From contig JASJDR010000007.1 of the NCBI GenBank assembly GCA_030065615.1, forward strand, positions 1-64,000: DNA of 64,000 nt, given 5' to 3'. The notes under the pieces are model-generated. The model saw only the letters and a list, made by a program, of their open reading frames with translations, ran no database searches and was not told where the DNA came from. The translations under genes and the position numbers were made by a program. The stretch is from Xenococcus sp. MO_188.B8. Its GTDB lineage: Bacteria; Cyanobacteriota; Cyanobacteriia; Cyanobacteriales; Xenococcaceae. Positions 1-64,000 of the stretch are shown piece after piece; position 1 is the stretch's first letter, and every line of letters begins with the position of its first letter.

Positions 1-6
1 CATGGT

Positions 7-121
7 GGTAGGGGCGATCTCTTGGTGCGCGTTCCCTAGATGAGTAAAACTCATCGGGGTCGCACCGCTTGGCCAATCGCCCCTACAGAATCAATTGTTG
101 TATTCTTATTTTAAATTGGTA
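7..121. mobile_element. MITE family A, copy 1, with nested hairpin insertion
   Basis: The right half (about 69-121) matches the two other copies at 48681-48780 and 49702-49801, ending in the terminal inverted repeat TTAAATTGGTA. The left part keeps only the motif GGTAGGGGCGAT at 7-18. Between them lies about 50 bp absent from the other copies, holding the perfect inverted repeat GATGAGT-AAA-ACTCATC. The same hairpin module recurs at 9814-9855. The left terminal repeat is not present, so this copy is truncated or rearranged. Confidence 0.65.
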
Positions 122-153
122 TTAGACATTTGTTTGACTGATCAGGTAGTTCG

Positions 154-1302
154 TTATTGTCGTAGACCGACTGATAACCAACGCCCACGCCATAGAACTT
201 TGTTTGAGAATAGACTATGGATGAATATTGGCAAGCTTATTACTTCACTCAGAAGCGCCACCCACAGAAAAGGCCAGATTTTTTTATCTTTAACTAACCG
301 CAAATTAATCACCACTATGGAAAGCACATCAGCCAACAATATTAAACCAATCAGAGTGAGGCCAAATCTAATATATTCCTTTTGGAGTAAAGCTAGGCCC
401 AAAAATAATAACGACCACCACAGAGGTAAGGCTAGAAAAATCATCACCCATGGAAAGCGTGGAAAGTAGTGACGAATGGTAACCAACCAACGATGTATCT
501 GCCACCAAAATTTCGGGAATGTATCATGAACATGATATATTCGGGCAGGCTGCCCCAAGAGTTGAATTTGGTAGTTTGCTTGGTGAATTGCCTGCCCAAG
601 AGAGACATCAATGCCAACAACTCGATCTGTGATCGCATCTAGTCCACCAATAGCTTCTAGAACGTCTCTGCGGGTGACAATGATGGAGCCCACTACACTA
701 TTATTGCGCTTTTGGTAAGCAGCGGCAGCATAGTTTAAGGCGGAGGTGTTGACGGCAATATTATGGAGAGCTGCAACCCAGTCTTCGCTACCTTCACATA
801 CAGGGACAGCAAAGGCTGCTCCTGTTTCCTCAGGTTCGACAAATCCCACGCTCTGGCTCAAAAAGTCTGGTTTAATGTGAACATCAGAATCAATTAAGAC
901 GATCACTTCATGCTGACTAGCACGATATCCAGCAATTAAATTTTTGATTTTACCGATGGCTGTAAGACCCAACGGCTCACTGAAAATCAGCTTAATCGCT
1001 TGTTCAGGATATTGCTGAATCAGCTCCTGGATCGCTGGCGTAGCTGGATCATCTTCTGTTTCCAGCGCAAAGATCACTTCATAGGGTTGAGGATAAATCT
1101 GTTGGCAAAGGCTTTGAAAGTTCAAACTGGAACCATCATCCAAGCCTTTTACCGGCACAATGATTGAAACCTTCGGCTGCCAAGTTGATTTGTTTCGCTG
1201 TTTCACTTGGCGAAAATAGGCCCAGGTTTGTAGATGACTGATGAACCGCAGTGACAAGCTCAGAACAATAGGAATCACTAGTAAAAATAGCAAGTAGCTC
1301 AT
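154..1302 (-). CDS. GT21-like membrane glycosyltransferase (ceramide glucosyltransferase / HpnI type)
   Basis: This 382-residue protein has an N-terminal membrane segment (about residues 2-22), a GT-A fold domain starting VSIIVPVKG, a metal-binding DSD in VIVLIDSDVH, and the QxxRW-type motif (QIHRW) before two or three C-terminal membrane segments. That architecture is typical of GT2/GT21 enzymes such as ceramide glucosyltransferase and hopanoid HpnI, which act on a lipid acceptor at the cytoplasmic membrane. It starts at ATG 1302, 21 bp after the stop of the AttH-like gene, so it is probably the last gene of the ABC transporter operon. The acceptor cannot be read from the sequence; a glycolipid is an inference. 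Confidence 0.8.
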   Translation of the reverse strand: MSYLLFLLVIPIVLSLSLRFISHLQTWAYFRQVKQRNKSTWQPKVSIIVPVKGLDDGSSLNFQSLCQQIYPQPYEVIFALETEDDPATPAIQELIQQYPEQAIKLIFSEPLGLTAIGKIKNLIAGYRASQHEVIVLIDSDVHIKPDFLSQSVGFVEPEETGAAFAVPVCEGSEDWVAALHNIAVNTSALNYAAAAYQKRNNSVVGSIIVTRRDVLEAIGGLDAITDRVVGIDVSLGQAIHQANYQIQLLGQPARIYHVHDTFPKFWWQIHRWLVTIRHYFPRFPWVMIFLALPLWWSLLFLGLALLQKEYIRFGLTLIGLILLADVLSIVVINLRLVKDKKIWPFLWVALLSEVISLPIFIHSLFSNKVLWRGRWLSVGLRQ

Positions 1303-1323
1303 TTTTCCGTTATTAAATCTAAA

Positions 1324-2496
1324 CTACAAAACTGTATCCAGACCCTGGGTATAACCTGTCATTTCCACATAACCTTTAGCTTGGACAGGTTTTTCCTGTT
1401 GTTGTCCCTGAAACTCAACTGCTCCTTCCCAATAGGTTGTAGATAAATTGAGTTCCTGGTTTGCCATCAAAGATTTCCCTGTCAAGGTTAAATCGAGTTG
1501 AGGAATCGATAACTGCCATTTAGAAGGATATTCTCCTTTGCTAGTGGGACTTTTCCAGGTATCTAACACTTGCAACTGCCAATCCTGAGACTTTAAAGGT
1601 TGTACCGAACCATCAGCAGAGATAAAAGTGCCACCAGAGCTAGGAGCAATAGTTCCATCTTCTTTTCTCAGCACATACAACATCAGGGCTGTACCTTGGT
1701 CGAACTGAAGAGAAAACCAATCCCAACCAACAGTTCCAGGGCTAAGGCTGCTTGTCGAATATTCATGATCTTTCCAAGTAAGACCTGTGACCGCAAAAGT
1801 CTCATCACCAACGGTAATTGTTCCTGTGGTTGGTTGTTGAACAATAGAGTAGTAGATTGAGGCATTACCTGGCTCTTCCCCTTTAACACTATAACCGCGA
1901 TCGCCTTGGAGGATCGGAGGTAAAGTTTCTTGGAGCGTCAAATCTAGAGCAACCTCATCTGTTTTGGCTACTAATTGCACTTGCCCTGGTGCTAATTCAG
2001 TAGCTGACCAATCTTCTAGCCATACCTGGTAAGGACTGGCTTGGGCTCCTGCTAATCCCATTGCTCCTCGGCTAAAACGCTCTTTGGTATAAAAGGATTG
2101 CTTAGCGACATCACTGATAGTGAAATGAGCAAAGTAAACCTGGTTACTACGCCAGTTCGAGAATGAATCACTGCCAATGGCTTCAATTGCTGGAGTTAAA
2201 GCCCGCCGAAAAATGGTTAACTGGAAACCCAAAGGGCGACCTGAAGTAGTCTCTAAATTGCCGGTATAGTACCACCATTCTGTTTGATAATCTTCATGAG
2301 GGCCTAAATCTCTGGGAAATAATATCTCTTGCGGTTCATATACTCGGCTAAAACTATTTTCTGACTCAGAGGGTTGTGATTCCAACCAGGCAACTGTTGC
2401 CTTACCTGTAGCTGTTACTTGGGGTTGAGGCCATAGAGCAAAGATAATACCTGCTGCGAAAACCAACAAAAAAGCTAAAATCGATAATTTTTTCAT
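1324..2496 (-). CDS. AttH/CrtC-like lipocalin-domain protein
   Basis: I chose ATG 2496 because the reading frame upstream of it overlaps the permease gene, and from here the protein starts with a signal-anchor (MKKLSILAFLLVFAAGII). The body is about 390 residues and carries the AttH/CrtC hallmark EWWYYTGNL soon after the membrane segment and a second lipocalin half toward the C terminus (GWDWFSLQFDQG). The family contains carotenoid 1,2-hydratase CrtC and AttH, a protein encoded with attEFG ABC transporters. Here it lies 14 bp after the permease stop, in the attEFGH gene order. A role as periplasmic lipid-binding partner of the transporter is an inference. No sign of damage. Confidence 0.8.
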   Translation of the reverse strand: MKKLSILAFLLVFAAGIIFALWPQPQVTATGKATVAWLESQPSESENSFSRVYEPQEILFPRDLGPHEDYQTEWWYYTGNLETTSGRPLGFQLTIFRRALTPAIEAIGSDSFSNWRSNQVYFAHFTISDVAKQSFYTKERFSRGAMGLAGAQASPYQVWLEDWSATELAPGQVQLVAKTDEVALDLTLQETLPPILQGDRGYSVKGEEPGNASIYYSIVQQPTTGTITVGDETFAVTGLTWKDHEYSTSSLSPGTVGWDWFSLQFDQGTALMLYVLRKEDGTIAPSSGGTFISADGSVQPLKSQDWQLQVLDTWKSPTSKGEYPSKWQLSIPQLDLTLTGKSLMANQELNLSTTYWEGAVEFQGQQQEKPVQAKGYVEMTGYTQGLDTVL

Positions 2497-2510
2497 GTCA
2501 TTTCCAACTA

Positions 2511-5075
2511 CTATTCCTCTCGAATTGCCGTAGCAATTACCATATTTCCTAAACGCCAGGCGGGATATATTCCTGCTAATAAAGCTGCTACTACTGCCAC
2601 AATTAGAGACTGCCAAAAATAACTAGGTTGTAGTTGCATTTGTAACGTCCAACCAAAAGAACGCACATTAATGACATAGATTAGAATCCATGCGAGAGCA
2701 TAACCTAAAGGCATAGCAAGGATTCCAGCCACACTACCCATTAAGCCGGTTTCTAACAGGGTTAACCACCATAGCTGAGTAGGGGTCATACCTGTAGCCC
2801 TTAAAATACCTAATTCTCTAGTCCTCTCTAATTGGAGACTCATTAAAGCACTCAGAACACCAATAAAAGCTACTATTACTGCCAGAAGGCGCAGTGCACT
2901 AGTAATGGCAAAAGTACGATCAAATATTTCTAGCGAGCCAGACCGGAGATTTTGATTGGATTGAATCAATAAATCCTGTTGACCTCGAAAATGATCTTTC
3001 AATTCTGTGACAATGGCCGTTACTGATTGCCCAGGTTCGGCAAAGAGTCCAAGGGACGCAATACTATCATCTTGCCAGAGTTTAATAAAGAGGTCATCGT
3101 CAATTAGGATTGTTCCTTGATCGGAGGAATAATCGTAAAATACGGCCAAAACAGGAAAACTGCGCTTGCCTAAGGTTGTCTCTAGAGTGATAGCTTCAGG
3201 TGGTTCGGATAAATTTTCTTTCAGCATCAAAGCTTCAGAGATAATTACGCCTTCTCCTTTTTCCATCTGAGGCCAAGGATTAGTTACATGATCTCTAATC
3301 CAGGCATAGGGACGTTGCCCATGGGAGACATCTCCCCCAGCAGAGATCAGTTTGACAGTGCGATCATAATCTTGGACAACAATCTCCGTCTCATTGTAGG
3401 TAACCACATCTTCTAGACCTGGCCAACGTTGAATTTCAGCAATCACTTCCGGGTCTAAACGACCAAAAATACGGTTAGCAGTGGTAGTGGGAGGAGTCAC
3501 AAAAATATCTGCTTGCAGGGTTTGGTCTAACCATTCCACTACTGTTCCCCGAAAAGAGCCAACCATAATAGAAACGCCGACAATTACCGAAACTGCCACC
3601 ATCAAAGCAGCGATCGCTACTGAAGTACGGCTTAAAGAACGGGAAATACTACGAGGTGCTATTTTTCCTAGCACGCCAAACAACCCATTAGTCACTGGGG
3701 TTACTCCCTGCATTAACCAGTCGGTTAGGGGTATGGTCAATAAAGCTGCTGCTAATAAAATGGCAAATAATCCCGTAAATGCAGCAATTAGACCACCAAC
3801 TCCAGCCGCTAACAAGCCAATTGCGAACAGAGTTAAACTAGCAGCAGCTAAAACTAACCAAGGAAGAATAGTTTGAATTTTGCTCTCTAGGGTAGATCTT
3901 TGTAAAGTACTTTGAGGCGACGTTTGCATTGCTTCTAGAGCAGGGATCAGAGAAGCCACCATCGCAGCAGCAATACCAATGACTACAGCTTTGATCAGGG
4001 TAAAAGGAGCAACGGATATTTGCTGAACACTAACCACAAAATAGAAGTCATTGATACTTTGAGTGATTAAGCCAACTACCCCATGACCTAGCAACACTCC
4101 TAATCCAAGACCTAAAAACGAACCTACAATACTTAGAGCTACGGCTTCTCCTAAAATCAGGGTAAACAGTTGTCTTGGGGTTGCTCCTAAACAGCGCAAA
4201 ATACCAAATAGCGGTCTTCTTTGCACCACACTAAAAGTAACGGTGTTATAAATCAAGAACATTCCTACTACCAAAGCTAATAAACTTAAGGCAGTTAGGT
4301 TAAGCTTAAAAGCCGCAGTCATTTGCTGAACGGCATTTTTTTGGATGGCTGCCGATTCTATCTTTACTCCTTGGGGCAAGATAGATTGAATAGGTACTAA
4401 ATCTGCTTCTTTTTGAGCAATGAGATCGATATAACTCAAGTAACCAATCTTGCCTAGAATTTCCTGGGCAGAGGCAATATCAGTAAAAAGTAAACTATCA
4501 AGGGCATCTCTGGTTAGATTATTAGCTGGTTGAATCATGCCGACTACATGAGCCGATCGCTCTTGACCAGATACATTAAGAGTTAAATAATCTCCTGTAT
4601 TTACTCCGTATTGCTGGGCTAAATTTTGCGAGAGAATTACAGTATTTGGTTCGGTTAGAAATGCTGTTAAGGCTTCTGTTCCTTCTCCACTATCATCATT
4701 AAAATAACTACGAAAGGGTTTCTCGGCAAAGAGATCGACTCCTACTAGCTGTAAAGTTTGTGCTCCCAATTCTTGGGCAGAGACATAACCTTCTACTACT
4801 GGTGCTGCGGGAGAGTAGCCAACTTCCCGCTCAAGTCTACGGTATACAGATTCTTCTACTCCAGTGGGTGCCACCGAAACAATGCGATGGGTAGTATGTC
4901 CTGCGATCGCATCTGTAGATAACTCGAAGGCTCTCTGGGCAGAGCCATTAGCTAAGTCAATGGAGACTATCATGGCTACTCCCAGAGCAATACCTAAAAT
5001 AAAGAGGATGTATTGAAATGGTCTGCGGCGCATCCTCCGCCAAGCTAGTCGCCAGAGTGGTTCATTAGATATCAA
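2511..5075 (-). CDS. FtsX/MacB-type ABC transporter permease (854 residues)
   Basis: The protein has an N-terminal membrane helix, a large extracytoplasmic domain (about residues 45-250), three helices, a central hydrophobic block (about 405-460), a second extracytoplasmic domain and three more helices near the C terminus. This is the duplicated FtsX architecture of large lipoprotein or lipid exporter permeases (YbbP/AttF-AttG type). Its predicted TTG start overlaps the TGA of the ATPase gene (TTGA, 5072-5075), a sign of translational coupling; ATG at codon 15 is an alternative. With the upstream ATPase and downstream AttH-like protein it forms an envelope mechanotransmission or lipid-extraction type transporter. 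The substrate is unknown. Confidence 0.88.
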
Positions 5076-5884
5076 GCTATCACCTCTGGTTTCTGACCAT
5101 TAGCCGGATTTTCTTCGAGATGACCTTCGTGAACTCTTAACACCCGATCAGCTAATTTAGCTATCTCTGGGTTGTGAGTCGCCATAATTAGGGTTTTTTG
5201 TCTATCTTTGGTTAAGGATAAAAATAGTTTTAAAATTTGCTCTCCTGTTTCTTCATCTAGGTTGCCTGTAGGTTCATCGGCTAAGATCAGCATCGGATTG
5301 TGAACTAAGGCTCTGGCGATCGCGACTCGCTGTTGTTGCCCCCCCGATAGTTTATCAGGGAAAGCATGGCAACGATCTGCTAAGCCCACTTGCTCTAGTA
5401 GGGTTAAAGCGTCCTTTTCTACTTTCTTAAGATCTTGCCCCGCTAACTCCTGGGGAAGGGTGACATTTTCTAAAACCTTTAGGGTCGGAATAAGATTAAA
5501 GAATTGAAAGACAAAACCAATGTGATCGCGTCGGAACAGAGTACAATCTCGTTCGCTCATCTCATTGACTGCTACTCCATTGATTAACACGGTGCCAGTT
5601 GTTGGTTTTTCAATGCCACTTAATAAGTTTAAAAGAGTACTTTTGCCACTACCACTTTGACCTAAAAGAACAATAAATTCTCCTTGATTAAAAGTTGTAT
5701 TAACCTGGTTTAAAACAAGTCGAGTCCCATTCCCCTCCACAAAATTTTTGCTCAAGTCACGCAGTTCGATAAAAGCTGTACTTGATGACTCAGAGGGGAT
5801 AACTCTTAAGTTAGTTGTACTACTGTTAACTTGTCTAGGGAGCAAAGAAGAAACCAGGGATAGTTTCTGGAGGTTATTCCACAT
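5072..5884 (-). CDS. ABC transporter ATPase, LolD/MacB family
   Basis: All nucleotide-binding motifs are visible: Walker [11 protein letters not shown]-loop FVFQFFN, signature LSGGQQQR, Walker [13 protein letters not shown] and the switch histidine in MATHNPE. The domain starts about residue 37 ([12 protein letters not shown]); the first 35 residues are not conserved in such proteins, so a later start is possible, although ATG 5884 is the first in frame. This is the first gene of a minus-strand operon with the permease, AttH-like protein and glycosyltransferase. It powers the FtsX-type permease. About 250 bp without a gene lie upstream and probably hold the promoter. Confidence 0.92.
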
Positions 5885-6141
5885 GTTGACTAATAATATT
5901 TTCTATGGTCGTAACTATCTCTAGTCAGAGAATGTTTGTCAATGATTATTACAACTCCCAAAATGCTTGCACAGAAAGAATTACAGCAGCAAAACAGATA
6001 CGCAATTAATCTAAAAAGCTACATGTTAGAATTCTTGCTATTTAGGCAATTTAGTGGTCTTTACATTAGTTTACAAACACTTTCTAAATCTACCATTAAA
6101 CGGAAACTTACAACTTGAACTGTCATCTACTAACTGCTGTT

Positions 6142-6703
6142 CTAAACTTGTTGGTCCTCAGCGGCGCGATCGCCATTCAAAAACTCTCGCATATACTGAT
6201 TGACTAGATTTGGCTGTTCATGTTGAACCCAGTGACTACATTGAGGAATATAACGAAGCTGAAAATCTTTAACATAGGCTTGGGTATCGTAGGTTAATTC
6301 CTTGCCGAGAAACTTGTCATTTTCCCCCCCAGATCATTAGTGTGGGAACTTGCAGCACATCCCATTCTCTTTGATTCAAAAGTCCTGGAAAAATATTGCG
6401 GTAGTAGTTGATCATGGCAGTAAGCGCACCTGGTTTGGCAGCAGCGTTTTTGTATGCTTCCAAGTCTTCTGGGGTAAAGGCGGTTTTGTCGATCGCTAAA
6501 TCAATAAAAGCAGAAGCGATCGCATGATAGTCATCGAACTGTACTATTAACTCTGGCAGCAAGGGTAATTGGAAAAAGAAGATATACTCATGAGTTATCG
6601 ACCTCCAGTGACCTCTCCCGACGCTGATGCTGCGCATACAGCGCGGGCTTCCATACTTCACAATATGGACTTCCTGGTTATTTCCTATCTCTAGGTTTTT
6701 CAC
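6142..6703 (-). pseudogene. alpha/beta hydrolase (epoxide hydrolase-like), broken
   Basis: Residues from EYIFFFQLPLLPELI onward match the cap and C-terminal part of alpha/beta-fold hydrolases. The frame stops at 6317 inside WGGK. Removing one base of the run of seven G (6325-6331) continues as WGENDKFLGKELTY, through the catalytic-histidine region CSHWVQHEQP, to a stop at 6142. The N-terminal half with the nucleophile elbow is missing: upstream of about 6600 the sequence is a GC-rich short repeat. The gene therefore has both a homopolymer frameshift and a 5' truncation. The frameshift alone could be a sequencing error; the truncation could not. Confidence 0.75.
6617..6655. repeat. short GC-rich dispersed repeat at a pseudogene break
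   Basis: The segment containing GACGCTGATGCTGCGCATA and GCGCGGGCTTCC resembles 7053-7090, which contains GACGTTTAATGCTTCGCATA and GCGGGGCTTCC. One copy sits where the alpha/beta hydrolase loses its N terminus, the other where the glycosyltransferase fragment loses its C terminus. Between them (6704-6965) I recognise no gene; the frames there are open for short stretches on both strands but match no family I know. Confidence 0.5.
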
Positions 6704-6965
6704 CCACTATCTAGATATAAAACAAATTGCTCCATATCCCCGACGCTCTGATTGCCCAGGCAGTTTCCGTTCCCGCCAGTCCAGCGGTACCAGTTTTGAA
6801 AGGATTCCTTTGTACGGCAAACATTTTACGCAACCACCGAGTTTCCAACCGAAACTATTTCTTGATTGCAACCCTCTATGTTTGATTGTCAAGGTTCTTG
6901 CTAGCTTTAGTTTTTTGTTTATCCGATCTTCGGTAACTAGCGACCCATTGATGCGCTCACATTTA

Positions 6966-7439
6966 TTATATAATCCCCGAAGACCTTAATAGATAAAGAT
7001 TCTGCATCAAAAATGTGCAGACAAAAAGCCCCAACCCTAGGCTCGCTCCCATCCCGACGTTTAATGCTTCGCATAAAACGCGGGGCTTCCCGCTCGCAAA
7101 TGCTAAAACCAAATCTGGTTTAAAGTTAATAATTGCAGTTTGAATTAAATTAGAACTTAGCTTAACAGTTTCAGTTATATCAGATGCTAAAAATTTAGCT
7201 GCTAATTTACTATTGCGATCGCGCTCTAAACAAGGCAATTTAATGTAATCTAACCTGGCAGTAATTTTAAAATTATGAATTACTGGTGAACCAGACAAAA
7301 CAAGAATAGATACTTCGGGGATGGTCGCTAGTAAATGCTGACAAATTGCCAACATCCAGCGAATATTTCCTAAACCAAAGGCGTCGTGAGAATACACTAG
7401 TAGTCTTATTGGTAATATTCCTTTTGTACTGCGGCTCAT
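6966..7439 (-). pseudogene. glycosyltransferase N-terminal fragment
   Basis: The first about 111 residues (IRLLVYSHDAFGLGNIRWMLAICQHLL..., through NFKPDLVL) match the N-terminal domain of a predicted cyanobacterial glycosyltransferase that normally continues for several hundred residues. After PDLVL the frame runs into the GC-rich repeat at 7053-7090 and then unrelated residues. The C-terminal UDP-sugar-binding half is gone, so no enzyme activity is expected. The family assignment rests on the DAFGLGNIR start region. Confidence 0.7.
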
Positions 7440-7503
7440 CTAAAAGTATTCAAGACTACCATAAAATATTTATTAAGCTTATGTGAACCAAGATTAAGTT
7501 TAA

Positions 7504-8949
7504 ATGAGAAAATTCTTAACCAACAATGTACTAAATAAATATGACTTGTTTTGGGAAGCCAGAAGTCGGATTTTTGCTTGGTATTTGGGGTTAAGCACTA
7601 TTTTAGTTGGGTTATCAATTCCCATTTTTACCCAATTAGCGATCATTCAAGTAGACAGGAGAGTAAGAGCAGATTTAAGAGAAGAAATCGAAGCTTTTGA
7701 AAAATTTTGTAATCAGGATAGAAAAAGAGACATCGCCATTATTTTTGATCGTTTTTTACAAAATAAAATTCCTGCTGATAAAACATTTCTCGTTGCCACC
7801 ATCAATGGTCAATTTTATCGCTCTAGTCCTGTTAGTCTTCCCCAGGCAATTTCCCGTGACTCCGCTTTAGTTAAAAGACTAGCTCAAACCAAAGAGCCTA
7901 TTAGAGGACAAAATCTAATTAAAGATTCTCAGGTAGGCGATATTCTCTATAAAACAGAACCAGTAGTAAGAGACGGACAATTGGTTGGAGTCCTAATTGT
8001 CGCTAATATCCCAGAGGGGGAAAGAAAAGAAATTATTGATGCAATTTTAACTGTTAAACAAGTGTTGCTAGTGGCGTTAATCATAGCTTTAATTGGGGCG
8101 TGGGGATTTTCAGGAAGAGTTTTAAAACCAATTCGGACTTTAATTAATACCGCTAAAACCATTAGTGAAACCGATCTCAGTCAAAGAATTCCTGTTCGAG
8201 GCAATGGGGAAATGGCGGAATTAGCTAAAACTTTTAATAATATGATGAATCGTTTAGAAGTAGCTTTTAAAAGCCAGCAGCAGTTACTTAATGATGCCAG
8301 TCACGAACTACGGACTCCCATCACCATCATTAGTGGTCATTTAGAACTCTTAGAATATAATGACCCTCAAGAAGTAGCAGCAACCATTTCTTTGGTTCTT
8401 GATGAATTAGACCGTATGGTAAGACTTGTAGAAGACTTATTGTTACTGGCTAGGGCAGAAAGAAGAGATTTTTTGATTTTAAAAGAAGTCGATTTAAGCA
8501 AATTTACAGTAGAAATGTATCGTAAAATGCAAGGCTTAGGAGAACGTCAATGGCAATTAGATTATCGGGGAGAAGGAAAAATTATGCTAGATTGCCAGCG
8601 CATAGTTCAAGCCATAATGAATCTGGCTCATAATGCAGTCAAATATACCAAAAGCACTGATATCATAGCCCTGGGATCTTCTATTAACCAGGGAGAAGTT
8701 CATTTTTGGATCAGAGATACAGGAATTGGGATTCCGATCCAAGACCAAGAACGCATTTTTGAAAGATTTGCCCATTCTAGTAATAACCAAAATACTACCA
8801 AGGGAACAGGTTTAGGTTTATCTATTGTATCAGCGATCGCAAAAAGCCATAATGGTCGCATCGAATTATCTAGTCAATTAGGCAAAGGTTCCACTTTTAC
8901 AATTGTGTTGCCACAAAATCTGACACTCCCTTCCATTAACTTAGACTAA
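7504..8949 (+). CDS. sensor histidine kinase with HAMP domain
   Basis: The 481-residue protein has a membrane helix at about 25-48, an extracytoplasmic sensor region (about 50-185), a second helix (about 186-205), a HAMP linker, a HisKA dimerisation box DASHELRTP with phosphoacceptor His267, an N box (NLAHNAVKYT), and G boxes (DTGIGIP, GTGLGLSIV). It should autophosphorylate on His267 and pass phosphate to a response regulator. Two OmpR-type regulators follow on the same strand; the full-length one (9863-10537) is the likely partner. The signal sensed is unknown. Confidence 0.93.
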   Translation: MRKFLTNNVLNKYDLFWEARSRIFAWYLGLSTILVGLSIPIFTQLAIIQVDRRVRADLREEIEAFEKFCNQDRKRDIAIIFDRFLQNKIPADKTFLVATINGQFYRSSPVSLPQAISRDSALVKRLAQTKEPIRGQNLIKDSQVGDILYKTEPVVRDGQLVGVLIVANIPEGERKEIIDAILTVKQVLLVALIIALIGAWGFSGRVLKPIRTLINTAKTISETDLSQRIPVRGNGEMAELAKTFNNMMNRLEVAFKSQQQLLNDASHELRTPITIISGHLELLEYNDPQEVAATISLVLDELDRMVRLVEDLLLLARAERRDFLILKEVDLSKFTVEMYRKMQGLGERQWQLDYRGEGKIMLDCQRIVQAIMNLAHNAVKYTKSTDIIALGSSINQGEVHFWIRDTGIGIPIQDQERIFERFAHSSNNQNTTKGTGLGLSIVSAIAKSHNGRIELSSQLGKGSTFTIVLPQNLTLPSINLD

Positions 8950-9093
8950 ATACTTATAATTAGGATATGATTAGAGAGAGTTTGGGAAGTATCGAATCAA
9001 AAAATTGCCCAAATTAGAAACATTTCATGCTTCATGTTCAATGATTATGGGAAAGCAGAAAAGCCTCAGACTAATATCTAATTTATAAATTCG

Positions 9094-9435
9094 ATGAATA
9101 AGATTCTTATTGCTGAAGATGAGTCTCGCATTGCTGCCTTTGTCGAAAAGGGTTTGAGGAGAAACGGTTTTCAAACAGCGATCGCCAAAAATGGCAAACA
9201 AGCTTTACTGATGATGCACAATTATAATTTCGATCTCCTGATCCTCGATCTTGGCCTTCCCATTATAGATGGTTGGACAGTACTAAAAAAATTAAGAGCT
9301 CAAGGAAATCAAATTCCCATCATCGTAGTTAGTGCTTATGAAAGTCCAGAGCAAACCGATGACATAACTAACTATATAACTAAACCTTTTCGCTTTCAAA
9401 ATTTACTTGAACAAATCAAATTTTATCTTCAATAA
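9094..9435 (+). CDS. stand-alone receiver domain, shortened (degenerate OmpR-type regulator)
   Basis: The 113 residues align with the receiver of the next regulator (9863-10537). The acidic pocket ED (8-9), phosphoacceptor Asp52 (LDLGLP), Ser80 and Lys97 (TKPF) are kept. The region between beta4 and beta5, where the paralogue has NKVAGLEGGADDYV, is five residues shorter and different in sequence, and there is no DNA-binding domain. It lies 144 bp after the sensor kinase. It may be a phosphate sink or competitor for the kinase, or a decaying duplicate. No RBS stands out. Confidence 0.75.
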   Translation: MNKILIAEDESRIAAFVEKGLRRNGFQTAIAKNGKQALLMMHNYNFDLLILDLGLPIIDGWTVLKKLRAQGNQIPIIVVSAYESPEQTDDITNYITKPFRFQNLLEQIKFYLQ

Positions 9436-9448
9436 CCATAATTACTTG

Positions 9449-9612
9449 GTTGAATAAGTTTTAAGTGTTAGGGGTTAGGTTAAATTAGTGACAAAAACTA
9501 CGATAACTGCCCTATTGATCAATATTTTACCAGTAATTAGTAGACTAACAATTATCATTAATTATATTATTAATCATGTCGTTAGAAAATTAAATATTCA
9601 ACGATAAATGTT
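9449..9612. repeat. intergenic direct repeat, copy 1
   Basis: About 160 bp that recur at 9634-9800. The last part, from AATTATATTATTAATCATG through CGATAAATGTTTA (about 9559-9611), is identical in both copies, while the first part differs at many positions. It fills the space between the two response regulator genes. A duplicated promoter or leader region is possible but not shown. Confidence 0.8.
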
Positions 9613-9633
9613 TAATAATCAATAAGAAATGTT

Positions 9634-9800
9634 CAATTAGATAAGTTTCAAGTATTAGAGCTTAGTTGAATTAGTTCTAAAACCTATGATAAATGCAATA
9701 TTGATCAATGTTTTCCCAATAATTAGCAGACTAAAAATTATCATGAATTATATTATTAATCATGTCGTTAGAAAATTAAATATTCAACGATAAATGTTTA
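9634..9800. repeat. intergenic direct repeat, copy 2
   Basis: Second copy of the 9449-9612 segment. Its right end is followed by the hairpin module (9814-9855) also seen nested in the MITE at the start of the window, and then by the full-length regulator gene. Confidence 0.8.
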
Positions 9801-9813
9801 ATGTTCAAACTTG

Positions 9814-9855
9814 CGCGTTCCTTACATGAGTAAGACTCATCAGGGTCGCTCCTCA
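9814..9855. repeat. dispersed hairpin module
   Basis: This module carries GCGCGTTCCTTACATGAGT and the inverted repeat ATGAGT-AAG-ACTCAT followed by GGGTCGC. It closely matches about 28-64 of the window. It ends just before the start codon at 9863, so a transcript of the regulator would carry this hairpin in its 5' leader. Confidence 0.6.
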
Positions 9856-9862
9856 ATGATAA

Positions 9863-10537
9863 ATGAATAGAATTTTAATTGCTGAAGATGAATCTCGTAT
9901 TGTTTCTTTTCTCGAAAAAGGATTAAAAGCTAACGGATTTGTTACTACCGTAGCTAAGGATGCTGATGAAACACTTAATTTAGTTTTAAGTGCCCATTTC
10001 GATTTACTCCTTCTAGACTTAGGACTCCCCAAACAAGACGGTTTAGAAGTTCTTGAACAGCTAAGGGGTCAAGGTGCAACTTTACCGATTATTATTTTGA
10101 CAGCCAGAGATGATATCAATAATAAAGTTGCCGGATTAGAAGGTGGTGCTGATGATTATGTAACTAAGCCATTTCGCTTTGAAGAATTACTTGCCAGAAT
10201 TCGCTTGCGTCTACGGACATCTCAATTCCAACCCGAGAGTAATAAAGTGACCACTCAATTACAAGTCGGAAATCTAATTCTCGATTTACGTACCAGAAAA
10301 GTAATATTAAGTGGTAAAGAAATTGATTTACCAGCTAAAGAATTTAGTCTTCTAGAAACCTTTATGTCTCACCCCGAACAAGTTATGACGCGAGAACAAC
10401 TCTTAGATCGAGTTTGGGGTTTTGATTACGATCCAGGTTCTAATATTGTTGATGTCTATATAGGTTATCTCAGAAAAAAACTTGGAAGTAAATTGATCAG
10501 AACTGTTAGAGGTGTTGGCTATTGTTTAAATCTTTGA
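9863..10537 (+). CDS. OmpR/PhoB-family response regulator
   Basis: The receiver domain (1-118) has acidic residues at 8-9, phosphoacceptor Asp52 (LDLGLP), Thr80 and Lys102 (TKPF). A winged-helix DNA-binding domain follows (about 130-224), ending with the wing signature RTVRGVGYCL. It is a complete regulator and the probable output of the histidine kinase at 7504-8949. The start ATG 9863 lies just behind a hairpin repeat. Confidence 0.93.
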   Translation: MNRILIAEDESRIVSFLEKGLKANGFVTTVAKDADETLNLVLSAHFDLLLLDLGLPKQDGLEVLEQLRGQGATLPIIILTARDDINNKVAGLEGGADDYVTKPFRFEELLARIRLRLRTSQFQPESNKVTTQLQVGNLILDLRTRKVILSGKEIDLPAKEFSLLETFMSHPEQVMTREQLLDRVWGFDYDPGSNIVDVYIGYLRKKLGSKLIRTVRGVGYCLNL

Positions 10538-10571
10538 TCTTTAAAGACTACTGTAAGTATCTAAGCAAAAT

Positions 10572-10796
10572 TTAATAATTTGTTGTCTTGCTTTGCCATA
10601 ATAATGGCAATAGTGAACCTAAAATAATTCCACTTCCTGCACAAATAGCGAGCAATACTCCGACAGGCATTTGAATTGATTGCCAAACCAAAAATTTAAT
10701 TGATACTAACTGAATATTCTGGATCGAAAAAATCGCGATCGCACTTACCCAAAAAGCTAACATCAAAGAACTAATAAAATTAGCAAAAATCTTCAT
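10572..10796 (-). CDS. LapA-domain (DUF1049) small membrane protein
   Basis: The 74 residues form two hydrophobic helices (about 6-26 and 44-66) around a short loop containing QNIQLVSIKFLVW, the typical pattern of the LapA/DUF1049 family, named from the E. coli lipopolysaccharide assembly protein LapA. It lies 32 bp downstream of the second ExbD-like gene on the same strand and is probably co-transcribed. Its function in cyanobacteria is not established. Confidence 0.75.
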   Translation of the reverse strand: MKIFANFISSLMLAFWVSAIAIFSIQNIQLVSIKFLVWQSIQMPVGVLLAICAGSGIILGSLLPLLWQSKTTNY

Positions 10797-10828
10797 GATT
10801 TAAAAACTTATTACTTATTACTTAATCT

Positions 10829-11509
10829 CTACTGCACCCCAATCGACCTTCCTCCAGAACCAAAGACAATCGGATCTTCTGTTTTATGAGGTTCCCATCC
10901 TACTTGAAAACCTTTTCCCCAAGCTTGTTCTCTAGCCGCACGAAAAGAAGCAAAACTATCAGGTCGAACGATAAAAGCGAGATAATCCTGTTTGGGATCT
11001 AATTCTGCTAATACTTGATTAAATTTAGAATCAGCAATTAAAATTTCTTCAGCATTTTCCCCAGGTTTATTGGGAATAGGATCGTAGCGCATCGTAAAGC
11101 TTTGCGCATCAACCATTGTTATGATGTAAAACTCTGTCTGAGTACGAAAATTAATAAGACGATTGGCTCGATTTTGCACACAGGCTCTATAAAATTGCAT
11201 CCCTGATAAGTTAGCCTCAAAATCAGGTTTATTACAAGAAGGTAGATTTCCTACTACCAAATCCATAGCTTCTCCTACCTGTTGATCATTAAGGTAAGTA
11301 ACTTTATTGTCACGAATTTCAAAAAAGCGAGCTGTTTTTTTGGTTTCAGAAGCTAAAGGAGTTTTCACAATAGAGTCAGCTCCCACCGAAATTAGAGAGA
11401 CAAAGAGGCTAATAAACATTAATACCCCGACGGTATTAGTCAAAATATCAAGAAAGGAATCTAAATTTTGACCTGGTTTTGAATTATGGCGTCTTCTTCG
11501 ATTTCTCAT
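10829..11509 (-). CDS. ExbD-like membrane-anchored protein, paralogue 2
   Basis: The 226-residue protein starts with a basic tail (RNRRRRHN) and a single membrane helix preceded by an acidic motif, LDSFLDILTNTVGVLMFISLF, resembling the ExbD/TolR helix with its functional Asp. The rest is periplasmic, with a motif GWEPHK that parallels GYEPID in the upstream paralogue. ATG 11509 overlaps the upstream stop as ATGA. With the ExbB/MotA-like gene it looks like a proton-driven stator unit. Neither a TonB-like nor a Pal-like partner is visible nearby. The assignment to ExbD is by topology and motif only. Confidence 0.65.
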   Translation of the reverse strand: MRNRRRRHNSKPGQNLDSFLDILTNTVGVLMFISLFVSLISVGADSIVKTPLASETKKTARFFEIRDNKVTYLNDQQVGEAMDLVVGNLPSCNKPDFEANLSGMQFYRACVQNRANRLINFRTQTEFYIITMVDAQSFTMRYDPIPNKPGENAEEILIADSKFNQVLAELDPKQDYLAFIVRPDSFASFRAAREQAWGKGFQVGWEPHKTEDPIVFGSGGRSIGVQ

Positions 11510-11982
11510 GGTTTTACTGCTGTTTCTTCTATTTTTAATTGCCAGTTGGCATCAATGGGTTCATAACCAATATCAATTTCTGCTCTTTCTACGAGGTTGC
11601 GCACCAGCTTAAAAGTATCAATACCATTAGATCTTACTGCAACGATTAGGTACTCACGATCGCGATTTTTTTGTATTTCAGCAATTAGTTTGGTGACTGC
11701 TGAATTGGGAGCATTTAAATTTTCTTGGGAAACAAATTCTTCTCCTGGATAAAGAATGACGCCATTAGATCTACATTCAATATAGCGGGGATTTTTGCTT
11801 TTATTAACCCCATTTTCTCCTTCTGTTTTGGCAACAATAGTTACTTCTTGTTGGTTTACCGCTTGAGTTGTCATGATAATAATCATGAGGATAAAGATAC
11901 CAATAGTACAAGTTAAAATATCAAGAAAAGACTCTAAATCTTGAGATGGCTGTGAATTATGGCGTCTTCTTCTTTTTCTCAT
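11506..11982 (-). CDS. ExbD-like membrane-anchored protein, paralogue 1
   Basis: The 158-residue protein shares its start with the next gene: MRKRRRRHNSQPSQDLESFL, then DILTCTIGIFILMIIIM as membrane helix. The periplasmic part ends in IDIGYEPIDANWQLKI. The acidic residue at the start of the helix is where ExbD/TolR carries its proton-path Asp. It overlaps the downstream paralogue by ATGA. Directly upstream is a relic of the C terminus of a third copy, so this locus has a history of tandem duplication. Confidence 0.65.
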   Translation of the reverse strand: MRKRRRRHNSQPSQDLESFLDILTCTIGIFILMIIIMTTQAVNQQEVTIVAKTEGENGVNKSKNPRYIECRSNGVILYPGEEFVSQENLNAPNSAVTKLIAEIQKNRDREYLIVAVRSNGIDTFKLVRNLVERAEIDIGYEPIDANWQLKIEETAVKP

Positions 11983-12060
11983 GGTTTTACTGCTGATTTT
12001 GGGATTTTAAGTTGCCAATTGACATCAATAGGGTTCACGATCAATATCAATAATTAATCT
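11979..12060 (-). pseudogene. C-terminal relic of a third ExbD-like paralogue
   Basis: Read on the minus strand with one surplus T, this segment gives IDIDREP-IDVNWQLKIPKSAVKP and then TGA. It parallels IDIGYEPIDANWQLKIEETAVKP, the end of the gene at 11506-11982. Its stop codon overlaps the start of that gene as ATGA, exactly as the intact pair overlap. The body of the copy is missing. Confidence 0.8.
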
Positions 12061-12090
12061 CTAATTAAAAATTAACTGACAATAAATAAT

Positions 12091-13284
12091 TTAAACAACT
12101 TCTTGCTCATTTTTATTTGGGTAATCAGTTTGAGTTTTAGAATTAATATTTCCATTATTCTTGGCTAGTTTTAAAGTTATTTCTTGAGGAATATTTAGAC
12201 CATCGGAAATAGAAGAATTTTGTTTTTTCATTTCTTCTAAAACCCCTAAAACTGCTTCCATTTGGGAAATAATTACTTGCTGATTTGCTTGTTGTTGTTG
12301 AGCAAAAAATTTCATTAGTTCTTGGCGATCTTTAATGATTTCTTGAGACAATCCTTCCGTTACAGAACTAGTATTGTTGGCGGCAGAGGAGTTATCTGAA
12401 CCAACTGATGTCGGAAAACTTTGATAAATTGCATCTTCAACAGCTTGAGAAATCATATCTTCATTAAGACTGCGATTCTTTTCTCTCAGTCTAGGAAGTA
12501 ATTTATCGTTAATAAAAATATCTATTCCTAGTAGCAAACTAGATTCATAACGCTCTATCAATACCAGAGGAATCATAACTAAAACACTGAGCAATAAAGC
12601 TAACAGAGTAGTGTCAAAAGCTACCGCTAAACCTCCTGTTACCGTACCAATCCCTTCTTTAATCTGTTCAACATCTCCCGCGTCTTGCAAAAAACCCGAA
12701 AAACCGCTAACCGCTTTACTAATACCCACTACCGTACCGATAAAACCTAACAAAGGAATTGCCCAAACTAAAATTCTGGGGACAGAATAAGATGATTCTG
12801 AGGCACTGAGATAAAAAGATGAGTCGTCAAGAGCAAATTCTGTGGCTTTAGCGCGATCTCCAGATTTAATATAAGCATCCAGTACCCGACTACAACGGGT
12901 TGCGATCAAGCTCCCATCTTCTGCTAATCTCTCTTGAAGATTGATCACTTCTGGTGCACCAGGATTTTCTAAAGGAATATGCTCTGCAATCCAAAGTTTT
13001 CCTAAGGAACGATACTCAGGTTTTAATTTCAGAAATTTTAAGACTATCGTGGCAATCACCATTCCTGCTAAAATCATCACCAGGAATTGAGTAAAGCCTC
13101 GTTCGTATAACAGAGTGCCAATGGTAGATTCTTTAAAGGGAATCAAAACTCCATAAACCACTGCTACCATAATAACAGCGATCGCAGAAACTAGTGAAAA
13201 ACTCACTTCTAGTTCTTGGCGTTTAGAACCGCGATGGCGCGACTGACCTTGAAATTTATGATATTTTTGGGTAAGTTTTTTCAT
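12091..13284 (-). CDS. ExbB/TolQ/MotA-family proton channel protein
   Basis: The 397-residue protein has an N-terminal pair of membrane helices (about 28-50 and 66-84), a cytoplasmic stretch, and a pair of long helices (RILVWAIPLLGFIGTVVGISKAV and VAFDTTLLALLLSVLVMIPL) that carry the family hallmark GFIGTVVG and the threonines lining the channel. The C-terminal tail (about 270-397) is hydrophilic and Gln-rich. Two ExbD-like genes follow on the same strand. It is probably the channel half of a proton-driven stator. It is longer than classical ExbB because of the N-terminal helix pair and the tail. The driven partner is unknown. Confidence 0.8.
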   Translation of the reverse strand: MKKLTQKYHKFQGQSRHRGSKRQELEVSFSLVSAIAVIMVAVVYGVLIPFKESTIGTLLYERGFTQFLVMILAGMVIATIVLKFLKLKPEYRSLGKLWIAEHIPLENPGAPEVINLQERLAEDGSLIATRCSRVLDAYIKSGDRAKATEFALDDSSFYLSASESSYSVPRILVWAIPLLGFIGTVVGISKAVSGFSGFLQDAGDVEQIKEGIGTVTGGLAVAFDTTLLALLLSVLVMIPLVLIERYESSLLLGIDIFINDKLLPRLREKNRSLNEDMISQAVEDAIYQSFPTSVGSDNSSAANNTSSVTEGLSQEIIKDRQELMKFFAQQQQANQQVIISQMEAVLGVLEEMKKQNSSISDGLNIPQEITLKLAKNNGNINSKTQTDYPNKNEQEVV

Positions 13285-13723
13285 TTTATTTTATTTAATG
13301 TAATTAACAGTTTTTTATTCTGATTTTTACTTAATCACCTCAGTTTTTCTAGTAATTACTCTCTAATTCAAAACTGTTAACTAGTAAGTAGGTGGTGATT
13401 TATGTCCACTACTAGCTTAATGCTAATAGCTAATAAGCTAATAACTACTTATTAAAGTACAAACAAGGATATACTATTAATTATTTATAAGTTGTTGTTT
13501 AACGTTTTCAATTAATGTTTACGCAAAGTATAGTACGAAGATTTTGTTATGTAAATTTATCTATAGAATCTTCAAGCAAATATTATAGTGACTCAAAACT
13601 CGATAAAGTTTAGATGAAGATATCAATATTAATAAGTAAAATCACTACCTAGCAAAGTAAACCTCATCTAGATTGAAACCTAGGTGAGCTTGAGGGAAAA
13701 CTATCGACAAGCACTTGTTTAAA
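13285..13723. other. intergenic region, no gene seen
   Basis: This AT-rich stretch lies between the ExbB-like gene start and the lexA stop. It contains short direct and inverted repeats built on TAGCTAATA (13415-13445) and presumably the promoter of the ExbB operon. No open frame with a recognisable product is present. Confidence 0.6.
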
Positions 13724-14344
13724 CTACTTATGTACTTCTGTTGCCCGCCCACGCCAAATACCGACTAAAATGCCTTGTAGCTCTAGAGAATTAACATCTA
13801 CTTCAATCGCCTTGTATTTAGCATTAGCCGGCTGAAGAGTTACTTTATTTTCCGATCTATAAAAGCGTTTGAGAATTGTACCTTGTCCTGGAACTTTTGC
13901 CGCTACAATATCACTACTTCGAACTTCGTCTACTGAAGAAACTTCTCGCATGACTACTAAATCTCCCTCAATGATCGAGTCGTCGATCATGCTATCTCCT
14001 GCTACCCTTAGCACATAGTAATTTGATTTTGCCATGAGCTCACTTAAATCTAATCTTTCTTTTACGTCAATAAATGGTTCGACTGACCCTCCATCAGCGA
14101 TCGCGCCTAAAATAGGGAACCCTTTTTTTGGTTGATGTAAAATTCTCATAGTGCGAGCTTTCCCATCTGTCCAGTCAATATACCCCTTGTTACGTAAGCG
14201 CTCAAGCCGACTTTGTATCGGTGCGGGAGAACGTAGATTCATTGCTACCATCATTTGTCGAATAGAAGGAGCATGTTGAGTATCCTGAATATATTCAACT
14301 AACCAATCGTATAATTCTTTCTGGGCTGGGGTTAAACTTTCCAT
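13724..14344 (-). CDS. lexA: LexA-family repressor with altered cleavage site
   Basis: The 206-residue protein has an N-terminal winged-helix domain (1-68, PSIRQMMVAMNLRSPAPIQSRL) and a C-terminal S24 peptidase domain with Ser118 (GDSM) and Lys159 (LKRFYR), the residues of the LexA catalytic dyad. Where self-cleaving LexA has Ala-Ala-Gly, this protein has Ala83-Asp84-Gly85, so the P1 alanine of the usual Ala-Gly bond is replaced. Self-cleavage may be lost or shifted, as proposed for some cyanobacterial LexA proteins that act outside the SOS response. A LexA-box match lies 30 bp upstream of the start, so the gene is probably autoregulated. Confidence 0.92.
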   Translation of the reverse strand: MESLTPAQKELYDWLVEYIQDTQHAPSIRQMMVAMNLRSPAPIQSRLERLRNKGYIDWTDGKARTMRILHQPKKGFPILGAIADGGSVEPFIDVKERLDLSELMAKSNYYVLRVAGDSMIDDSIIEGDLVVMREVSSVDEVRSSDIVAAKVPGQGTILKRFYRSENKVTLQPANAKYKAIEVDVNSLELQGILVGIWRGRATEVHK

Positions 14345-14373
14345 AACTTTAATTCTCTAGGAGGAGGGATCTC

Positions 14374-14387
14374 AGAACATAAGTACT
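14374..14387. promoter_or_regulatory. LexA box
   Basis: On the minus strand this reads AGTACTTATGTTCT, a full match to the cyanobacterial LexA consensus RGTACNNNDGTWCB. It lies 30 bp upstream of the lexA start and just upstream of the divergent gene at 14484. The match and position are direct; binding is inferred. Confidence 0.8.
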
Positions 14388-14483
14388 ACTAAATATTAGA
14401 TGTTATTAACCTCCATTAGTCAAGAGCTTTATTTAGTGAACAGGAAACAGAAAACAGGCAATAGGCAAGAGGCAACAGCAGCA

Positions 14484-14669
14484 ATGATTAACAGAGAAGA
14501 GAATGCTAGGGACTATGTGTTAGAAACAGCAAAATTACTTGATTTAACGATCAATCCCAAATATTTACCAAAAGTAGTAGAAAATTGGCTGGCAATTACC
14601 AAAATTGCCTCTTTAGTCACAGAATTTGAGTTATCAGAGGAGCAGAATGAAGAGGAAGAATTTTTCTGA
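14484..14669 (+). CDS. AtzG-like (DUF4089) small protein
   Basis: From ATG 14484 the protein has 61 residues and matches the DUF4089/AtzG family: ARDYVLETAKLLDLTINPKY, then VENWLAITKIASLV and a C terminus rich in Glu. AtzG is a GatC-like subunit that stabilises the amidohydrolase AtzE; the partner amidase is not in this window. An earlier ATG (14400) would add 28 residues of low-complexity sequence (KQKTGNRQEA...), so I prefer the later start. It is divergent from lexA and shares the LexA-box region. Confidence 0.7.
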   Translation: MINREENARDYVLETAKLLDLTINPKYLPKVVENWLAITKIASLVTEFELSEEQNEEEEFF

Positions 14670-14854
14670 TTACTCGTTCTTTATTTTTAAATAATAACGG
14701 TATTTTTAATCATCAATAATATTCATCAAGGAGGAAATGGGTGAAGCTAAATTACCGTTTTTAATATTCTCTTCTTGCAGGACACAGTATCTCTGATCTC
14801 AATTACTATAGTATCCAACTATTAATATAATTTTGAAACACTTACAATAATCAA

Positions 14855-15067
14855 ATGGACTTGATAACAACCAATGTCATGGAAATCAAAAATATTAAGG
14901 AAGAAGCACGACGATTAATAGACAACTTGCCTGAAGATTCTACTTGGGATGATTTAATGTATGAGATATATGTCAGACAGGCTGTTGAGTCAGGGTTAAG
15001 TGATAGTGAAGCGGGGAGAGTTTTTTCTGTAGAAGAAGTTAGAGCTAAGTTTGGATTGCAAAAGTGA
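14855..15067 (+). CDS. antitoxin of a RelE/ParE-type toxin-antitoxin pair
   Basis: This 70-residue protein lies directly upstream of a ParE/RelE-family toxin gene and overlaps it by GTGA (15064-15067), the usual arrangement of antitoxin first. The sequence (EIKNIKEEARRLIDNLPEDS, then WDDLMYEIYVRQAVESGLSDSE) is like small acidic antitoxins found beside such toxins in cyanobacteria. ATG 14879 is an alternative start. Because the toxin carries a nonsense codon, this antitoxin may be an orphan. Confidence 0.75.
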   Translation: MDLITTNVMEIKNIKEEARRLIDNLPEDSTWDDLMYEIYVRQAVESGLSDSEAGRVFSVEEVRAKFGLQK

Positions 15068-15357
15068 AAGTTTTTTGGACGGAAACAGCCGTTAATCATT
15101 TATCCTCGATTTATAATTACATTTCTCAGAATTCTCCCCAGTACGCACAACGAATTGTGGAAAGATTGACTCATCGCTCTGAACAAATTGCCAAATTTCC
15201 TCTATTAGGTCGTATTGTTCCAGAATTTGAAACCAAGCAAATTCGCGAAGTTATTGAAGGTTCTTATCGTCTTATTTATTACATTAAACCTGCATAAATT
15301 GATATTATTGCTGTGCTTCATGGTTCTCAGCAAATTAAAGATATAGAAGAAGAATAA
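15064..15357 (+). pseudogene. ParE/RelE-family toxin with in-frame nonsense codon
   Basis: The GTG-started frame encodes MKVFWTETAVNHLSSIYNYI and then RIVERLTHRSEQIAKFPLLG and REVIEGSYRLIYYIKP, the ParE fold. A TAA at 15295-15297 stops it at residue 77. Without a frame change the reading continues IDIIAVLHGSQQIKDIEEE to TAA at 15355-15357, which is exactly the missing last beta strand and tail of the family. A single CAA-to-TAA or GAA-to-TAA change explains this. The truncated protein could be inactive, or retain partial function. Confidence 0.85.
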
Positions 15358-15395
15358 AAGACTTACAGAGCAACAAAGTGTAGCAAATTTATATT

Positions 15396-15800
15396 GCGAT
15401 CGCATTCTAGAAACACAGTCGAAATACATCGCGGAGTAGTATGGTATTCCAACTCTAGATTAAGACAATTTTCTATAGCGCAATAGTTAATTCTCGAAAA
15501 AAGCGATCGTCACAAAGAAATATGCTTGAAATACATTGCAGAGTAGTATGGTATCCCAACTTCAGATTAAGACAATTAGCTATAGCAACCTAGTTATTCG
15601 GTCAAAAAGCGATCGCATTCTAGAAACACAGTCGAAATACATCGCGGAGTAGTATAGTATTCCAACTCCAGATTAAGACAATTTTCTATAGCGCTATAGT
15701 TATTTCTTGAGAAAATGCGATCGCGTTTTAGAAATATACTTGAAATACATTGTGCAGTAGTACGGTATTTCAACTCAAGGTTAAGACAATTTACTATGCT
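15396..15800. repeat. four tandem 107-bp repeats, each starting with HIP1-like GCGATCG
   Basis: Units start at about 15396, 15503, 15609 and 15717, a period of 106-108 bp. Each runs GCGATCG, then GAAATACAT, GTAGTA-GGTAT, CCAACT, GATTAAGACAATT and TATAG. Units 1 and 3 are most alike. The last unit runs into the 3' end of the caspase-kinase gene, whose stop is at 15794. The units keep three HIP1 octamers intact, and unit 2 has the variant GCGATCGT. Confidence 0.85.
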
Positions 15801-18097
15801 GTTCCCAGTTCACCCCCACAAGCATCACAAAATTCACTATCAGCTGGATTTTCATCAAAGCCACAGGTCGGACAAGTAATCTTTGAATTAGGGATAGGTG
15901 ATTGAACTGGTGCAGATGCCATAGCAGTTGTTCCCAGTTCACTACCACAAGCCTCGCAAAATTCACTATCAGCTGGATTTTCATCAAAGCCACAGGTTGG
16001 ACACAATCCCTTACATGACAAGCTTTTAATTAGCTCATTTACGGACTGAAAACGTTCATCCATCGTCATTTTCATTCCGGTTAATATTGTGCGCTCCATT
16101 TCTACGCTAATTGAAGGAACTATTTGCCTGGGGGATACTAGAGGATCGTTATGGAGTCTATCTGGAGCAGAAATAGGTAATTGACCTGTTAATAACTCGT
16201 ACATAGAGGCACATAAAGCATAAATATCTAGAGTGGGTCCTTTTCTCCCTGTGCGGCCATATTGTTCTATGGGAGCATAACCAGGAGTCAAAATTTGAGT
16301 CATTCTTTGGGTTTTGTTAGGAGTAAATTTCCTCGCATTACCAAAATCGATTAATACAGCTCTATCTTTTGGAGTGATAATAATGTTGTCTGGTTTGATA
16401 TCTCGATGTAATAAATTATTGCTATGGATGACTTTTAAAGCTTGGGCGATTTCCAAGAAATATTTTTTGACACGGGATTCTGGTAAAGGACCTTCTTCCC
16501 TCAACAAATCATAGAGAGACTTGCCAGGCAAGAATTCCATAACTATGTAAACAGTATTATTTGCTTGAAACCACTCGTAAACTTTGACGATAGAGGGATG
16601 TGAACATTGGTAAGTATATTTTGCCTCCTGAAAAACCCGCTTGACTTGCTCGTTTCTACTTCGAGTAGAAATAGAGGATGGCCACAGAATTTGTGTACCT
16701 TGTCTAGTAGCTTTTTCGGGCCAGTGCTCATAAATAGCTACTGGAGAAGCATATTCTAGTTCAGTTCCTCTGTAGGTAATACCGAATCCTCCTTCACCTA
16801 TAGTCTTATCAATTCTATATTGAGTTTTTTGACTTGTCAGCACAGTACCTACAGGTAGGTGATAAGATTTAATCTGCTCGATAATTAGGGGAGAGCCACA
16901 AGCAAGACAGTTGAGGTTATCTTTAGGATTCTGTGTTAGGCACTTAGGACATTGAATAGAGTTTAGAGTCAGATTATCATGTGGTATTTTGTCGAGCTTC
17001 TTTGTATCTAGTTCCTCCAGTGATGAATGCTGATTTTTTATTCGTTGTTGGATTGCTTCTACATCCTTATCCCTCAAACCCAGATATTTTTGCAAGCGTT
17101 TGATTGCTTTTCTGTCCCTATTTCTCAAAGGATTGTACTGCTCATATGCCTGATTCAACACCTTTTCATATTCGGTTAGCTTTTCGTGATGTTGACGATA
17201 AGGGGCTAAAACCTCATCTTCAATTTGTTTAGCTTGTTTGCTGTCTAAAACCAACTTCGAACATAAGATATTAAGGCTACGACGATTAATAAATCCGATT
17301 TCCCCCTCGTCTTCCCGGGCAATTTCTTCTACTGCCTTGAGATACTTAAGTGCTGGGTCATCTTGAGGGGAACGGGCTAGATGAATCCGATAACCTTCCT
17401 GGACAGGATAAAACTGGGGATTCATAGCAGGATAGGCTTCTTGAACCTTGTCACGGGCATATCGATGCAACTCATCAGCACTAATGCGACCATCACTATC
17501 TAAATCTGCTGCCCCAGTTTTAATTCCTTCTACTAAATACTGAGTGTAAATAGATAGTCCTCCTTGCTGTTCAAAGGAAGATTGCACCGAGGTAGAAGAA
17601 GTGAAAATTGCTCGTCCTTTACCGCCTAATTCTGCCTCAATATCTACCGTTCCTTCGTCTTTGGCAGTTAATCCTTTTGCTATCGCTCCACTGTAACAAC
17701 AGTCAAGAATAATCACTTCATAATCTGAATTGCTATCTGTCATTTGCTTTTGTAGATAGCTAGCTGCAACTGCTGTGGGTTGTACTACCAAGCCTTTTGC
17801 ACTCTTGCATGTTTCAGGGGTAGCTAAATATAAATTACGATTTTGGTCTTTGACCCCATGACCAGAAAAGTAAAACAGCACTAAATCCTCTGGGCTACGT
17901 TCAGCAAATAAATCATAAATAGCTATTCTCAATTTCTGAGTATTGGGGTTAAGCAAAACCTTAACATCATTAAATCCACCTATTTCGGGATGTTGCAAAA
18001 CTTCCTTCATCGCTTGGGCATCTTGGACAGTACTAGATAAGATCGGCAATCCTAGCTTATATTCACTAATTCCTATCAGTAGTGCGACCTTAACCAC
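15794..18097 (-). CDS. caspase-like protease / protein kinase / zinc-ribbon fusion
   Basis: Domains in order: a C14 caspase-like domain (1-240) with His80 (FSGHG) and Cys134 (DCCYSG); within it an EF-hand-like loop DLDSDGRISADE (199-210); an alpha-helical linker (255-355); a zinc ribbon (383-401, CPKC/CLAC); a Ser/Thr kinase domain (about 430-695) with GEGGFG, HRDIKPDN (564-571) and DFG (584-586); and two near-identical zinc ribbons (699-718, 742-761). The residue equivalent to the ATP-binding lysine is Tyr456 (VAIYEHWPE instead of VAIKE). It follows the EACC1-like gene by 8 bp. A conflict or cell-death role is inferred from the family. Confidence 0.9.
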   Translation of the reverse strand: MVKVALLIGISEYKLGLPILSSTVQDAQAMKEVLQHPEIGGFNDVKVLLNPNTQKLRIAIYDLFAERSPEDLVLFYFSGHGVKDQNRNLYLATPETCKSAKGLVVQPTAVAASYLQKQMTDSNSDYEVIILDCCYSGAIAKGLTAKDEGTVDIEAELGGKGRAIFTSSTSVQSSFEQQGGLSIYTQYLVEGIKTGAADLDSDGRISADELHRYARDKVQEAYPAMNPQFYPVQEGYRIHLARSPQDDPALKYLKAVEEIAREDEGEIGFINRRSLNILCSKLVLDSKQAKQIEDEVLAPYRQHHEKLTEYEKVLNQAYEQYNPLRNRDRKAIKRLQKYLGLRDKDVEAIQQRIKNQHSSLEELDTKKLDKIPHDNLTLNSIQCPKCLTQNPKDNLNCLACGSPLIIEQIKSYHLPVGTVLTSQKTQYRIDKTIGEGGFGITYRGTELEYASPVAIYEHWPEKATRQGTQILWPSSISTRSRNEQVKRVFQEAKYTYQCSHPSIVKVYEWFQANNTVYIVMEFLPGKSLYDLLREEGPLPESRVKKYFLEIAQALKVIHSNNLLHRDIKPDNIIITPKDRAVLIDFGNARKFTPNKTQRMTQILTPGYAPIEQYGRTGRKGPTLDIYALCASMYELLTGQLPISAPDRLHNDPLVSPRQIVPSISVEMERTILTGMKMTMDERFQSVNELIKSLSCKGLCPTCGFDENPADSEFCEACGSELGTTAMASAPVQSPIPNSKITCPTCGFDENPADSEFCDACGGELGTA

Positions 18098-18105
18098 TGC
18101 TTCTC

Positions 18106-18480
18106 CTAGCCATTAATAAATTTTTCTATCTGGGGCAAGATTTTATCGATATCTTCTGGGCGATTGAGTTTAATATGCAGCTTTCTACAATTACCTTCAG
18201 CTTTAATTTCTACGCTGCGCCCAAACAGGTTATTACCCAAGAAACTTACCAAGGGTTTGAAATGTTCTAGAGTTACTAGTGCCTTGAGTTGTCCCAGTAA
18301 AAAACCACCCATACCTTTGGAGTTGATTGTTGCTTCTGTGATAGGAATTAACTCAGCTTCTTTAACTCCCTCAAATTCTTTGAGTTCCAACTGTAAACTT
18401 TGGACAGTCTCTTGTAGATCCTCATCTTTGAGTTGAGGATCTACAAGAGAAATAATTATCTGAATGTTATTTTCTTCCAT
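18106..18480 (-). CDS. EACC1-like effector-associated component
   Basis: From ATG 18480, which has GAAGG five bases upstream, the protein has 124 residues; an in-frame ATG at 18552 would add 24 non-conserved residues. The pattern LVDPQLKDEDLQETVQSL, a central GGFLLGQLKA stretch, and a C-terminal strand-rich region (SVEIKAEGNCRKLHIKL) resemble EACC1 (effector-associated constant component 1), described as a constant partner of caspase, trypsin and similar effectors in NTP-dependent bacterial conflict systems. The caspase-kinase gene starts 8 bp downstream, so the two are translationally linked. I assign the family from memory of its pattern. Confidence 0.7.
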   Translation of the reverse strand: MEENNIQIIISLVDPQLKDEDLQETVQSLQLELKEFEGVKEAELIPITEATINSKGMGGFLLGQLKALVTLEHFKPLVSFLGNNLFGRSVEIKAEGNCRKLHIKLNRPEDIDKILPQIEKFING

Positions 18481-18658
18481 AAAACCTTCATTAAGAGTTT
18501 GTGGGGTAATTTTATTAGTAGTCACTGGGTCGAGATATGTTTCATACTTCAATCTCTAATGTTGCTAACCTTTCCTCTTACTTCACCACTTTTAATTCTA
18601 TATTAAATGATCTACACTATTAAAAAGAATTCAACAAAAAATTTCTAAAAGTACTGAT

Positions 18659-19354
18659 CTACAACCCAGAAACAGAATCAATAAACTGTTGCAAAACTTC
18701 CAAAGCAGGTAAAGGAATTTCATGCCCCATATTAAACTCATAATATTGAACATCAACACCCATAGCAGTTAATTTCTCCTTAGCTTGTCTTCCTGCTTGA
18801 ATCGGTACTACAAGATCTTGTTTTCCGTGAATGATCAAAGCTGGAGATAGTTTACTAGGATAAGAACGGTTAATATTGTTTGTATTAATAATCAAACTTC
18901 TTGCTACAGTGTCGGTTATGGAATTAGCTTTTGGTTCGTAATGCAAATAGCCACTCATACTACACAAGCTCAGCATAGGAACAGTTAAGCCCACATCCAA
19001 AGTCATCGCTCCACCCTGAGAAAAGCCCGCCATAATAGTACGTTCCAAAGGTACTCCTGTAGTAGTTTCTAGAGAAGATAACCAGTTGATTAACAATTCT
19101 CGACTTTTAGTTAATTGCTGACAATTGGGCATATTTTCCAAATCGTACCAAGCTCTTCCTCCCGGTACTTGGGTATGAGAAAATGGTGCGTTAGGAAACA
19201 AATAACCAAAGCCAGGGAGGTTTAATATTTGAGCCAGGGGAGCTAAATCTTGATAGTTAGCACCCCAACCATGAAGCATTACTAACAGATATGATGGTTT
19301 TTCCCCATTACTGGGCATTACAGAAATAGCATCGAGAGTTTGTTGGTCAGTCAT
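18659..19354 (-). CDS. carboxylesterase / phospholipase-family alpha/beta hydrolase
   Basis: The 231-residue protein has the oxyanion region LVMLHGWGAN, the nucleophile elbow GFSQGGAM, the acid in HGKQDLVVP and the catalytic His in NMGHEIP. These are the hallmarks of the phospholipase/carboxylesterase family that includes acyl-protein thioesterases and YpfH. There is no signal peptide, so it is cytoplasmic. It is an intact single gene between the EACC1/caspase pair and the divergent RND transporter. Confidence 0.88.
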   Translation of the reverse strand: MTDQQTLDAISVMPSNGEKPSYLLVMLHGWGANYQDLAPLAQILNLPGFGYLFPNAPFSHTQVPGGRAWYDLENMPNCQQLTKSRELLINWLSSLETTTGVPLERTIMAGFSQGGAMTLDVGLTVPMLSLCSMSGYLHYEPKANSITDTVARSLIINTNNINRSYPSKLSPALIIHGKQDLVVPIQAGRQAKEKLTAMGVDVQYYEFNMGHEIPLPALEVLQQFIDSVSGL

Positions 19355-19530
19355 AGATATTTTGGTTAATATTTTGTTACATTAGTTAATGGACGCCTTA
19401 ATATTTGATTTATTTTTTAATAATGAAATTGTTATTTCTAACTTTTATTAGGGTAATTTACAAGCTTTCCCTGGTTTAACTTTCTAACCTACACAATTTA
19501 TTTCTTAATTTAGCTCTAACCCCAATTTTA

Positions 19531-22500
19531 ATGTCTTTCCATCTTTCTGCGTGGTCGATCAAAAAACCTGTTCCAACGATTGTTACCTTCTTAATTCTGG
19601 GAATTGTGGGTATTGTGTCTTTTCTCGGTTTGGGAATTGATGACACTCCGAATATCGATGTTCCCGTAGTTAGTATCAACGTCACTCAAAGAGGTGCTAG
19701 CCCTACAGAACTAGAGAATCAAGTAACCAAAAAAATTGAGGATGCAGTAGCGAATCTAGATAATATCGATGAACTGATTTCTACTGTTACCGAAGGTAAT
19801 TCTAGTACCATAATTAACTTTGAGCTGGGGACAGATAGCGATCAAGCAGTTAATGAAGTAAGAAACGAGATTGCCCAAATTCGTCCCGAATTACCTCAAG
19901 ATATTAATGAACCGATAGTTAAGAAATTAGCCTTTTCTGGTTCACCAGTTATTGCCTATGCGGTAAAGTCTGATGTGAGATCCGTCGCAAACTTGAGTAA
20001 TTATGTGGATAAAACCTTGATTCCGCTCTTGCTTAATGTTGAAGGAGTGGGACAAATAGATCGTTGGGGAGGAGTAGATCGCGAAGTCAGAGTAGATTTA
20101 GATCCTGATCGTTTACTGGCCTATGATATTTCCGCTACAGAAGTAAATCAGCAAATTCGCGATTTTAATATTAATCTTCCTGGAGGAAAAATCCAAATTG
20201 GAGGCAGTGAACAAAATATTCGTACTCTAGGAAGTGCCAAAACAATTCAGGAGTTACGACAATATCCGATTCGTCTCAGAAATGGAGATACGGTAACTCT
20301 CAATAATTTGGGTACGGTGGAAGATGCTTTTGCCGAACCAACTCAAGCAGCTTATCTTAATGGCGAACCAGTGGTTGCCTTTGCGGTTAAACGCAGTACT
20401 GGTAGTACTTTGGTTTCGGTTGAAGAGGGAATTCGTCAAAGAGCGGCAGAATTAGAACCTACTTTACCAGAAGATATTAGATTACAGTTAATTTTTACCC
20501 GTGCCGATAGGATTCGTAGTTCCTATAATGGCACAATCATGACTTTGATCTTTGGTTGTGTGCTGACAGTCATTACTGTGGGGATCTTTTTACGTGACTG
20601 GCGCAGTACTTTGATTACAGGAACAGCGTTACCTTTATCAATTATTCCAACTTTTTGGGTGATGCAATGGCTGGACTATACTCTCAACGGCATGACTCTG
20701 CTGGCTTTAGCTCTAGCGATTGGTAATTTGGTAGATGATGCCATTTGTATGTTAGAGAATATCGATCGCCATTTACAAATGGGCAAGACTCCGCTCAAAG
20801 CAGCTTTAGATGGTTCGAGAGAAATTGGTTTAGCTGTGGTGGCAACTACTTCTACTATTGTGGCGGTATTTATTCCTGTGGCATTTATGGGCGGGGTACC
20901 AGGACAGTTTTTTCAACCTTTTGGGGTAACAGTTGCGGTTTCCACGATGTTTTCTACTTTGGTCGCTTGTACCGTAACCCCAATGCTGAGCGCCTATCTG
21001 TTGCGCTCTAAACCTATTCCTACTGCTTCAGATTTAAATAGTCAGAATTCCCAACGTCGTCCCTATGCTTCTCTGCTGAGATGGTCACTACGTCATCGGA
21101 TTACCACTCTTTTATTTGCCGTTGCCTTCTTTATCGGTAGTTTACAACTGGTTCCTTTTATACCCAAAGGTTTATTTAGTGATGGGGATCGTGGTCTAAG
21201 TACAGTAGTTGTGGAGCTTCCCCCAGGTTCACGACTTCAGGATACGGAAGAAGTGACCCAGCAATTAGAAAATATTTTTCTTAATGATTCGGCGGTTAGT
21301 AGCGTCCTCAACCATTCAGGAAATGATGATAAAATAAACTCTGCTCAAATATACGTTAACTTAGTACCTAAAAATGAACGGGAGCTGGATCAAAAACAAT
21401 GGCAACAAAAGATGCGCGATCAATTGGCTAAAATACCAGGGGCGAGAATTAGTTTTCGCAGTCAAGGTGCTGGTGGTGGTACCAAAGATCTATCGCTGAT
21501 TCTGCGTAGTGATAATCCAGAAATTCTCTCGGCTACGGCTAAAGAAGTGGAAACCCAGATGGGAACAATCCCAGGTTTAGTGGCAATCAGTTCTAGTATC
21601 AGTTTAGTGCGACCCGAAATTATTATCGAACCAAATCCCCAACGGGCTTCTGACCTGGGTGTTTCGGTACAGGCAATTGCCCGTACAGCTTCTTTGACTA
21701 CTATTGGTGATAATGACTTTAATTTAGCAAAATTCAATTTAAGCGATCGCCAAATTCCGATTCGGGTTCAGATAGATCCGGCTAAACGTCAAGATATTAG
21801 TAATCTGAAAAACTTGCGCGTTCCTAGCGATCGCGGTACACTAGTTCCCCTAGATGCAGTAGCGACAATCCGTCTCGGTAGTGGTCCTAATGAAATTCAA
21901 AGATTTGATCGCAGTCGTCGGGTTACGGTAGAAGCAAATTTACAGGGTATTTCTCTGGGTGATGCGGTAGCGAAAGTTCGTCAGTTACCTGCTATGAACC
22001 CCCTACCGCCTGAAGTCCGGGAAGAACCAGCAGGAGATGCCAAGATTATGCGAGATATTTTTAGTCGTTTCCTGGGAGCCTTATCCTTAGCAATTCTTTG
22101 TATCTATGCAATTTTAGTCTTGCTCTACAATAATTTCCTCTATCCGATGGCTATTTTGGTTGCCTTGCCCTTATCCGTTGGTGGGGCATTAATGGGCTTA
22201 TTGGTAATGCAAAAAGAATTAGGATTATTTGCCCTGATCGGTGTTGTTCTGTTGATGGGATTAGTTACGAAAAACGCGATTCTATTGGTTGATTTTGCCC
22301 TAGCGGGTATTCAACGAGGCAAACCCCAATTTAAGGCTGTTGTCGAAGCAGGAGTTTCTCGTTTACGTCCAATTCTCATGACTTCTATTTCCACGATTGC
22401 CGGAATGATGCCCATTGCCCTAGAGTTAGGTGCCGATGGAGAGGTCCGTAGTCCTATGGCGATCGCTGTTATTGGTGGGTTTACCACTTCTACTCTCTTA

Positions 22501-22596
22501 ACTCTGGTGGTGGTTCCTGTCTTATTTACCTATGTTGATGGCTTTTATCACTGGTTAGGAAACTTGTTCAAGAAAATGTTAAAAGGTAATGAGTAA
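19531..22596 (+). CDS. RND efflux transporter, HAE1/AcrB family
   Basis: The 1021 residues have the full RND layout: helix 1 at the N terminus (KKPVPTIVTFLILGIVGIV), a large periplasmic loop, helices 2-6 with the proton-relay aspartates in GNLVDDAICMLEN, a second large loop, and helices 8-12 with MGLVTKNAILLVDF. The length and symmetry show it is complete. No membrane-fusion protein or outer-membrane channel gene is adjacent, so it must use partners encoded elsewhere. Its last 45 codons recur as a diverged fragment at 24058-24196. Confidence 0.93.
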   Translation: MSFHLSAWSIKKPVPTIVTFLILGIVGIVSFLGLGIDDTPNIDVPVVSINVTQRGASPTELENQVTKKIEDAVANLDNIDELISTVTEGNSSTIINFELGTDSDQAVNEVRNEIAQIRPELPQDINEPIVKKLAFSGSPVIAYAVKSDVRSVANLSNYVDKTLIPLLLNVEGVGQIDRWGGVDREVRVDLDPDRLLAYDISATEVNQQIRDFNINLPGGKIQIGGSEQNIRTLGSAKTIQELRQYPIRLRNGDTVTLNNLGTVEDAFAEPTQAAYLNGEPVVAFAVKRSTGSTLVSVEEGIRQRAAELEPTLPEDIRLQLIFTRADRIRSSYNGTIMTLIFGCVLTVITVGIFLRDWRSTLITGTALPLSIIPTFWVMQWLDYTLNGMTLLALALAIGNLVDDAICMLENIDRHLQMGKTPLKAALDGSREIGLAVVATTSTIVAVFIPVAFMGGVPGQFFQPFGVTVAVSTMFSTLVACTVTPMLSAYLLRSKPIPTASDLNSQNSQRRPYASLLRWSLRHRITTLLFAVAFFIGSLQLVPFIPKGLFSDGDRGLSTVVVELPPGSRLQDTEEVTQQLENIFLNDSAVSSVLNHSGNDDKINSAQIYVNLVPKNERELDQKQWQQKMRDQLAKIPGARISFRSQGAGGGTKDLSLILRSDNPEILSATAKEVETQMGTIPGLVAISSSISLVRPEIIIEPNPQRASDLGVSVQAIARTASLTTIGDNDFNLAKFNLSDRQIPIRVQIDPAKRQDISNLKNLRVPSDRGTLVPLDAVATIRLGSGPNEIQRFDRSRRVTVEANLQGISLGDAVAKVRQLPAMNPLPPEVREEPAGDAKIMRDIFSRFLGALSLAILCIYAILVLLYNNFLYPMAILVALPLSVGGALMGLLVMQKELGLFALIGVVLLMGLVTKNAILLVDFALAGIQRGKPQFKAVVEAGVSRLRPILMTSISTIAGMMPIALELGADGEVRSPMAIAVIGGFTTSTLLTLVVVPVLFTYVDGFYHWLGNLFKKMLKGNE

Positions 22597-22933
22597 ATTA
22601 GATCTTTACTATATTTTAAGTTTAATATCATAATAAGTCTTTATTAGACCTCTTACCTAATTAATCGAGAGTATTTCTATAAACCTCTAATCACAACGTA
22701 TATAGCGATTTAAAAGATAATAATTAATGGTTGATCGGTAATAAATCACATATTAGTTCACTGATGTAGTACAATATTTTTTTATAGCTTAATCATAGCT
22801 TAATCATACCTTAATTATAGCTTAATCATAAATATTCAATGTTTAATCAAACACTTAAAAAAAAAACAGATTAGAAGAGGTTAGCTTATCGACATGGCAT
22901 ATATCTCCACTTAAGATAACGAGCTTTTTTATA
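22597..22933. other. intergenic region with a short tandem repeat
   Basis: An 11-12 bp unit (TAGCTTAATCA) occurs about four times at 22786-22832, one of them with substitutions. It is otherwise AT-rich, with no open frame of note on the minus strand. On the plus strand the frame of the next gene stays open from 22859, but without a canonical start. Confidence 0.6.
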
Positions 22934-23596
22934 TTGGCAATCATCTTCCTAATTGCAGGTCATTTTGGTGAGAAGCTAACAATTAATTGGCTCAATACAG
23001 TATCCGAAATTCAATTTTCACCTCGTTTTTTTGTTTTCGATCTAGAGGGTAATATAACTACTTTATACTCAACTATAGGCTTGGGTTTTTGTAGTTTATT
23101 ACTAGCTATAATCGCTAGTACCGAGAAATACATGAATTCTCGATACAACAAATTTTGGCGAGCATTATCATTCATTTTTCTCTATTTAGCCATAGATGAA
23201 GCTTGCAGTATTCATGAAGAACTAATTCCTATTCTTAGAACTGCTTTTAATACTAGAGGGTTGTTATTTTTTCCTTGGGTAATCCCTGCTGCAATTTTAT
23301 TGGTAGTGTTTTTAATAGTATTTCGTGGTTTTATTGCTAATTTGCCACCAAGAATTCGCAATTTGTTTCTTGTCGCTGGCGCAGTCTATGTTGGTGGAGC
23401 AATTGGCATGGAATTAATTGGGGGATATATTGCCGATTTTCGAGGTTTTGACAATAAAGCTTATTGGCTCGCTTCATTGATTGAAGAATTGTTAGAGATG
23501 TTTGGGATTGTAGTGTTTATTTATGGATTGTTATCTTATATGAAATCTAAGTTTACAAAATTGAACTTCTCAGTATCTTTTCGACAGTCAAAATAA
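22934..23596 (+). CDS. multi-pass membrane protein of unknown function
   Basis: The 220-residue protein has about five hydrophobic helices and an acidic EELLEMFGI motif near the end. The first in-frame start codon is TTG 22934, but the frame is open from 22859 and reads plausibly there, so the real start may be non-canonical or the 5' end damaged. I do not recognise the family. It lies downstream of the RND gene at the edge of a region of gene fragments. Confidence 0.6.
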   Translation: MAIIFLIAGHFGEKLTINWLNTVSEIQFSPRFFVFDLEGNITTLYSTIGLGFCSLLLAIIASTEKYMNSRYNKFWRALSFIFLYLAIDEACSIHEELIPILRTAFNTRGLLFFPWVIPAAILLVVFLIVFRGFIANLPPRIRNLFLVAGAVYVGGAIGMELIGGYIADFRGFDNKAYWLASLIEELLEMFGIVVFIYGLLSYMKSKFTKLNFSVSFRQSK

Positions 23597-23645
23597 GTAT
23601 TTGTATAAGTAAAAGATTATTTTCTGAACAACTCACAGCTTGTAA

Positions 23646-24050
23646 CTAATTATCCGAAAGGCTCGGTTTTTGGCCAGCTACCATATCTCCACTGCACACC
23701 ACCATATCTGGTTGCCAAAAGGGCAATAATGAGATCGCTTTATCTACTTCGGGATTATAATCTGTTGAGCCATATGCTCCATTTAAGTCACTAATCACTA
23801 CCAAGCGCACATCACCCCTTGGTGGGTTGTACAGTCCATCTGCTCCTACATTGGCAATGATCGCCTCCTCGGTTGGTGGGGGTAGAGGAGTAGTTGCTTC
23901 AAGAGTCGCAGGAGTAGTAGCCTGGAAAAATTCAACTTGAGGGGGCATGATGACCTGAGAAGAAACCTGCGACTGCGACTGCGACTGCGAAGGCTGGCAG
24001 CCATGAATTACAGTAACCAGAAAAAAGCCTAACCGGATATTCAGACAAAT
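23646..24050 (-). pseudogene. metallophosphoesterase lipoprotein, truncated at both ends
   Basis: Reading the minus strand from 24050 gives RSPLRICLNIRLGFFLVTV and IHGCQPSQSQ, a lipoprotein-like signal, then a Thr/Pro-rich linker and the calcineurin-type metal site VRLVVISDLNGAYGST with VCSGDMVAG. It stops after SLSDN at 23646, before the catalytic His motifs. The 5' end is cut at 24050 by the RND-tail fragment. A separate piece of the same 5' end (MRFWRSPIRICLNIR) sits at 27762-27815. It cannot encode an active enzyme. Confidence 0.75.
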
Positions 24051-24057
24051 TCGTAGT

Positions 24058-24196
24058 GGTGATCGCTGTTATTGGAGGGTTTACTACTTCTAATCTCTTA
24101 ACTCTGGTGGTGGTTCCTGTCTTATTTACCTATGTTGATGGCTTTTATCACTGGTTAGGAAAGTTGTTTAGGAAAATGCTGGAAGGTAATGAGTAA
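24058..24196 (+). pseudogene. duplicated 3' end of the RND transporter gene
   Basis: This segment matches 22460-22596 with few differences: VIAVIGGFTTSNLLTLVVVP, then LFTYVDGFYHWLGKLF and the same stop region GGTAATGAGTAA. The match begins at GATCGCTG, part of the HIP1 octamer in the intact gene, so the breakpoint coincides with a GATCGC motif. No start or upstream body is present. Confidence 0.88.
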
Positions 24197-24206
24197 CTAC
24201 TGAGTT

Positions 24207-24337
24207 AGAAAATGCTTGGTTGCTCCTGAACAATCCTGAGTTAGAAATCTCCGCTCTACAGATAACTCTTATTTATTTGAGCAGAAGACCATCGATCAAG
24301 TCATACCGCTAGCTAAAAACCAAGGGATTGCGTAAGC
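24207..24337 (+). pseudogene. internal fragment of an aldo/keto reductase gene
   Basis: This fragment parallels codons of the intact gene (25862-25986): NAWLLLNNPELEISALQITL, then, after a one-base deletion, EQKTIDQVIPLAKNQGIA and a TAA. It is diverged from the neighbouring intact copy and therefore is either an old duplicate or derives from a paralogue. It follows directly after the RND-tail fragment. Confidence 0.85.
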
Positions 24338-24608
24338 TGCTTAATATTTTAATATTATAATAAAATCTTATTCAAGAATATATCTGACTAAATGAATGTA
24401 GTTCGAATTGATATCATTCAAACATGTTAAACCAAATTCTTGTTCCCTAAACGATTTTCCTAACTAACATAGGATTGCTGTAAGCCTAATATCTAACTAT
24501 AGAATCCCCAAAAGGCAACAATTTAAATATTTCTAAAAATGGTCAAACTCAAGGTAAACTCTATTTGATACATAGATATTTGTTCAAATTTTATATCCTA
24601 AAATAAGA

Positions 24609-24892
24609 TTTTATTAGTTATGAACACTAAACAAGCTGGAGCTAAAGCAGGCTTTCCTTGCACGGGAAATAAAGGCGCAAAAGCTTCGTCTGTATAAATT
24701 GTGCCCAACTCGTCGCGCATCCGAATGTAGATATTTCCAAACAGCAACAGCGACACGGAAAGTATCGGGGGGAATCTGGGTTGGGGATTGGGGATGAAGT
24801 GACATACCGCAACAGTTATCTCTAGTAATAATAGGATGATGGGGCCGGCGCGTTGCCCAACGGGCTGAACCGAAAGGCTCATCTTCCCTCAA
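24609..24892 (-). pseudogene. N-terminal relic of an IS1182-family transposase
   Basis: One minus-strand frame gives MSLHPQSPTQIPPDTFRVA, and a neighbouring frame continues GNIYIRMRDELGTIY and TDEAFAPLFPVQGKPALAP, the typical start of IS1182-family transposases. A frameshift lies near 24752. After LVFIT the match ends, where the family normally continues VMQFAEGL. No inverted repeat ends were found. The element is dead. Confidence 0.75.
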
Positions 24893-25302
24893 ACCGACAG
24901 ATTTTTTCCCTTGAGAATTGACCAGGCAATTGACTTGAAGGTGAATTAGACCCAGCTTGGTGAATCTCTTTTGACTTGTCAGACAAGGAAGTCGAAGCGC
25001 TCGCTTCTGTTTGACCCCACTTTTAGTTTACTTGGATGTCAGAATTCGCTCTCCTTCCCAGTTTGTATTGCATTTGTCAATAAATAGATTGCTTTCGCCA
25101 ACAAAGTCAGAGAAATCGCGAACTAACTCCCTTTTTGTCCCGCCTTAAGTTGGTAGCCGTGAATCTTATACGATTGGTGCACAGGCTAATTACTTAACTC
25201 TCAATGTTGGATAGCTAACGAAATAATTACATATTTTTGTGTAAAATAACAGACTTCAGGTAAATCATTACCTATGAAGCCAGAAGTATCTTAAATTGAC
25301 TT
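24893..25302. other. intergenic region, nothing recognised
   Basis: About 400 bp between the IS1182 relic and the aldo/keto reductase. It has no recognisable frame. The promoter of the reductase must lie in its right part. Confidence 0.5.
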
Positions 25303-26259
25303 ATGAAATATCAACAATTCGGCAATACAGAGTTAAAGGTATCGGCTTTGGGATTGGGTGCTGCACTCATAAATTCTCGTTATACTGGTCCTGAGGAATC
25401 AAAATTAACCTTAAACAAAGCTTTTGAGCTGGGAATTAATTTCTACGATACTGCTCCCAGCTACGGTCAAGGCAGCAGCGAAGAAATTATTGGTAAAATT
25501 TTTCAAAAAAAAAGAGAGCAAGTGATTATCACCACCAAATTTGGTGATTCTCCAACAGCTGCCCTGAAAGCAGCATCTAAGTTTAAGCCTTTATTCAGAA
25601 AACTTATGTGGCAAGTTCCGGGCATTAAAAGTAGAGTTCGAGAATTTGTCAATTCCCAAACTAAAAAAGATTTTGAGCCCAGCTCTATGATTAAGTCGGT
25701 TGAAGATAGTTTACGGCGTCTGCGCAGTAATTACATCGATCTTTTATTACTGCACTCTCCTTCTAGAGAAATAATTGTAAGAGGCGATGTCTTTGAACAG
25801 CTCCAATGTCTTCAACAGCAAGGAAAAATACGTTACTACGGCGTTTCAACTGATGTAGATAATGCTTTGCTCCTCCTGAAAAATCCTGATTTACAAATAT
25901 CTGCTTTACAGATAACTCTTAATTTATTAGAGCAGGAGGCAATTGATGAAGTCATACCACTAGCCAAAAAAAGAGGAATTGCAATTGTGGCTCGCGAGCC
26001 TTTTGCTCATGGCAAACTAATTTCCAAGAATAGCTATTTGGATACCGAAGGTTTAAGGTATGTCACTCCTTGTAAAGCAGATGAGCGCTTTGATTTTTTG
26101 ACTCAAGATGGTGCTCACACCATAACCCAGGCAGCACTACAATTTGTTTTGCAAACAGAAGGAGTGTCTGTGGTCTTGGCAGGTATGTCCAAGGTAAAAC
26201 ATGTGCAGGAAAATGTCGAGGCATTTACGGCCTCAGCACTAACAGTTCCGGAAATTTAA
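25303..26259 (+). CDS. aldo/keto reductase
   Basis: The 318-residue TIM-barrel protein shows the catalytic tetrad pattern: Asp and Tyr in NFYDTAPSYGQG, Lys in ITTKFGD and His in DLLLLHSPS. The NADPH-binding end (GVSVVLAGMSKVKHVQENVE) is complete. The physiological carbonyl substrate is unknown. It is intact although it lies among fragments, including a diverged fragment of its own family at 24207-24337. Confidence 0.88.
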   Translation: MKYQQFGNTELKVSALGLGAALINSRYTGPEESKLTLNKAFELGINFYDTAPSYGQGSSEEIIGKIFQKKREQVIITTKFGDSPTAALKAASKFKPLFRKLMWQVPGIKSRVREFVNSQTKKDFEPSSMIKSVEDSLRRLRSNYIDLLLLHSPSREIIVRGDVFEQLQCLQQQGKIRYYGVSTDVDNALLLLKNPDLQISALQITLNLLEQEAIDEVIPLAKKRGIAIVAREPFAHGKLISKNSYLDTEGLRYVTPCKADERFDFLTQDGAHTITQAALQFVLQTEGVSVVLAGMSKVKHVQENVEAFTASALTVPEI

Positions 26260-26324
26260 AAGATTCGTTCGACATAGCAAAACACCGCAATGATAAACTC
26301 TTCCGTATTGAACAGTTTACCCAT
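26258..26324 (-). pseudogene. N-terminal relic, possibly IS982-family transposase
   Basis: The minus strand reads MGKLFNTEEFIIAVFCYVER from ATG 26324, similar to the start of cyanobacterial IS982-type transposases. It breaks off within 22 codons, next to the aldo/keto reductase stop. The match is short and the family call tentative. Confidence 0.4.
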
Positions 26325-26470
26325 CCTTGATGATTGAGATTATTTTCTACTTTCTCATTCTTCTTGATGGGTTGTTCTCTTTCTTTTTTCTTAAAAGTTG
26401 AACACGGCGTTATCATTTAATCTACTATTATAATAGCAATTTTCATGTTGATTTTTATAGCTTAAGTAAC

Positions 26471-27301
26471 ATGTTTATCGATCTCTCACTCAATGACAAA
26501 GAGCTTCAACAATTCCAAGAACTAGGTTTTGTTGGACCTTTTAATTTTCTTGAGCCGCAGGATGTTGACTCTTTAACTGCATCTAAATCTTTCATAAAGA
26601 GATCTCTTTGGGAAAAGATAGTGCTAAAGATAGCTAGGATAACTGAGATTCAGGATCGTAAATTACCTAGCTTTTTTTGGGGTAAAGCTAGATGGAACAA
26701 AGGCTTACATGTAGCTTTACCGGAATTCTACAAGCTATCTACCAATCCAGTCATTTTAGATAAAGTTTCCTCAATTCTTGGAGATAATATTCTGCAATGG
26801 TCTGCTCACATTTTAAACAAAAAACCCAGTAATGATTATTGCTGGCATCGTGATGTTGAGCTACTAGAAATAAAAGGAGTAACCGTTTGGCTTGCGCTTA
26901 CAAATGTAACAAAACAGAGCTCCATTGCAATTATTACTGGTTCTCATGAATTTTTAAGTTATCCACAAGAATTAAGAAGTAATTCTGGATTAAATATTAC
27001 TGATGACTATGCTGTTCTAGAGGAAGCTCAAAAACTAAATTCTAAATGTGAACTAATTTCGGTAGATATAAAACCAGGCGAGTTTTTCATTTTTGCTGGA
27101 AGTTTATGGCATTCGGCAAAAAACTCTTCATCAGTAGAACGAACTGCCATAATTTTCCAGTATTCTCCACCTAGTGAAAAAATTCAGATTCCAATTACCA
27201 ATGATCCTCCCATACTCTGGAAATCTTCATCTCCACCTTGCTTGTTGCTGAAAGGAAAAAATGAGTATGATCATAACCTAATTGTCCTACCACCAAAGTA
27301 A
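26471..27301 (+). CDS. phytanoyl-CoA dioxygenase (PhyH) family protein
   Basis: The 276-residue protein has the Fe(II)/2-oxoglutarate facial triad: His126 and Asp128 in WHRD, and a distal His in GSLWHSAKN, followed by the Arg of ERTAIIFQYS that binds 2-oxoglutarate. The PhyH family hydroxylates small lipophilic or natural-product substrates; the substrate here is unknown. It lies between the aldo/keto reductase and an EgtB/OvoA-type enzyme and is complete. It may belong to a small biosynthetic group with them, but relics and gaps separate the genes. Confidence 0.82.
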   Translation: MFIDLSLNDKELQQFQELGFVGPFNFLEPQDVDSLTASKSFIKRSLWEKIVLKIARITEIQDRKLPSFFWGKARWNKGLHVALPEFYKLSTNPVILDKVSSILGDNILQWSAHILNKKPSNDYCWHRDVELLEIKGVTVWLALTNVTKQSSIAIITGSHEFLSYPQELRSNSGLNITDDYAVLEEAQKLNSKCELISVDIKPGEFFIFAGSLWHSAKNSSSVERTAIIFQYSPPSEKIQIPITNDPPILWKSSSPPCLLLKGKNEYDHNLIVLPPK

Positions 27302-27708
27302 AGAGGAGCATATGATCTTTTTAGTTGTTCTTTTGCAGAGATAGAGCTTCGTATTTATACTAAAAAGATAGGTTTTACAGACTAGATGAGCTTCAGGCTC
27401 AATATAACTAGGATAGACTGGATAACCATCGGTCACATACCAAAAACTCTGCCAGCACTTAATAATCTGCCAAATCGGTTCAAAAGTCTGATGAGAGCGC
27501 GCCGCGAAGCGGATCTCTTCGAGATCGCTCTGAATCCTAGACCATTAAGATACATTTTTAAGCAAATTTGCTTGACTTCTGGTGGATATTTCCGAGAAAT
27601 AGGATTTTCTACAAATTGATAACCGCAATCTTTGCATTTATAAGATTGTTTCCCGCGACGGAAACCATTTTTCTTCTTATGAGAAGATTGACATTTGGGA
27701 CATTGCAT
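27297..27708 (-). pseudogene. IS1-family transposase relic with internal deletion
   Basis: From ATG 27708 the frame gives the InsA start with its zinc finger (CPKCQS...CKDCGYQFVENP, LCLKMY-type helix, GFRAI). It breaks near 27535 at a hairpin-rich insert. After it a second frame reads TFEPIWQIIKCWQSFWYVTD, GYPVYPSYIEPEAHLVCKTY and a degenerate tail, which is the C-terminal part of InsB. The centre with the catalytic residues is missing. The element is inactive. Confidence 0.82.
27491..27534. repeat. double-hairpin repeat at the IS1 relic breakpoint
   Basis: Two adjacent inverted repeats, CCGC-GAA-GCGG and GATCTC-TTC-GAGATC, within a GC-rich 40-bp segment. It replaces the deleted centre of the IS1 transposase relic. 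Its composition is unlike the AT-rich surroundings. Confidence 0.6.
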
Positions 27709-27761
27709 TGGCTTACAAGAGAATTTTACCCCCTAATTTTAAAATCTCTAGCATTACGCAT

Positions 27762-27815
27762 TCACCAGCGCCGGATATTCAGACAAATTCTTATTGGAGA
27801 TCGCCAAAATCTCAT
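27762..27815 (-). pseudogene. 5' tip of the metallophosphoesterase gene
   Basis: The minus strand reads MRFWRSPIRICLNIRRW then TGA. RSPIRICLNIR is nearly identical to RSPLRICLNIR in the truncated metallophosphoesterase at 23646-24050, and the DNA shares CCGGATATTCAGACAAATTC. The gene's first codons are thus separated from the rest by 3.7 kb. Confidence 0.65.
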
Positions 27816-27965
27816 GATTAAAAATCGTTCCACAGAACAGGACGACTGCTATTGTACAAATAAAATCGAGAAAATTAACGAAGTTTTAGGGATTGTTTGA
27901 GTTTATTTTAAAAGTAAGACCAGAGCAAAAATTTAATGATACTTATCCCTCAATAAATATTAATT

Positions 27966-29318
27966 ATGAACAAACTCGCTGCTGCTCCAAGACTAGATCA
28001 CTGTAGTAAAGCTCATCTGATGGCATATTTTCACAGTTCCTGGGAATTAGAGGACACTCTTTTACGCAGCATAATTAACTCAGAAACATTCTATGTGAAC
28101 CCAGACCCTTTAAGAAATTGTCTAATTTTTTATCTCGGTCATTCTGCAGTATTCTACATAAACAAATTAATTAATGTTGGTTTATTGCAACAAAGAATTA
28201 ACCCCTATTACGAAACTCTGTTTGAAATTGGAGTCGATCCCGAAACTCCCGCAGAGCTGGAAGAGGCGGTTAAAAGAATTAATTGGCCAGATGTGGACAA
28301 GGTGTGGCAATATCGAGATCAGGCACAAGCAGAAATTACGAAAGTTATTAATCGAGTTAAGATCTCCTTTCCCATTAACCAGGATCATCCTCTTTGGGCT
28401 TTATTAATGGCGATCGAACATAGCTTAATTCATTTTGAAACCTCTTCAATGTTAATCCGTCAGTTGCCCTCAGATAAACTACAATCTCCTTCAGGATGGG
28501 ATTATGCTACCAGTAATGGGAATCCACCAAGAAATGAATTTAGAGAGATAGCAGCAGGAATGGTCAACCTTGGGAAATCAACCAACTCTGCTACCTATGG
28601 TTGGGATAGTGATTATGGGAATCTTGCTGTTCAAGTCAAACCCTTCTTCGCTAGCAAGTATTTAGTTAGCAATCAAGAATTTTTAGAGTTTGTCCAAGAT
28701 GATGGCTACCGTAATCCTGAATTTTGGGAACCATCATCTTGGCACTGGAAACAAGAAAATAATGTCCAACATCCTAAATTTTGGATACCTACTGATAATG
28801 GCTATAGGTATCGGACTGTATTTGAGGAAATTGATTTACCCTTAGATTTCCCCGTAGAAGTTAATCACTATGAAGCTATGGCATATTGTCGTTGGCGTGG
28901 TGAAGGAACTCGTCTACTAACAGAAGCAGAATGGAGATTGGTGACGGGAACCTCAGAAACTAAACCACAAGACCATACTGACGATCCTTTTGACACGAAA
29001 AACTATAATCTCAATTTGAAATATAGTTCACCTTCTCCCGTAGGCATAGCAGATCAAAGTAATAATAATTTTGGACTTTGTGATTTGCGGGGCAATGTTT
29101 GGCAATGGTTGGGAGATAATTTTAATTGTTTACCGGGCTTTAAACCCCACTATCTCTATGCAGATTATTCAGAACCATTTTTTGATAATAAACATTATCT
29201 AATAGTGGGTGGTTCTTGGTCAAGCATGGGTGCTTATGCTTCAGCTTTTTGTCGTAACTGGTTTCGTCCCTATTTTTATCAACATGTCGGTTTTAGAATA
29301 GCGCGAGATAACAAGTAA
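27966..29318 (+). CDS. EgtB/OvoA-type sulfoxide synthase
   Basis: The 450-residue protein has an N-terminal DinB-like domain (WELEDTLLRSIINSETFYVN) with iron ligands His59, His152 and His156 in the HX3HXE motif (HSLIHFE), and a C-terminal formylglycine-generating-enzyme-like domain (about 215-448; LRGNVWQW, GGSWSS, FRNWFRPYF-like). These enzymes join cysteine or gamma-glutamylcysteine to histidine or trimethylhistidine with O2. The N terminus resembles OvoA (5-histidylcysteine sulfoxide synthase), but the OvoA methyltransferase domain is absent, as in the OvoA-derived EgtB of cyanobacteria. The next gene is a truncated EgtD-like gene, favouring ergothioneine. Confidence 0.85.
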   Translation: MNKLAAAPRLDHCSKAHLMAYFHSSWELEDTLLRSIINSETFYVNPDPLRNCLIFYLGHSAVFYINKLINVGLLQQRINPYYETLFEIGVDPETPAELEEAVKRINWPDVDKVWQYRDQAQAEITKVINRVKISFPINQDHPLWALLMAIEHSLIHFETSSMLIRQLPSDKLQSPSGWDYATSNGNPPRNEFREIAAGMVNLGKSTNSATYGWDSDYGNLAVQVKPFFASKYLVSNQEFLEFVQDDGYRNPEFWEPSSWHWKQENNVQHPKFWIPTDNGYRYRTVFEEIDLPLDFPVEVNHYEAMAYCRWRGEGTRLLTEAEWRLVTGTSETKPQDHTDDPFDTKNYNLNLKYSSPSPVGIADQSNNNFGLCDLRGNVWQWLGDNFNCLPGFKPHYLYADYSEPFFDNKHYLIVGGSWSSMGAYASAFCRNWFRPYFYQHVGFRIARDNK

Positions 29319-29402
29319 TAAGTAATAGGGTAGGGACTTAGCATGCTACTTCCGTACATAAGTAATGCGTAAAAAGTTAATAATTTGAAACAATAAATCA
29401 AA

Positions 29403-29735
29403 ATGATTTCTGAATTGTCAATCAATATAAAACCCCAAAAATCTAATAATTTTAAACAACGCTTGGAAATGAATTATTTAAATAATTCCAATCTAGCTAC
29501 TAATTATGATGATGGTCAAGAGGTTATTCAAGGATTAACTAAAAAACCAAAAATCTTGCCTGCTCGTTATTTTTACGGGAAGAAAGGCTCTCAAATATTC
29601 GAGCAAATTTGTGAATTACCTGAATATTATCCTACTCGCACTAAAGCTAGTATCTTAGAACAATATGCTACAGGAATCTCTCACAAAACAGGATATTGTG
29701 ATTTATTAGTGACTGAAATTGGGAGAGAGGTATGA
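29403..29735 (+). pseudogene. EgtD-like histidine methyltransferase, N-terminal fragment
   Basis: The 110 residues contain LPARYFYGKKGSQIFEQICE and LPEYYPTRTKASILEQYA, the start region of the SAM-dependent EgtD/histidine methyltransferase family, which normally has about 320 residues. The match ends near TGYCDLL, just before the SAM-binding ELGSG motif, and runs TEIGREV to a stop overlapping the next gene as ATGA. Without the SAM site it cannot methylate. It follows the EgtB-like gene by 84 bp, as in an ergothioneine cluster. Confidence 0.82.
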
Positions 29736-30568
29736 AAAAAATTCTTAATTTATGTTTTGAGATAGAATTTTATCTAAAAGTTGCATTTTTTTGTACTTTG
29801 TTTCAACAGTTATTCTATTGGATATTGCACGATACAGAACTAAACTTTGTCTCTCAGGTCATATTATATTGGCTTGTTGGTTCTACCTCTTTTTATGGAA
29901 TTGGTCTTTTTATCGAAAAGGTAATCAAAAAAAATGATAAATTAAAACAAAAATTTAATATAAGAACTAAAAAAGTAAAAAAACAAGTATTTCCTTCTTT
30001 TAAGATTAAAGGTTTTATTTTTGGAGAAATCAAGGCATTTATCGCAGCATTAATTATTATTTCTTTAGCATCAGAGACCCATAGAGGTAATAGCTTGCCC
30101 CTAAATATTAGTTGGTTTTTGATGAGGATATTTCTTGCGGATTTCTGTTTTTATATTTCTCATTGGCTCTTACACAGAAAATTTTTGCAGAAAATACATT
30201 TTAAACATCATGAATTTCGTGATACATCAAGTTTCGTTGCTGGTTATAAGAGTCTTCCAGAATATGTTATTGTTACTTTGACAGATCTTTTACCTATCTT
30301 CATATTTGGATATGATATTAATCAACTTTGTGCCTGGAGTCTTATTGGTAACGCTTATAACTTAGAAGGACATAGTTCCTTATCAATATTTTTTATTCCG
30401 TCAAATTTTCACGATCTTCATCATACTTGCTTTAAAGGAAACTATGGTATTCAAGGATTTTGGGACAGAGTATTTAATACGTTAAATACTCCTATTAAGA
30501 AATCGGGAATCATGTTTCCCGCAGCATATTTGGAGAAAAGATGGCTATACAAGAAATACAAAAGCTAA
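29732..30568 (+). CDS. fatty acid hydroxylase / sterol desaturase family membrane protein
   Basis: The 278-residue protein has several hydrophobic helices and the di-iron histidine boxes of the family: His144-x3-His148 (HWLLH), His156-x2-His159-His160 (HFKHH), His214 and His227-x2-His230-His231 (HDLHH). It is an integral membrane oxygenase acting on a lipid; the substrate is unknown. ATG 29732 overlaps the stop of the truncated EgtD gene, with GGGAGAGAGG as RBS upstream, so it may have gained that context when the methyltransferase was cut. Confidence 0.85.
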   Translation: MKKILNLCFEIEFYLKVAFFCTLFQQLFYWILHDTELNFVSQVILYWLVGSTSFYGIGLFIEKVIKKNDKLKQKFNIRTKKVKKQVFPSFKIKGFIFGEIKAFIAALIIISLASETHRGNSLPLNISWFLMRIFLADFCFYISHWLLHRKFLQKIHFKHHEFRDTSSFVAGYKSLPEYVIVTLTDLLPIFIFGYDINQLCAWSLIGNAYNLEGHSSLSIFFIPSNFHDLHHTCFKGNYGIQGFWDRVFNTLNTPIKKSGIMFPAAYLEKRWLYKKYKS

Positions 30569-30651
30569 ATTGTCGGACCATTTAAAGGGGAACCTGGAAC
30601 GATGTGGTGGTAATGAAGCATTAATGATATGGCTTGGTAAAATTAAGATAA

Positions 30652-32082
30652 TTAATCGCTGTCACTAGTAATCAATCGATAATTGAATAGTTGAGCGATA
30701 GCGTAAACTAAAAAACCTGCTAGCATTCCTGGTAAAACTTCATAAACCGAACTTGAGAATTGAAGGACTCCATCCCAGATCGCAGCAGTAGCAATCCCTA
30801 CTAACATCATTGTTACTCCCACCATGTTATGAATGGGAAATCGCCAAACCCGCAGCATTAAAATTGGTCCCAAACCAGAAGCTAGCGCTGACCAAGCGAA
30901 TACCCCTAAAGCAAAGACATTCTTGTTACTAAATAAAGCGATCGCTAGGATGATTATGGTTACGATCAGAGTCCCCATCTTGGCTAGCTTATAAGAATGA
31001 GCCATTCTGGGAAACAAATCTTGAGTTAAAGCCGCCGAACAAGAGAGAATCTGCGAGTCGGCGGTAGAGACAACAGCAGAGAATAGACCAGCAAGAATCA
31101 CTCCTATTAAAATGGTAGGCAGTAACTCTAATGCTATTTGGGGTAAGGCTAACTCTGGATCACTCCCATTTAATAATCCAGGAACTAATACCCTGGCCGT
31201 TAATCCCACAAAAACGGCAGCTGTCGAGAAAGTAAGGTAAGAAATAGCGTAAATATTGCGGGTTATGCCAATATGTTCGGCATCATCAACAACCATCGCC
31301 CGCACCATAATATGAGGCTGACCAACTACTCCCAAGCCAGCGACTAACCAACTAAGCATAAACAGACCAAAACCATATTGCAGATTTTGAGGAATGGGAT
31401 CGATCAAATGGGGATCGATTACTGCTAGTTGTTGCCAAAGTCCCCCTAGTCCCCCACAATTGATTACGGCAACAATTAGTAATATGAGCATAGCGACAAT
31501 CATCAAGACCGACTGGAGGGCATCAGTCCAAATAGAAGCCCGAATCCCCCCAGCAAAACAATAGATCACTACGATGATTGCGCCTAAAATAATACCGAAA
31601 TTGTAATTCCAATCAAAAATAACATGAAGTGCCTTGCTGCCAGCCAACAGTTGAGCAGCAGCATAAGCTCCTAAAAAAGTGATCGTGATCAGTGCCGAGA
31701 CAATGGCAATCAAACGATTTTCTTCAGGATTTTGAGCGAGCAATGCCCCAATAGTTTCTGATGAGGTTTCTTCTGATACAATTCGCAATGGTTTGTGGAC
31801 GACAAACCAGGATAAATAATCACCAATAAACCAGCCTGCTAACAACCAGATTGCAGAAATTCCTACCTGATATGTCCAACCAATCATGCTGATGAACATA
31901 CCCCCACTGTGAGCAGTAGCAAATGCCGATAGACCCGTTAGCCAGGGATTAACATTCCGACTAGCTAGCAAATAATCAGCAGTAGTGCTTTTTTTACCGG
32001 ATGCAGAATAAACTCCTACTCCAATAAACAGTAGCAGAAAAGCAATGAAAGTAACAGCGATCGCCAATTGCTGAGGCATCAT
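30652..32082 (-). CDS. sodium:solute symporter, PutP-like
   Basis: The 476 residues show the SSF family pattern with about 13 membrane helices: the N-terminal region LTGLSAFATAHSGGMFISMI, GWTYQVGISAIWLLAGWFIG, and GLFSAVVSTADSQIL, the segment holding conserved Ser/Thr of the sodium site. It resembles the Na+/proline transporter PutP in length and motif order; the substrate is inferred from that. It is divergent from purT. Confidence 0.85.
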   Translation of the reverse strand: MMPQQLAIAVTFIAFLLLFIGVGVYSASGKKSTTADYLLASRNVNPWLTGLSAFATAHSGGMFISMIGWTYQVGISAIWLLAGWFIGDYLSWFVVHKPLRIVSEETSSETIGALLAQNPEENRLIAIVSALITITFLGAYAAAQLLAGSKALHVIFDWNYNFGIILGAIIVVIYCFAGGIRASIWTDALQSVLMIVAMLILLIVAVINCGGLGGLWQQLAVIDPHLIDPIPQNLQYGFGLFMLSWLVAGLGVVGQPHIMVRAMVVDDAEHIGITRNIYAISYLTFSTAAVFVGLTARVLVPGLLNGSDPELALPQIALELLPTILIGVILAGLFSAVVSTADSQILSCSAALTQDLFPRMAHSYKLAKMGTLIVTIIILAIALFSNKNVFALGVFAWSALASGLGPILMLRVWRFPIHNMVGVTMMLVGIATAAIWDGVLQFSSSVYEVLPGMLAGFLVYAIAQLFNYRLITSDSD

Positions 32083-32215
32083 AATTATTGTACGCTTGGG
32101 GGTGAATTGCTTATGTTGATCTTAGTTCCTAGGGCCTGTCATCAATTAGAAAAAAAGTGCTTTCCCTAACATTTTTACTGATAACTGTTTACTGTCTAGT
32201 TCTAGAGGTACGATT

Positions 32216-33388
32216 ATGAAACAAAATATTAAGCTTCCCCAAAAAATTATGTTACTTGGTTCAGGGGAATTGGGTAAAGAATTTGTGATTGCAGCTCAAA
32301 GATTGGGAAACTTTATCATTGCCGTGGATAGTTATGCTAATGCTCCAGCAATGCAAGTTGCTGATGTTTCCGAAGTAATTTCGATGTTAAATGGTGATGA
32401 TTTAGAAAGAATTGTTCAACAATATCAACCTGATTTTATTGTGCCTGAAATTGAAGCAATTCGCACCGAAAAGTTATTAGAATTTGAAGCCAGAGGTTAT
32501 ACCGTAATCCCCACCGCAGCAGCAACTAACTATACAATGAATCGCGATCGCATTAGGGAATTAGCTGCAGGAGAATTAGGAGTAAGAACTGCTAAATATG
32601 CCTATGCTACTAGTCTTGAAGAATTACAAAAAGTAGCAGCAAAAATTGGCTTTCCCAATGTCATAAAACCAGTAATGTCTTCTTCAGGTAAAGGTCAATC
32701 GATCGTTAAATCAGCAGCCGAACTCGAACCAGCTTGGGATTATGCTATTGCTGGTGCGAGGGGAGATACGCAAAAAATAATTATTGAAGAATTCATTGAC
32801 TTTGAAATCGAGATTACTTTACTAACAATTAAACAATGGGATGCCGCCACAATTTTTTGTCCCGCGATCGCCCATAGACAAGAAAGAGGCGATTATCAAG
32901 AATCATGGCAACCTGCTGGTCTCACAACAGATCAAATCAAACAAGCTCAAGATATAGCGACCAAAGTTACCGATGCTTTAGGTGGTGCTGGCATCTTTGG
33001 AGTAGAGTTTTTTATTACTCAAGATGAGGTCATTTTTTCGGAACTTTCACCCCGTCCCCATGATACAGGAATGGTCACTTTGATCTCCCAAAATCTTAAT
33101 GAGTTTGAGTTACATTTACGGGCAATTCTGGGCTTGCCGATTCCTAAAATTGAAGTCTTTGCTCCCTCTGCTAGTGCGGTGATTTTAGCTAGGAAATATT
33201 CTGAGCACATAAGTTTTACCCAGGTGGCTGAAGCCTTGGCAACAACCGATGTTGATATTCGCTTATTTGGCAAACCTAATGCTCGTCCTTATCGTCGTAT
33301 GGGAGTAGCTTTAGCAAGAGGAAACAACGTCACTGAGGCCAGGGAAAAAGCAAACCTGGCAGCGAGTTCAGTCAAAATTGTCTCCTAG
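32216..33388 (+). CDS. purT: formate-dependent phosphoribosylglycinamide formyltransferase 2
   Basis: The 390-residue ATP-grasp enzyme starts [19 protein letters not shown] and includes [18 protein letters not shown] (ATP-binding loop), [18 protein letters not shown] and [15 protein letters not shown], all diagnostic of PurT. It makes formyl-GAR from GAR, formate and ATP in purine synthesis. The gene is complete, starts at ATG 32216 and is divergent from the symporter gene. Confidence 0.95.
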
Positions 33389-33445
33389 AGATATCAAGAT
33401 ATTTATTCTTTTAAACAGCTACTTGGTCTGCTCTTTTATGGTCAA

Positions 33446-33811
33446 CTAATCCGCGGAAAAATGATAACTAGTATGAGCGCCATTGGGATATAAAAAAGTA
33501 CAAATTACGGAAACCTCAGGATTATATTTAATAATCAAATCTTGCAGACCCGCTTCTTTCCAATCACTTACTACGTTAGGCAACAAGGTCATCGGTTTAT
33601 AGACAATTTGCCAATCTTCCAAATTAGCGGAATTATTCTCTAATTGTTTTAAAATTACCACTGTTCCTTTTTCTGCGAAATCTTGATAGCCTCTTTTGGC
33701 GCTCGCAATTATTCTGTCAGCATTGGCTTCAATAGCTTCAATTTGTTCTTCTCTAGTTTCTAAGGGCTCTGGCATTGATCTGGAAAATCGATAGGGAAAG
33801 ATAAACATCAT
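33446..33811 (-). CDS. conserved-looking protein of unknown function
   Basis: The 121-residue soluble protein has an amphipathic helical first half (REEQIEAIEANADRIIASAK) and a strand-rich second half ending ICTFLYPNGAHTSYHFSAD. I do not recognise a family. It is convergent with purT and upstream of no obvious operon partner. Codon use is like the neighbouring genes, so I think it is real. Confidence 0.6.
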   Translation of the reverse strand: MMFIFPYRFSRSMPEPLETREEQIEAIEANADRIIASAKRGYQDFAEKGTVVILKQLENNSANLEDWQIVYKPMTLLPNVVSDWKEAGLQDLIIKYNPEVSVICTFLYPNGAHTSYHFSAD

Positions 33812-33872
33812 AACAAATTAAATGTTAGGTATTTCCCTAATCGTTCATCTTTGATCCTTAATCTTTGATTTG

Positions 33873-34820
33873 TCAGGCTAAGATCAAGCTCTGCTGGCGA
33901 TACCAATCAATAGTTGCCTTCAATCCCTGACGCAAATCCGTTTGGGCGCTAAAGCCAAATTTGGTTCTAGCTTTGGTCGTATCTAAACAACGACGAGGTT
34001 GACCATTGGGCTTATCAGTTTCCCAGATGATTTCGCCTTCAAATCCCATCAAATCACAAATTAAAGACACCAAATCCCGAATCGTAATTTCCTGATGGGT
34101 TCCCAAATTAATGGGTTCGGCCTCATCATACATCTGAGTAGCCATAACAATTCCTCGCGCCGCATCCGTCCCATAGAGAAACTCGCGCGTCGGACTGCCA
34201 TCACCCCAAACAGGCAAAGTTGTCGCTCCTGCTTGTTGAGCTTCGTGGATTTTACGGATTAACGCCGGAATCACATGGGAACTTCCCGGATCAAAATTAT
34301 CCTCTGGACCATATAAATTGACTGGTAACAGATAAATGCCATTAAAACCATATTGCTGACGATAGGACTGAAGTTGGACCAACAAGGCTTTCTTGGCAAT
34401 GCCATAGGGAGCATTAGTTTCTTCAGGATAACCATCCCACAGATGCTCCTCTTGGAAAGGAACCGGGGTAAATTTAGGATAGGCACAAATTGTCCCCAGG
34501 CAAACAAATTTTTCGACTCCTGTTTCATAGGCCGCATGGATCAACTGCGCTCCCATCATCAAGTTATCGTAGAATAGCTCGGCGGGTTTAGCTCGATTTA
34601 GGCCAATACCCCCCACATGGGCTGCCAAATGAATCACAATATCCTGTTGGTCGACTGCCTGGTAACAGTTATCGAGATAGCGCAAATCACAATCTTGCGA
34701 TCGCGGTATGGTAATGTTATTGGAGTCAGCTCCAGCCAGAGTAAGTTGTTCGACAACTTGTTTCCCGAGAAATCCAGCCCCACCAGTCACCAGTATTCGT
34801 TTATTGCTTAAACTAATCAT
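33873..34820 (-). CDS. fcl: GDP-L-fucose synthase
   Basis: The 315-residue short-chain dehydrogenase starts with the NADP-binding [11 protein letters not shown] and has the YxxxK active site in [12 protein letters not shown]. The sequence [14 protein letters not shown]-like segment ([17 protein letters not shown]) is diagnostic of Fcl/WcaG. It converts GDP-4-keto-6-deoxymannose to GDP-L-fucose by epimerisation and reduction. It lies 91 bp downstream of gmd on the same strand; together they make GDP-fucose for surface polysaccharide. Confidence 0.94.
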
Positions 34821-34911
34821 TATCTTTGACCTTTAATGCGAAAATTTTTTGCAAGCGATCACAGCTAAACTACAATTTAAACCCAGACCCTGAGTTAGAC
34901 CGATAAACATA

Positions 34912-35985
34912 TCAATCAACTGCTACAGTAAAAGCTTGACGGACAGAGGCTTGCTCCACAATCATCGCCTCTTCACTGTGCTCGGAAGATAAACCTAAAG
35001 CTGATAAATCAGCATTTACCATCAATTTAACTAACCCTGGAAAATCCACCGAAGGTTGCCAACCCAATTTGGTTTGGGCTTTGGTCGGATCTCCCATCAG
35101 TAAATCGACTTCTGCGGGACGTAAATAGCGAGGGTCGAAAACCACATAGTCTTGCCAATCGAGGTTGACATGACCAAAAGCAATGTCTAAAAATTCGCGG
35201 ATTGAATGAGTTTCGCCGGTCGCTACGACATAATCGTCAGGAGTATCCTGTTGCAGCATCAGCCACATCGCTCTGACATAGTCTTTAGCATAACCCCAGT
35301 CTCTTTGGGCATCGAGATTCCCCAGATATAGCTTCTGTTGTTGTCCGGCAAGAATTCTGGCAATTGCTCTGGTAATTTTGCGAGTCACGAAGGTTTCCCC
35401 ACGGCGCGGGGATTCATGGTTAAATAAAATACCATTACAGGCAAAGAGGTCATAAGATTCTCGATAATTAACAGTCTGCCAGTGGGCATAGACTTTGGCA
35501 CAGGCATAGGGACTGCGAGGATAAAAAGGAGTCGTTTCTTGTTGCGGTACTGCTTGTACTTTACCAAACATCTCCGACGAACCGGCTTGGTAGAATTTCA
35601 CTTCTATAGAAGTGCGCTTTTGATAATCACGGATGGCTTCTAAAAGACGCAAAGTGCCCATACCGACTGCATCCACCGTATATTCTGGGGAATCGAAACT
35701 GACTCGAACATGGGATTGAGCGCCCAAATTATAAATTTCTTGGGGTTGCACTTCTTCCAGAATACGGCGTAGAGTTGTCCCGTCGGTGAGATCTCCGTAA
35801 TGCAGAAACAATTTAGCATTTGGATTATGGGCATCTTCATACAAGTGATCTATGCGATCTGTATTAAAGGTAGAGGTTCGGCGGATAATACCATGAACTT
35901 CATAGTCTTTTTCTAATAAAAATTCACTCAAATAAGAACCGTCTTGACCTGTGATACCCGTAATTAAGGCTCTTTTACTTGGCAT
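34912..35985 (-). CDS. gmd: GDP-mannose 4,6-dehydratase
   Basis: The 357-residue protein starts [20 protein letters not shown] and contains [37 protein letters not shown] with the active-site Tyr and Lys, and [15 protein letters not shown], all typical of Gmd. It makes GDP-4-keto-6-deoxymannose, the substrate of the downstream fcl product. First gene of the two-gene unit, with ATG 35985. Confidence 0.95.
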
Positions 35986-36572
35986 TGTGTTTACATTAAA
36001 TATATTGATTTCTGTTAGCAGCTTTTTACAATCAATACCTGCTAAGATAGGTTATTTTCTCCTCGTTATAACATGCTTATTTTTTATCTGACCACCTATT
36101 ATTTTATCTTCTTCAGATTTTCCTTAATGCATTGGCTAATACCACAGTAGATCAAGCAGAAACTGAATCAGAATTAGCAATGGCAATTAATGACATAGTT
36201 CTAGAAATTATGGGAGAAATAGCAACAGAATCTCTGCAACTTTTGTGCAAATTTCTACTGATTATATCTTGGATGGTAAGCATTATAGTAACTATCGAGA
36301 AGATATCCTTAACTGATGCGAGAAAATTGGAATTAGAAAAAAATCTGACCGTCATATAACTAAAATTTTCCGAACCATTGTAATAGTGGGGTTAATCTAA
36401 AGTAAAATATACTCAAACTCTAGGAATTTATCCCCCTGATTGACGAGATTCCCCAAAAAAAAGCTAAAAAAGTTATCAGTATCCTACAGGCAAGGCCGCG
36501 TGAGGACTGAGGGAAAGTAGGGGCAGTTATTTTTAGAGATTGAAATGGAAACCTCTTACTTCTAACCTCATA
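35986..36572. other. intergenic region with a possible relic
   Basis: On the plus strand 36132-36359 is open (TTG start) and reads DIVLEIMGEIATESLQ; a neighbouring frame reads FVQISTDYILDGKHYSNYRE around 36239-36320. The pair may be one frameshifted short gene, but I recognise no family. The region also holds the promoters of gmd and of the nucleotidyltransferase gene. Confidence 0.35.
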
Positions 36573-37646
36573 ATGAAAGCATTAATTCTCTCTGGTGGCA
36601 AAGGAACTCGTTTGCGACCGTTAACTTATACTGGAGCAAAACAACTAGTTCCTGTTGCGAATAAACCGATTCTTTGGTACGGGATCGAATCTATTGTGGC
36701 AGCAGGAATTACCGATATCGGAATTATTATTAGTCCAGAAACAGGAGGGGAAGTTAAAAGCAAAACTGGTGATGGTAGTAAGTTTGGGGCCAAGATTACC
36801 TATATTTTGCAAAATGAACCTTTGGGACTTGCCCATGCAGTGAAAATCGCCCAACCTTTCCTGGGAGATTCTCCTTTTGTCATGTATTTAGGAGATAACT
36901 TAGTCGAAAGTCAGTTAGATTTATTCATCAATAAATTCCAATCAAAACAGCTTGATGCTTTAACCTTACTCTCAGAAGTCGAAAATCCCACTGCTTTTGG
37001 GGTGGCGAAAGTTGATCGACAAGGTAAGGTTTTGCAGTTGCTCGAAAAACCGCCAAATCCACCTTCTAATTTGGCACTAGTAGGGGTTTATTTGTTCTCT
37101 TCTACTATCCATAATGCGATCGCGAATATTCAGCCTTCTGCCAGGGGAGAGTTAGAAATTACTGATGCGATTCAATATCTAATTGATCAACAACAAAAGG
37201 TTGAATCTTTTAGACTATCAGGATGGTGGCTAGATACGGGAAAAAAAGATGATTTGCTCGCAGCCAACCAAATTATTTTAGATAGTTGCTTAGATTCTAA
37301 GATTGAAGGCGAAGTTGATCCTACAAGTAACATTAGTGGCAGGGTTCATGTGGGTTTAGGTTCCAAGATTATTAACAGTATAGTCCGCGGACCTGTAATT
37401 ATCGGGGAGAATTGTCATGTTGAGAATTGTTTTATTGGCCCCTATAGTAGTATTGCCGATGAAGCAACCCTAATTGATGCCGACATCGAACATAGCGTTA
37501 TTCTCAAAGCGGCAACGGTTACTAAAATTCAGCAACGAATTGTTGATAGTTTAATTGGTGAAAGGGCCAAATTACACCCTGCCCCACAGCGCCCTAAAGC
37601 TTTACGCTTTATGATTGGAGACGATTCTCAAATTGAATTAATTTAG
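36573..37646 (+). CDS. long-form glucose-1-phosphate thymidylyltransferase (RmlA/StrD type)
   Basis: From ATG 36573 the protein has 357 residues; an earlier in-frame ATG (36540) would place 11 extra residues before the nucleotide-binding motif, which normally begins at the N terminus (MKALILSGGKGTRLRPLTY). It has YLGDNL and EKP motifs and a C-terminal left-handed helix with hexapeptide repeats (SNISGRVHVGLGSKIINSIV). It makes dTDP-glucose or a related sugar nucleotide. It is divergent from gmd and fits a surface-polysaccharide theme. Confidence 0.9.
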   Translation: MKALILSGGKGTRLRPLTYTGAKQLVPVANKPILWYGIESIVAAGITDIGIIISPETGGEVKSKTGDGSKFGAKITYILQNEPLGLAHAVKIAQPFLGDSPFVMYLGDNLVESQLDLFINKFQSKQLDALTLLSEVENPTAFGVAKVDRQGKVLQLLEKPPNPPSNLALVGVYLFSSTIHNAIANIQPSARGELEITDAIQYLIDQQQKVESFRLSGWWLDTGKKDDLLAANQIILDSCLDSKIEGEVDPTSNISGRVHVGLGSKIINSIVRGPVIIGENCHVENCFIGPYSSIADEATLIDADIEHSVILKAATVTKIQQRIVDSLIGERAKLHPAPQRPKALRFMIGDDSQIELI

Positions 37647-37682
37647 TTTTAATTTAGTTCCAAGGGAAATAGGAGCACTAGA

Positions 37683-37717
37683 ATACCGATTCAGTAATCA
37701 AGAGCAATCATTAATTG
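37683..37717. repeat. inverted copy of an intergenic repeat
   Basis: The core reads CCGATTCAGTAATCAAGAGC and AATCATTAATTG; the same 33 bases occur in inverse orientation at 58745-58777. Both copies lie just outside genes. Confidence 0.75.
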
Positions 37718-37769
37718 ATAGAGAGAGTAGTTAGATAAGGAAGCGTGGGGGGAGGTGAGCGAAAAAATG

Positions 37770-37925
37770 TGTGGGGACTTGGGGACTTGGGGACTTGGGG
37801 AATAATTTTCGCCCTACTTCCCTACTTCCCTACTTCCATCTCCCTATCTCCCTATCTCCCTACCTCCCTATTTCCCTACTTCCCTATCTCCCCTATCTCT
37901 CTTTTCCTACTCTTCCCCTATTTCC
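37770..37925. repeat. short tandem repeats, G-rich then C-rich
   Basis: Three copies of GGGGACTTG are followed by many variants of CCCTACTTC and CCCTATCTC. The two halves are roughly complementary in composition and could fold back. Such heptamer to nonamer repeats are common between cyanobacterial genes. They lie at the 3' end of ilvB, between convergent genes. Confidence 0.8.
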
Positions 37926-37933
37926 CTCATCCT

Positions 37934-39697
37934 TCAACCTGGTTCTTTTAACCCAAGCATTTGGGCATTACTTTTCCCTGGGGCAATCATGGGGTAACAG
38001 TTTTCGTCCTTTTTCACCCGTGCATCTATTAACACAGGGCCGTTATAGGCGAGCATTTCTGCGATCGCTTTTTTCAATTCTGTGCGATCGCGTACTACCA
38101 TCCCCTTTACCCCATAGGCTTTGGCTAACAACTCAAAATCAGGCATTCCCACTTCCATATTGGAAGATGAATAGCGTTCCCCAAAAAAGCTTTGTTGCCA
38201 TTGTCTGACCATCCCTTGCCAACCATTATTGATAATGATGGTTTTGACATTAATGCCAAATTGAACCAAAGTCCCCAATTCTTGAGGGTTCATTTGGAAA
38301 CTAGCATCGCCACTAATGCAAATCACTTCTTCGTCAGGGATTGCGACTTTGACTCCCATCGCGGCTGGCAATCCATAACCCATAGTGCCTAAACCAGCAC
38401 TGGAAATCCAACGCCGAGGGCCATTTTTCAGGAATTGAGCTGCCCACATTTGATGTTGACCAACATCGGTGGTGTAATAGGCATGGGGTGCTTGATTGCC
38501 GACTTCCACGATCACCTCTTGAGGAGATAAGCTATCTTCGGGATGAGGTACGACTAGAGGATAATCAGCACGCCATTGATTAATTTTTTCTAACCAAAGT
38601 TTAGTTTTCGCCGCATCAGTAGGAACATTAATTTCCTTCGCTCGGGCAATCATTTTTTCCAATACCCAGCGCACATCCCCCACAATGGGAACCTCAGGAC
38701 TGCGGTTTTTTCCTACCTCAGCCGGATCAATATCAATATGAATTACTTTAGCAGTAGAGGCAAACTCATCTAGTTTACCAGTAACGCGATCGTCAAATCT
38801 TGCTCCCACGGCAATCAAAAGATCGCATTCACTAACGGCAAAATTAGCATAGGCAGTACCATGCATTCCTAGCATCCCAACGGATAAAGGATGATGTTCA
38901 TCAAAAGCTCCCAATCCCATCAGAGTCGTGGTAACGGGAAGATTGAATCTTTCGGCCAACTCTTGAATTTGGGCATGGGCATCGGCAGAAATTGCGCCAC
39001 CACCCACATAGAGCAAAGGTTTGGTAGATGTTTCGAGTAACTCTAGAGCCGCGTTAATTTGACGAGGATTACCTCTCAATGTTGGCTTGTATCCCGCTAT
39101 GTGTACGGTTCCTGGCTCGACTGGAACATAATCAAATTCTTCTAAACCAACATCTTTGGGCACATCGATCAAAACAGGGCCAGGACGACCTGTACTAGCA
39201 ATATGAAAAGCCTCGGCAACGATGTGTGCCATATCTTTTGCTTCCCGCACCACATAGGAATTTTTGACGATAGGAAGAGTAATGCCAAAAATATCTGTTT
39301 CCTGAAACGCATCAGTCCCAATTGCCGCACGAGCTACTTGACCGGTGATGACGACCATCGGAATGGAATCCATATGAGCCGTAGCGATACCTGTCACTAA
39401 ATTGGTTGCTCCAGGCCCTGATGTGGCAAAGCAGACACCTACTTTACCCGTTGCCCGAGCATAACCATCTGCGGCATGGGATGCACCCTGTTCATGTCTG
39501 ACGAGGATATGCTGGATGTCGCCTCTAGCTTCTGCAAGATAAAGTTCATCATAAATAGGGAGAATCGCGCCTCCTGGATAACCAAAGATATGTTTAACGC
39601 CGTGACGGCAAAGGCTATCTATCAGAGCAAATCCGCCTGTATGACGCTCTGGAGAAGAAATCGAACTGTTAGTTTGGGGAATGCTTGTTGAAACCAC
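37934..39697 (-). CDS. ilvB: acetolactate synthase, large subunit
   Basis: The 587-residue TPP enzyme has the N-terminal [32 protein letters not shown] with the catalytic Glu, the central FAD-binding domain ([12 protein letters not shown]), and the TPP motif [15 protein letters not shown] with [12 protein letters not shown]. It makes acetolactate or acetohydroxybutyrate for branched-chain amino acids. GTG 39697 is the first start in frame. The small subunit gene is not nearby. Confidence 0.95.
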
Positions 39698-39776
39698 TAG
39701 GTTAACCGTAATACTTACCTAATATTTATCTTAAAATTTGTTGCCTATAATGCAACAAAAAACTTCCTTAGCTGCT

Positions 39777-39893
39777 ATGTCTAAATTTATAATCATAGAT
39801 GAATATGGGATTGCTGTCGATATTCATTCCAGGGCTGTTTACAATTCGATGTACTTAGCTAATAAGCTAGTCAATATCGAATTTGCTAGTTAA
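39777..39893 (+). CDS. possible 38-residue small protein
   Basis: An ATG frame encodes MSKFIIIDEYGIAVDIHSRA and continues for 18 more residues to TAA. It lies divergent from ilvB and ends next to the IS1 relic. The sequence looks protein-like but I recognise nothing; it may be a fragment or chance. Confidence 0.25.
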   Translation: MSKFIIIDEYGIAVDIHSRAVYNSMYLANKLVNIEFAS

Positions 39894-39953
39894 GGCTGAC
39901 GGGGAGATGGGGTGAGAAGGAGACGGAGAGGGTTTCAAAAAGGGAACGCGTAC

Positions 39954-40183
39954 CAAAAGAGATAACCACAGTCATGGCCTTTAAACTTTTGTTTCCCATT
40001 GTGAATATAGCAATCCTATGTGAGTCATGAAAACCGATGGTAGTGTGCTTGCGAAGCACGTTCTCTGCACGACCATCTTGCTCACGCGAGCGAGACGCTC
40101 GCACTTTTTCACAAATGATTTAGGATTGCTATATGACCATTTTTGACAGTTTGGTCAGAATGACAATTGGGACAACTAGGCAT
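39954..40183 (-). pseudogene. IS1-family InsA relic interrupted by a MITE
   Basis: From ATG 40183 the minus strand reads MPSCPNCHSDQTVKNG, the InsA zinc finger start. A MITE (40006-40133) follows, and beyond it the frame resumes IHNGKQKFKGHDCGYLF. Removing the MITE and one TA restores GGT CAT ATT CAC, so NG-HIHNG is in frame. One finger cysteine (KFKC) is now Gly. The match ends at about 39954, where unrelated GC-rich sequence begins. Confidence 0.88.
40006..40133. mobile_element. MITE family B, 128 bp, inside the IS1 relic
   Basis: Terminal inverted repeats TATAGCAATCCTA are at both ends. The flanking sequence shows one TA at each end where the uninterrupted gene needs only one, so the target duplication is TA, as for IS630/Tc1-type elements. 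The interior has the hairpin GCGAGCGAGACGCTCGC (about 40086-40102). A partial end with TAGGATTGCT is at about 24469-24478. Confidence 0.88.
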
Positions 40184-40302
40184 TGGCAGAAGTTTCTTAA
40201 TTTTGACTTTAAGTTTAAGTGGCTTGGTGGCGAAATTACTAAACGAAGTCAATAATGGTGTAGTCCAAATCGGGTAATAGATAATTTTCGCTTCAAGAGC
40301 AG

Positions 40303-41484
40303 ATGGTTCCCAATCCGCGACTCAATCGCAGATCCCTACTTTCCTACGGCGCTATAGCTGGCGCATCATTACTCATGCAACCCCAAAGCTGGGCTGCTAA
40401 TTTAGCACAACTTCCTCCTTACAAAGGGTCCAATGTGATTTTGATTCGTTTTGGGGGAGGAGTTCGACGGCGCGAAACTATTGATCCAGATCATACTTAC
40501 GCGCCGTTTCTCCGTCATGTCCTGACCAAACAGGGAACTCTTTTCACTCAAATGGAATTGGATCAGATCGAGGGAGTAACGACCAGTCACGGTGAAGGCA
40601 CTTTGTATCTATTGACAGGCAAGTATGGAGGATTTATCAACTCGGGAGATTTTAGAGATCGCTTTGAGTCTCAAGTGCCGACTTTGTTTGAATATCTCAG
40701 AAAAAATTTTGCTGTTAAAGACCATGAAGTATTGCTGATTAACGGCGAAGATCGCACCGCAGAAGAGTTCTTTTCCTTCAGTAATCATCATTTATTTGGC
40801 GTGAACTATCGCTGTCAGGTGCTAAGTCTCTATCGGTTTAAAGTTTATCGGCTGCGTCAACAAATTGAAGCGGGGTATTTTCAAGGTCAAGAGCTGCAAC
40901 AAAAAACCAAGGAACTTCAAAAACTCGAAAGTCTGGATTATCGCAATCAAGGGCGCTATGTTTATACTTCTCCGTTAAGTCAGTTTTGGGATGAATGGCA
41001 GCAATATTACAGTGATTCAGGGCTGGTGAATCCTCGGGGCGATCGCGTTTTAACCGAGCTTGCTGTCTGGGCTTTACAGCGGTTACGTCCCAAGTTTTTG
41101 ATGGTTAATTATAACGATTCTGATTACGTTCATTGGGGATTCCCAGCCCATTATACTAACGGAATCGCGATTATCGATCGCGGTATTCAAAGGATCTTTG
41201 AAACGGTGGCTGCCGATGCAGAATATCGAGACAACACTACTTTTTGCATCGTGCCAGATTGCGGACGAGATTCTAATCAATTCCTCTCGGTGCCGTTTCA
41301 ACATCACTTTAATTCCCCCTCAGCCCATGAGATTTTTGCTCTGTTTGTGGGTAAGGGAATCAAAAATAATCAAATTGTCGAGAAGAAAGTGTCCCAAATT
41401 GATGTTGCGCCCACTCTAGCGCAATTAATGGGATTTAAGGCAGATTATGCCGAAGGAAAGGTACTGGAAGAGGTATTTGTCTAA
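40303..41484 (+). CDS. Tat-exported sulfatase / alkaline-phosphatase superfamily protein
   Basis: The 393-residue protein has a twin-arginine-type signal (LNRRSLLSYGAIAGASLLM, cleavage after QSWA). The mature part shows phosphatase/sulfatase-superfamily features: a nucleophile-region TTSHGEGTLYLLTG, metal-site candidates YNDSDYVHWG and VPDCGRDSNQ, and FQHHFNSPSAHE. The superfamily hydrolyses phosphate or sulfate esters in the periplasm. The exact subfamily is unclear. A membrane protein gene follows on the same strand. Confidence 0.72.
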   Translation: MVPNPRLNRRSLLSYGAIAGASLLMQPQSWAANLAQLPPYKGSNVILIRFGGGVRRRETIDPDHTYAPFLRHVLTKQGTLFTQMELDQIEGVTTSHGEGTLYLLTGKYGGFINSGDFRDRFESQVPTLFEYLRKNFAVKDHEVLLINGEDRTAEEFFSFSNHHLFGVNYRCQVLSLYRFKVYRLRQQIEAGYFQGQELQQKTKELQKLESLDYRNQGRYVYTSPLSQFWDEWQQYYSDSGLVNPRGDRVLTELAVWALQRLRPKFLMVNYNDSDYVHWGFPAHYTNGIAIIDRGIQRIFETVAADAEYRDNTTFCIVPDCGRDSNQFLSVPFQHHFNSPSAHEIFALFVGKGIKNNQIVEKKVSQIDVAPTLAQLMGFKADYAEGKVLEEVFV

Positions 41485-41662
41485 ATGGAGAGCGAAGAAG
41501 ATTGAGAGCAGAGGGAGCAACGGAAGATTTTAACTTTTGATATGCGGAGCGGTATCCTTTAGGACTTTTGACTTCCGCGCAGCAGCACTAGACCAAATGC
41601 TTGGTGTGAGTTAAAACTATTGCCATCAAGAATTTGGTGAAATTAGTAGAAGAAAATTGGTC

Positions 41663-42814
41663 ATGGGAAAACGTCTGGTGCGATTTTTTTGGTTGCTACT
41701 GATCTGTACGATCTGGTGTCAGACTCTTTTGACTTCGATTTTGGCCTTAGGTTGGGTCTATCGCTGGGTGCGACATCGAGTTAGTCAGCGGTTGTTCCAA
41801 CTCTCACCAATGGCTGAAAAAACAACCTGGCAACAGTTTGCCAGCAGCCATGAATCACTTACATCAGTCCGTGATATTCCCCACCTATTCCGAAGACAAT
41901 CAGGAATTGCTAGTCCAAACCGTTCAGGGTTTAAATGTATTCATGATTGGCTCCATGCTTGTTGGCTCAATTTTCGAGTAGGGTTAGGAGGAATTTTGAC
42001 AACTTGGGTCTTGACTCTATTTCCCTGTATCATATTGGCGATCGCTTTGTATACAGGATGGCATATTTCCTTTACCAAAATGTATGAAGAATCTGCTACG
42101 GGAGCTTCATTAGGTTTTTCGGGACTGCTAATTCTCACGGGTATCATGTTATATCTACCGCTCGCCCAGGCTCGTCACGCGTTTACAGGGGACTGGCACA
42201 GTTTTTTCGATTGGCGATTTATCAGTGCTTTGCTATGGCGCAAACCTCTGCAACTGTTTCTACTAGCAATTGGTTATTTCATTGTTAATGTTGTGCTTAC
42301 CTTTTTTAAAGCATTACCGACATTTTTGCCAACCATGAATCCAGCCTTAGAAAATCTTTCAGCGATCGAAGCCCTGGAGTTTTTGGATCAATACTATTTT
42401 TATACTGGAGCCATAGCCTTTTTATTATTTTTAGCTCTCAGAACTATTGGGGGACACATTTACAGCAGTGCACTTCTAGAAATATGGTGTCAGTCAGCTC
42501 TTAAAACCGAAGCATTTAATAGAGAGGAAATCCACCTGTTTGAGTTACTAGCAATCGCCTATGGTTCTGGCTATCAAAAACCAGGATTAGTAAAAAAGAT
42601 CTTGAAAATTCCTGTAAATGTAAGCTATCGAGGGACGATACTGACCTTGACAGTTCTCGTTTGGAGCGTATTTAATTTTCTGCCTTTTGTTTCAGAGTTT
42701 TTCAATTATTATCCTGTGAGGGGATTTATTAATCAGCCGCTTGTCCAACTTCCTTGTTTTCGATATGTTCCAGCCCATCTTGAAGCCAAAGCTGCTGCGG
42801 AACAAAAATCTTAA
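41663..42814 (+). CDS. multi-pass membrane protein of unknown function
   Basis: I prefer ATG 41663 over TTG 41657. The 383-residue protein has an N-terminal helix (RLVRFFWLLLICTIWCQTLL), a basic cytoplasmic stretch, and about five further helices (WVLTLFPCIILAIALYTGW, GLLILTGIMLYLPLAQ, PLQLFLLAIGYFIVNVVLTF, TGAIAFLLFLALRTIGG, ILTLTVLVWSVFNFLPFV). I do not recognise the family. It lies 178 bp after the exported phosphatase-like gene. Confidence 0.65.
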   Translation: MGKRLVRFFWLLLICTIWCQTLLTSILALGWVYRWVRHRVSQRLFQLSPMAEKTTWQQFASSHESLTSVRDIPHLFRRQSGIASPNRSGFKCIHDWLHACWLNFRVGLGGILTTWVLTLFPCIILAIALYTGWHISFTKMYEESATGASLGFSGLLILTGIMLYLPLAQARHAFTGDWHSFFDWRFISALLWRKPLQLFLLAIGYFIVNVVLTFFKALPTFLPTMNPALENLSAIEALEFLDQYYFYTGAIAFLLFLALRTIGGHIYSSALLEIWCQSALKTEAFNREEIHLFELLAIAYGSGYQKPGLVKKILKIPVNVSYRGTILTLTVLVWSVFNFLPFVSEFFNYYPVRGFINQPLVQLPCFRYVPAHLEAKAAAEQKS

Positions 42815-42893
42815 TTAATTCCTCTCAAGACCAATAAGCGATCGCACTTTACCTCTCTAGACACCAGTAGTTTTCTTAAGACCCAAGAGAGAT

Positions 42894-43877
42894 TTAATGC
42901 AGATGATGTTTATTGTTTTTTAATTTTATGTAGTTATTTTTGATAGTAATGGTATGAGGATGATTTTTTCCTAATGTTTGTTCAGCAATTTCTAAAGCTT
43001 GTTTGTATAAAGGCTCGGCTTTTTCATATTTACCCTGTAAATTATAGAGTCCTGCTAGGTTATTGAGACTGGTAGCTACCACAGAATTTTTTGTGCCTAG
43101 TAGTTTTTTTCTGAGTTTTAATGCTTGTAAAAAAAGAGGTTCAGCTTTTTCATATTTACCCTGTGAATAGTAGATTGATGCTAGATTATTAAGACTAAGA
43201 GCTACATCGGGATGTTCTTCATCTAGTATTTTTTTTCTGAGTTTTAACGCTTGCTCATAAAGAGGTTCGGCTTCCGTATATCTTTTCTGTGAATAGTAGA
43301 GTCCTGCGAGGTTATTGAGACTAATAGCTATATCAGGATCTTCTTCCTCTAGTAGTTTTTTTCTAAGTTCTAACGCTTGTAAAAAAAGAGGTTCAGCTTC
43401 TGTATATCTTCCTTGTGAATAGTAGATTAATGCCAGATTATTAAGGTTGGAAATGACATCAGGATGTTCTGCTCCTAGTATTTTTGTTGTTAGTTCTAAC
43501 GCTTGTTCATAAAGAGGTTCAGCTTCCGTATATCTTCCTTGTGAATAGTAGATTAATGCCAGATTATTAAGGTTGGAAATGACATCAGGATGTTCTGCTC
43601 CTAGTATTTTTGTTGTTAGTTCTAATGCTTCCAAGTAAAGAGGTTCAGCTTCCGTATATCTTCCTTGTGATTTGTAGAGATCTGCTAGATTGTTTAAACC
43701 AGTAGTTATTTTAATCAACTCTGGTTCTAGGTTTTCTTTTGTGATCGATAGATGTTGTTGGTACCAAGGTAATGCTTGTGTATGAGCTTCTTGATTCTTA
43801 TTGATGTTATTGCCATGTCTATTATTATTGGTATTTATAGTTTTAATTATTTTAATTAAAGCACTTAAGAATCTCAT
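42894..43877 (-). CDS. tetratricopeptide (kinesin-light-chain-like) repeat protein
   Basis: The 327 residues consist mainly of 42-residue TPR units of the type NNLALIYYSQGRYTEAEPLY followed by a linker ending LGAEHPDV; about six full units run from about residue 60 to 315. Units 2 and 3 are almost identical, also at DNA level (about 43440-43615), a sign of recent duplication. The N terminus (MRFLSALIKIIKTINTNNNR) is unusual and lacks the NB-ARC or other effector domain often joined to such repeats, so it may be the remaining part of a larger gene. A protein-interaction role is likely. Confidence 0.8.
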   Translation of the reverse strand: MRFLSALIKIIKTINTNNNRHGNNINKNQEAHTQALPWYQQHLSITKENLEPELIKITTGLNNLADLYKSQGRYTEAEPLYLEALELTTKILGAEHPDVISNLNNLALIYYSQGRYTEAEPLYEQALELTTKILGAEHPDVISNLNNLALIYYSQGRYTEAEPLFLQALELRKKLLEEEDPDIAISLNNLAGLYYSQKRYTEAEPLYEQALKLRKKILDEEHPDVALSLNNLASIYYSQGKYEKAEPLFLQALKLRKKLLGTKNSVVATSLNNLAGLYNLQGKYEKAEPLYKQALEIAEQTLGKNHPHTITIKNNYIKLKNNKHHLH

Positions 43878-44385
43878 TTACTTTTATTTGTTTGAGACAA
43901 TCAACACCCAGAAAAACAGTATGTTTTAAGTATATATTTAATAAATCAGCCAAAGTATTAAGGAGGCTTTTCGTTACGTTGAAAAACCTAAATTGAATCT
44001 TTTGATTTTCAGTATTATACCATAACTATTTTAGTAGTGCTAAACAAGTAAGAGACTGGCACGAAAAAAAAATACTAATCCCATCGATTTATTTATTCCT
44101 AAGCACTGGTTCTATTCCAGAGGAAAAATTTATGAAGCGCTCTGATGGAAAAGTATTCAGGGATTTGAATTGAAAACAGCTGTGATCCTTAAGATGCGAT
44201 CTTGACACAAGCGCAACTCGTCTCCTGATCACACCTAGAAAGGATACAAAGAAAGAATCAAGAGATAAATTAAGGTGGCTCTTCCAGAAATATTTGTATC
44301 AAGTATTGATTAGATTTATAAGTTTCTGGGAAAGTGCATCGCGATGCGCCCTTACACCAATGATATTTTCTTGCCCAGAAATCCT
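43878..44385. other. intergenic region, nothing recognised
   Basis: About 500 bp between the TPR gene start and the der stop. No convincing frame, RNA fold or repeat was found. The TPR promoter should lie in its left part. Confidence 0.5.
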
Positions 44386-45747
44386 CTAAACTTTAGTAGC
44401 TTTATTTGTTGAACCTCTTTCAATCTCGCGAACTTTTTTGCCACGCCAAACTAAACGAACAGGAGTCCCTTTGAAGCCTAACTGTTCCCTAAATTGACGA
44501 TCTATATAACGACGATAATTATCGGTAAATCGTTTCGGATCATTGACAAATAAAGTAATAGTTGGGGGTTCACTTCTAACTTGAGTACCGTAATAAATTT
44601 TGCCTTGTTTTCCTTGTCTATTAGTTGGGGGAGAATGCCAACTTACCGCTTCTTCTAATACTTCATTAATCACAGCAGTACTGACACGACGACGATATTC
44701 AGCAATTGCTGTATCTACCAAATCAAGAATTTTATCTACTCTTTTGCCGGTTAAAGCACTAGTAAATAAGATTTCTGCCCATTCCATAAAGTACAACCGA
44801 GACATGATTTTTTGTTTGTACTCATAAATAGTGTGGGAATCTTTTTCTACCGCATCCCATTTATTGAGAATAATAATTGTTGCTTTCCCTTCATCAATAA
44901 TTCGTCCTGCAAGTTTCAAATCTTGTTCGGTAACACCATCAAGAACATCCAAGACAAACAACACCACATCAGCACGACGAATTGCTTTAAAAGCCCGATT
45001 AATACTAAAAAACTCTGCCCCATATTGAACATTTTTCTTCCGTCTAATTCCCGCAGTATCAATCAGACGATAGGTTATGTCATTTCTTTCTACTACAGTA
45101 TCGATCGCGTCTCTAGTCGTCCCAGAAACCGGACTAACGATCGCTCTTTTTTCTCCTGTTAAGGCATTAAGCAAACTGGATTTGCCCACATTAGGACGAC
45201 CAACAATAGCGACATTAATTTCTGCAATTTCTGGTAATTCATCAACGGCGGGTAAATGGGTAATCAGTTCGTCTAAAAGTTCTCCTGTGCCATTGCCATG
45301 AATTCCCGATACGGGATAGGGTTCTCCTAGACCCAATTCCCAAAATTCAGCTGCTTGGACTGAACCCTGTTCCACAGATTCACATTTATTTACCGCCAGG
45401 AGTACCGGTACAGATTGAGACCGCAACCAATTAGCAATTTCGCGATCGCCCTCGGTTAAGCCCATTTGTCCATCGACTACAAAAATAGCAGCGGAAGCTT
45501 CTGTTAAAGCTGCCATTGCTTGTTGGCGAATCAAGGGTAAAAATTCCGTATCATCATCAAATACTAACCCCCCAGTATCTACTACTTGAAACTCTCGATC
45601 TTGCCAAAAAGAAGGTCGATAAGTGCGATCGCGGGTTATTCCTGGTTTATCATAAACAATGGCTTGTTGATCTCCAGCCAGACGGTTAACAAGGGTAGAT
45701 TTTCCAACATTAGGTCTACCAATAATAGCAACTATGGGTAAGGGCAT
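44386..45747 (-). CDS. der: ribosome-assembly GTPase Der (EngA)
   Basis: The 453-residue protein has two consecutive G domains, each with GRPNVGKS (near residues 9 and 183), DTGG or DTAG switch II, and NKCE or NKWD for guanine specificity, then a C-terminal KH-like domain ending [13 protein letters not shown]. This is the unique architecture of Der, which acts in 50S subunit maturation. It is complete. No operon partner is visible. Confidence 0.96.
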
Positions 45748-45998
45748 AATTCAGTTATCAGTCATCAGTTATCAAATATCAGCAACCAGTAACTGCAACC
45801 AGTAACTAGTAACTATAAAAGTTAATAATACTTTTTTTATCTAACAATTACTTACTAGTGTATCTTCTGTTGACTGCAAAAGTAAAAATCGATCTGTGCT
45901 CCGACTCGCTGAAAATGCTCATAAAATATCTACCTTCACTATAGTTGCAGAATATTTGTAGAGACTATCATGCTTGATCTATAGCTTACTTTTAAACC

Positions 45999-46145
45999 TT
46001 AAATTAAAGGCAATTTACGGAAAAACTTGACTATATTTGGAGCATTAATTTCTGCGATCGCCTTTAACTTTTCATTGCGCTCTGCACACAGTTCTAACCG
46101 TGGGAAAAACCGAGGATGCTCGACATTGAGAGTCAAAGAAAATGA
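45999..46145 (-). pseudogene. C-terminal relic of acsF (chlorophyll oxidative cyclase)
   Basis: The minus strand reads LTLNVEHPRFFPRLELC followed by ERNEKLKAIAEINAPNIVKF and FRKLPLI, matching the C-terminal part of Mg-protoporphyrin IX monomethyl ester oxidative cyclase (AcsF/ChlA), where a stretch such as VLDVEHPEFF precedes a similar helix. The N-terminal di-iron domain is absent and upstream sequence is GC-rich repeat. The organism must carry an intact copy elsewhere. Confidence 0.7.
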
Positions 46146-46717
46146 TCTGACTTTTACCAAGTGTGAGCGAGAAAGACCCTCTCTCATTTATGGCTACGGT
46201 GTATACACAAGTCGCTCTTAAGCCCCCCGACCCCTTTCCTCGCGCGTTCCCTCTCTTGGTCAGCACCGGGAAGGGGGGAGTATTTTGTTAGGCTCTATTG
46301 GTTCAACACCAGGAATTGAATTGTTATCCCCCATTCCCGCCCTTGCCCAGAACACGGAGCTGGGCTTGTCCCCAGAACACGGAGCTGGGTAAACAGATCG
46401 GTGCTCTGGATAAACGCCTTTCGGCGACGCGGAGTCTGACCGCTTGCGTCTTTCGCCGCCCTAAAGGATACCGCTCGCACGCCCCGAAGGTAGCGCTAAA
46501 GCATACCGCTCCGCATATCCTTTAGGATAACGCGGGGTCGAGACCCTTCGGGTAGAGCTGCCCCTTCGGGTAGAGCTTCGCAAGCGCAAGCGTCAAATTT
46601 GGGGGAGAAAGTAACTTAAAGTCCCCCAAGGTTGGGGGATTTAGGGGGCTAGATTAGCTCTAAAATCAAAACGATAAATAAAAAATAACTAATGAAATCA
46701 CTGGGTAACTATCTGAT
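46146..46717. repeat. GC-rich composite repeat region 1
   Basis: This non-coding stretch combines modules seen elsewhere in the window: CGCGCGTTCCCTCTCTTGGT (46241-46260), two tandem copies of CCAGAACACGGAGCTGGG (46346-46390), CTAAAGGATACCGCT and CCGCATATCCTTTAGGATAA (about 46460-46532), twin CCCTTCGGGTAGAGCT (46540-46576), and a CCCCCAA-GG-TTGGGGG hairpin (46623-46640). Much of it is shared with 58310-58660 in part in inverse orientation. No coding frame is credible. Confidence 0.8.
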
Positions 46718-48334
46718 TTAAAGCTGAAGTTCAAAAGCGATACCTTCTTCAACCCAATTAGGGAAATTAGCGAGAATGTATTCTCTTTCTTCGCTACCAA
46801 CATAAATATAGTTACCAGGTACATCTATATTTTGAAAGCGATAGAAATCACTTCCTAGATTAGTAGCGCCATCATAAGCATAAAAGGCAAAACCTTCGTC
46901 AATAAAATGAGGAAAGTTAGCACGAATAGTTTTGCTTTCTTCCTCTGCCGCATAAAGATAAGCACCGGGTACCTTACTATTTTGAAACCGATTAATGGGC
47001 ATTAAATCATCTTCTGGTTCAACTGATACTTTAAATGCTTCTCCTTCTTCGAGCAAGTGAGGAAAATTATCGCGAATATCTTGGCTTTCTTCGGGCCCTG
47101 CCAATAGATATCTACCAGGGGATGAGCTGTTTTGAAAACGATTAATAGAGATATAAGATTGACTTAATTTAGCTATCCACGCATCACCATCGCCAGTATT
47201 TTGACCATCGAAACTTCCCCTTGTAAAACCTGTAATATAAGAATTCCCATTATTATCTGTCGCTATTGACCCAGAAAAATCGGATTCAGAAGTACCGAGT
47301 TGTTCAGTCCAGAGTAAATTACCATGGGTATCATATTTAGCTACCCACGCATCACCATCGCCAGTATTTTGACCATCGAAACTTCCCCTTGTAAAACCTG
47401 TAATATAAGAATTCCCATTATTATCTGTCGCTACTCCTGAAGAAAAATCGGATTCAGAAGTACCGAGTTGTTCAGTCCAGAGTAAATTACCATGGGTATC
47501 ATATTTAGCTACCCAGGCATCCTGATTGCCAGCATTTTGACCATCGAAACTTCCCCATGTCTCACCTGTAATATAAACATTACCGTTATTATCTGTCGCT
47601 ATTCCCCAAGAATAATCTAATTCAGAAATACCGAGTTGTTCAGTCCAGAGTAAATTACCATGGGTATCATATTTAGCTACCCACGCATCATGACCACCAG
47701 CATTTTGACCATCGAAACTTCCCCATGTATAACCTGTAAGATAGAGATTCCCGTTATGATCTGTCGCTACTCCATAAGAACCAACGAATTCAGAAGTACC
47801 AAGTTGCTTAGTCCAGAGTAAATTACCATGGGTATCATATTTAGCTACCCACGCGCCGCCATAATTTTGACCATCGAAACTTCCACTTCCCCATGTCTCA
47901 CCTGTAATATAAACATTACCGTTATTATCTGTCGCTACTCCTGAAGAAAAATCGGATTCAGAAGTACCAAGTTGTTCAGTCCAGAGTAAATTACCATGGA
48001 GATCATATTTAGCTACCCACGCATCCTCATCGCCAGCATTTTGACCATCGAAACTTCCAGATGTATAACCTGTAATGTAAAGATTCCCCTCATGATCTGT
48101 CGCTACTCCTGAAGAAAAATCGGATTCAGAAGTACCAAGTTGTTCAGTCCAGAGTAAATTACCATGGGTATCATATTTAGCTACCCACGCATCATGACCA
48201 CCAGCATTTTGACCACCTAAACTTCCCAATGTATAACCTGTAATGTAAAGATTCCCCTCATGATCTGTCGCTATTCCCCAAGAATTATCTTCTTCAGAAG
48301 TCCCAATTTGTCTAAGCCACACTGTATAATTCAT
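46718..48334 (-). CDS. SBBP beta-propeller protein with three DUF5648-type repeats
   Basis: I prefer ATG 48334 over TTG 48361. The first about 390 residues are seven copies of the SBBP repeat (WVAKYDTHGNLLWTEQLGTS, then ATDNNGNVYITGETWGSFDG), which form a propeller. The last about 150 residues hold three repeats of the form INRFQNSKVPGAYLYAAEEE followed by IRANFPHFIDEGFAF, the DUF5648 pattern. There is no signal peptide, although such proteins are usually extracellular. Several repeats are nearly identical at DNA level. Function unknown; adhesion or matrix role is a guess. Confidence 0.85.
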   Translation of the reverse strand: MNYTVWLRQIGTSEEDNSWGIATDHEGNLYITGYTLGSLGGQNAGGHDAWVAKYDTHGNLLWTEQLGTSESDFSSGVATDHEGNLYITGYTSGSFDGQNAGDEDAWVAKYDLHGNLLWTEQLGTSESDFSSGVATDNNGNVYITGETWGSGSFDGQNYGGAWVAKYDTHGNLLWTKQLGTSEFVGSYGVATDHNGNLYLTGYTWGSFDGQNAGGHDAWVAKYDTHGNLLWTEQLGISELDYSWGIATDNNGNVYITGETWGSFDGQNAGNQDAWVAKYDTHGNLLWTEQLGTSESDFSSGVATDNNGNSYITGFTRGSFDGQNTGDGDAWVAKYDTHGNLLWTEQLGTSESDFSGSIATDNNGNSYITGFTRGSFDGQNTGDGDAWIAKLSQSYISINRFQNSSSPGRYLLAGPEESQDIRDNFPHLLEEGEAFKVSVEPEDDLMPINRFQNSKVPGAYLYAAEEESKTIRANFPHFIDEGFAFYAYDGATNLGSDFYRFQNIDVPGNYIYVGSEEREYILANFPNWVEEGIAFELQL

Positions 48335-48680
48335 CAAGTTTTTCGCCCCAAAATTTCTCAAAAGTTTTTCACTCTAATCACTTTGATTAACATTCCCTAA
48401 TTGAGGAAATAAGTTAATGTGAGTTCAACAAAAACAAGATAAAAATCAAGGCTGAGGTGATTTTAGGCGAATCCCAAACACTCTTGTGGATCAGATCGTC
48501 CAGTTATTGACAAAAAAGCTCAGTTTTGCTTAATTTTAGAGAAAGCTTACGGCCAAATCTCACCTTCACTGTCGCTAAGGCATTTTTGCTAATTGATGTT
48601 GATGATTTAGTTTCAATATGAAAGGAATATTCTTGAGGATTACGAATTAGTTTATGGAGAGATGCCTGAAAAAAATGTTA
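48335..48680. other. intergenic region, nothing recognised
   Basis: Between the SBBP gene start and a MITE. No convincing frame. The promoter of the SBBP gene should be here. Confidence 0.45.
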
Positions 48681-48780
48681 TACCAATTTAAAATCAGAAT
48701 CCAACACTTGATTTGTAAGGGCGATTGGCCAATCGCCCCTACCCAAAAATTATCTGTTGTGAACACTAATTAAATTGGTA
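48681..48780. mobile_element. MITE family A, copy 2
   Basis: A 100-bp element with terminal inverted repeats TACCAATTTAA and TTAAATTGGTA and an internal palindrome GGGCGATTGGCCAATCGCCC. TA at both ends suggests a TA target duplication. It is an almost exact inverse of copy 3 (49702-49801), with one mismatch noted near 48761. Confidence 0.88.
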
Positions 48781-49036
48781 TTATATAGCATTGGTATTTC
48801 TACTGATAATGAACCAACACAAGAATCAATCAAAGAATCTTATTATTTACAATCTTGTAATTTGTCTACTACCTACTAAAATTTAAAATTCTAACTTTAA
48901 AAAGTTTCTTATTAAAATTGATATGGAAAAAAGGAGTATGGTTTATTACTATACTCCAAAAAATAACCTACTTTTATGTGCAAACTAAATAAGATCTTGG
49001 ATAAGAAAAAATCTATCTATCTGAGTAATTGAAATA

Positions 49037-49270
49037 CTATGAACTAGCGCAAGGATTGCTGGCACAGGGATTTTTTGAACCAGCGCAAGGATTACCAGCA
49101 CAAGGATTTTTTGGACTGGCACAAGGGTTCCCAGCACAGGCATTAACTTCAGGAACAATGGTTGTAGAACCTCTCACGGATGAAGCACTAGCATTAGCAG
49201 GTAATAAAGCAACTAAACTGGTAGACAATAGAGAAGCAGCGGCGATAGTAGTGATGTATTGCAATTTCAT
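49037..49270 (-). CDS. small secreted protein with NPCA repeats
   Basis: ATG 49270 gives 77 residues; TTG 49291 is less likely. Residues 1-30 form a signal peptide (MKLQYITTIAAASLLSTSLV, cleavage near ANASA). The mature part is short and ends in repeats NPCAGNPCAG, SKNPCASNPCASS with a Cys every five to seven residues. Similar NPCA-rich proteins occur in other cyanobacteria but I know of no function. Metal binding or disulfide cross-linking is possible. It stands alone between two inverted MITE copies. Confidence 0.7.
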   Translation of the reverse strand: MKLQYITTIAAASLLSTSLVALLPANASASSVRGSTTIVPEVNACAGNPCASPKNPCAGNPCAGSKNPCASNPCASS

Positions 49271-49291
49271 GATTTTTGTTTTTTGAGTCAA

Positions 49292-49701
49292 TATGTTGAA
49301 ATTAAAAATTCAATTATTATCTAAAGCTGTAAACATTAAAATAACTTGAGAAATTTATGCTGATAAAATTAAAAATTTTCCCAAAAATCTCAGCAAAAAA
49401 TTATTTTTGATAGTATATAATGCTGGAAAATAAAATTTAAATGTATAGCTGAATTTAAAACTAGGGATACAAAATAGATAGTCCTGAAAAGATAATTTGT
49501 GTAAGAAATAGCTTTGCGCTTAAAGAAAAGCTTTAAAAGCTCTTCATGTTGAATGCTCACGTTATCTTAAAATCCGTACAGATTGAAAACTGGGATTTTT
49601 TCTAGAGGGAAAAACTAGGAGTTTCAAAATAGACGCGGTTTAGTTCCTAGCCAAGAGGCGCTGAAACAAGAATCCACCAGTACAGCAACGTAAGGAGCTT
49701 A
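49292..49701. other. intergenic region, nothing recognised
   Basis: AT-rich sequence upstream of the NPCA-repeat gene, presumably with its promoter. No gene or strong repeat was seen before the MITE at 49702. Confidence 0.5.
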
Positions 49702-49801
49702 TACCAATTTAATTAGTGTTTACAACAGATAATTTTTGGGTAGGGGCGATTGGCCAATCGCCCTTACAAATCAAGTGTTGGATTCTGATTTTAAATTGGT
49801 A
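49702..49801. mobile_element. MITE family A, copy 3 (inverse of copy 2)
   Basis: A 100-bp element with the same terminal repeats as 48681-48780, in opposite orientation and differing at about one base. Copies 2 and 3 together bracket 48781-49701, which carries the NPCA-repeat gene. Confidence 0.88.
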
Positions 49802-49963
49802 TTACTAGTAGTACACCAACTTTGTTTTGAGGGATAAATCTTGGTAATTGTTCACCGCTGCGCCCTGCACCCTCTGCTTACCTCTATCCATCATTTCAAA
49901 TTTGGTCGAGTACTAGTGAGAGTGTCAATGCCTCTTACAAAATATCAACATCAGCCGAAGATA

Positions 49964-51586
49964 CTAGATTAAATTATCAACTTGAATCAAACTACCGTCA
50001 ATTAGACCTTGATTATTATTTAGATTAAACTCGGACATAACGGAATCAAAAGTATAACCAAGATAATAAAAACCTTCAGGAATCTGAGGAAAAGCCGTAG
50101 TTAAAGATACGTCCCTCCACTTAAACGCATCGATCGCGGAAATACTTTCGTCACCAATTTTGTAATCAGAATCGTTAATCTGATTATCAGTTGAAGCATA
50201 GAAAGAAACTTCAATTGTCGGCTCTAAAAAATGAAGACTATCACCAAATTTAGAAGTACCATTGTTGCTAATAACCGAGTGAAAAGTGATGGAATCTCCT
50301 GCCCCAACACTTAGAATTGAACTGCTTAAATCATCGACCAACTCTCCAGTGGAATTATTTTTAAAATAGGCCAAATCCGTACCAAACCATTCATCATGAT
50401 CAACAAAGTCAGGTTGGTCTAAGGGCTGAATAGAGAGCTGCTCTCCTGCAATAAGATTTTGAATCGTATTAAATTTACCTGCAGTAATACGCGCAGCTCC
50501 GTTCGAAGATATGCTCCCAAAAGAATGTACTCCCACAATAAAACGCTCTTGTGTAGTGCTATTGTAAGTCCATACGGGAGAACCACTTTGTCCTCCAGCA
50601 CTATCTAATTCATATCTAAAAGTTTCGGCATAAACTTCAGTTATGGGTCCACCAACATGATACAAATCTACATTTGCAACTCTAGAATTACTCCAAGACC
50701 AACTCTTTGCTAAATCCGATGGATATCCTGCACTGTTGACAGTTAAATCTTGAAAGTAACTATCACTATTATTGAATTTGTAGTCAAACCAGCCAGTTGA
50801 GTTTCCCAGGTTAAAGTCTAGAGTAATAATCGCCATATCATGATTGAAACTCTGTGGTCGCCATTCTCCATCCACTAATCGCCAATTAGAGTCATCGGTA
50901 TAACCAGTAAAATAACTGTATGTTACAGCATTGGCGGTTCCATAGTAACGTTCTGTGCCATGTTGTCCCAAAGAAACTTTAATACTGTCTGTGTAAGCAA
51001 ATCCCCCTTTGTCCTTACCATAAATTCCATGGGCAACGGTCAGAATATGAAAAGGACTGATTAAAGCTCCAGTAAAACCTGTATGGCTACCGTCAGGAAA
51101 TTCAGCGGTAATAAAAGCAATTCTTTGATCCCAATCGTTATCCCCTATAAGAACTCGATCATCATCTCCAAAAGTATATACCTTCTTGTTGACATCGCCA
51201 GTAAAAACATCCAGAGTCACCAGATCTTCTGGAACTGATAAATCAATTTCGCCAACTAAGTTGGAAAAGTTCCCTTCAAAGTTATGAGTATCAAGATTAA
51301 TAAATTCTTCAGCTATATCAATTTTTTTTCTATCTAGAGAAAACGCCACATTTATTCGATGAGAATCTTGTGAATTCTCAAGTTCAAGCAATGAGAAGTC
51401 TTGAAAGTTTTTGTTAGTAATAGGCGAGCGTAAACTTGCGGTCTTTACGGTGTCTCGATTATTTTCAAAAGCTGCGGTAAAAATAGAATCGAACAGAGAT
51501 TTATCTAAAGCTAATTCTATTAACCAATCTTGAATATCATCTATTGATTGAATAATATTGTTGTTCAAATTATTGAGGTCAATCAT
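49964..51586 (-). CDS. V8-like (S1B) serine protease with C-terminal CARDB-like domain
   Basis: ATG 51586 is preferred over TTG 51598. After a 110-residue N-terminal region without signal peptide, the protease domain shows the full triad: His in ILTVAHGIYG, Asp in NHDMAIITLD and Ser in GGQSGSPVW. The C-terminal about 150 residues (DLAYFKNNSTGELV, VSFYASTDNQINDSDYKIGD, NLNNNQG) resemble a CARDB-type adhesion domain. Export would need a non-classical route. A glutamyl-endopeptidase-like specificity is inferred from the family only. Confidence 0.82.
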   Translation of the reverse strand: MIDLNNLNNNIIQSIDDIQDWLIELALDKSLFDSIFTAAFENNRDTVKTASLRSPITNKNFQDFSLLELENSQDSHRINVAFSLDRKKIDIAEEFINLDTHNFEGNFSNLVGEIDLSVPEDLVTLDVFTGDVNKKVYTFGDDDRVLIGDNDWDQRIAFITAEFPDGSHTGFTGALISPFHILTVAHGIYGKDKGGFAYTDSIKVSLGQHGTERYYGTANAVTYSYFTGYTDDSNWRLVDGEWRPQSFNHDMAIITLDFNLGNSTGWFDYKFNNSDSYFQDLTVNSAGYPSDLAKSWSWSNSRVANVDLYHVGGPITEVYAETFRYELDSAGGQSGSPVWTYNSTTQERFIVGVHSFGSISSNGAARITAGKFNTIQNLIAGEQLSIQPLDQPDFVDHDEWFGTDLAYFKNNSTGELVDDLSSSILSVGAGDSITFHSVISNNGTSKFGDSLHFLEPTIEVSFYASTDNQINDSDYKIGDESISAIDAFKWRDVSLTTAFPQIPEGFYYLGYTFDSVMSEFNLNNNQGLIDGSLIQVDNLI

Positions 51587-52380
51587 AATTTTTCCCAACC
51601 CTCCTTTTGGTCAACTCCGACTCAATGCAGTCAGGGAGTTGATTGATAATTTTTAAGGCTATGTGTTGCCCTAGTTACCGACTGAAAAACCTCGGATATA
51701 TTACAAGTCAGTAAATTCTTTTACGTAAATTCTCTTAGTTACTTACCACGATATCAAAGAAAAAAAAATAATCTTATAAGCGCTTAATAATTCTTAACTT
51801 GAGTTTAAGAACCATGGGAATTAATGGCATACATTTAACTAATCTTGATCGATCAAGACTGAGGCGAAAATTTTAAGTAATATTATTTGTGCGTGATTGA
51901 AGAAGAGGGGGTAAATAATATCAAATTAAATAATGTTGGTGATACATACAATCTACCCGACCAGGGATCGTGAGAGATTCGGGGCTCAATTCATCAGTTA
52001 ATCCTGGAGCATGGAGCAATCAAGACCTTAGATTGCCGAGCAACGGAATTAATTTCTTCGAGGAATAATTTGGCTAGGGCAGGGCTACTAATTAAGATCG
52101 TAAATCCGATACCGAACAAAAATTGCTCAAGAAGTTGAAAAGGGGGGAGCATAGCAGATTCTTTAATAATCATTAAATGATGATTAATTTAGTTATGAAT
52201 CAATACAACCTCATTAAACATAAGTTAGCATGACTGTTGAAAAAGTAGGCTAACTATAGTTGAGTGGGCAAAAGCTAAGCAAGTAGGTATAAATAAACAT
52301 AGAGTAGGAATATGGCATTTTTCCCTATCACCTATCCCCTGACCTAACTATTTCATATTTAATTAAGTCTAGTTACTTAT
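51587..52380. other. intergenic region, nothing recognised
   Basis: About 790 bp between the divergent protease and minC genes. It should contain both promoters. I saw no gene, repeat or stable hairpin that I could name. Confidence 0.5.
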
Positions 52381-53226
52381 ATGGTTTTAGAAACTGATTT
52401 AGCAACAAATATGACTAGTGATGTTGCTATTTCTTCCTCAGTTAGCAATTCCTCCCAAGTTCGTCTCAAAAAAGAAGGCAAAAATTTAATTTTGTTGTTG
52501 CCAGATCAAACAGACAGCAAGGGTGAATTATCCTGGTCAGAAACTTGGCAAGAATTAAAACATCGTTTAAAAAGTAGAGAGCAATTTTGGCAAAATGGAG
52601 GCTCTGTATCTTTAGTGGCAAAAGACCGTCTACTAGATGCGAGACAGTTGCATACGATCGCGGAAACCTTAAAAGAAGTTGAACTGAATTTAACTACGGT
52701 ATGTACCAATCGAAGGCAAACTGCAGTAGCTGCTGCAACTGCGGGTTATTCTGTGGAACAAAATGAGCTAGTCGAAACAGGTTTAAATTCTGAGGTCAAA
52801 AATCAAAATCCCTCAGAACTAATGGCAGAGCCCTTATATTTGAGAAATACGATCCGTTCTGGGGTCGAAGTTCGGCATCCAGGGACCATAATTATCTGTG
52901 GAGATTTGAACCCTGGAGGATCTGCGATCGCCGCTGGAGATTTGTTTGTCTGGGGGCGTCTCCGAGGCGTTGCCCATGCGGGGTCTTCGGGAAATCGCCA
53001 GTCTCGCATTATGGCTTTACAAATGGAGTTTACTCAGTTACGTATTGCCGATCAAGTTGCCAGAGCCCCCAAAATCAGGCCAAAAAATTTTCAACCAGAA
53101 ACTGCTTTTATCTCCCAAACGGGAATTAGTCTCGCCAGATCTGACTCTTTTGGCAAAACCTATGCTTTTTCCGCTGAGGGGAATTATTGGCGAGAAACCA
53201 ATAGCATCAAGCAATCTAGATATTAA
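52381..53226 (+). CDS. minC: septum-site determining protein MinC
   Basis: The 281-residue protein has an N-terminal FtsZ-inhibiting domain (about 25-125) and the C-terminal beta-helix with LRNTIRSGVEVRHPG, IIICGDLNPGGSAIAAGDLF and VWGRLRGVAHAG, the MinD-binding signature of MinC. It blocks FtsZ ring assembly away from mid-cell. It is the first gene of minCDE, with minD 33 bp downstream. The N-terminal 25 residues and the C-terminal tail are longer than in E. coli, as in other cyanobacteria. Confidence 0.95.
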   Translation: MVLETDLATNMTSDVAISSSVSNSSQVRLKKEGKNLILLLPDQTDSKGELSWSETWQELKHRLKSREQFWQNGGSVSLVAKDRLLDARQLHTIAETLKEVELNLTTVCTNRRQTAVAAATAGYSVEQNELVETGLNSEVKNQNPSELMAEPLYLRNTIRSGVEVRHPGTIIICGDLNPGGSAIAAGDLFVWGRLRGVAHAGSSGNRQSRIMALQMEFTQLRIADQVARAPKIRPKNFQPETAFISQTGISLARSDSFGKTYAFSAEGNYWRETNSIKQSRY

Positions 53227-53259
53227 TTCACTTAAATTAAATTACACCAAACACAGAGT

Positions 53260-54057
53260 ATGAGTCGCATAATCGTTGTCACCTCCGGTAAAGGAGGAGT
53301 TGGGAAAACCACTGTTTCTTCTAATCTCGGAGCAGCTTTAGCTAAATTAAATAATAAAGTTGCTCTCGTCGATGCGGATTTTGGATTACGTAATCTGGAT
53401 TTGCTGTTAGGACTTGAAGAACGGGTTGTCTATACGGCTATTGATGTTTTAGCAGGAGAATGTCGTCTGGCTCAAGCTTTAGTCAAGCATAAGAGTTTAA
53501 ATGGATTAGTTTTGCTACCAGCTGCTCAAAATCGCAATAAAGAGTCGGTTTCCCCAGATCAGATGAAGAAAATTATTGATGCTCTGGCAAAAGGCTATGA
53601 TTATATTATTGTCGATAGTCCTGCAGGTATTGAATTGGGATTCCGTAACGCGATCGTGGCAGCTAAAGAGGCTCTGATCGTTACCACACCAGAAGTTGCC
53701 GCCGTGCGAGATGCAGATCGCGTCATTGGGTTACTAGAAGCAGAAGGAGTTAGTAATATTAATCTGATTGTGAATCGTGTCAAGCCGAAAATGGTGCAAG
53801 ACAATAAGATGATGAGCGTAGAAGATGTTTTAGAATTATTGGGTGTTCCTTTGATTGGAGTTGTTCCTGATGACGAAAAAGTAATTGTCGCGACCAATAA
53901 AGGTGAACCTTTAGTGATTGGCGAAGGAGATTCCATACCTGCAATGACCTTCCACAACATTGCAAGGCGTTTAGGAGGAGAAAAAGTTCCTTTCATCGAT
54001 TTAATGAACCTGAATGAAAATCTGTTATCTCGTTTACGTCGTATTTTCGGTGGCTAA
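53260..54057 (+). CDS. minD: septum-site determining ATPase MinD
   Basis: The 265-residue deviant-Walker ATPase starts SRIIVVTSGKGGVGKTTVSS with the signature lysine, has DADFGLRNLDLLLG and the D-switch IVDSPAGIE, and ends in an amphipathic membrane-targeting helix (LLSRLRRIFGG). It recruits MinC to the membrane and is stimulated by MinE. Confidence 0.97.
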   Translation: MSRIIVVTSGKGGVGKTTVSSNLGAALAKLNNKVALVDADFGLRNLDLLLGLEERVVYTAIDVLAGECRLAQALVKHKSLNGLVLLPAAQNRNKESVSPDQMKKIIDALAKGYDYIIVDSPAGIELGFRNAIVAAKEALIVTTPEVAAVRDADRVIGLLEAEGVSNINLIVNRVKPKMVQDNKMMSVEDVLELLGVPLIGVVPDDEKVIVATNKGEPLVIGEGDSIPAMTFHNIARRLGGEKVPFIDLMNLNENLLSRLRRIFGG

Positions 54058-54192
54058 GACAGGGAACTCGGGAATAGATAAATAAAAAGGGCAGAGGACA
54101 AAATTCAAAATCTATGATTAATTTTGTTCAAGTACTTAGGAATTCCCTAAATTCACAATTATCTAGAAAATATGTAATCTTAATAGGTAACA

Positions 54193-54507
54193 ATGAACGA
54201 TATTTTGGATATGCTTTTTTTGCGCAATGGCAATAAAAATAGTCGTCAGGAGGCAAAACGTCGCTTGCAACTTGTCATTGCTCATGACCGTGCTAGTCTT
54301 GCTCCTGATGTGATTGCGGCCATGCGAGAAGAAATTCTTGATGTGGTGGCTCGTTATGTTGACATTAACCGCGAAGAAATGGAATTTGGCTTAGAGAACA
54401 ATGATCGCCTTACCGCCTTAATTGTTAATTTGCCGATTCGTCAGCTCAGAACGAGGTTAACCGAAAAAGTGGACTTAAAATCCCCAGAACTTAGCAGTGA
54501 ACAATGA
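54193..54507 (+). CDS. minE: cell division topological specificity factor MinE
   Basis: The 104-residue protein has the N-terminal membrane and MinD-binding part (ILDMLFLRNGN, AKRRLQLVIAHDRASL) and the C-terminal dimerisation domain. It displaces MinD from the membrane and sets its oscillation or polar pattern. It lies 135 bp after minD. Confidence 0.96.
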   Translation: MNDILDMLFLRNGNKNSRQEAKRRLQLVIAHDRASLAPDVIAAMREEILDVVARYVDINREEMEFGLENNDRLTALIVNLPIRQLRTRLTEKVDLKSPELSSEQ

Positions 54508-54670
54508 ACAGTTACAGCTACTAGTTGAATCTGAATAATTCTGTTGAATTGGTTATTGTTTAAAAGTAGCGTAAAATCGCTATCATAGATTGTAAGTATA
54601 ATTTATTCATAATCAATTTTTAGTTTTAACCACAAAAAAACTGATAAAGAAATAGGAGTTATCAAGTTCA

Positions 54671-55030
54671 ATGGCAGAAGCAACTCAAACCCCCACCAGA
54701 GGAATTCAACTAACAGATACTGCTTTCAAACATATCCTGATGTTGCGGGAACAACAGGGTAACCAAGACCTCTGCTTACGAGTGGGAGTCCGTCAAGGAG
54801 GTTGTTCTGGAATGTCCTATATGATGGACTTTGAAGATTTCAGCAAAGTTCGTGATGATGATGAAGTCTTTGATTACGAAGGGTTCAAAATTGTTTGCGA
54901 TCCTAAAAGTTTGCTTTATCTCTATGGTTTAGTGCTTGACTACAGTAATGCCATGATTGGTGGTGGATTTGAGTTTACTAATCCCAATGCCAATCAAACT
55001 TGTGGCTGTGGCAAATCTTTTGGAGTTTAA
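54671..55030 (+). CDS. A-type iron-sulfur carrier (SufA/IscA/ErpA family)
   Basis: The 119 residues carry the three conserved cysteines of the family: one in [11 protein letters not shown] and two in [10 protein letters not shown]. The protein carries or transfers Fe-S clusters. There is no suf gene adjacent. It is read in the same direction as minCDE, 163 bp after minE. Which A-type subfamily it belongs to cannot be fixed by eye. Confidence 0.92.
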
Positions 55031-55190
55031 AATTGCTTTGCGATTAGCTATCTGCTTTCTTTAACCCTAAGCTGAGGAATTAAACTAAGCTTAGAGCTTA
55101 CAGTTGGTTAAACGAAACAAGTAATCGGGGTGAACCCCTCTAAATAAAGCAAATTATTATTAGTGCAAAGTTGCAGTAAAGTATTATAGG

Positions 55191-55220
55191 GCAGACTCTA
55201 AATAGTCTGCTTTATTTTTT
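55191..55220 (+). terminator. rho-independent terminator
   Basis: A perfect seven-base-pair stem GCAGACT-CTAAAT-AGTCTGC is followed by TTTATTTTTT. It lies 160 bp after the A-type carrier gene and 33 bp before the TPR gene. It may end the carrier transcript, or the transcript of a small RNA in 55031-55220 that also contains the hairpin GGGGTGAACCCC (55128-55139). Confidence 0.85.
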
Positions 55221-55253
55221 GTGAGCAATTAATTTTTTTGTCGATAAATTTAC

Positions 55254-55673
55254 ATGAGTGAATCAGCAGAAACCCTATTTGAGCAAGGATTAGAAAAATA
55301 TCAAGCCGGAGAAAAAGCAGAGGATTTAATTCCTACTTTTCAAGAAATTTGCGATCGCGATCCCAAAAATTCTGCTGCTTGGACTTGTTTGGCTTGGCTA
55401 TATATGTTGGTAGAACAACCACAAAAAGCCCTCAAAGCTGCAAGTAGAAGTGTCAAACTAGAACCTAGAGATCCCCAAGCTCAAGTTAATCTAGCTCTGG
55501 CAATGTTAGATACGGGGGAAAAGGGAGTACGTAAACATATCGAAATCGCTCAACAAGCGATCGGATTTGATGAACGAATTAGAGATACCATTAAAGAAAA
55601 TGTTGATGAAGGTTTGACTAGAAAGCCTGATTGGAAAAGTCTGCAACGAGTTAATCAATGGCTATTTGGTTAA
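55254..55673 (+). CDS. small TPR-repeat protein
   Basis: The 139-residue protein has TPR-type helices: SAAWTCLAWLYMLVEQPQKA followed by LKAASRSVKLEPRDPQAQVN. It is a conserved type of small soluble TPR protein in cyanobacteria. It precedes the M48 peptidase gene by 43 bp and may be in one transcript with it. A scaffold or chaperone role is an inference. Confidence 0.8.
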   Translation: MSESAETLFEQGLEKYQAGEKAEDLIPTFQEICDRDPKNSAAWTCLAWLYMLVEQPQKALKAASRSVKLEPRDPQAQVNLALAMLDTGEKGVRKHIEIAQQAIGFDERIRDTIKENVDEGLTRKPDWKSLQRVNQWLFG

Positions 55674-55674
55674 T

Positions 55675-55711
55675 TCATAATTCATAATTCATAATTCATA
55701 ATTCATAATTT
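55675..55711. repeat. heptamer short tandem repeat
   Basis: Five copies of TTCATAA in tandem, filling the gap between the TPR gene and the M48 peptidase gene. Confidence 0.85.
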
Positions 55712-55716
55712 TCAAG

Positions 55717-56589
55717 ATGAGTTTGTCCAAGAAAATACTTGTAGGTCTGAAAGCGGATGGTTTTCGTCATCCGTTGGATCTACAAGCGACTAATGCTTTA
55801 AAAAAACTTCCAGGATTAGATATCGCGATTAGGAGCGTTTTGGGTTCGGTTGCGGAACAGTTTTTTTATCTCAACAATATTGCTTCGAGTATCTTGGTTA
55901 ATGAGAAGCAGTTGCCCCATTTACATAAGTTACTCTTAGAAGCGTGTCAGATTTTGGATCTCGAACCTCCCCAACTTTACATCCAGCAAAATCCGACTCC
56001 GAATGCTTACACTTTTGCCATGAGAGGGAAACAGCCTTTTATTATGCTGCATAGTTCCTTGATTGACATGTTGACTCCTGAAGAAATTCAAGCGGTGATT
56101 GCCCATGAATTAGGTCATCTCAAATGCGAACATGGTGTCTATCTAACAATGGCAAATATTATGGTGTTGGCTGCTAATTTATTGCCTGTTTGGGGAACTG
56201 CGATCGCACAATCCTTACAGGAACAGATGATGCAATGGGTTCGTTGTGCTGAGTTTAGTTGCGATCGCGCTGCGTTATTGGCTACCCAAGATCCCAAGAT
56301 AATTATGTCAGTATTGATGAAGTTAGCGGGAGGTTCTCCTTCTTTAGCATCTCAATTGAATCTAGAAGCTTTTATCGAGCAAGCTAGAGCTTATGACATG
56401 ATTAGTGAGGATAGTTTAGGAGAAACTTTAAAAACATTGCAAACTGATCAATTAAGCCATCCTGTGCCTGTAATTCGAGCGAGGGAGATTGAACGTTGGG
56501 CAAGTACCCCCCAATATCATAATTTACTAGTAGGCGATCTTAATGTTGTTGGAAAATTAAATTCTTCTGGAAAATGGCGGAACTGGTAA
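55717..56589 (+). CDS. M48-family metallopeptidase
   Basis: The 290-residue protein has the zinc-binding HELGH (130-134) and a third ligand in CAEFSCDRAALL, which defines the M48 (HtpX/Ste24) fold. It has one hydrophobic stretch (ANIMVLAANLLPVWGTAIAQ) but not the N-terminal helix pair of HtpX, so it may be soluble or peripherally attached. It is complete. Confidence 0.9.
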   Translation: MSLSKKILVGLKADGFRHPLDLQATNALKKLPGLDIAIRSVLGSVAEQFFYLNNIASSILVNEKQLPHLHKLLLEACQILDLEPPQLYIQQNPTPNAYTFAMRGKQPFIMLHSSLIDMLTPEEIQAVIAHELGHLKCEHGVYLTMANIMVLAANLLPVWGTAIAQSLQEQMMQWVRCAEFSCDRAALLATQDPKIIMSVLMKLAGGSPSLASQLNLEAFIEQARAYDMISEDSLGETLKTLQTDQLSHPVPVIRAREIERWASTPQYHNLLVGDLNVVGKLNSSGKWRNW

Positions 56590-56901
56590 TCAGCGCTCCA
56601 GAATTTTTGATTCATAATCATGGCTTTGGTCATTGCCTTTAATTTCTGGACAACTGACTCAATGGTAGATGTCTTCAAGAATTTATTGATAAAGATTAGT
56701 ACCTCAATAGAATCTGTTGCTCTCAGAGTTAGAAAGTGATCGCATTCGACATCATGCCCCAAACGGGAGCGCAAGAGCGAAAGCGATCATGTATAAGCAT
56801 AGTGTGAGATATCGGAATCGAGAAGCCTCAATAATTGTTCAATTTAGGCTCTGTTATCTAAAATATTAACAGAGCTCTCTATGTATTTTATGTTGGGCTC
56901 C
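56590..56901. other. intergenic region, no firm gene
   Basis: A minus-strand frame (56517-56774) reads ESVVQKLKAMTKAMIMNQKF within unrelated sequence; it overlaps the peptidase gene and I do not consider it real. Nothing else is recognised. Confidence 0.4.
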
Positions 56902-57105
56902 TTAAGATATTGGCTTATCCCAGTTAATCAAACCCGCGAACTCTCGTTCAAGCTCCCGCTCCTCTTCTGATAGTGTTTTTTTAGCTTTCCTCTTCTTTTG
57001 TTGCTCTTTTTGTGCAGTTTCTAGCTCCTCCAACAATGTTTTTATTTTTTTCTTTCGCTTAGATATTGTTTTTAGGGGATGCTGATTTTTGTTATTATCA
57101 TCCAT
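56902..57105 (-). CDS. small charged coiled-coil protein, unknown
   Basis: The 67-residue frame (SKRKKKIKTLLEELETAQKE, then SEEERELEREFAGLINWDKP) has a good RBS (GAGG nine bases before ATG 57105) and a strong heptad-like pattern of Leu, Lys and Glu. No family is known to me. It could bind nucleic acid or another protein. I judge it real from RBS and composition. Confidence 0.5.
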   Translation of the reverse strand: MDDNNKNQHPLKTISKRKKKIKTLLEELETAQKEQQKKRKAKKTLSEEERELEREFAGLINWDKPIS

Positions 57106-58300
57106 TTTATTTATTCCTCTGCTCTTTTTTTGGTTTTGATTTTTTTGCTTTGATCATTGAATAGACTTATGGCGGAAAATGTAGAACCACCAGTAATGTC
57201 AACAACGTATCATTCTTACGCTCAACTTAAAATTTGAATAACAGCTGTTTACAACTGTTATTGTTGTGGCGTTAGTGTTTGCTACTAATAACGTCTGAAA
57301 ACGTTAAAGGTAATTAAAACATAAAAAAGTAAAAAATCAGGTAGAAAAGTTTCATGATATTTATATTTTTTATGAAAAAAATTACATTTGTGTAGCCAAA
57401 TACTTAGGTTAAAATGTGATTAAATATATAAATATCGATATAAAAAATACTTTTATGGTCTTGAGCTGTTTTTTATAGTTATAATAAAAAAAAACAGTAT
57501 AGAAGTTACTTAATATATACTTAGATAAATTAACATCTAATAAAATATCTTAACAATTAAGAAAAAAAATAGCTTATGCCGATGTGATTTGCTAATTTTT
57601 TAGAGCAAGATAGAGTTTGTTGTGATAAGCTTTCTCGTGTCCCCACTTTGGAGCAAGGCTGTTTTATATTTGGTCAAGGTATAGATCAGGCAAGGGAGCA
57701 CCGTGTAAAGATGATAATTTTCAGCGTGGAAAGCTCATTAACAACTACTGAGATTTGTCTGTTGTCTAGACTAACAAGCTGTTCTTTCATGGCTATGACA
57801 ATTTATTGCCAGTTTTGACAAACGCTAATTAAAAACAATGACTAAATTAAACTCTAATAATATATGGACAACAACTTTAAACTGCTCTCGCTCTTGCCAT
57901 AAATAGAAGTCAAGAGGCTGCGAACGGTTTTATTACCATTAATCGGAAAAATTACTGTACGGTTAAATTCTGGTGTTTGGCTATTTAGCTCTTGAGAGTT
58001 TTGTCGTTTAAGAGCGCCGCCTCAAATCCGACTCTATTTGCGATTGAGGAAAATCATTAAGATTAAATGATTTAATCAAGGAAGATTATGTAGACTATAA
58101 AACTTATATTGCAGATTGATGTCAATCTTGACAAATACCATGATTAACTTGAACATTTATCGGTAAGAAAAATTTAAAGGTACTGCTGACTCCTAACTGA
58201 CTTTCGACAAATATTTTTCCTTCATGTAATTCTATTAAAAGACATTAATAAATTCCTAGTTAGGTGAGAGGGGGGGAGTATGGGAAGAAGGTAGAGAGTG
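57106..58300. other. gene-poor AT-rich region
   Basis: About 1.2 kb without a complete gene. Contents noticed: a minus-strand stretch reading ELNSQTPEFNRTVIFPINGN, then KTVRSLLTSIYGKSES (about 57880-57985), of unknown origin; and the histidine kinase relic listed separately. The rest is AT-rich, with many short A-tracts. Confidence 0.5.
58122..58262 (-). pseudogene. C-terminal relic of a histidine kinase
   Basis: The minus strand reads GIY-stop-CLLIELHEGKIFVESQLG then VSSTFKFFLPI and ends at TGA 58124. This matches the last G-box and end of HATPase domains (GLYICRKLIELHGGRIW...STFYFTLPI). A nonsense codon sits in the first part and no upstream domain remains. Confidence 0.7.
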
Positions 58301-58309
58301 TGGGGAGAG

Positions 58310-58660
58310 GGAGTGGACAAGGAAGGGTGGGGGGAGTCACCGTTACACCGCCGTAAAAGCGGTCAGACCCCGCGGAGGTTTCCTCCGTTTACCCAGCTCC
58401 GTGTTCTGGGCAAGGGAACACTGACCAAGAGAGCGGTGCGCGGGGAGGGGGACTTTTCTAGATTCAGTGCTTTTCTGCCTAGAGTTATCTATTTTATTTT
58501 GAAGTCCCCCTTCCACCTCTGCCGTCCTAAAGGATACCGCTCCGCGACGCGCAGCTAGTCCTTTAGGGCACGCCCCGAAGGTAGTACTAAAGCATACCGC
58601 TCCGCATATCCTTTAGGATAACGCGGGGTCTGCCCGTTGCGGTGACCGGTGTTCCCCGGT
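58310..58660. repeat. GC-rich composite repeat region 2
   Basis: Shares with 46146-46717 the modules CCCAGCTCCGTGTTCTGGG (inverse), CTGACCAAGAGAG (inverse of CTCTCTTGGTCAG), CTAAAGGATACCGCTCCGC and CCGCATATCCTTTAGGATAA followed by CGCGGGGTC. Base composition is far above the AT-rich surroundings. Another fragment of the family is at 41543-41570. No coding frame is credible. Confidence 0.8.
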
Positions 58661-58744
58661 CAAGTTTTTTGTTTTCGCATTTTCCCCTTTGTCTTTGCAC
58701 ACTACCCCATCTTCGGGATCTCTCTTTTGCTTCCCAATCCCTCT

Positions 58745-58777
58745 CAATTAATGATTGCTCTTGATTACTGAATCGGT
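58745..58777. repeat. intergenic repeat, inverse of 37683-37717
   Basis: Carries AATTAATGATTGCTCTTGAT and TACTGAATCGG, the exact inverse complement of the copy near the nucleotidyltransferase gene. It ends at the stop of the pentapeptide gene. Confidence 0.75.
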
Positions 58778-58780
58778 GTC

Positions 58781-59299
58781 CTAGGGAACTACATTTCTGA
58801 GATTGATACTACTCAGGTCGGTATATTTGATACTACTCAAGTCAGTATATTTAAGGTTGGTACCTTTGAGGTTAGCACCAGTGAAGTTGGCATCTCTGAG
58901 GAGTGTCGCAATTAGGTTAGCACCAGTGAAGTTGGCATCTCTGAGGTTAGTCTCACTCAAGTCAGCACCACTCAGATCCGCATCTCTGAGGTTAGCGCCA
59001 CTCAGATCCGCACCACACAGGTCGGCATCACTTAGGTCAGTACCTCTGAGATCGGCATATCTAAGGTCAGTACCACTCAGGTCAGCATATCTGAGGTCGG
59101 CATATCTGAGGTTGGTACCTCTGAGATCGGCATATCTAAGATCAGCATGAGTCAAAATGTCATAGCTTAAATCTTTATCACTTAGATCGATACCTACAAA
59201 ATCTTTCCTCCAGCCTAAACCAGCCATTTTTGCTAGTTCGGATAATTTTTTTGCCCTTTCAATTTGTTTTATTGAACCTTCTATTTGCTGAACAATCAT
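58781..59299 (-). CDS. pentapeptide-repeat protein
   Basis: The 172 residues contain a helical N terminus (QQIEGSIKQIERAKKLSELA) and about 22 pentapeptide units of the form A(D/N)Lxx (ADLRYADLRG, ADLSGADLSE), which fold as a right-handed beta-helix. Function unknown; such proteins are frequent in cyanobacteria. The repetitive gene also opens a long antisense frame, which is an artefact. Confidence 0.9.
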   Translation of the reverse strand: MIVQQIEGSIKQIERAKKLSELAKMAGLGWRKDFVGIDLSDKDLSYDILTHADLRYADLRGTNLRYADLRYADLSGTDLRYADLRGTDLSDADLCGADLSGANLRDADLSGADLSETNLRDANFTGANLIATLLRDANFTGANLKGTNLKYTDLSSIKYTDLSSINLRNVVP

Positions 59300-59926
59300 A
59301 TTTTCGATGTTTTTCTTGCTTGAATTCTAATTTCAATATTGTGACCTGAAGTGTATTTAAAGAATATTTGACTAGGTTTGGCAGATAGCTATTCATCATC
59401 AAGTAGTTGATTTTTGAGGTTTTTCATTAGCAAAATAAGCACAATTCCCGATAGTAGAAGCAAGAATCCAATCCAAAACTAAAATGCTAATTAATGCAAT
59501 CATCATAAATTTTTCCTACATTACAAAGACTAAAATCAGGGACAGTTTAAATCTTTTCTTTTTAAGAGTAGTTATTGGTTTATTTAAGTATTTGAATAGT
59601 ATTTTGCCGAAATCAATTAGCTTTAGCAAGGGAAGTTTATCAAGTTAATTAGCTTTAGCAAGAGAAGTTTATCAAGTTAATCAAGAAAATTTGAAATTTA
59701 ATTTTTGATGATTATCGTATTTGCACCGGGTATGCCCCTGAGAGGATGTCTGGATGTCTGAAAAGTCAGAAATGATGTTTGAATAGCGATCTTACTATTT
59801 TATTGAAGGCAAATCAAGATAATTCGCAGTGAAAATTATCTTACAGAATGTGATTCTAGTATAGTACTAGAAAAAAGCGATCGCATTTTAAGCGCGATCG
59901 CCAACAGAAAATTCGAAATTAAGAAA
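59300..59926. other. intergenic region with tandem repeat and HIP1 hairpin
   Basis: Two tandem copies of a 32-bp unit (ATTAGCTTTAGCAAGRGAAG, then TTTATCAAGTTA) lie at 59616-59679. Two inward HIP1 octamers at about 59877-59902 can pair as a stem downstream of glgC and may act in transcript termination or stability. No gene was recognised. Confidence 0.6.
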
Positions 59927-61216
59927 TTAAATCACTGTGTTATCAGGAATAGTAGCTCCCTTAATTACCACAACAATTCCATTACGAATATAGAAGCCCT
60001 CGTCTTCTCGTTTCGCTTCTTCTACCCGATCTTTGTTCATAATCTGGACATTACGACCAATACGAGCATTCTTGTCGATAATAGCTCGGCGAACCGTACT
60101 ACCAGCCCCAATTCCTACGGGAATTTTGCTATCGAGCACACCAGATTGTCTTTCGGCATAAGGCTCATAGAAATCAGCCCCCATAATCAAGGTATCTTCG
60201 ATTGTACAATCAGCTTCTACTCTGGTACGAATACCCAAGACAGAATGGTGAATGCGGCATTCTTTGAGAATAGATCCTTCCCCAATCATCGACTCGGTAA
60301 TTTGACAATTTAAGAGTTTGCTGGGTGGCAAATAGCGGGAACGGGTATAAATAGGTGCTTTTTCGTCATAGAAACTAAAAGCAGGTTTAGGCTGTTGGGT
60401 TAAAGCTAAATTTGCATCATAAAAAGCCTCAATGGTTCCGATATCTTCCCAATAGCCATTAAAGAGATATGCTTGAACATTGTGGTTGGCAGCCGCAGCA
60501 GGAATAATTTCTTTACCGAAATCCGTTTGCTCTAAATTAGCTTGCAGTAAATTTATCAAAACTTCTTTTTTAAAGACATAAATCCCCATAGAAGCAATAT
60601 AGGGACTTTCTTTGGCTTCCTCTGGTGTCAATCCTAAAATCGTGGTATCTACCTGCATTTGTTTGAGGGCATCACCTTGAGGCTTTTCATAAAAGTCAAC
60701 AACTCTACCCTGATCGTTGATTTTCATCACACCAAAGCTGGAAGCTCGTTTTTTATCGATAGGTACTACCGATAAAGTAATATCTGCATTAGTATCCCGA
60801 TGGCGTTGGACAAATTTACTGTAGTCCATACGGTATAGGTGATCTCCTGAGAGAATGATATATTCATCGACATCCCAATCTTGTAGGAGATCAAGATATT
60901 GACGTACCGCATCGGCTGTTCCTTGGAACCAATCTTTACTTTCAGCAGTTTGTTGTGCTGATAAAACTTCTACAAATCCTTCTCTAAAACCAGAAAAGTT
61001 ATAACTACGGTTTAGATGACGATTGAGAGAAGCAGAATTAAATTGAGTTAAAACATAGATTTTAAGAATCTCTGAATTAATACAGTTACTAACTGGAATG
61101 TCTATTAAACGATATTTACTTGCTAAGGGAACTGCTGGTTTTGCCCGCAGTTTGGTTAGAGGATATAAACGCGTACCTGCGCCTCCTCCAAGAATGATAC
61201 CTAATACTCTTTTCAC
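59927..61216 (-). CDS. glgC: glucose-1-phosphate adenylyltransferase
   Basis: The 429-residue protein starts [20 protein letters not shown], has [13 protein letters not shown], a sugar-phosphate-binding lysine region (FGKEIIPAA), and the C-terminal beta-helix with [11 protein letters not shown] and [17 protein letters not shown]. It makes ADP-glucose for glycogen in the cyanobacterial carbon store and is regulated by 3-phosphoglycerate and phosphate. Complete; ATG 61216. Confidence 0.97.
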
Positions 61217-61458
61217 AAGACCGACCTCGCAACTGCTTTAATCTCTCAAGATAAAGTTTATCAGTCAAGTGCAAAGAGTTATCACTTATTGGGGATCAAT
61301 TATTAGAGGTTCGCTGTTAGAGGTTAGTTACTAAGGGTTCGGTTACAGACAGTGTAAGCTTTTAAGCAATTGTAATCTGAGTAGCAGCAATCTCAGGTTT
61401 TTCTATGTAATTATGGATAACGTTAGTGTAAGTTCTATTAATCACAGAGTAGCCAATC

Positions 61459-61941
61459 ATGACTGAGCCGTTTAATTTTTCTAATGGACAATCAGCCTCC
61501 ACTGTCGAAGAGTTAATTTCTCTCTGCCAGGAATCTCCTGCTGAAAGTCTGGGATATTTAATGCGAGAAGACTTTGAAAGATGGTTAGATTATATTGGAG
61601 AATCTGATTTTGCAGCTAAAGCAAGACAAATTCGCCAAGCTTCTCTACCAGATAGCGATCGCATCAAGCAGTTTATTACTCAATGTCAAAGTATCTCCGT
61701 TCCAAGTCAAAAATCATCACCAACTACTACTACGCCAGATGCCAACAAGTCAGAAGCTACGGTAGCAACTACAGCAACTAAAGCTCCAGCAGCAACTACA
61801 GTAGCTAAAGTTCCAGCAGCAACTACAGCAGCTAAAGTTCCAGCCACATCGACCGCAACTAAAGTTCCAGCCGCATCGACCGCAACTAAAAAAACTAATC
61901 CCTTAGCAAGTCTGTTTCAAAAGTTATTTAGCAAAAAATAA
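61459..61941 (+). CDS. unknown protein with Ala/Thr/Lys repeat tail
   Basis: The first about 80 residues (STVEELISLCQESPAESLGY, then LMREDFERWLDYIGESDFAA) form a helical domain I do not recognise. Residues about 90-145 are repeats of KVPAATTAA type, also tandem at DNA level (61760-61890), and the end is NPLASLFQKLFSKK, an amphipathic basic helix. The tail length probably varies between strains. It is divergent from glgC. Confidence 0.7.
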   Translation: MTEPFNFSNGQSASTVEELISLCQESPAESLGYLMREDFERWLDYIGESDFAAKARQIRQASLPDSDRIKQFITQCQSISVPSQKSSPTTTTPDANKSEATVATTATKAPAATTVAKVPAATTAAKVPATSTATKVPAASTATKKTNPLASLFQKLFSKK

Positions 61942-62027
61942 GTTGCGCCCAATTAATTAGTTAGGGAGCAGGGAAAACTTCAAGAACAGAGGGAACAGAG
62001 GAAGTAAGGGGAAATGTTTGTCAAGAG

Positions 62028-63008
62028 TTACTTCTTGTTCCTCGCTTCTTCACCCTCTTTCCTTAAAAAGCTCAACTTGCCCTCATCGCTGTCAAGCCTC
62101 GCATAATCACCTACTGGCAATGCAGCATTACTACCATCATGTCCAAAAGGGAGCTCGCTAACGATGGGAATTTCTAAATCACTTAAGCGATCGCGTAAAA
62201 CCTCGGCTGCATTAGGGCTCCTAGATCCAGGATCGGGATCGCAACGACTAAATCGCCCTAAAGCAATTCCTTTGACTCCCGACAAGATTCCCATTAAACG
62301 CCATTGGGTTAACATGCGATCTATACGATAAGGATATTCGGTGACATCTTCTAAAGCTAAGATAGTTCCTTGTAAACTAGGCTGAAAGCGAGTTCCTAAT
62401 GTGTGAGTCGCAACAGTAAGATTTGCCGGTAGTAAAATTCCCTCAGCTATTCCTCTTCCCCAGCCTTTGCCCTGTAAAGGTTCTAAATTTTTGCCTTCAA
62501 GATAGTCAAACATTCTTTGCTGCGACCATAATGGCTCTTGCGCTAAGGTAGTTAAAATGGGTCCATGTAAGCTAACAATCTCTTCTTTGACTAAACTCCA
62601 CAACAAAGCTGTGATATCGGAAAACCCGATTACCCATTTAATATTTTGAGATAAATCTGGGCTAGGAGAGGAGTTTTGTCCCCAAACACCTGATTGATAA
62701 CTGTTGACTGATTGCTGCCAATTTTCTAATAATCTTGCGCTACCGTAACCACCTCGAATACAGAGTATCGCCTTACATTGAGGATCATTCCAGGCTTGGA
62801 CTAAAGCATTTTTCCGCGTAGGATCGTCTCCAGCTAAATAACCCTCACGGGCATCCCAATTATCACCTAACTTGACCTGATAGCCTCGCGATCGCCAGAT
62901 ATTTAATCCTGCTTCTAATGCTTTTTTATCTTTCAAGGCTCCACTAGTTGCGATCGCTGTTACGGAATCTCCAGGCTTTAAATAAGGAGGAAAAACAAGA
63001 TTCATCAT
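62028..63008 (-). CDS. LD-carboxypeptidase, S66 family
   Basis: The 326-residue protein has the S66 pattern: SVTAIATSGALKD at the N terminus, the nucleophile Ser in CIRGGYGSARLLE, IGFSDITALLW, and a C-terminal catalytic Glu/His region (LEDVTEYPYRIDRML, ELPFGHDGSNAALPVG). It cuts the L,D bond of murein tetrapeptides in peptidoglycan recycling (LdcA) or acts as a MccF-like immunity peptidase; the former is more likely. ATG ATG at the start leaves one codon of uncertainty. Confidence 0.92.
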   Translation of the reverse strand: MMNLVFPPYLKPGDSVTAIATSGALKDKKALEAGLNIWRSRGYQVKLGDNWDAREGYLAGDDPTRKNALVQAWNDPQCKAILCIRGGYGSARLLENWQQSVNSYQSGVWGQNSSPSPDLSQNIKWVIGFSDITALLWSLVKEEIVSLHGPILTTLAQEPLWSQQRMFDYLEGKNLEPLQGKGWGRGIAEGILLPANLTVATHTLGTRFQPSLQGTILALEDVTEYPYRIDRMLTQWRLMGILSGVKGIALGRFSRCDPDPGSRSPNAAEVLRDRLSDLEIPIVSELPFGHDGSNAALPVGDYARLDSDEGKLSFLRKEGEEARNKK

Positions 63009-63141
63009 AATCTAATTGGCTATTAGGTAAAATATTTGAAATATTGCCCGAATACCTGAATAATTAATATTAACTCAAGCTTTTATTTCCTAACATTCCC
63101 TGACAAGGTAGTCAAATATTATACCTATGGCACAGCGGAGC

Positions 63142-64000
63142 TCAGATAATTTGGGAATAGGCTTTTAAAGTTTCTTTCGCAGTTTTATGCCAGGAAAATT
63201 TTTCTGCTCTTTTTTGTCCTTTAATAATTAAATCTCGCTGTAACTGACTATTACTAATAACTTGCACAATCATTTCAGCTAATTCTAGAGGGTCGTCAGG
63301 ATTAATTAGTAAACCAGCATCGCCTACAACTTCAGGTAAAGAAGAACTGTTAGTGGTAATTACAGGAGTTCCTAAATTCATAGCTTCTAAGACAGGAAGG
63401 CCAAAACCTTCATAGTAAGAAGGGTAAACAAATACATCAGCCAGAGTATAAAATAAAGCCACTAAATCATCTGATAAATAATCAAGATGATAAATATGGT
63501 TTTGGTACATAGATTCTGCGATCGCTTTAAACACAGGTTCATAACGCCATCCTTTTTGGCCAATTAATACCAAATTATGCTCTATCTTGTGTTTTTGCTT
63601 AAGATAATTAAAAGCAGTAATTAATGCTGTAATGTTTTTGCGTGGCTCTATGGTGCTAACAAATAAAATATAAGGAATACTGAAATCATATGAACAATCC
63701 TGTTTTAGTTTTTCCTGTTTTTCAAGGCTAAGATAATTAGGATGATAACGACTTGCTAAAGGAGTAACATGAATTTTTTCTGGGTTGATTTGTAAATAAT
63801 TAATCGCATCTTGTTTCGTGCTTTCTGAAATAGTAATCACTAAATCTGTCCATTGCAAACATTGCTTGACTCTTGGGGCATATTTAGTAACTACGCGATC
63901 AACGTATTCAGGGTATCTCAGAAAAGTCAAATCGTAGATGGTAATTACTTTTAAACTTTGCTTGTAAGGAAAAACATTAAAGTTTGTCCCATGAATGATA
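63142..64000 (-). CDS. group 1 (GT4) glycosyltransferase, partial
   Basis: The frame stays open to the window edge, reading HGTNFNVFPYKQSLKVITIY and DLTFLRYPEYVDRV upstream of the first internal TTG (63930), so the gene starts outside the window. The visible part has FVSTIEPRKNITALI, LVLIGQKGW, and the GT4 donor-site motif VYPSYYEGFGLPVLEAM with the conserved Glu pair. It transfers a sugar to a polysaccharide or lipid acceptor. The acceptor is unknown. Confidence 0.9.
   Translation of the reverse strand, partial: IIHGTNFNVFPYKQSLKVITIYDLTFLRYPEYVDRVVTKYAPRVKQCLQWTDLVITISESTKQDAINYLQINPEKIHVTPLASRYHPNYLSLEKQEKLKQDCSYDFSIPYILFVSTIEPRKNITALITAFNYLKQKHKIEHNLVLIGQKGWRYEPVFKAIAESMYQNHIYHLDYLSDDLVALFYTLADVFVYPSYYEGFGLPVLEAMNLGTPVITTNSSSLPEVVGDAGLLINPDDPLELAEMIVQVISNSQLQRDLIIKGQKRAEKFSWHKTAKETLKAYSQII

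Follow-up and report, generated by a model that had tools for sequence, protein, structure and literature searches.

The locus and its genes

The window, a 64,000-nucleotide stretch of DNA from Xenococcus sp. MO_188.B8, belongs to a cyanobacterial genome of 8.26 Mb. Four of its genes stand on the minus strand in the order A, B, C and a LapA-domain gene. Gene A (12091–13284) encodes a 397-aa channel subunit of the MotA/TolQ/ExbB family. It scores above the curated cut-off of the Pfam MotA_ExbB profile (PF01618; 27.4 versus 22.9 bits), has four hydrophobic segments (residues 23–55, 62–89, 167–194, and 212–252), and carries the channel signature GFIGTVVG, already picked out in the first-pass annotation, at residues 180–187 (12724–12747). 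Gene B (11506–11982) encodes an ExbD/TolR-like single-helix protein of 158 aa, a chimera whose first ~24 codons appear to be derived from C. Gene C (10829–11509) encodes a homologue of B of 226 aa, with an SFLD helix and a soluble domain that is weakly ExbD-like. The B and C reading frames overlap in an ATGA at 11506–11509, as first described. Counting residues places the codon for Asp21 of C, the presumed ion carrier, at 11447–11449 and that for Asp21 of B, which would have been acquired with the C-derived start, at 11920–11922. The LapA-like gene of the first-pass annotation is also there: it lies at 10572–10796, encodes a membrane protein of 74 aa (Pfam LapA_dom, E 7e-10), and is a lineage-specific neighbor.

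Ten window proteins were scanned with Pfam, and none has a TonB, TolA, Pal, or OmpA domain, in keeping with the earlier statement that TonB, Pal, and OmpA-like genes are absent nearby, although such a gene may lie farther away. An iron-uptake ExbB-ExbD role for the trio was rejected because the same genome has, at other sites, two ordinary loci each for ExbB and ExbD.

B and C had been described as two paralogous proteins with Arg-rich starts. Both do start in this way, and profile comparison establishes their homology (HHalign probability 99.2, E 3e-19). Neither has a Pfam match at E 10, and neither reaches the curated cut-off of the ExbD/TolR family, PF02472; among the PF02472 matches listed in the 27 genomes of the window's family, none is at an A-B-C locus. 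When profiles were aligned with cyanobacterial ExbD, the helix of B aligned alone and weakly (HHalign probability 14.6, E 0.0018), the Ser column of B falling on the ExbD Asp in this weak alignment, and C gave no credible alignment (probability 0.1).

Structures were modeled with AlphaFold2 from 30 B and 31 C sequences (mean pLDDT 83.8 and pTM 0.65 for B, 79.4 and 0.68 for C). In a Foldseek comparison of the B model with 350,542 PDB chains, the first three matches were TolR 5by4, ExbD 8p9r, and ExbD 8vgd, at probabilities of 0.99–1.00 and E values of 0.006–0.009, none of them reaching 0.001. The C model had no Foldseek match in the PDB at E ≤ 0.001. With VIA, TolR 5by4 was best for the B model (Z 7.5, 84 residues, 3.3 Å) and ExbD 8pek was the top row among 997 chains for the C model (Z 6.0, 83 residues, 3.5 Å); unrelated folds can reach Z values of 6–7.5, and the stronger point is that TolR and ExbD head the B and C lists. 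On these models, the soluble domain of B clearly has a predicted ExbD/TolR-like fold after a single N-terminal helix, and that of C best matches ExbD, weakly. A CARF-like fold for C was set aside: Cam1 and ring-nuclease rows were seen, but at Foldseek E values above 0.5 and below ExbD in the VIA ranking, and C would be expected on the periplasmic side. The original proposal of a stator with an ExbD-like pair is supported by A, which passes the MotA_ExbB cut-off, and by B, whose best PDB matches are TolR and ExbD; for C the support is the top VIA row, Foldseek finding nothing.

Occurrence of the trio and distribution of the helix Asp

A strong A is present in 26 of the 27 genomes of the window's family. 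In the family stretches that were fetched, B follows A in 26 of 26, and C was seen in all but L024 and L027 (24 of 26). For the phylum, we used a sample of 291 cyanobacterial genomes, drawn evenly, with limits of E ≤ 0.001 for C and E ≤ 1e-30, a value of our own choosing, for A. A was found in 22 genomes, B in 22, and C in 23; 22 identical genomes carry all three, and the extra C genome (G070) has a 48-aa C remnant with a stop. None of the 291 genomes has A with B alone or with intact C alone.

C is located away from A and B in 9 of the 22 trio genomes. A and B are together with C elsewhere in G128, G138, G164, G206, and G099, the last a draft with trio parts on two contigs, and all three genes are apart in G108, G198, G266, and G299. 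By motif scan, B reads PFLS in eight of the nine genomes with unlinked C, the ninth being G099; these genomes are not independent, eight of the nine coming from two families. Such all-or-none retention of unlinked genes is the strongest indication that A cooperates with the two putative axle types.

A trio-like arrangement was also seen in two bins outside cyanobacteria, Verrucomicrobiales L091 and Pirellulaceae L092, where an A-like gene precedes genes for two proteins, one whose helix reads PFLS or PFLA and one whose helix reads SFLD. A viral origin was rejected, since viral contigs yielded no C relative (49 pattern matches, none confirmed) and the phage collection no A relative.

The first-pass annotation took an FLDIL helix motif common to B and C as a mark of the pair. 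As a family trait, this motif has to be given up: it is a local crossover product (see below), and elsewhere B has PFLS or PFLA and C has SFLD. Indeed, the usual helix motifs in the relatives are ELFPFLS[IV]LACTIG for B and NLDSFLD[IV]LTNTVG for C. Among the 65 distinct B strings, in which, as among the C strings, some genomes are counted twice through different choices of start, 58 read PFLS, 1 PFLA, and 5 SFLD, and 1 has lost the start; Ser or Ala is therefore found in 59 of the 65. All 60 distinct C strings have SFLD, and thus Asp, a count that is partly ascertained because DSFLD was one of two search patterns, which does not apply to B. The five SFLD strings of B represent four genomes: the window, Pleurocapsales LEGE 06147, G011, and G012. 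On these counts, the trio would usually pair one helix that has an ion-carrier Asp with one that does not.

Two divergent genomes outside the string set count against the motor reading developed below. G200, with divergent motifs, has SFLN in B (Asn) and LMDIL in C (Asp), and G099, which has all three genes, is without Asp in either helix.

The earlier idea of a heteromeric B/C pair is upheld indirectly, by the presence of the genes in the same 22 of 291 genomes, by an Asp that is usually on one helix, and by replacement of the B helix on at least two occasions (see below). The co-occurrence of A, B, and C is also compatible with two separate homodimeric motors, A5B2 and A5C2, which would use A as a common wheel and couple through B and C to different periplasmic partners. 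The soluble domains of the two proteins do differ (158 and 226 aa), and the AglRQS literature, in the available text of PMC9389320, leaves the choice between hetero- and homodimer open. However, A5B2 would be without Asp in most relatives, and A plus B alone or A plus intact C alone was seen in 0 of 291 genomes; we regard separate homodimeric motors as unlikely. C acting outside the A pore would also fit the co-occurrence data.

The rearranged copy in the window

The helix-coding start of window B resembles C rather than its own orthologue. Of the first 24 codons, 16 are equal in B and C, compared with none of the next 16. The first 84 nt of B are 81% identical to C and 61% to the B gene of Xenococcus PCC 7305, and the remainder is 78% identical to the latter. 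The sequence upstream of B is a copy of the sequence upstream of C. A direct repeat of 142 nt (11418–11559 versus 11891–12032, 80% identical) continues at 11557–11577 and 12031–12051, so that the source unit, at 11418–11577, comprises the start of C and the end of B, and the second, at 11891–12051 and about 80% identical, comprises the start of B and a fossil. This fossil (11983–12051, minus strand) is a remnant of the B 3' end and the B/C junction, and its local alignment score is 42, against a maximum of 18 among 1000 shuffles. The "third fossil copy" of the first-pass annotation is therefore a real remnant, but not a whole third gene.

The simplest history is an unequal crossover by which B took its first ~24 codons from C. 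With the exchange point in the helix-coding starts of the two genes, it would have produced the order A, B, C/B chimera, C, after which the old B and the end of A would have been lost; the same crossover would also explain the fossil. In a tree of A, the window groups with Xenococcus PCC 7305, which has a canonical B; the remaining acid-type B helices (L018, L013, and L016) form a separate clade. Since acid-type B helices occur in separate clades, the helix swap took place at least twice, and its repetition suggests that the B and C helices occupy equivalent places.

A further candidate change concerns the cytoplasmic tail of A, which in the window is short (157 residues after the last-segment Pro-Leu, the median of the relatives being 236). 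The tail-end pattern [KQAL]PR.[ILV] is found within the last 70 residues of 58 of 65 distinct A sequences and is missed in the window, Xenococcus PCC 7305, L014/L043 (which reads EPRRI at this site), L069, L075, L091, and L092. The window A is without this conserved tail end, so the window copy could be impaired. Taken further, the fossil fragment, the chimeric B, and the lost end of the A tail might mark the copy as a decaying remnant with no function. We consider this quite improbable, as all three ORFs are open and dN/dS against Xenococcus PCC 7305 is low (NG86; A 0.13, B 0.13, C 0.07, with dS about 1), though these values reflect mostly the time before the rearrangement.

Neighboring genes, known systems, and the proposed motor

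The comparison of gene neighborhoods that the first-pass annotation had proposed gave a divided answer, with LapA after C in some lineages and a CARF-HEPN gene upstream of A in four Nostocaceae-type loci. In 15 of 54 loci, the window among them, C is followed within 1.3 kb by a LapA-domain gene (3 of 57 loci had too little sequence and were left out). All LapA-positive loci are from Xenococcaceae and other pleurocapsalean-type genomes, and the other 39 have none. Because LapA adjoins the trio, the motor probably does envelope work in the window's lineage. In nine loci, mostly from Crocosphaera, the gene before A belongs to the histidine-kinase cluster; the Pfam scan covered the one in L046. 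Neither gene qualifies as a fixed fourth member, and none was seen. The label "orphan" is accordingly right insofar as there is no fixed output gene, but LapA adjoins the trio in the window's lineage, as does a type III CRISPR gene in several Nostocaceae.

Four Nostocaceae-type loci (L058, L064, L065, and the plasmid-borne L034) have cmr genes and a CARF-HEPN-type gene directly upstream of A on the same strand, with a gap to A of 78–127 bp. The CARF-HEPN gene beside these trios belongs to type III-B CRISPR; PADLOC was run on the proteins of L034 and L058. Among 217 Nostocaceae genomes, 33 have the CARF-HEPN gene and 9 have C. The gene is present in 8 of the 9 genomes with C versus 25 of the 208 without it (Fisher p 1e-6, uncorrected for shared ancestry). 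It is adjacent to the trio in G168, G319, G351, and G097, and joint remnants are found in G070. In G091 the two occupy the two ends of a single contig, and in G174 they are on separate contigs; in G193 they are widely separated and A is broken, and in G072 the gene is absent. On a Microcystis plasmid, the trio follows genes for a IIG restriction-type protein, a CD-NTase, a SLATT effector, and an HKD-Snf2 helicase. The link to defense is suggestive.

One could extend it to the whole family, as a Zorya-like anti-phage system in which the motor is the membrane part and the cytoplasmic tail signals to an unlinked effector. Besides the Nostocaceae and Microcystis contexts, the patchy distribution (22 of 291 genomes) and weak profile matches to ZorA and ZorB would agree with this. 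However, the trio is nearly fixed in the window's own family, none of the 10 window proteins scanned is a defense partner, no defense gene was identified at most loci outside Nostocaceae, and the Nostocaceae link may represent one inherited arrangement. Defense as the general role is doubtful to us. Those copies of the trio that stand in type III CRISPR operons may have been co-opted for defense.

Four known systems invite comparison. The trio resembles ExbB-ExbD and TolQ-TolR in having a channel gene of the MotA/TolQ/ExbB family followed by single-helix proteins with ExbD/TolR-like domains. Unlike them, it has two unlike axle genes, with the Asp usually on one, and its B and C are undetected by PF02472. 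Zorya ZorAB is similar in the cytoplasmic extension of the channel subunit and in the weak profile matches, that to ZorA not reaching the curated cut-off (25.2 versus 100 bits). In contrast to Zorya, the trio has two unlike axle proteins with ExbD/TolR-like domains, and PADLOC found no ZorC, ZorD, or ZorE among the 10 window proteins. Zorya requires the ZorA tail and the ZorB Asp, according to the available text of PMC11890865.

The AglRQS gliding motor of Myxococcus xanthus also combines one MotA-like with two TolR-like proteins (excerpts of PMC9389320 and PMC3169522), as the trio combines one channel gene with two TolR-like genes. In the same excerpts, AglQ and AglS both have a conserved Asp, the type of dimer being unsettled (PMC9389320), and both match Pfam ExbD/TolR (PMC3169522). 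The usual B of the trio differs in having no Asp, whereas the chimeric B of the window has one, and neither B nor C matches Pfam ExbD/TolR. The system in section 8 of PMC12204202 has one wheel gene and two unlike axle genes, the layout of the trio, and L091 and L092 show the PFLS/PFLA plus SFLD pair. The cyanobacterial trios differ from that system, as this section presents it, in having no fixed transducer gene beside them; the likeness is one of gene layout. Section 8 makes no mention of an Asp/Ser asymmetry. A term search of the main text of a MotAB survey (PMC12505986) gave neither "cyanobacter" nor "heterodimer," and the trio is undescribed in the available portions of PMC11658791 and PMC8597729. 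Titles and abstract openings from the literature searches, with subscription journals mostly outside their coverage, likewise contain no description of the cyanobacterial trio or of its Asp/Ser split.

What the window holds is a rearranged copy of a conserved motor with three parts, which belongs to a known general kind but has an unusual and usually asymmetric axle. On balance, we lean toward A, B, and C forming one ion-driven motor of the 5:2 type in which the B/C axle is asymmetric. We infer its stoichiometry, heterodimer, topology, ion flow, rotation, and output as follows. Five A subunits, which have a cytoplasmic tail, would form a wheel in the inner membrane. The axle would consist of one B and one C, whose N-terminal helices would sit inside the pore of A while the ExbD/TolR-like domains reach into the periplasm. 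Usually, C alone would supply an ionizable Asp at the position where B has Ser; ions would pass via Asp21 of C, and A would turn against the axle. The window's B has received the start of the C helix, so that both helices of the putative axle have an Asp, and the A tail is shortened.

More speculative, and rather unlikely in its full form, is a half-charged A5:B1:C1 motor that has also been recruited to cyclic-oligonucleotide defense operons as a membrane arm powered by the PMF. If this were true, each turn of the one-acid A5:B1:C1 stator would transport fewer ions than a turn of MotAB or ExbBD, lineages with a C helix swapped into B would be natural two-acid mutants, and the defense operons would be the Nostocaceae type III-B CRISPR loci with CARF-HEPN and the Microcystis plasmid island with CD-NTase and SLATT. 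The number of acids that 5:2 motors require, and the reason for a dimeric axle, have mostly been studied with identical axle subunits. A family that usually pairs an acid-bearing with an acid-free axle helix, co-inherits its genes even when they are unlinked, and has made the acid-free helix acid-bearing at least twice would render this question directly testable. Should the CARF-HEPN and CD-NTase link prove functional, the membrane effectors known from cyclic-oligonucleotide immunity would be joined by a PMF motor.

Other features of the window

Between two response-regulator-like ORFs, a short one at 9094-9435 and a longer one at 9863-10537, lies a 144-nt direct repeat whose copies (9479-9622 and 9665-9808) are 88% identical. 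This repeat pair (9479-9808) is a further local duplication. The lexA gene (13724-14344) is close to a small two-gene module at 14855-15297, the last gene of which encodes a toxin of the ParE type (E 1e-13 to the Pfam family ParE_toxin). By Pfam, the protein encoded at 15794-18097 combines a caspase domain, a Ser/Thr kinase and zinc ribbons in a single chain. Its top PADLOC matches are kinase-bearing models, e.g., mads_6 and PD-T4-6, and the matches cover the kinase part.

Separated and broken trio genes

In Thermosynechococcus (L083 and L084, 9995-10654), the gene for the ExbD/TolR-like protein C is found without an adjoining gene for either the MotA/TolQ/ExbB-family channel A or the C homolog B; the ORF beside it is one that we take to resemble hisF. 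Two Nostocaceae genomes carry damaged copies. In G070 (C53:5599-6257), a C remnant adjoins a remnant of the CARF-HEPN gene, a type III-B CRISPR gene. In G193 (C1:3835033-3836680), A is broken, and a long distance separates the trio from the CARF-HEPN gene.

Variants of the trio

Three genomes of the window's family, G026, G025 and G010, carry the main trio and also a second, shorter A-B-C trio (A of 371-375 aa; L031, L032 and L033, respectively). At L148 (in G099) and L135, the trio lacks the Asp, the presumed ion carrier, in the helices of both B and C. Possibly, this Asp-less form is a non-conducting or differently powered variant.
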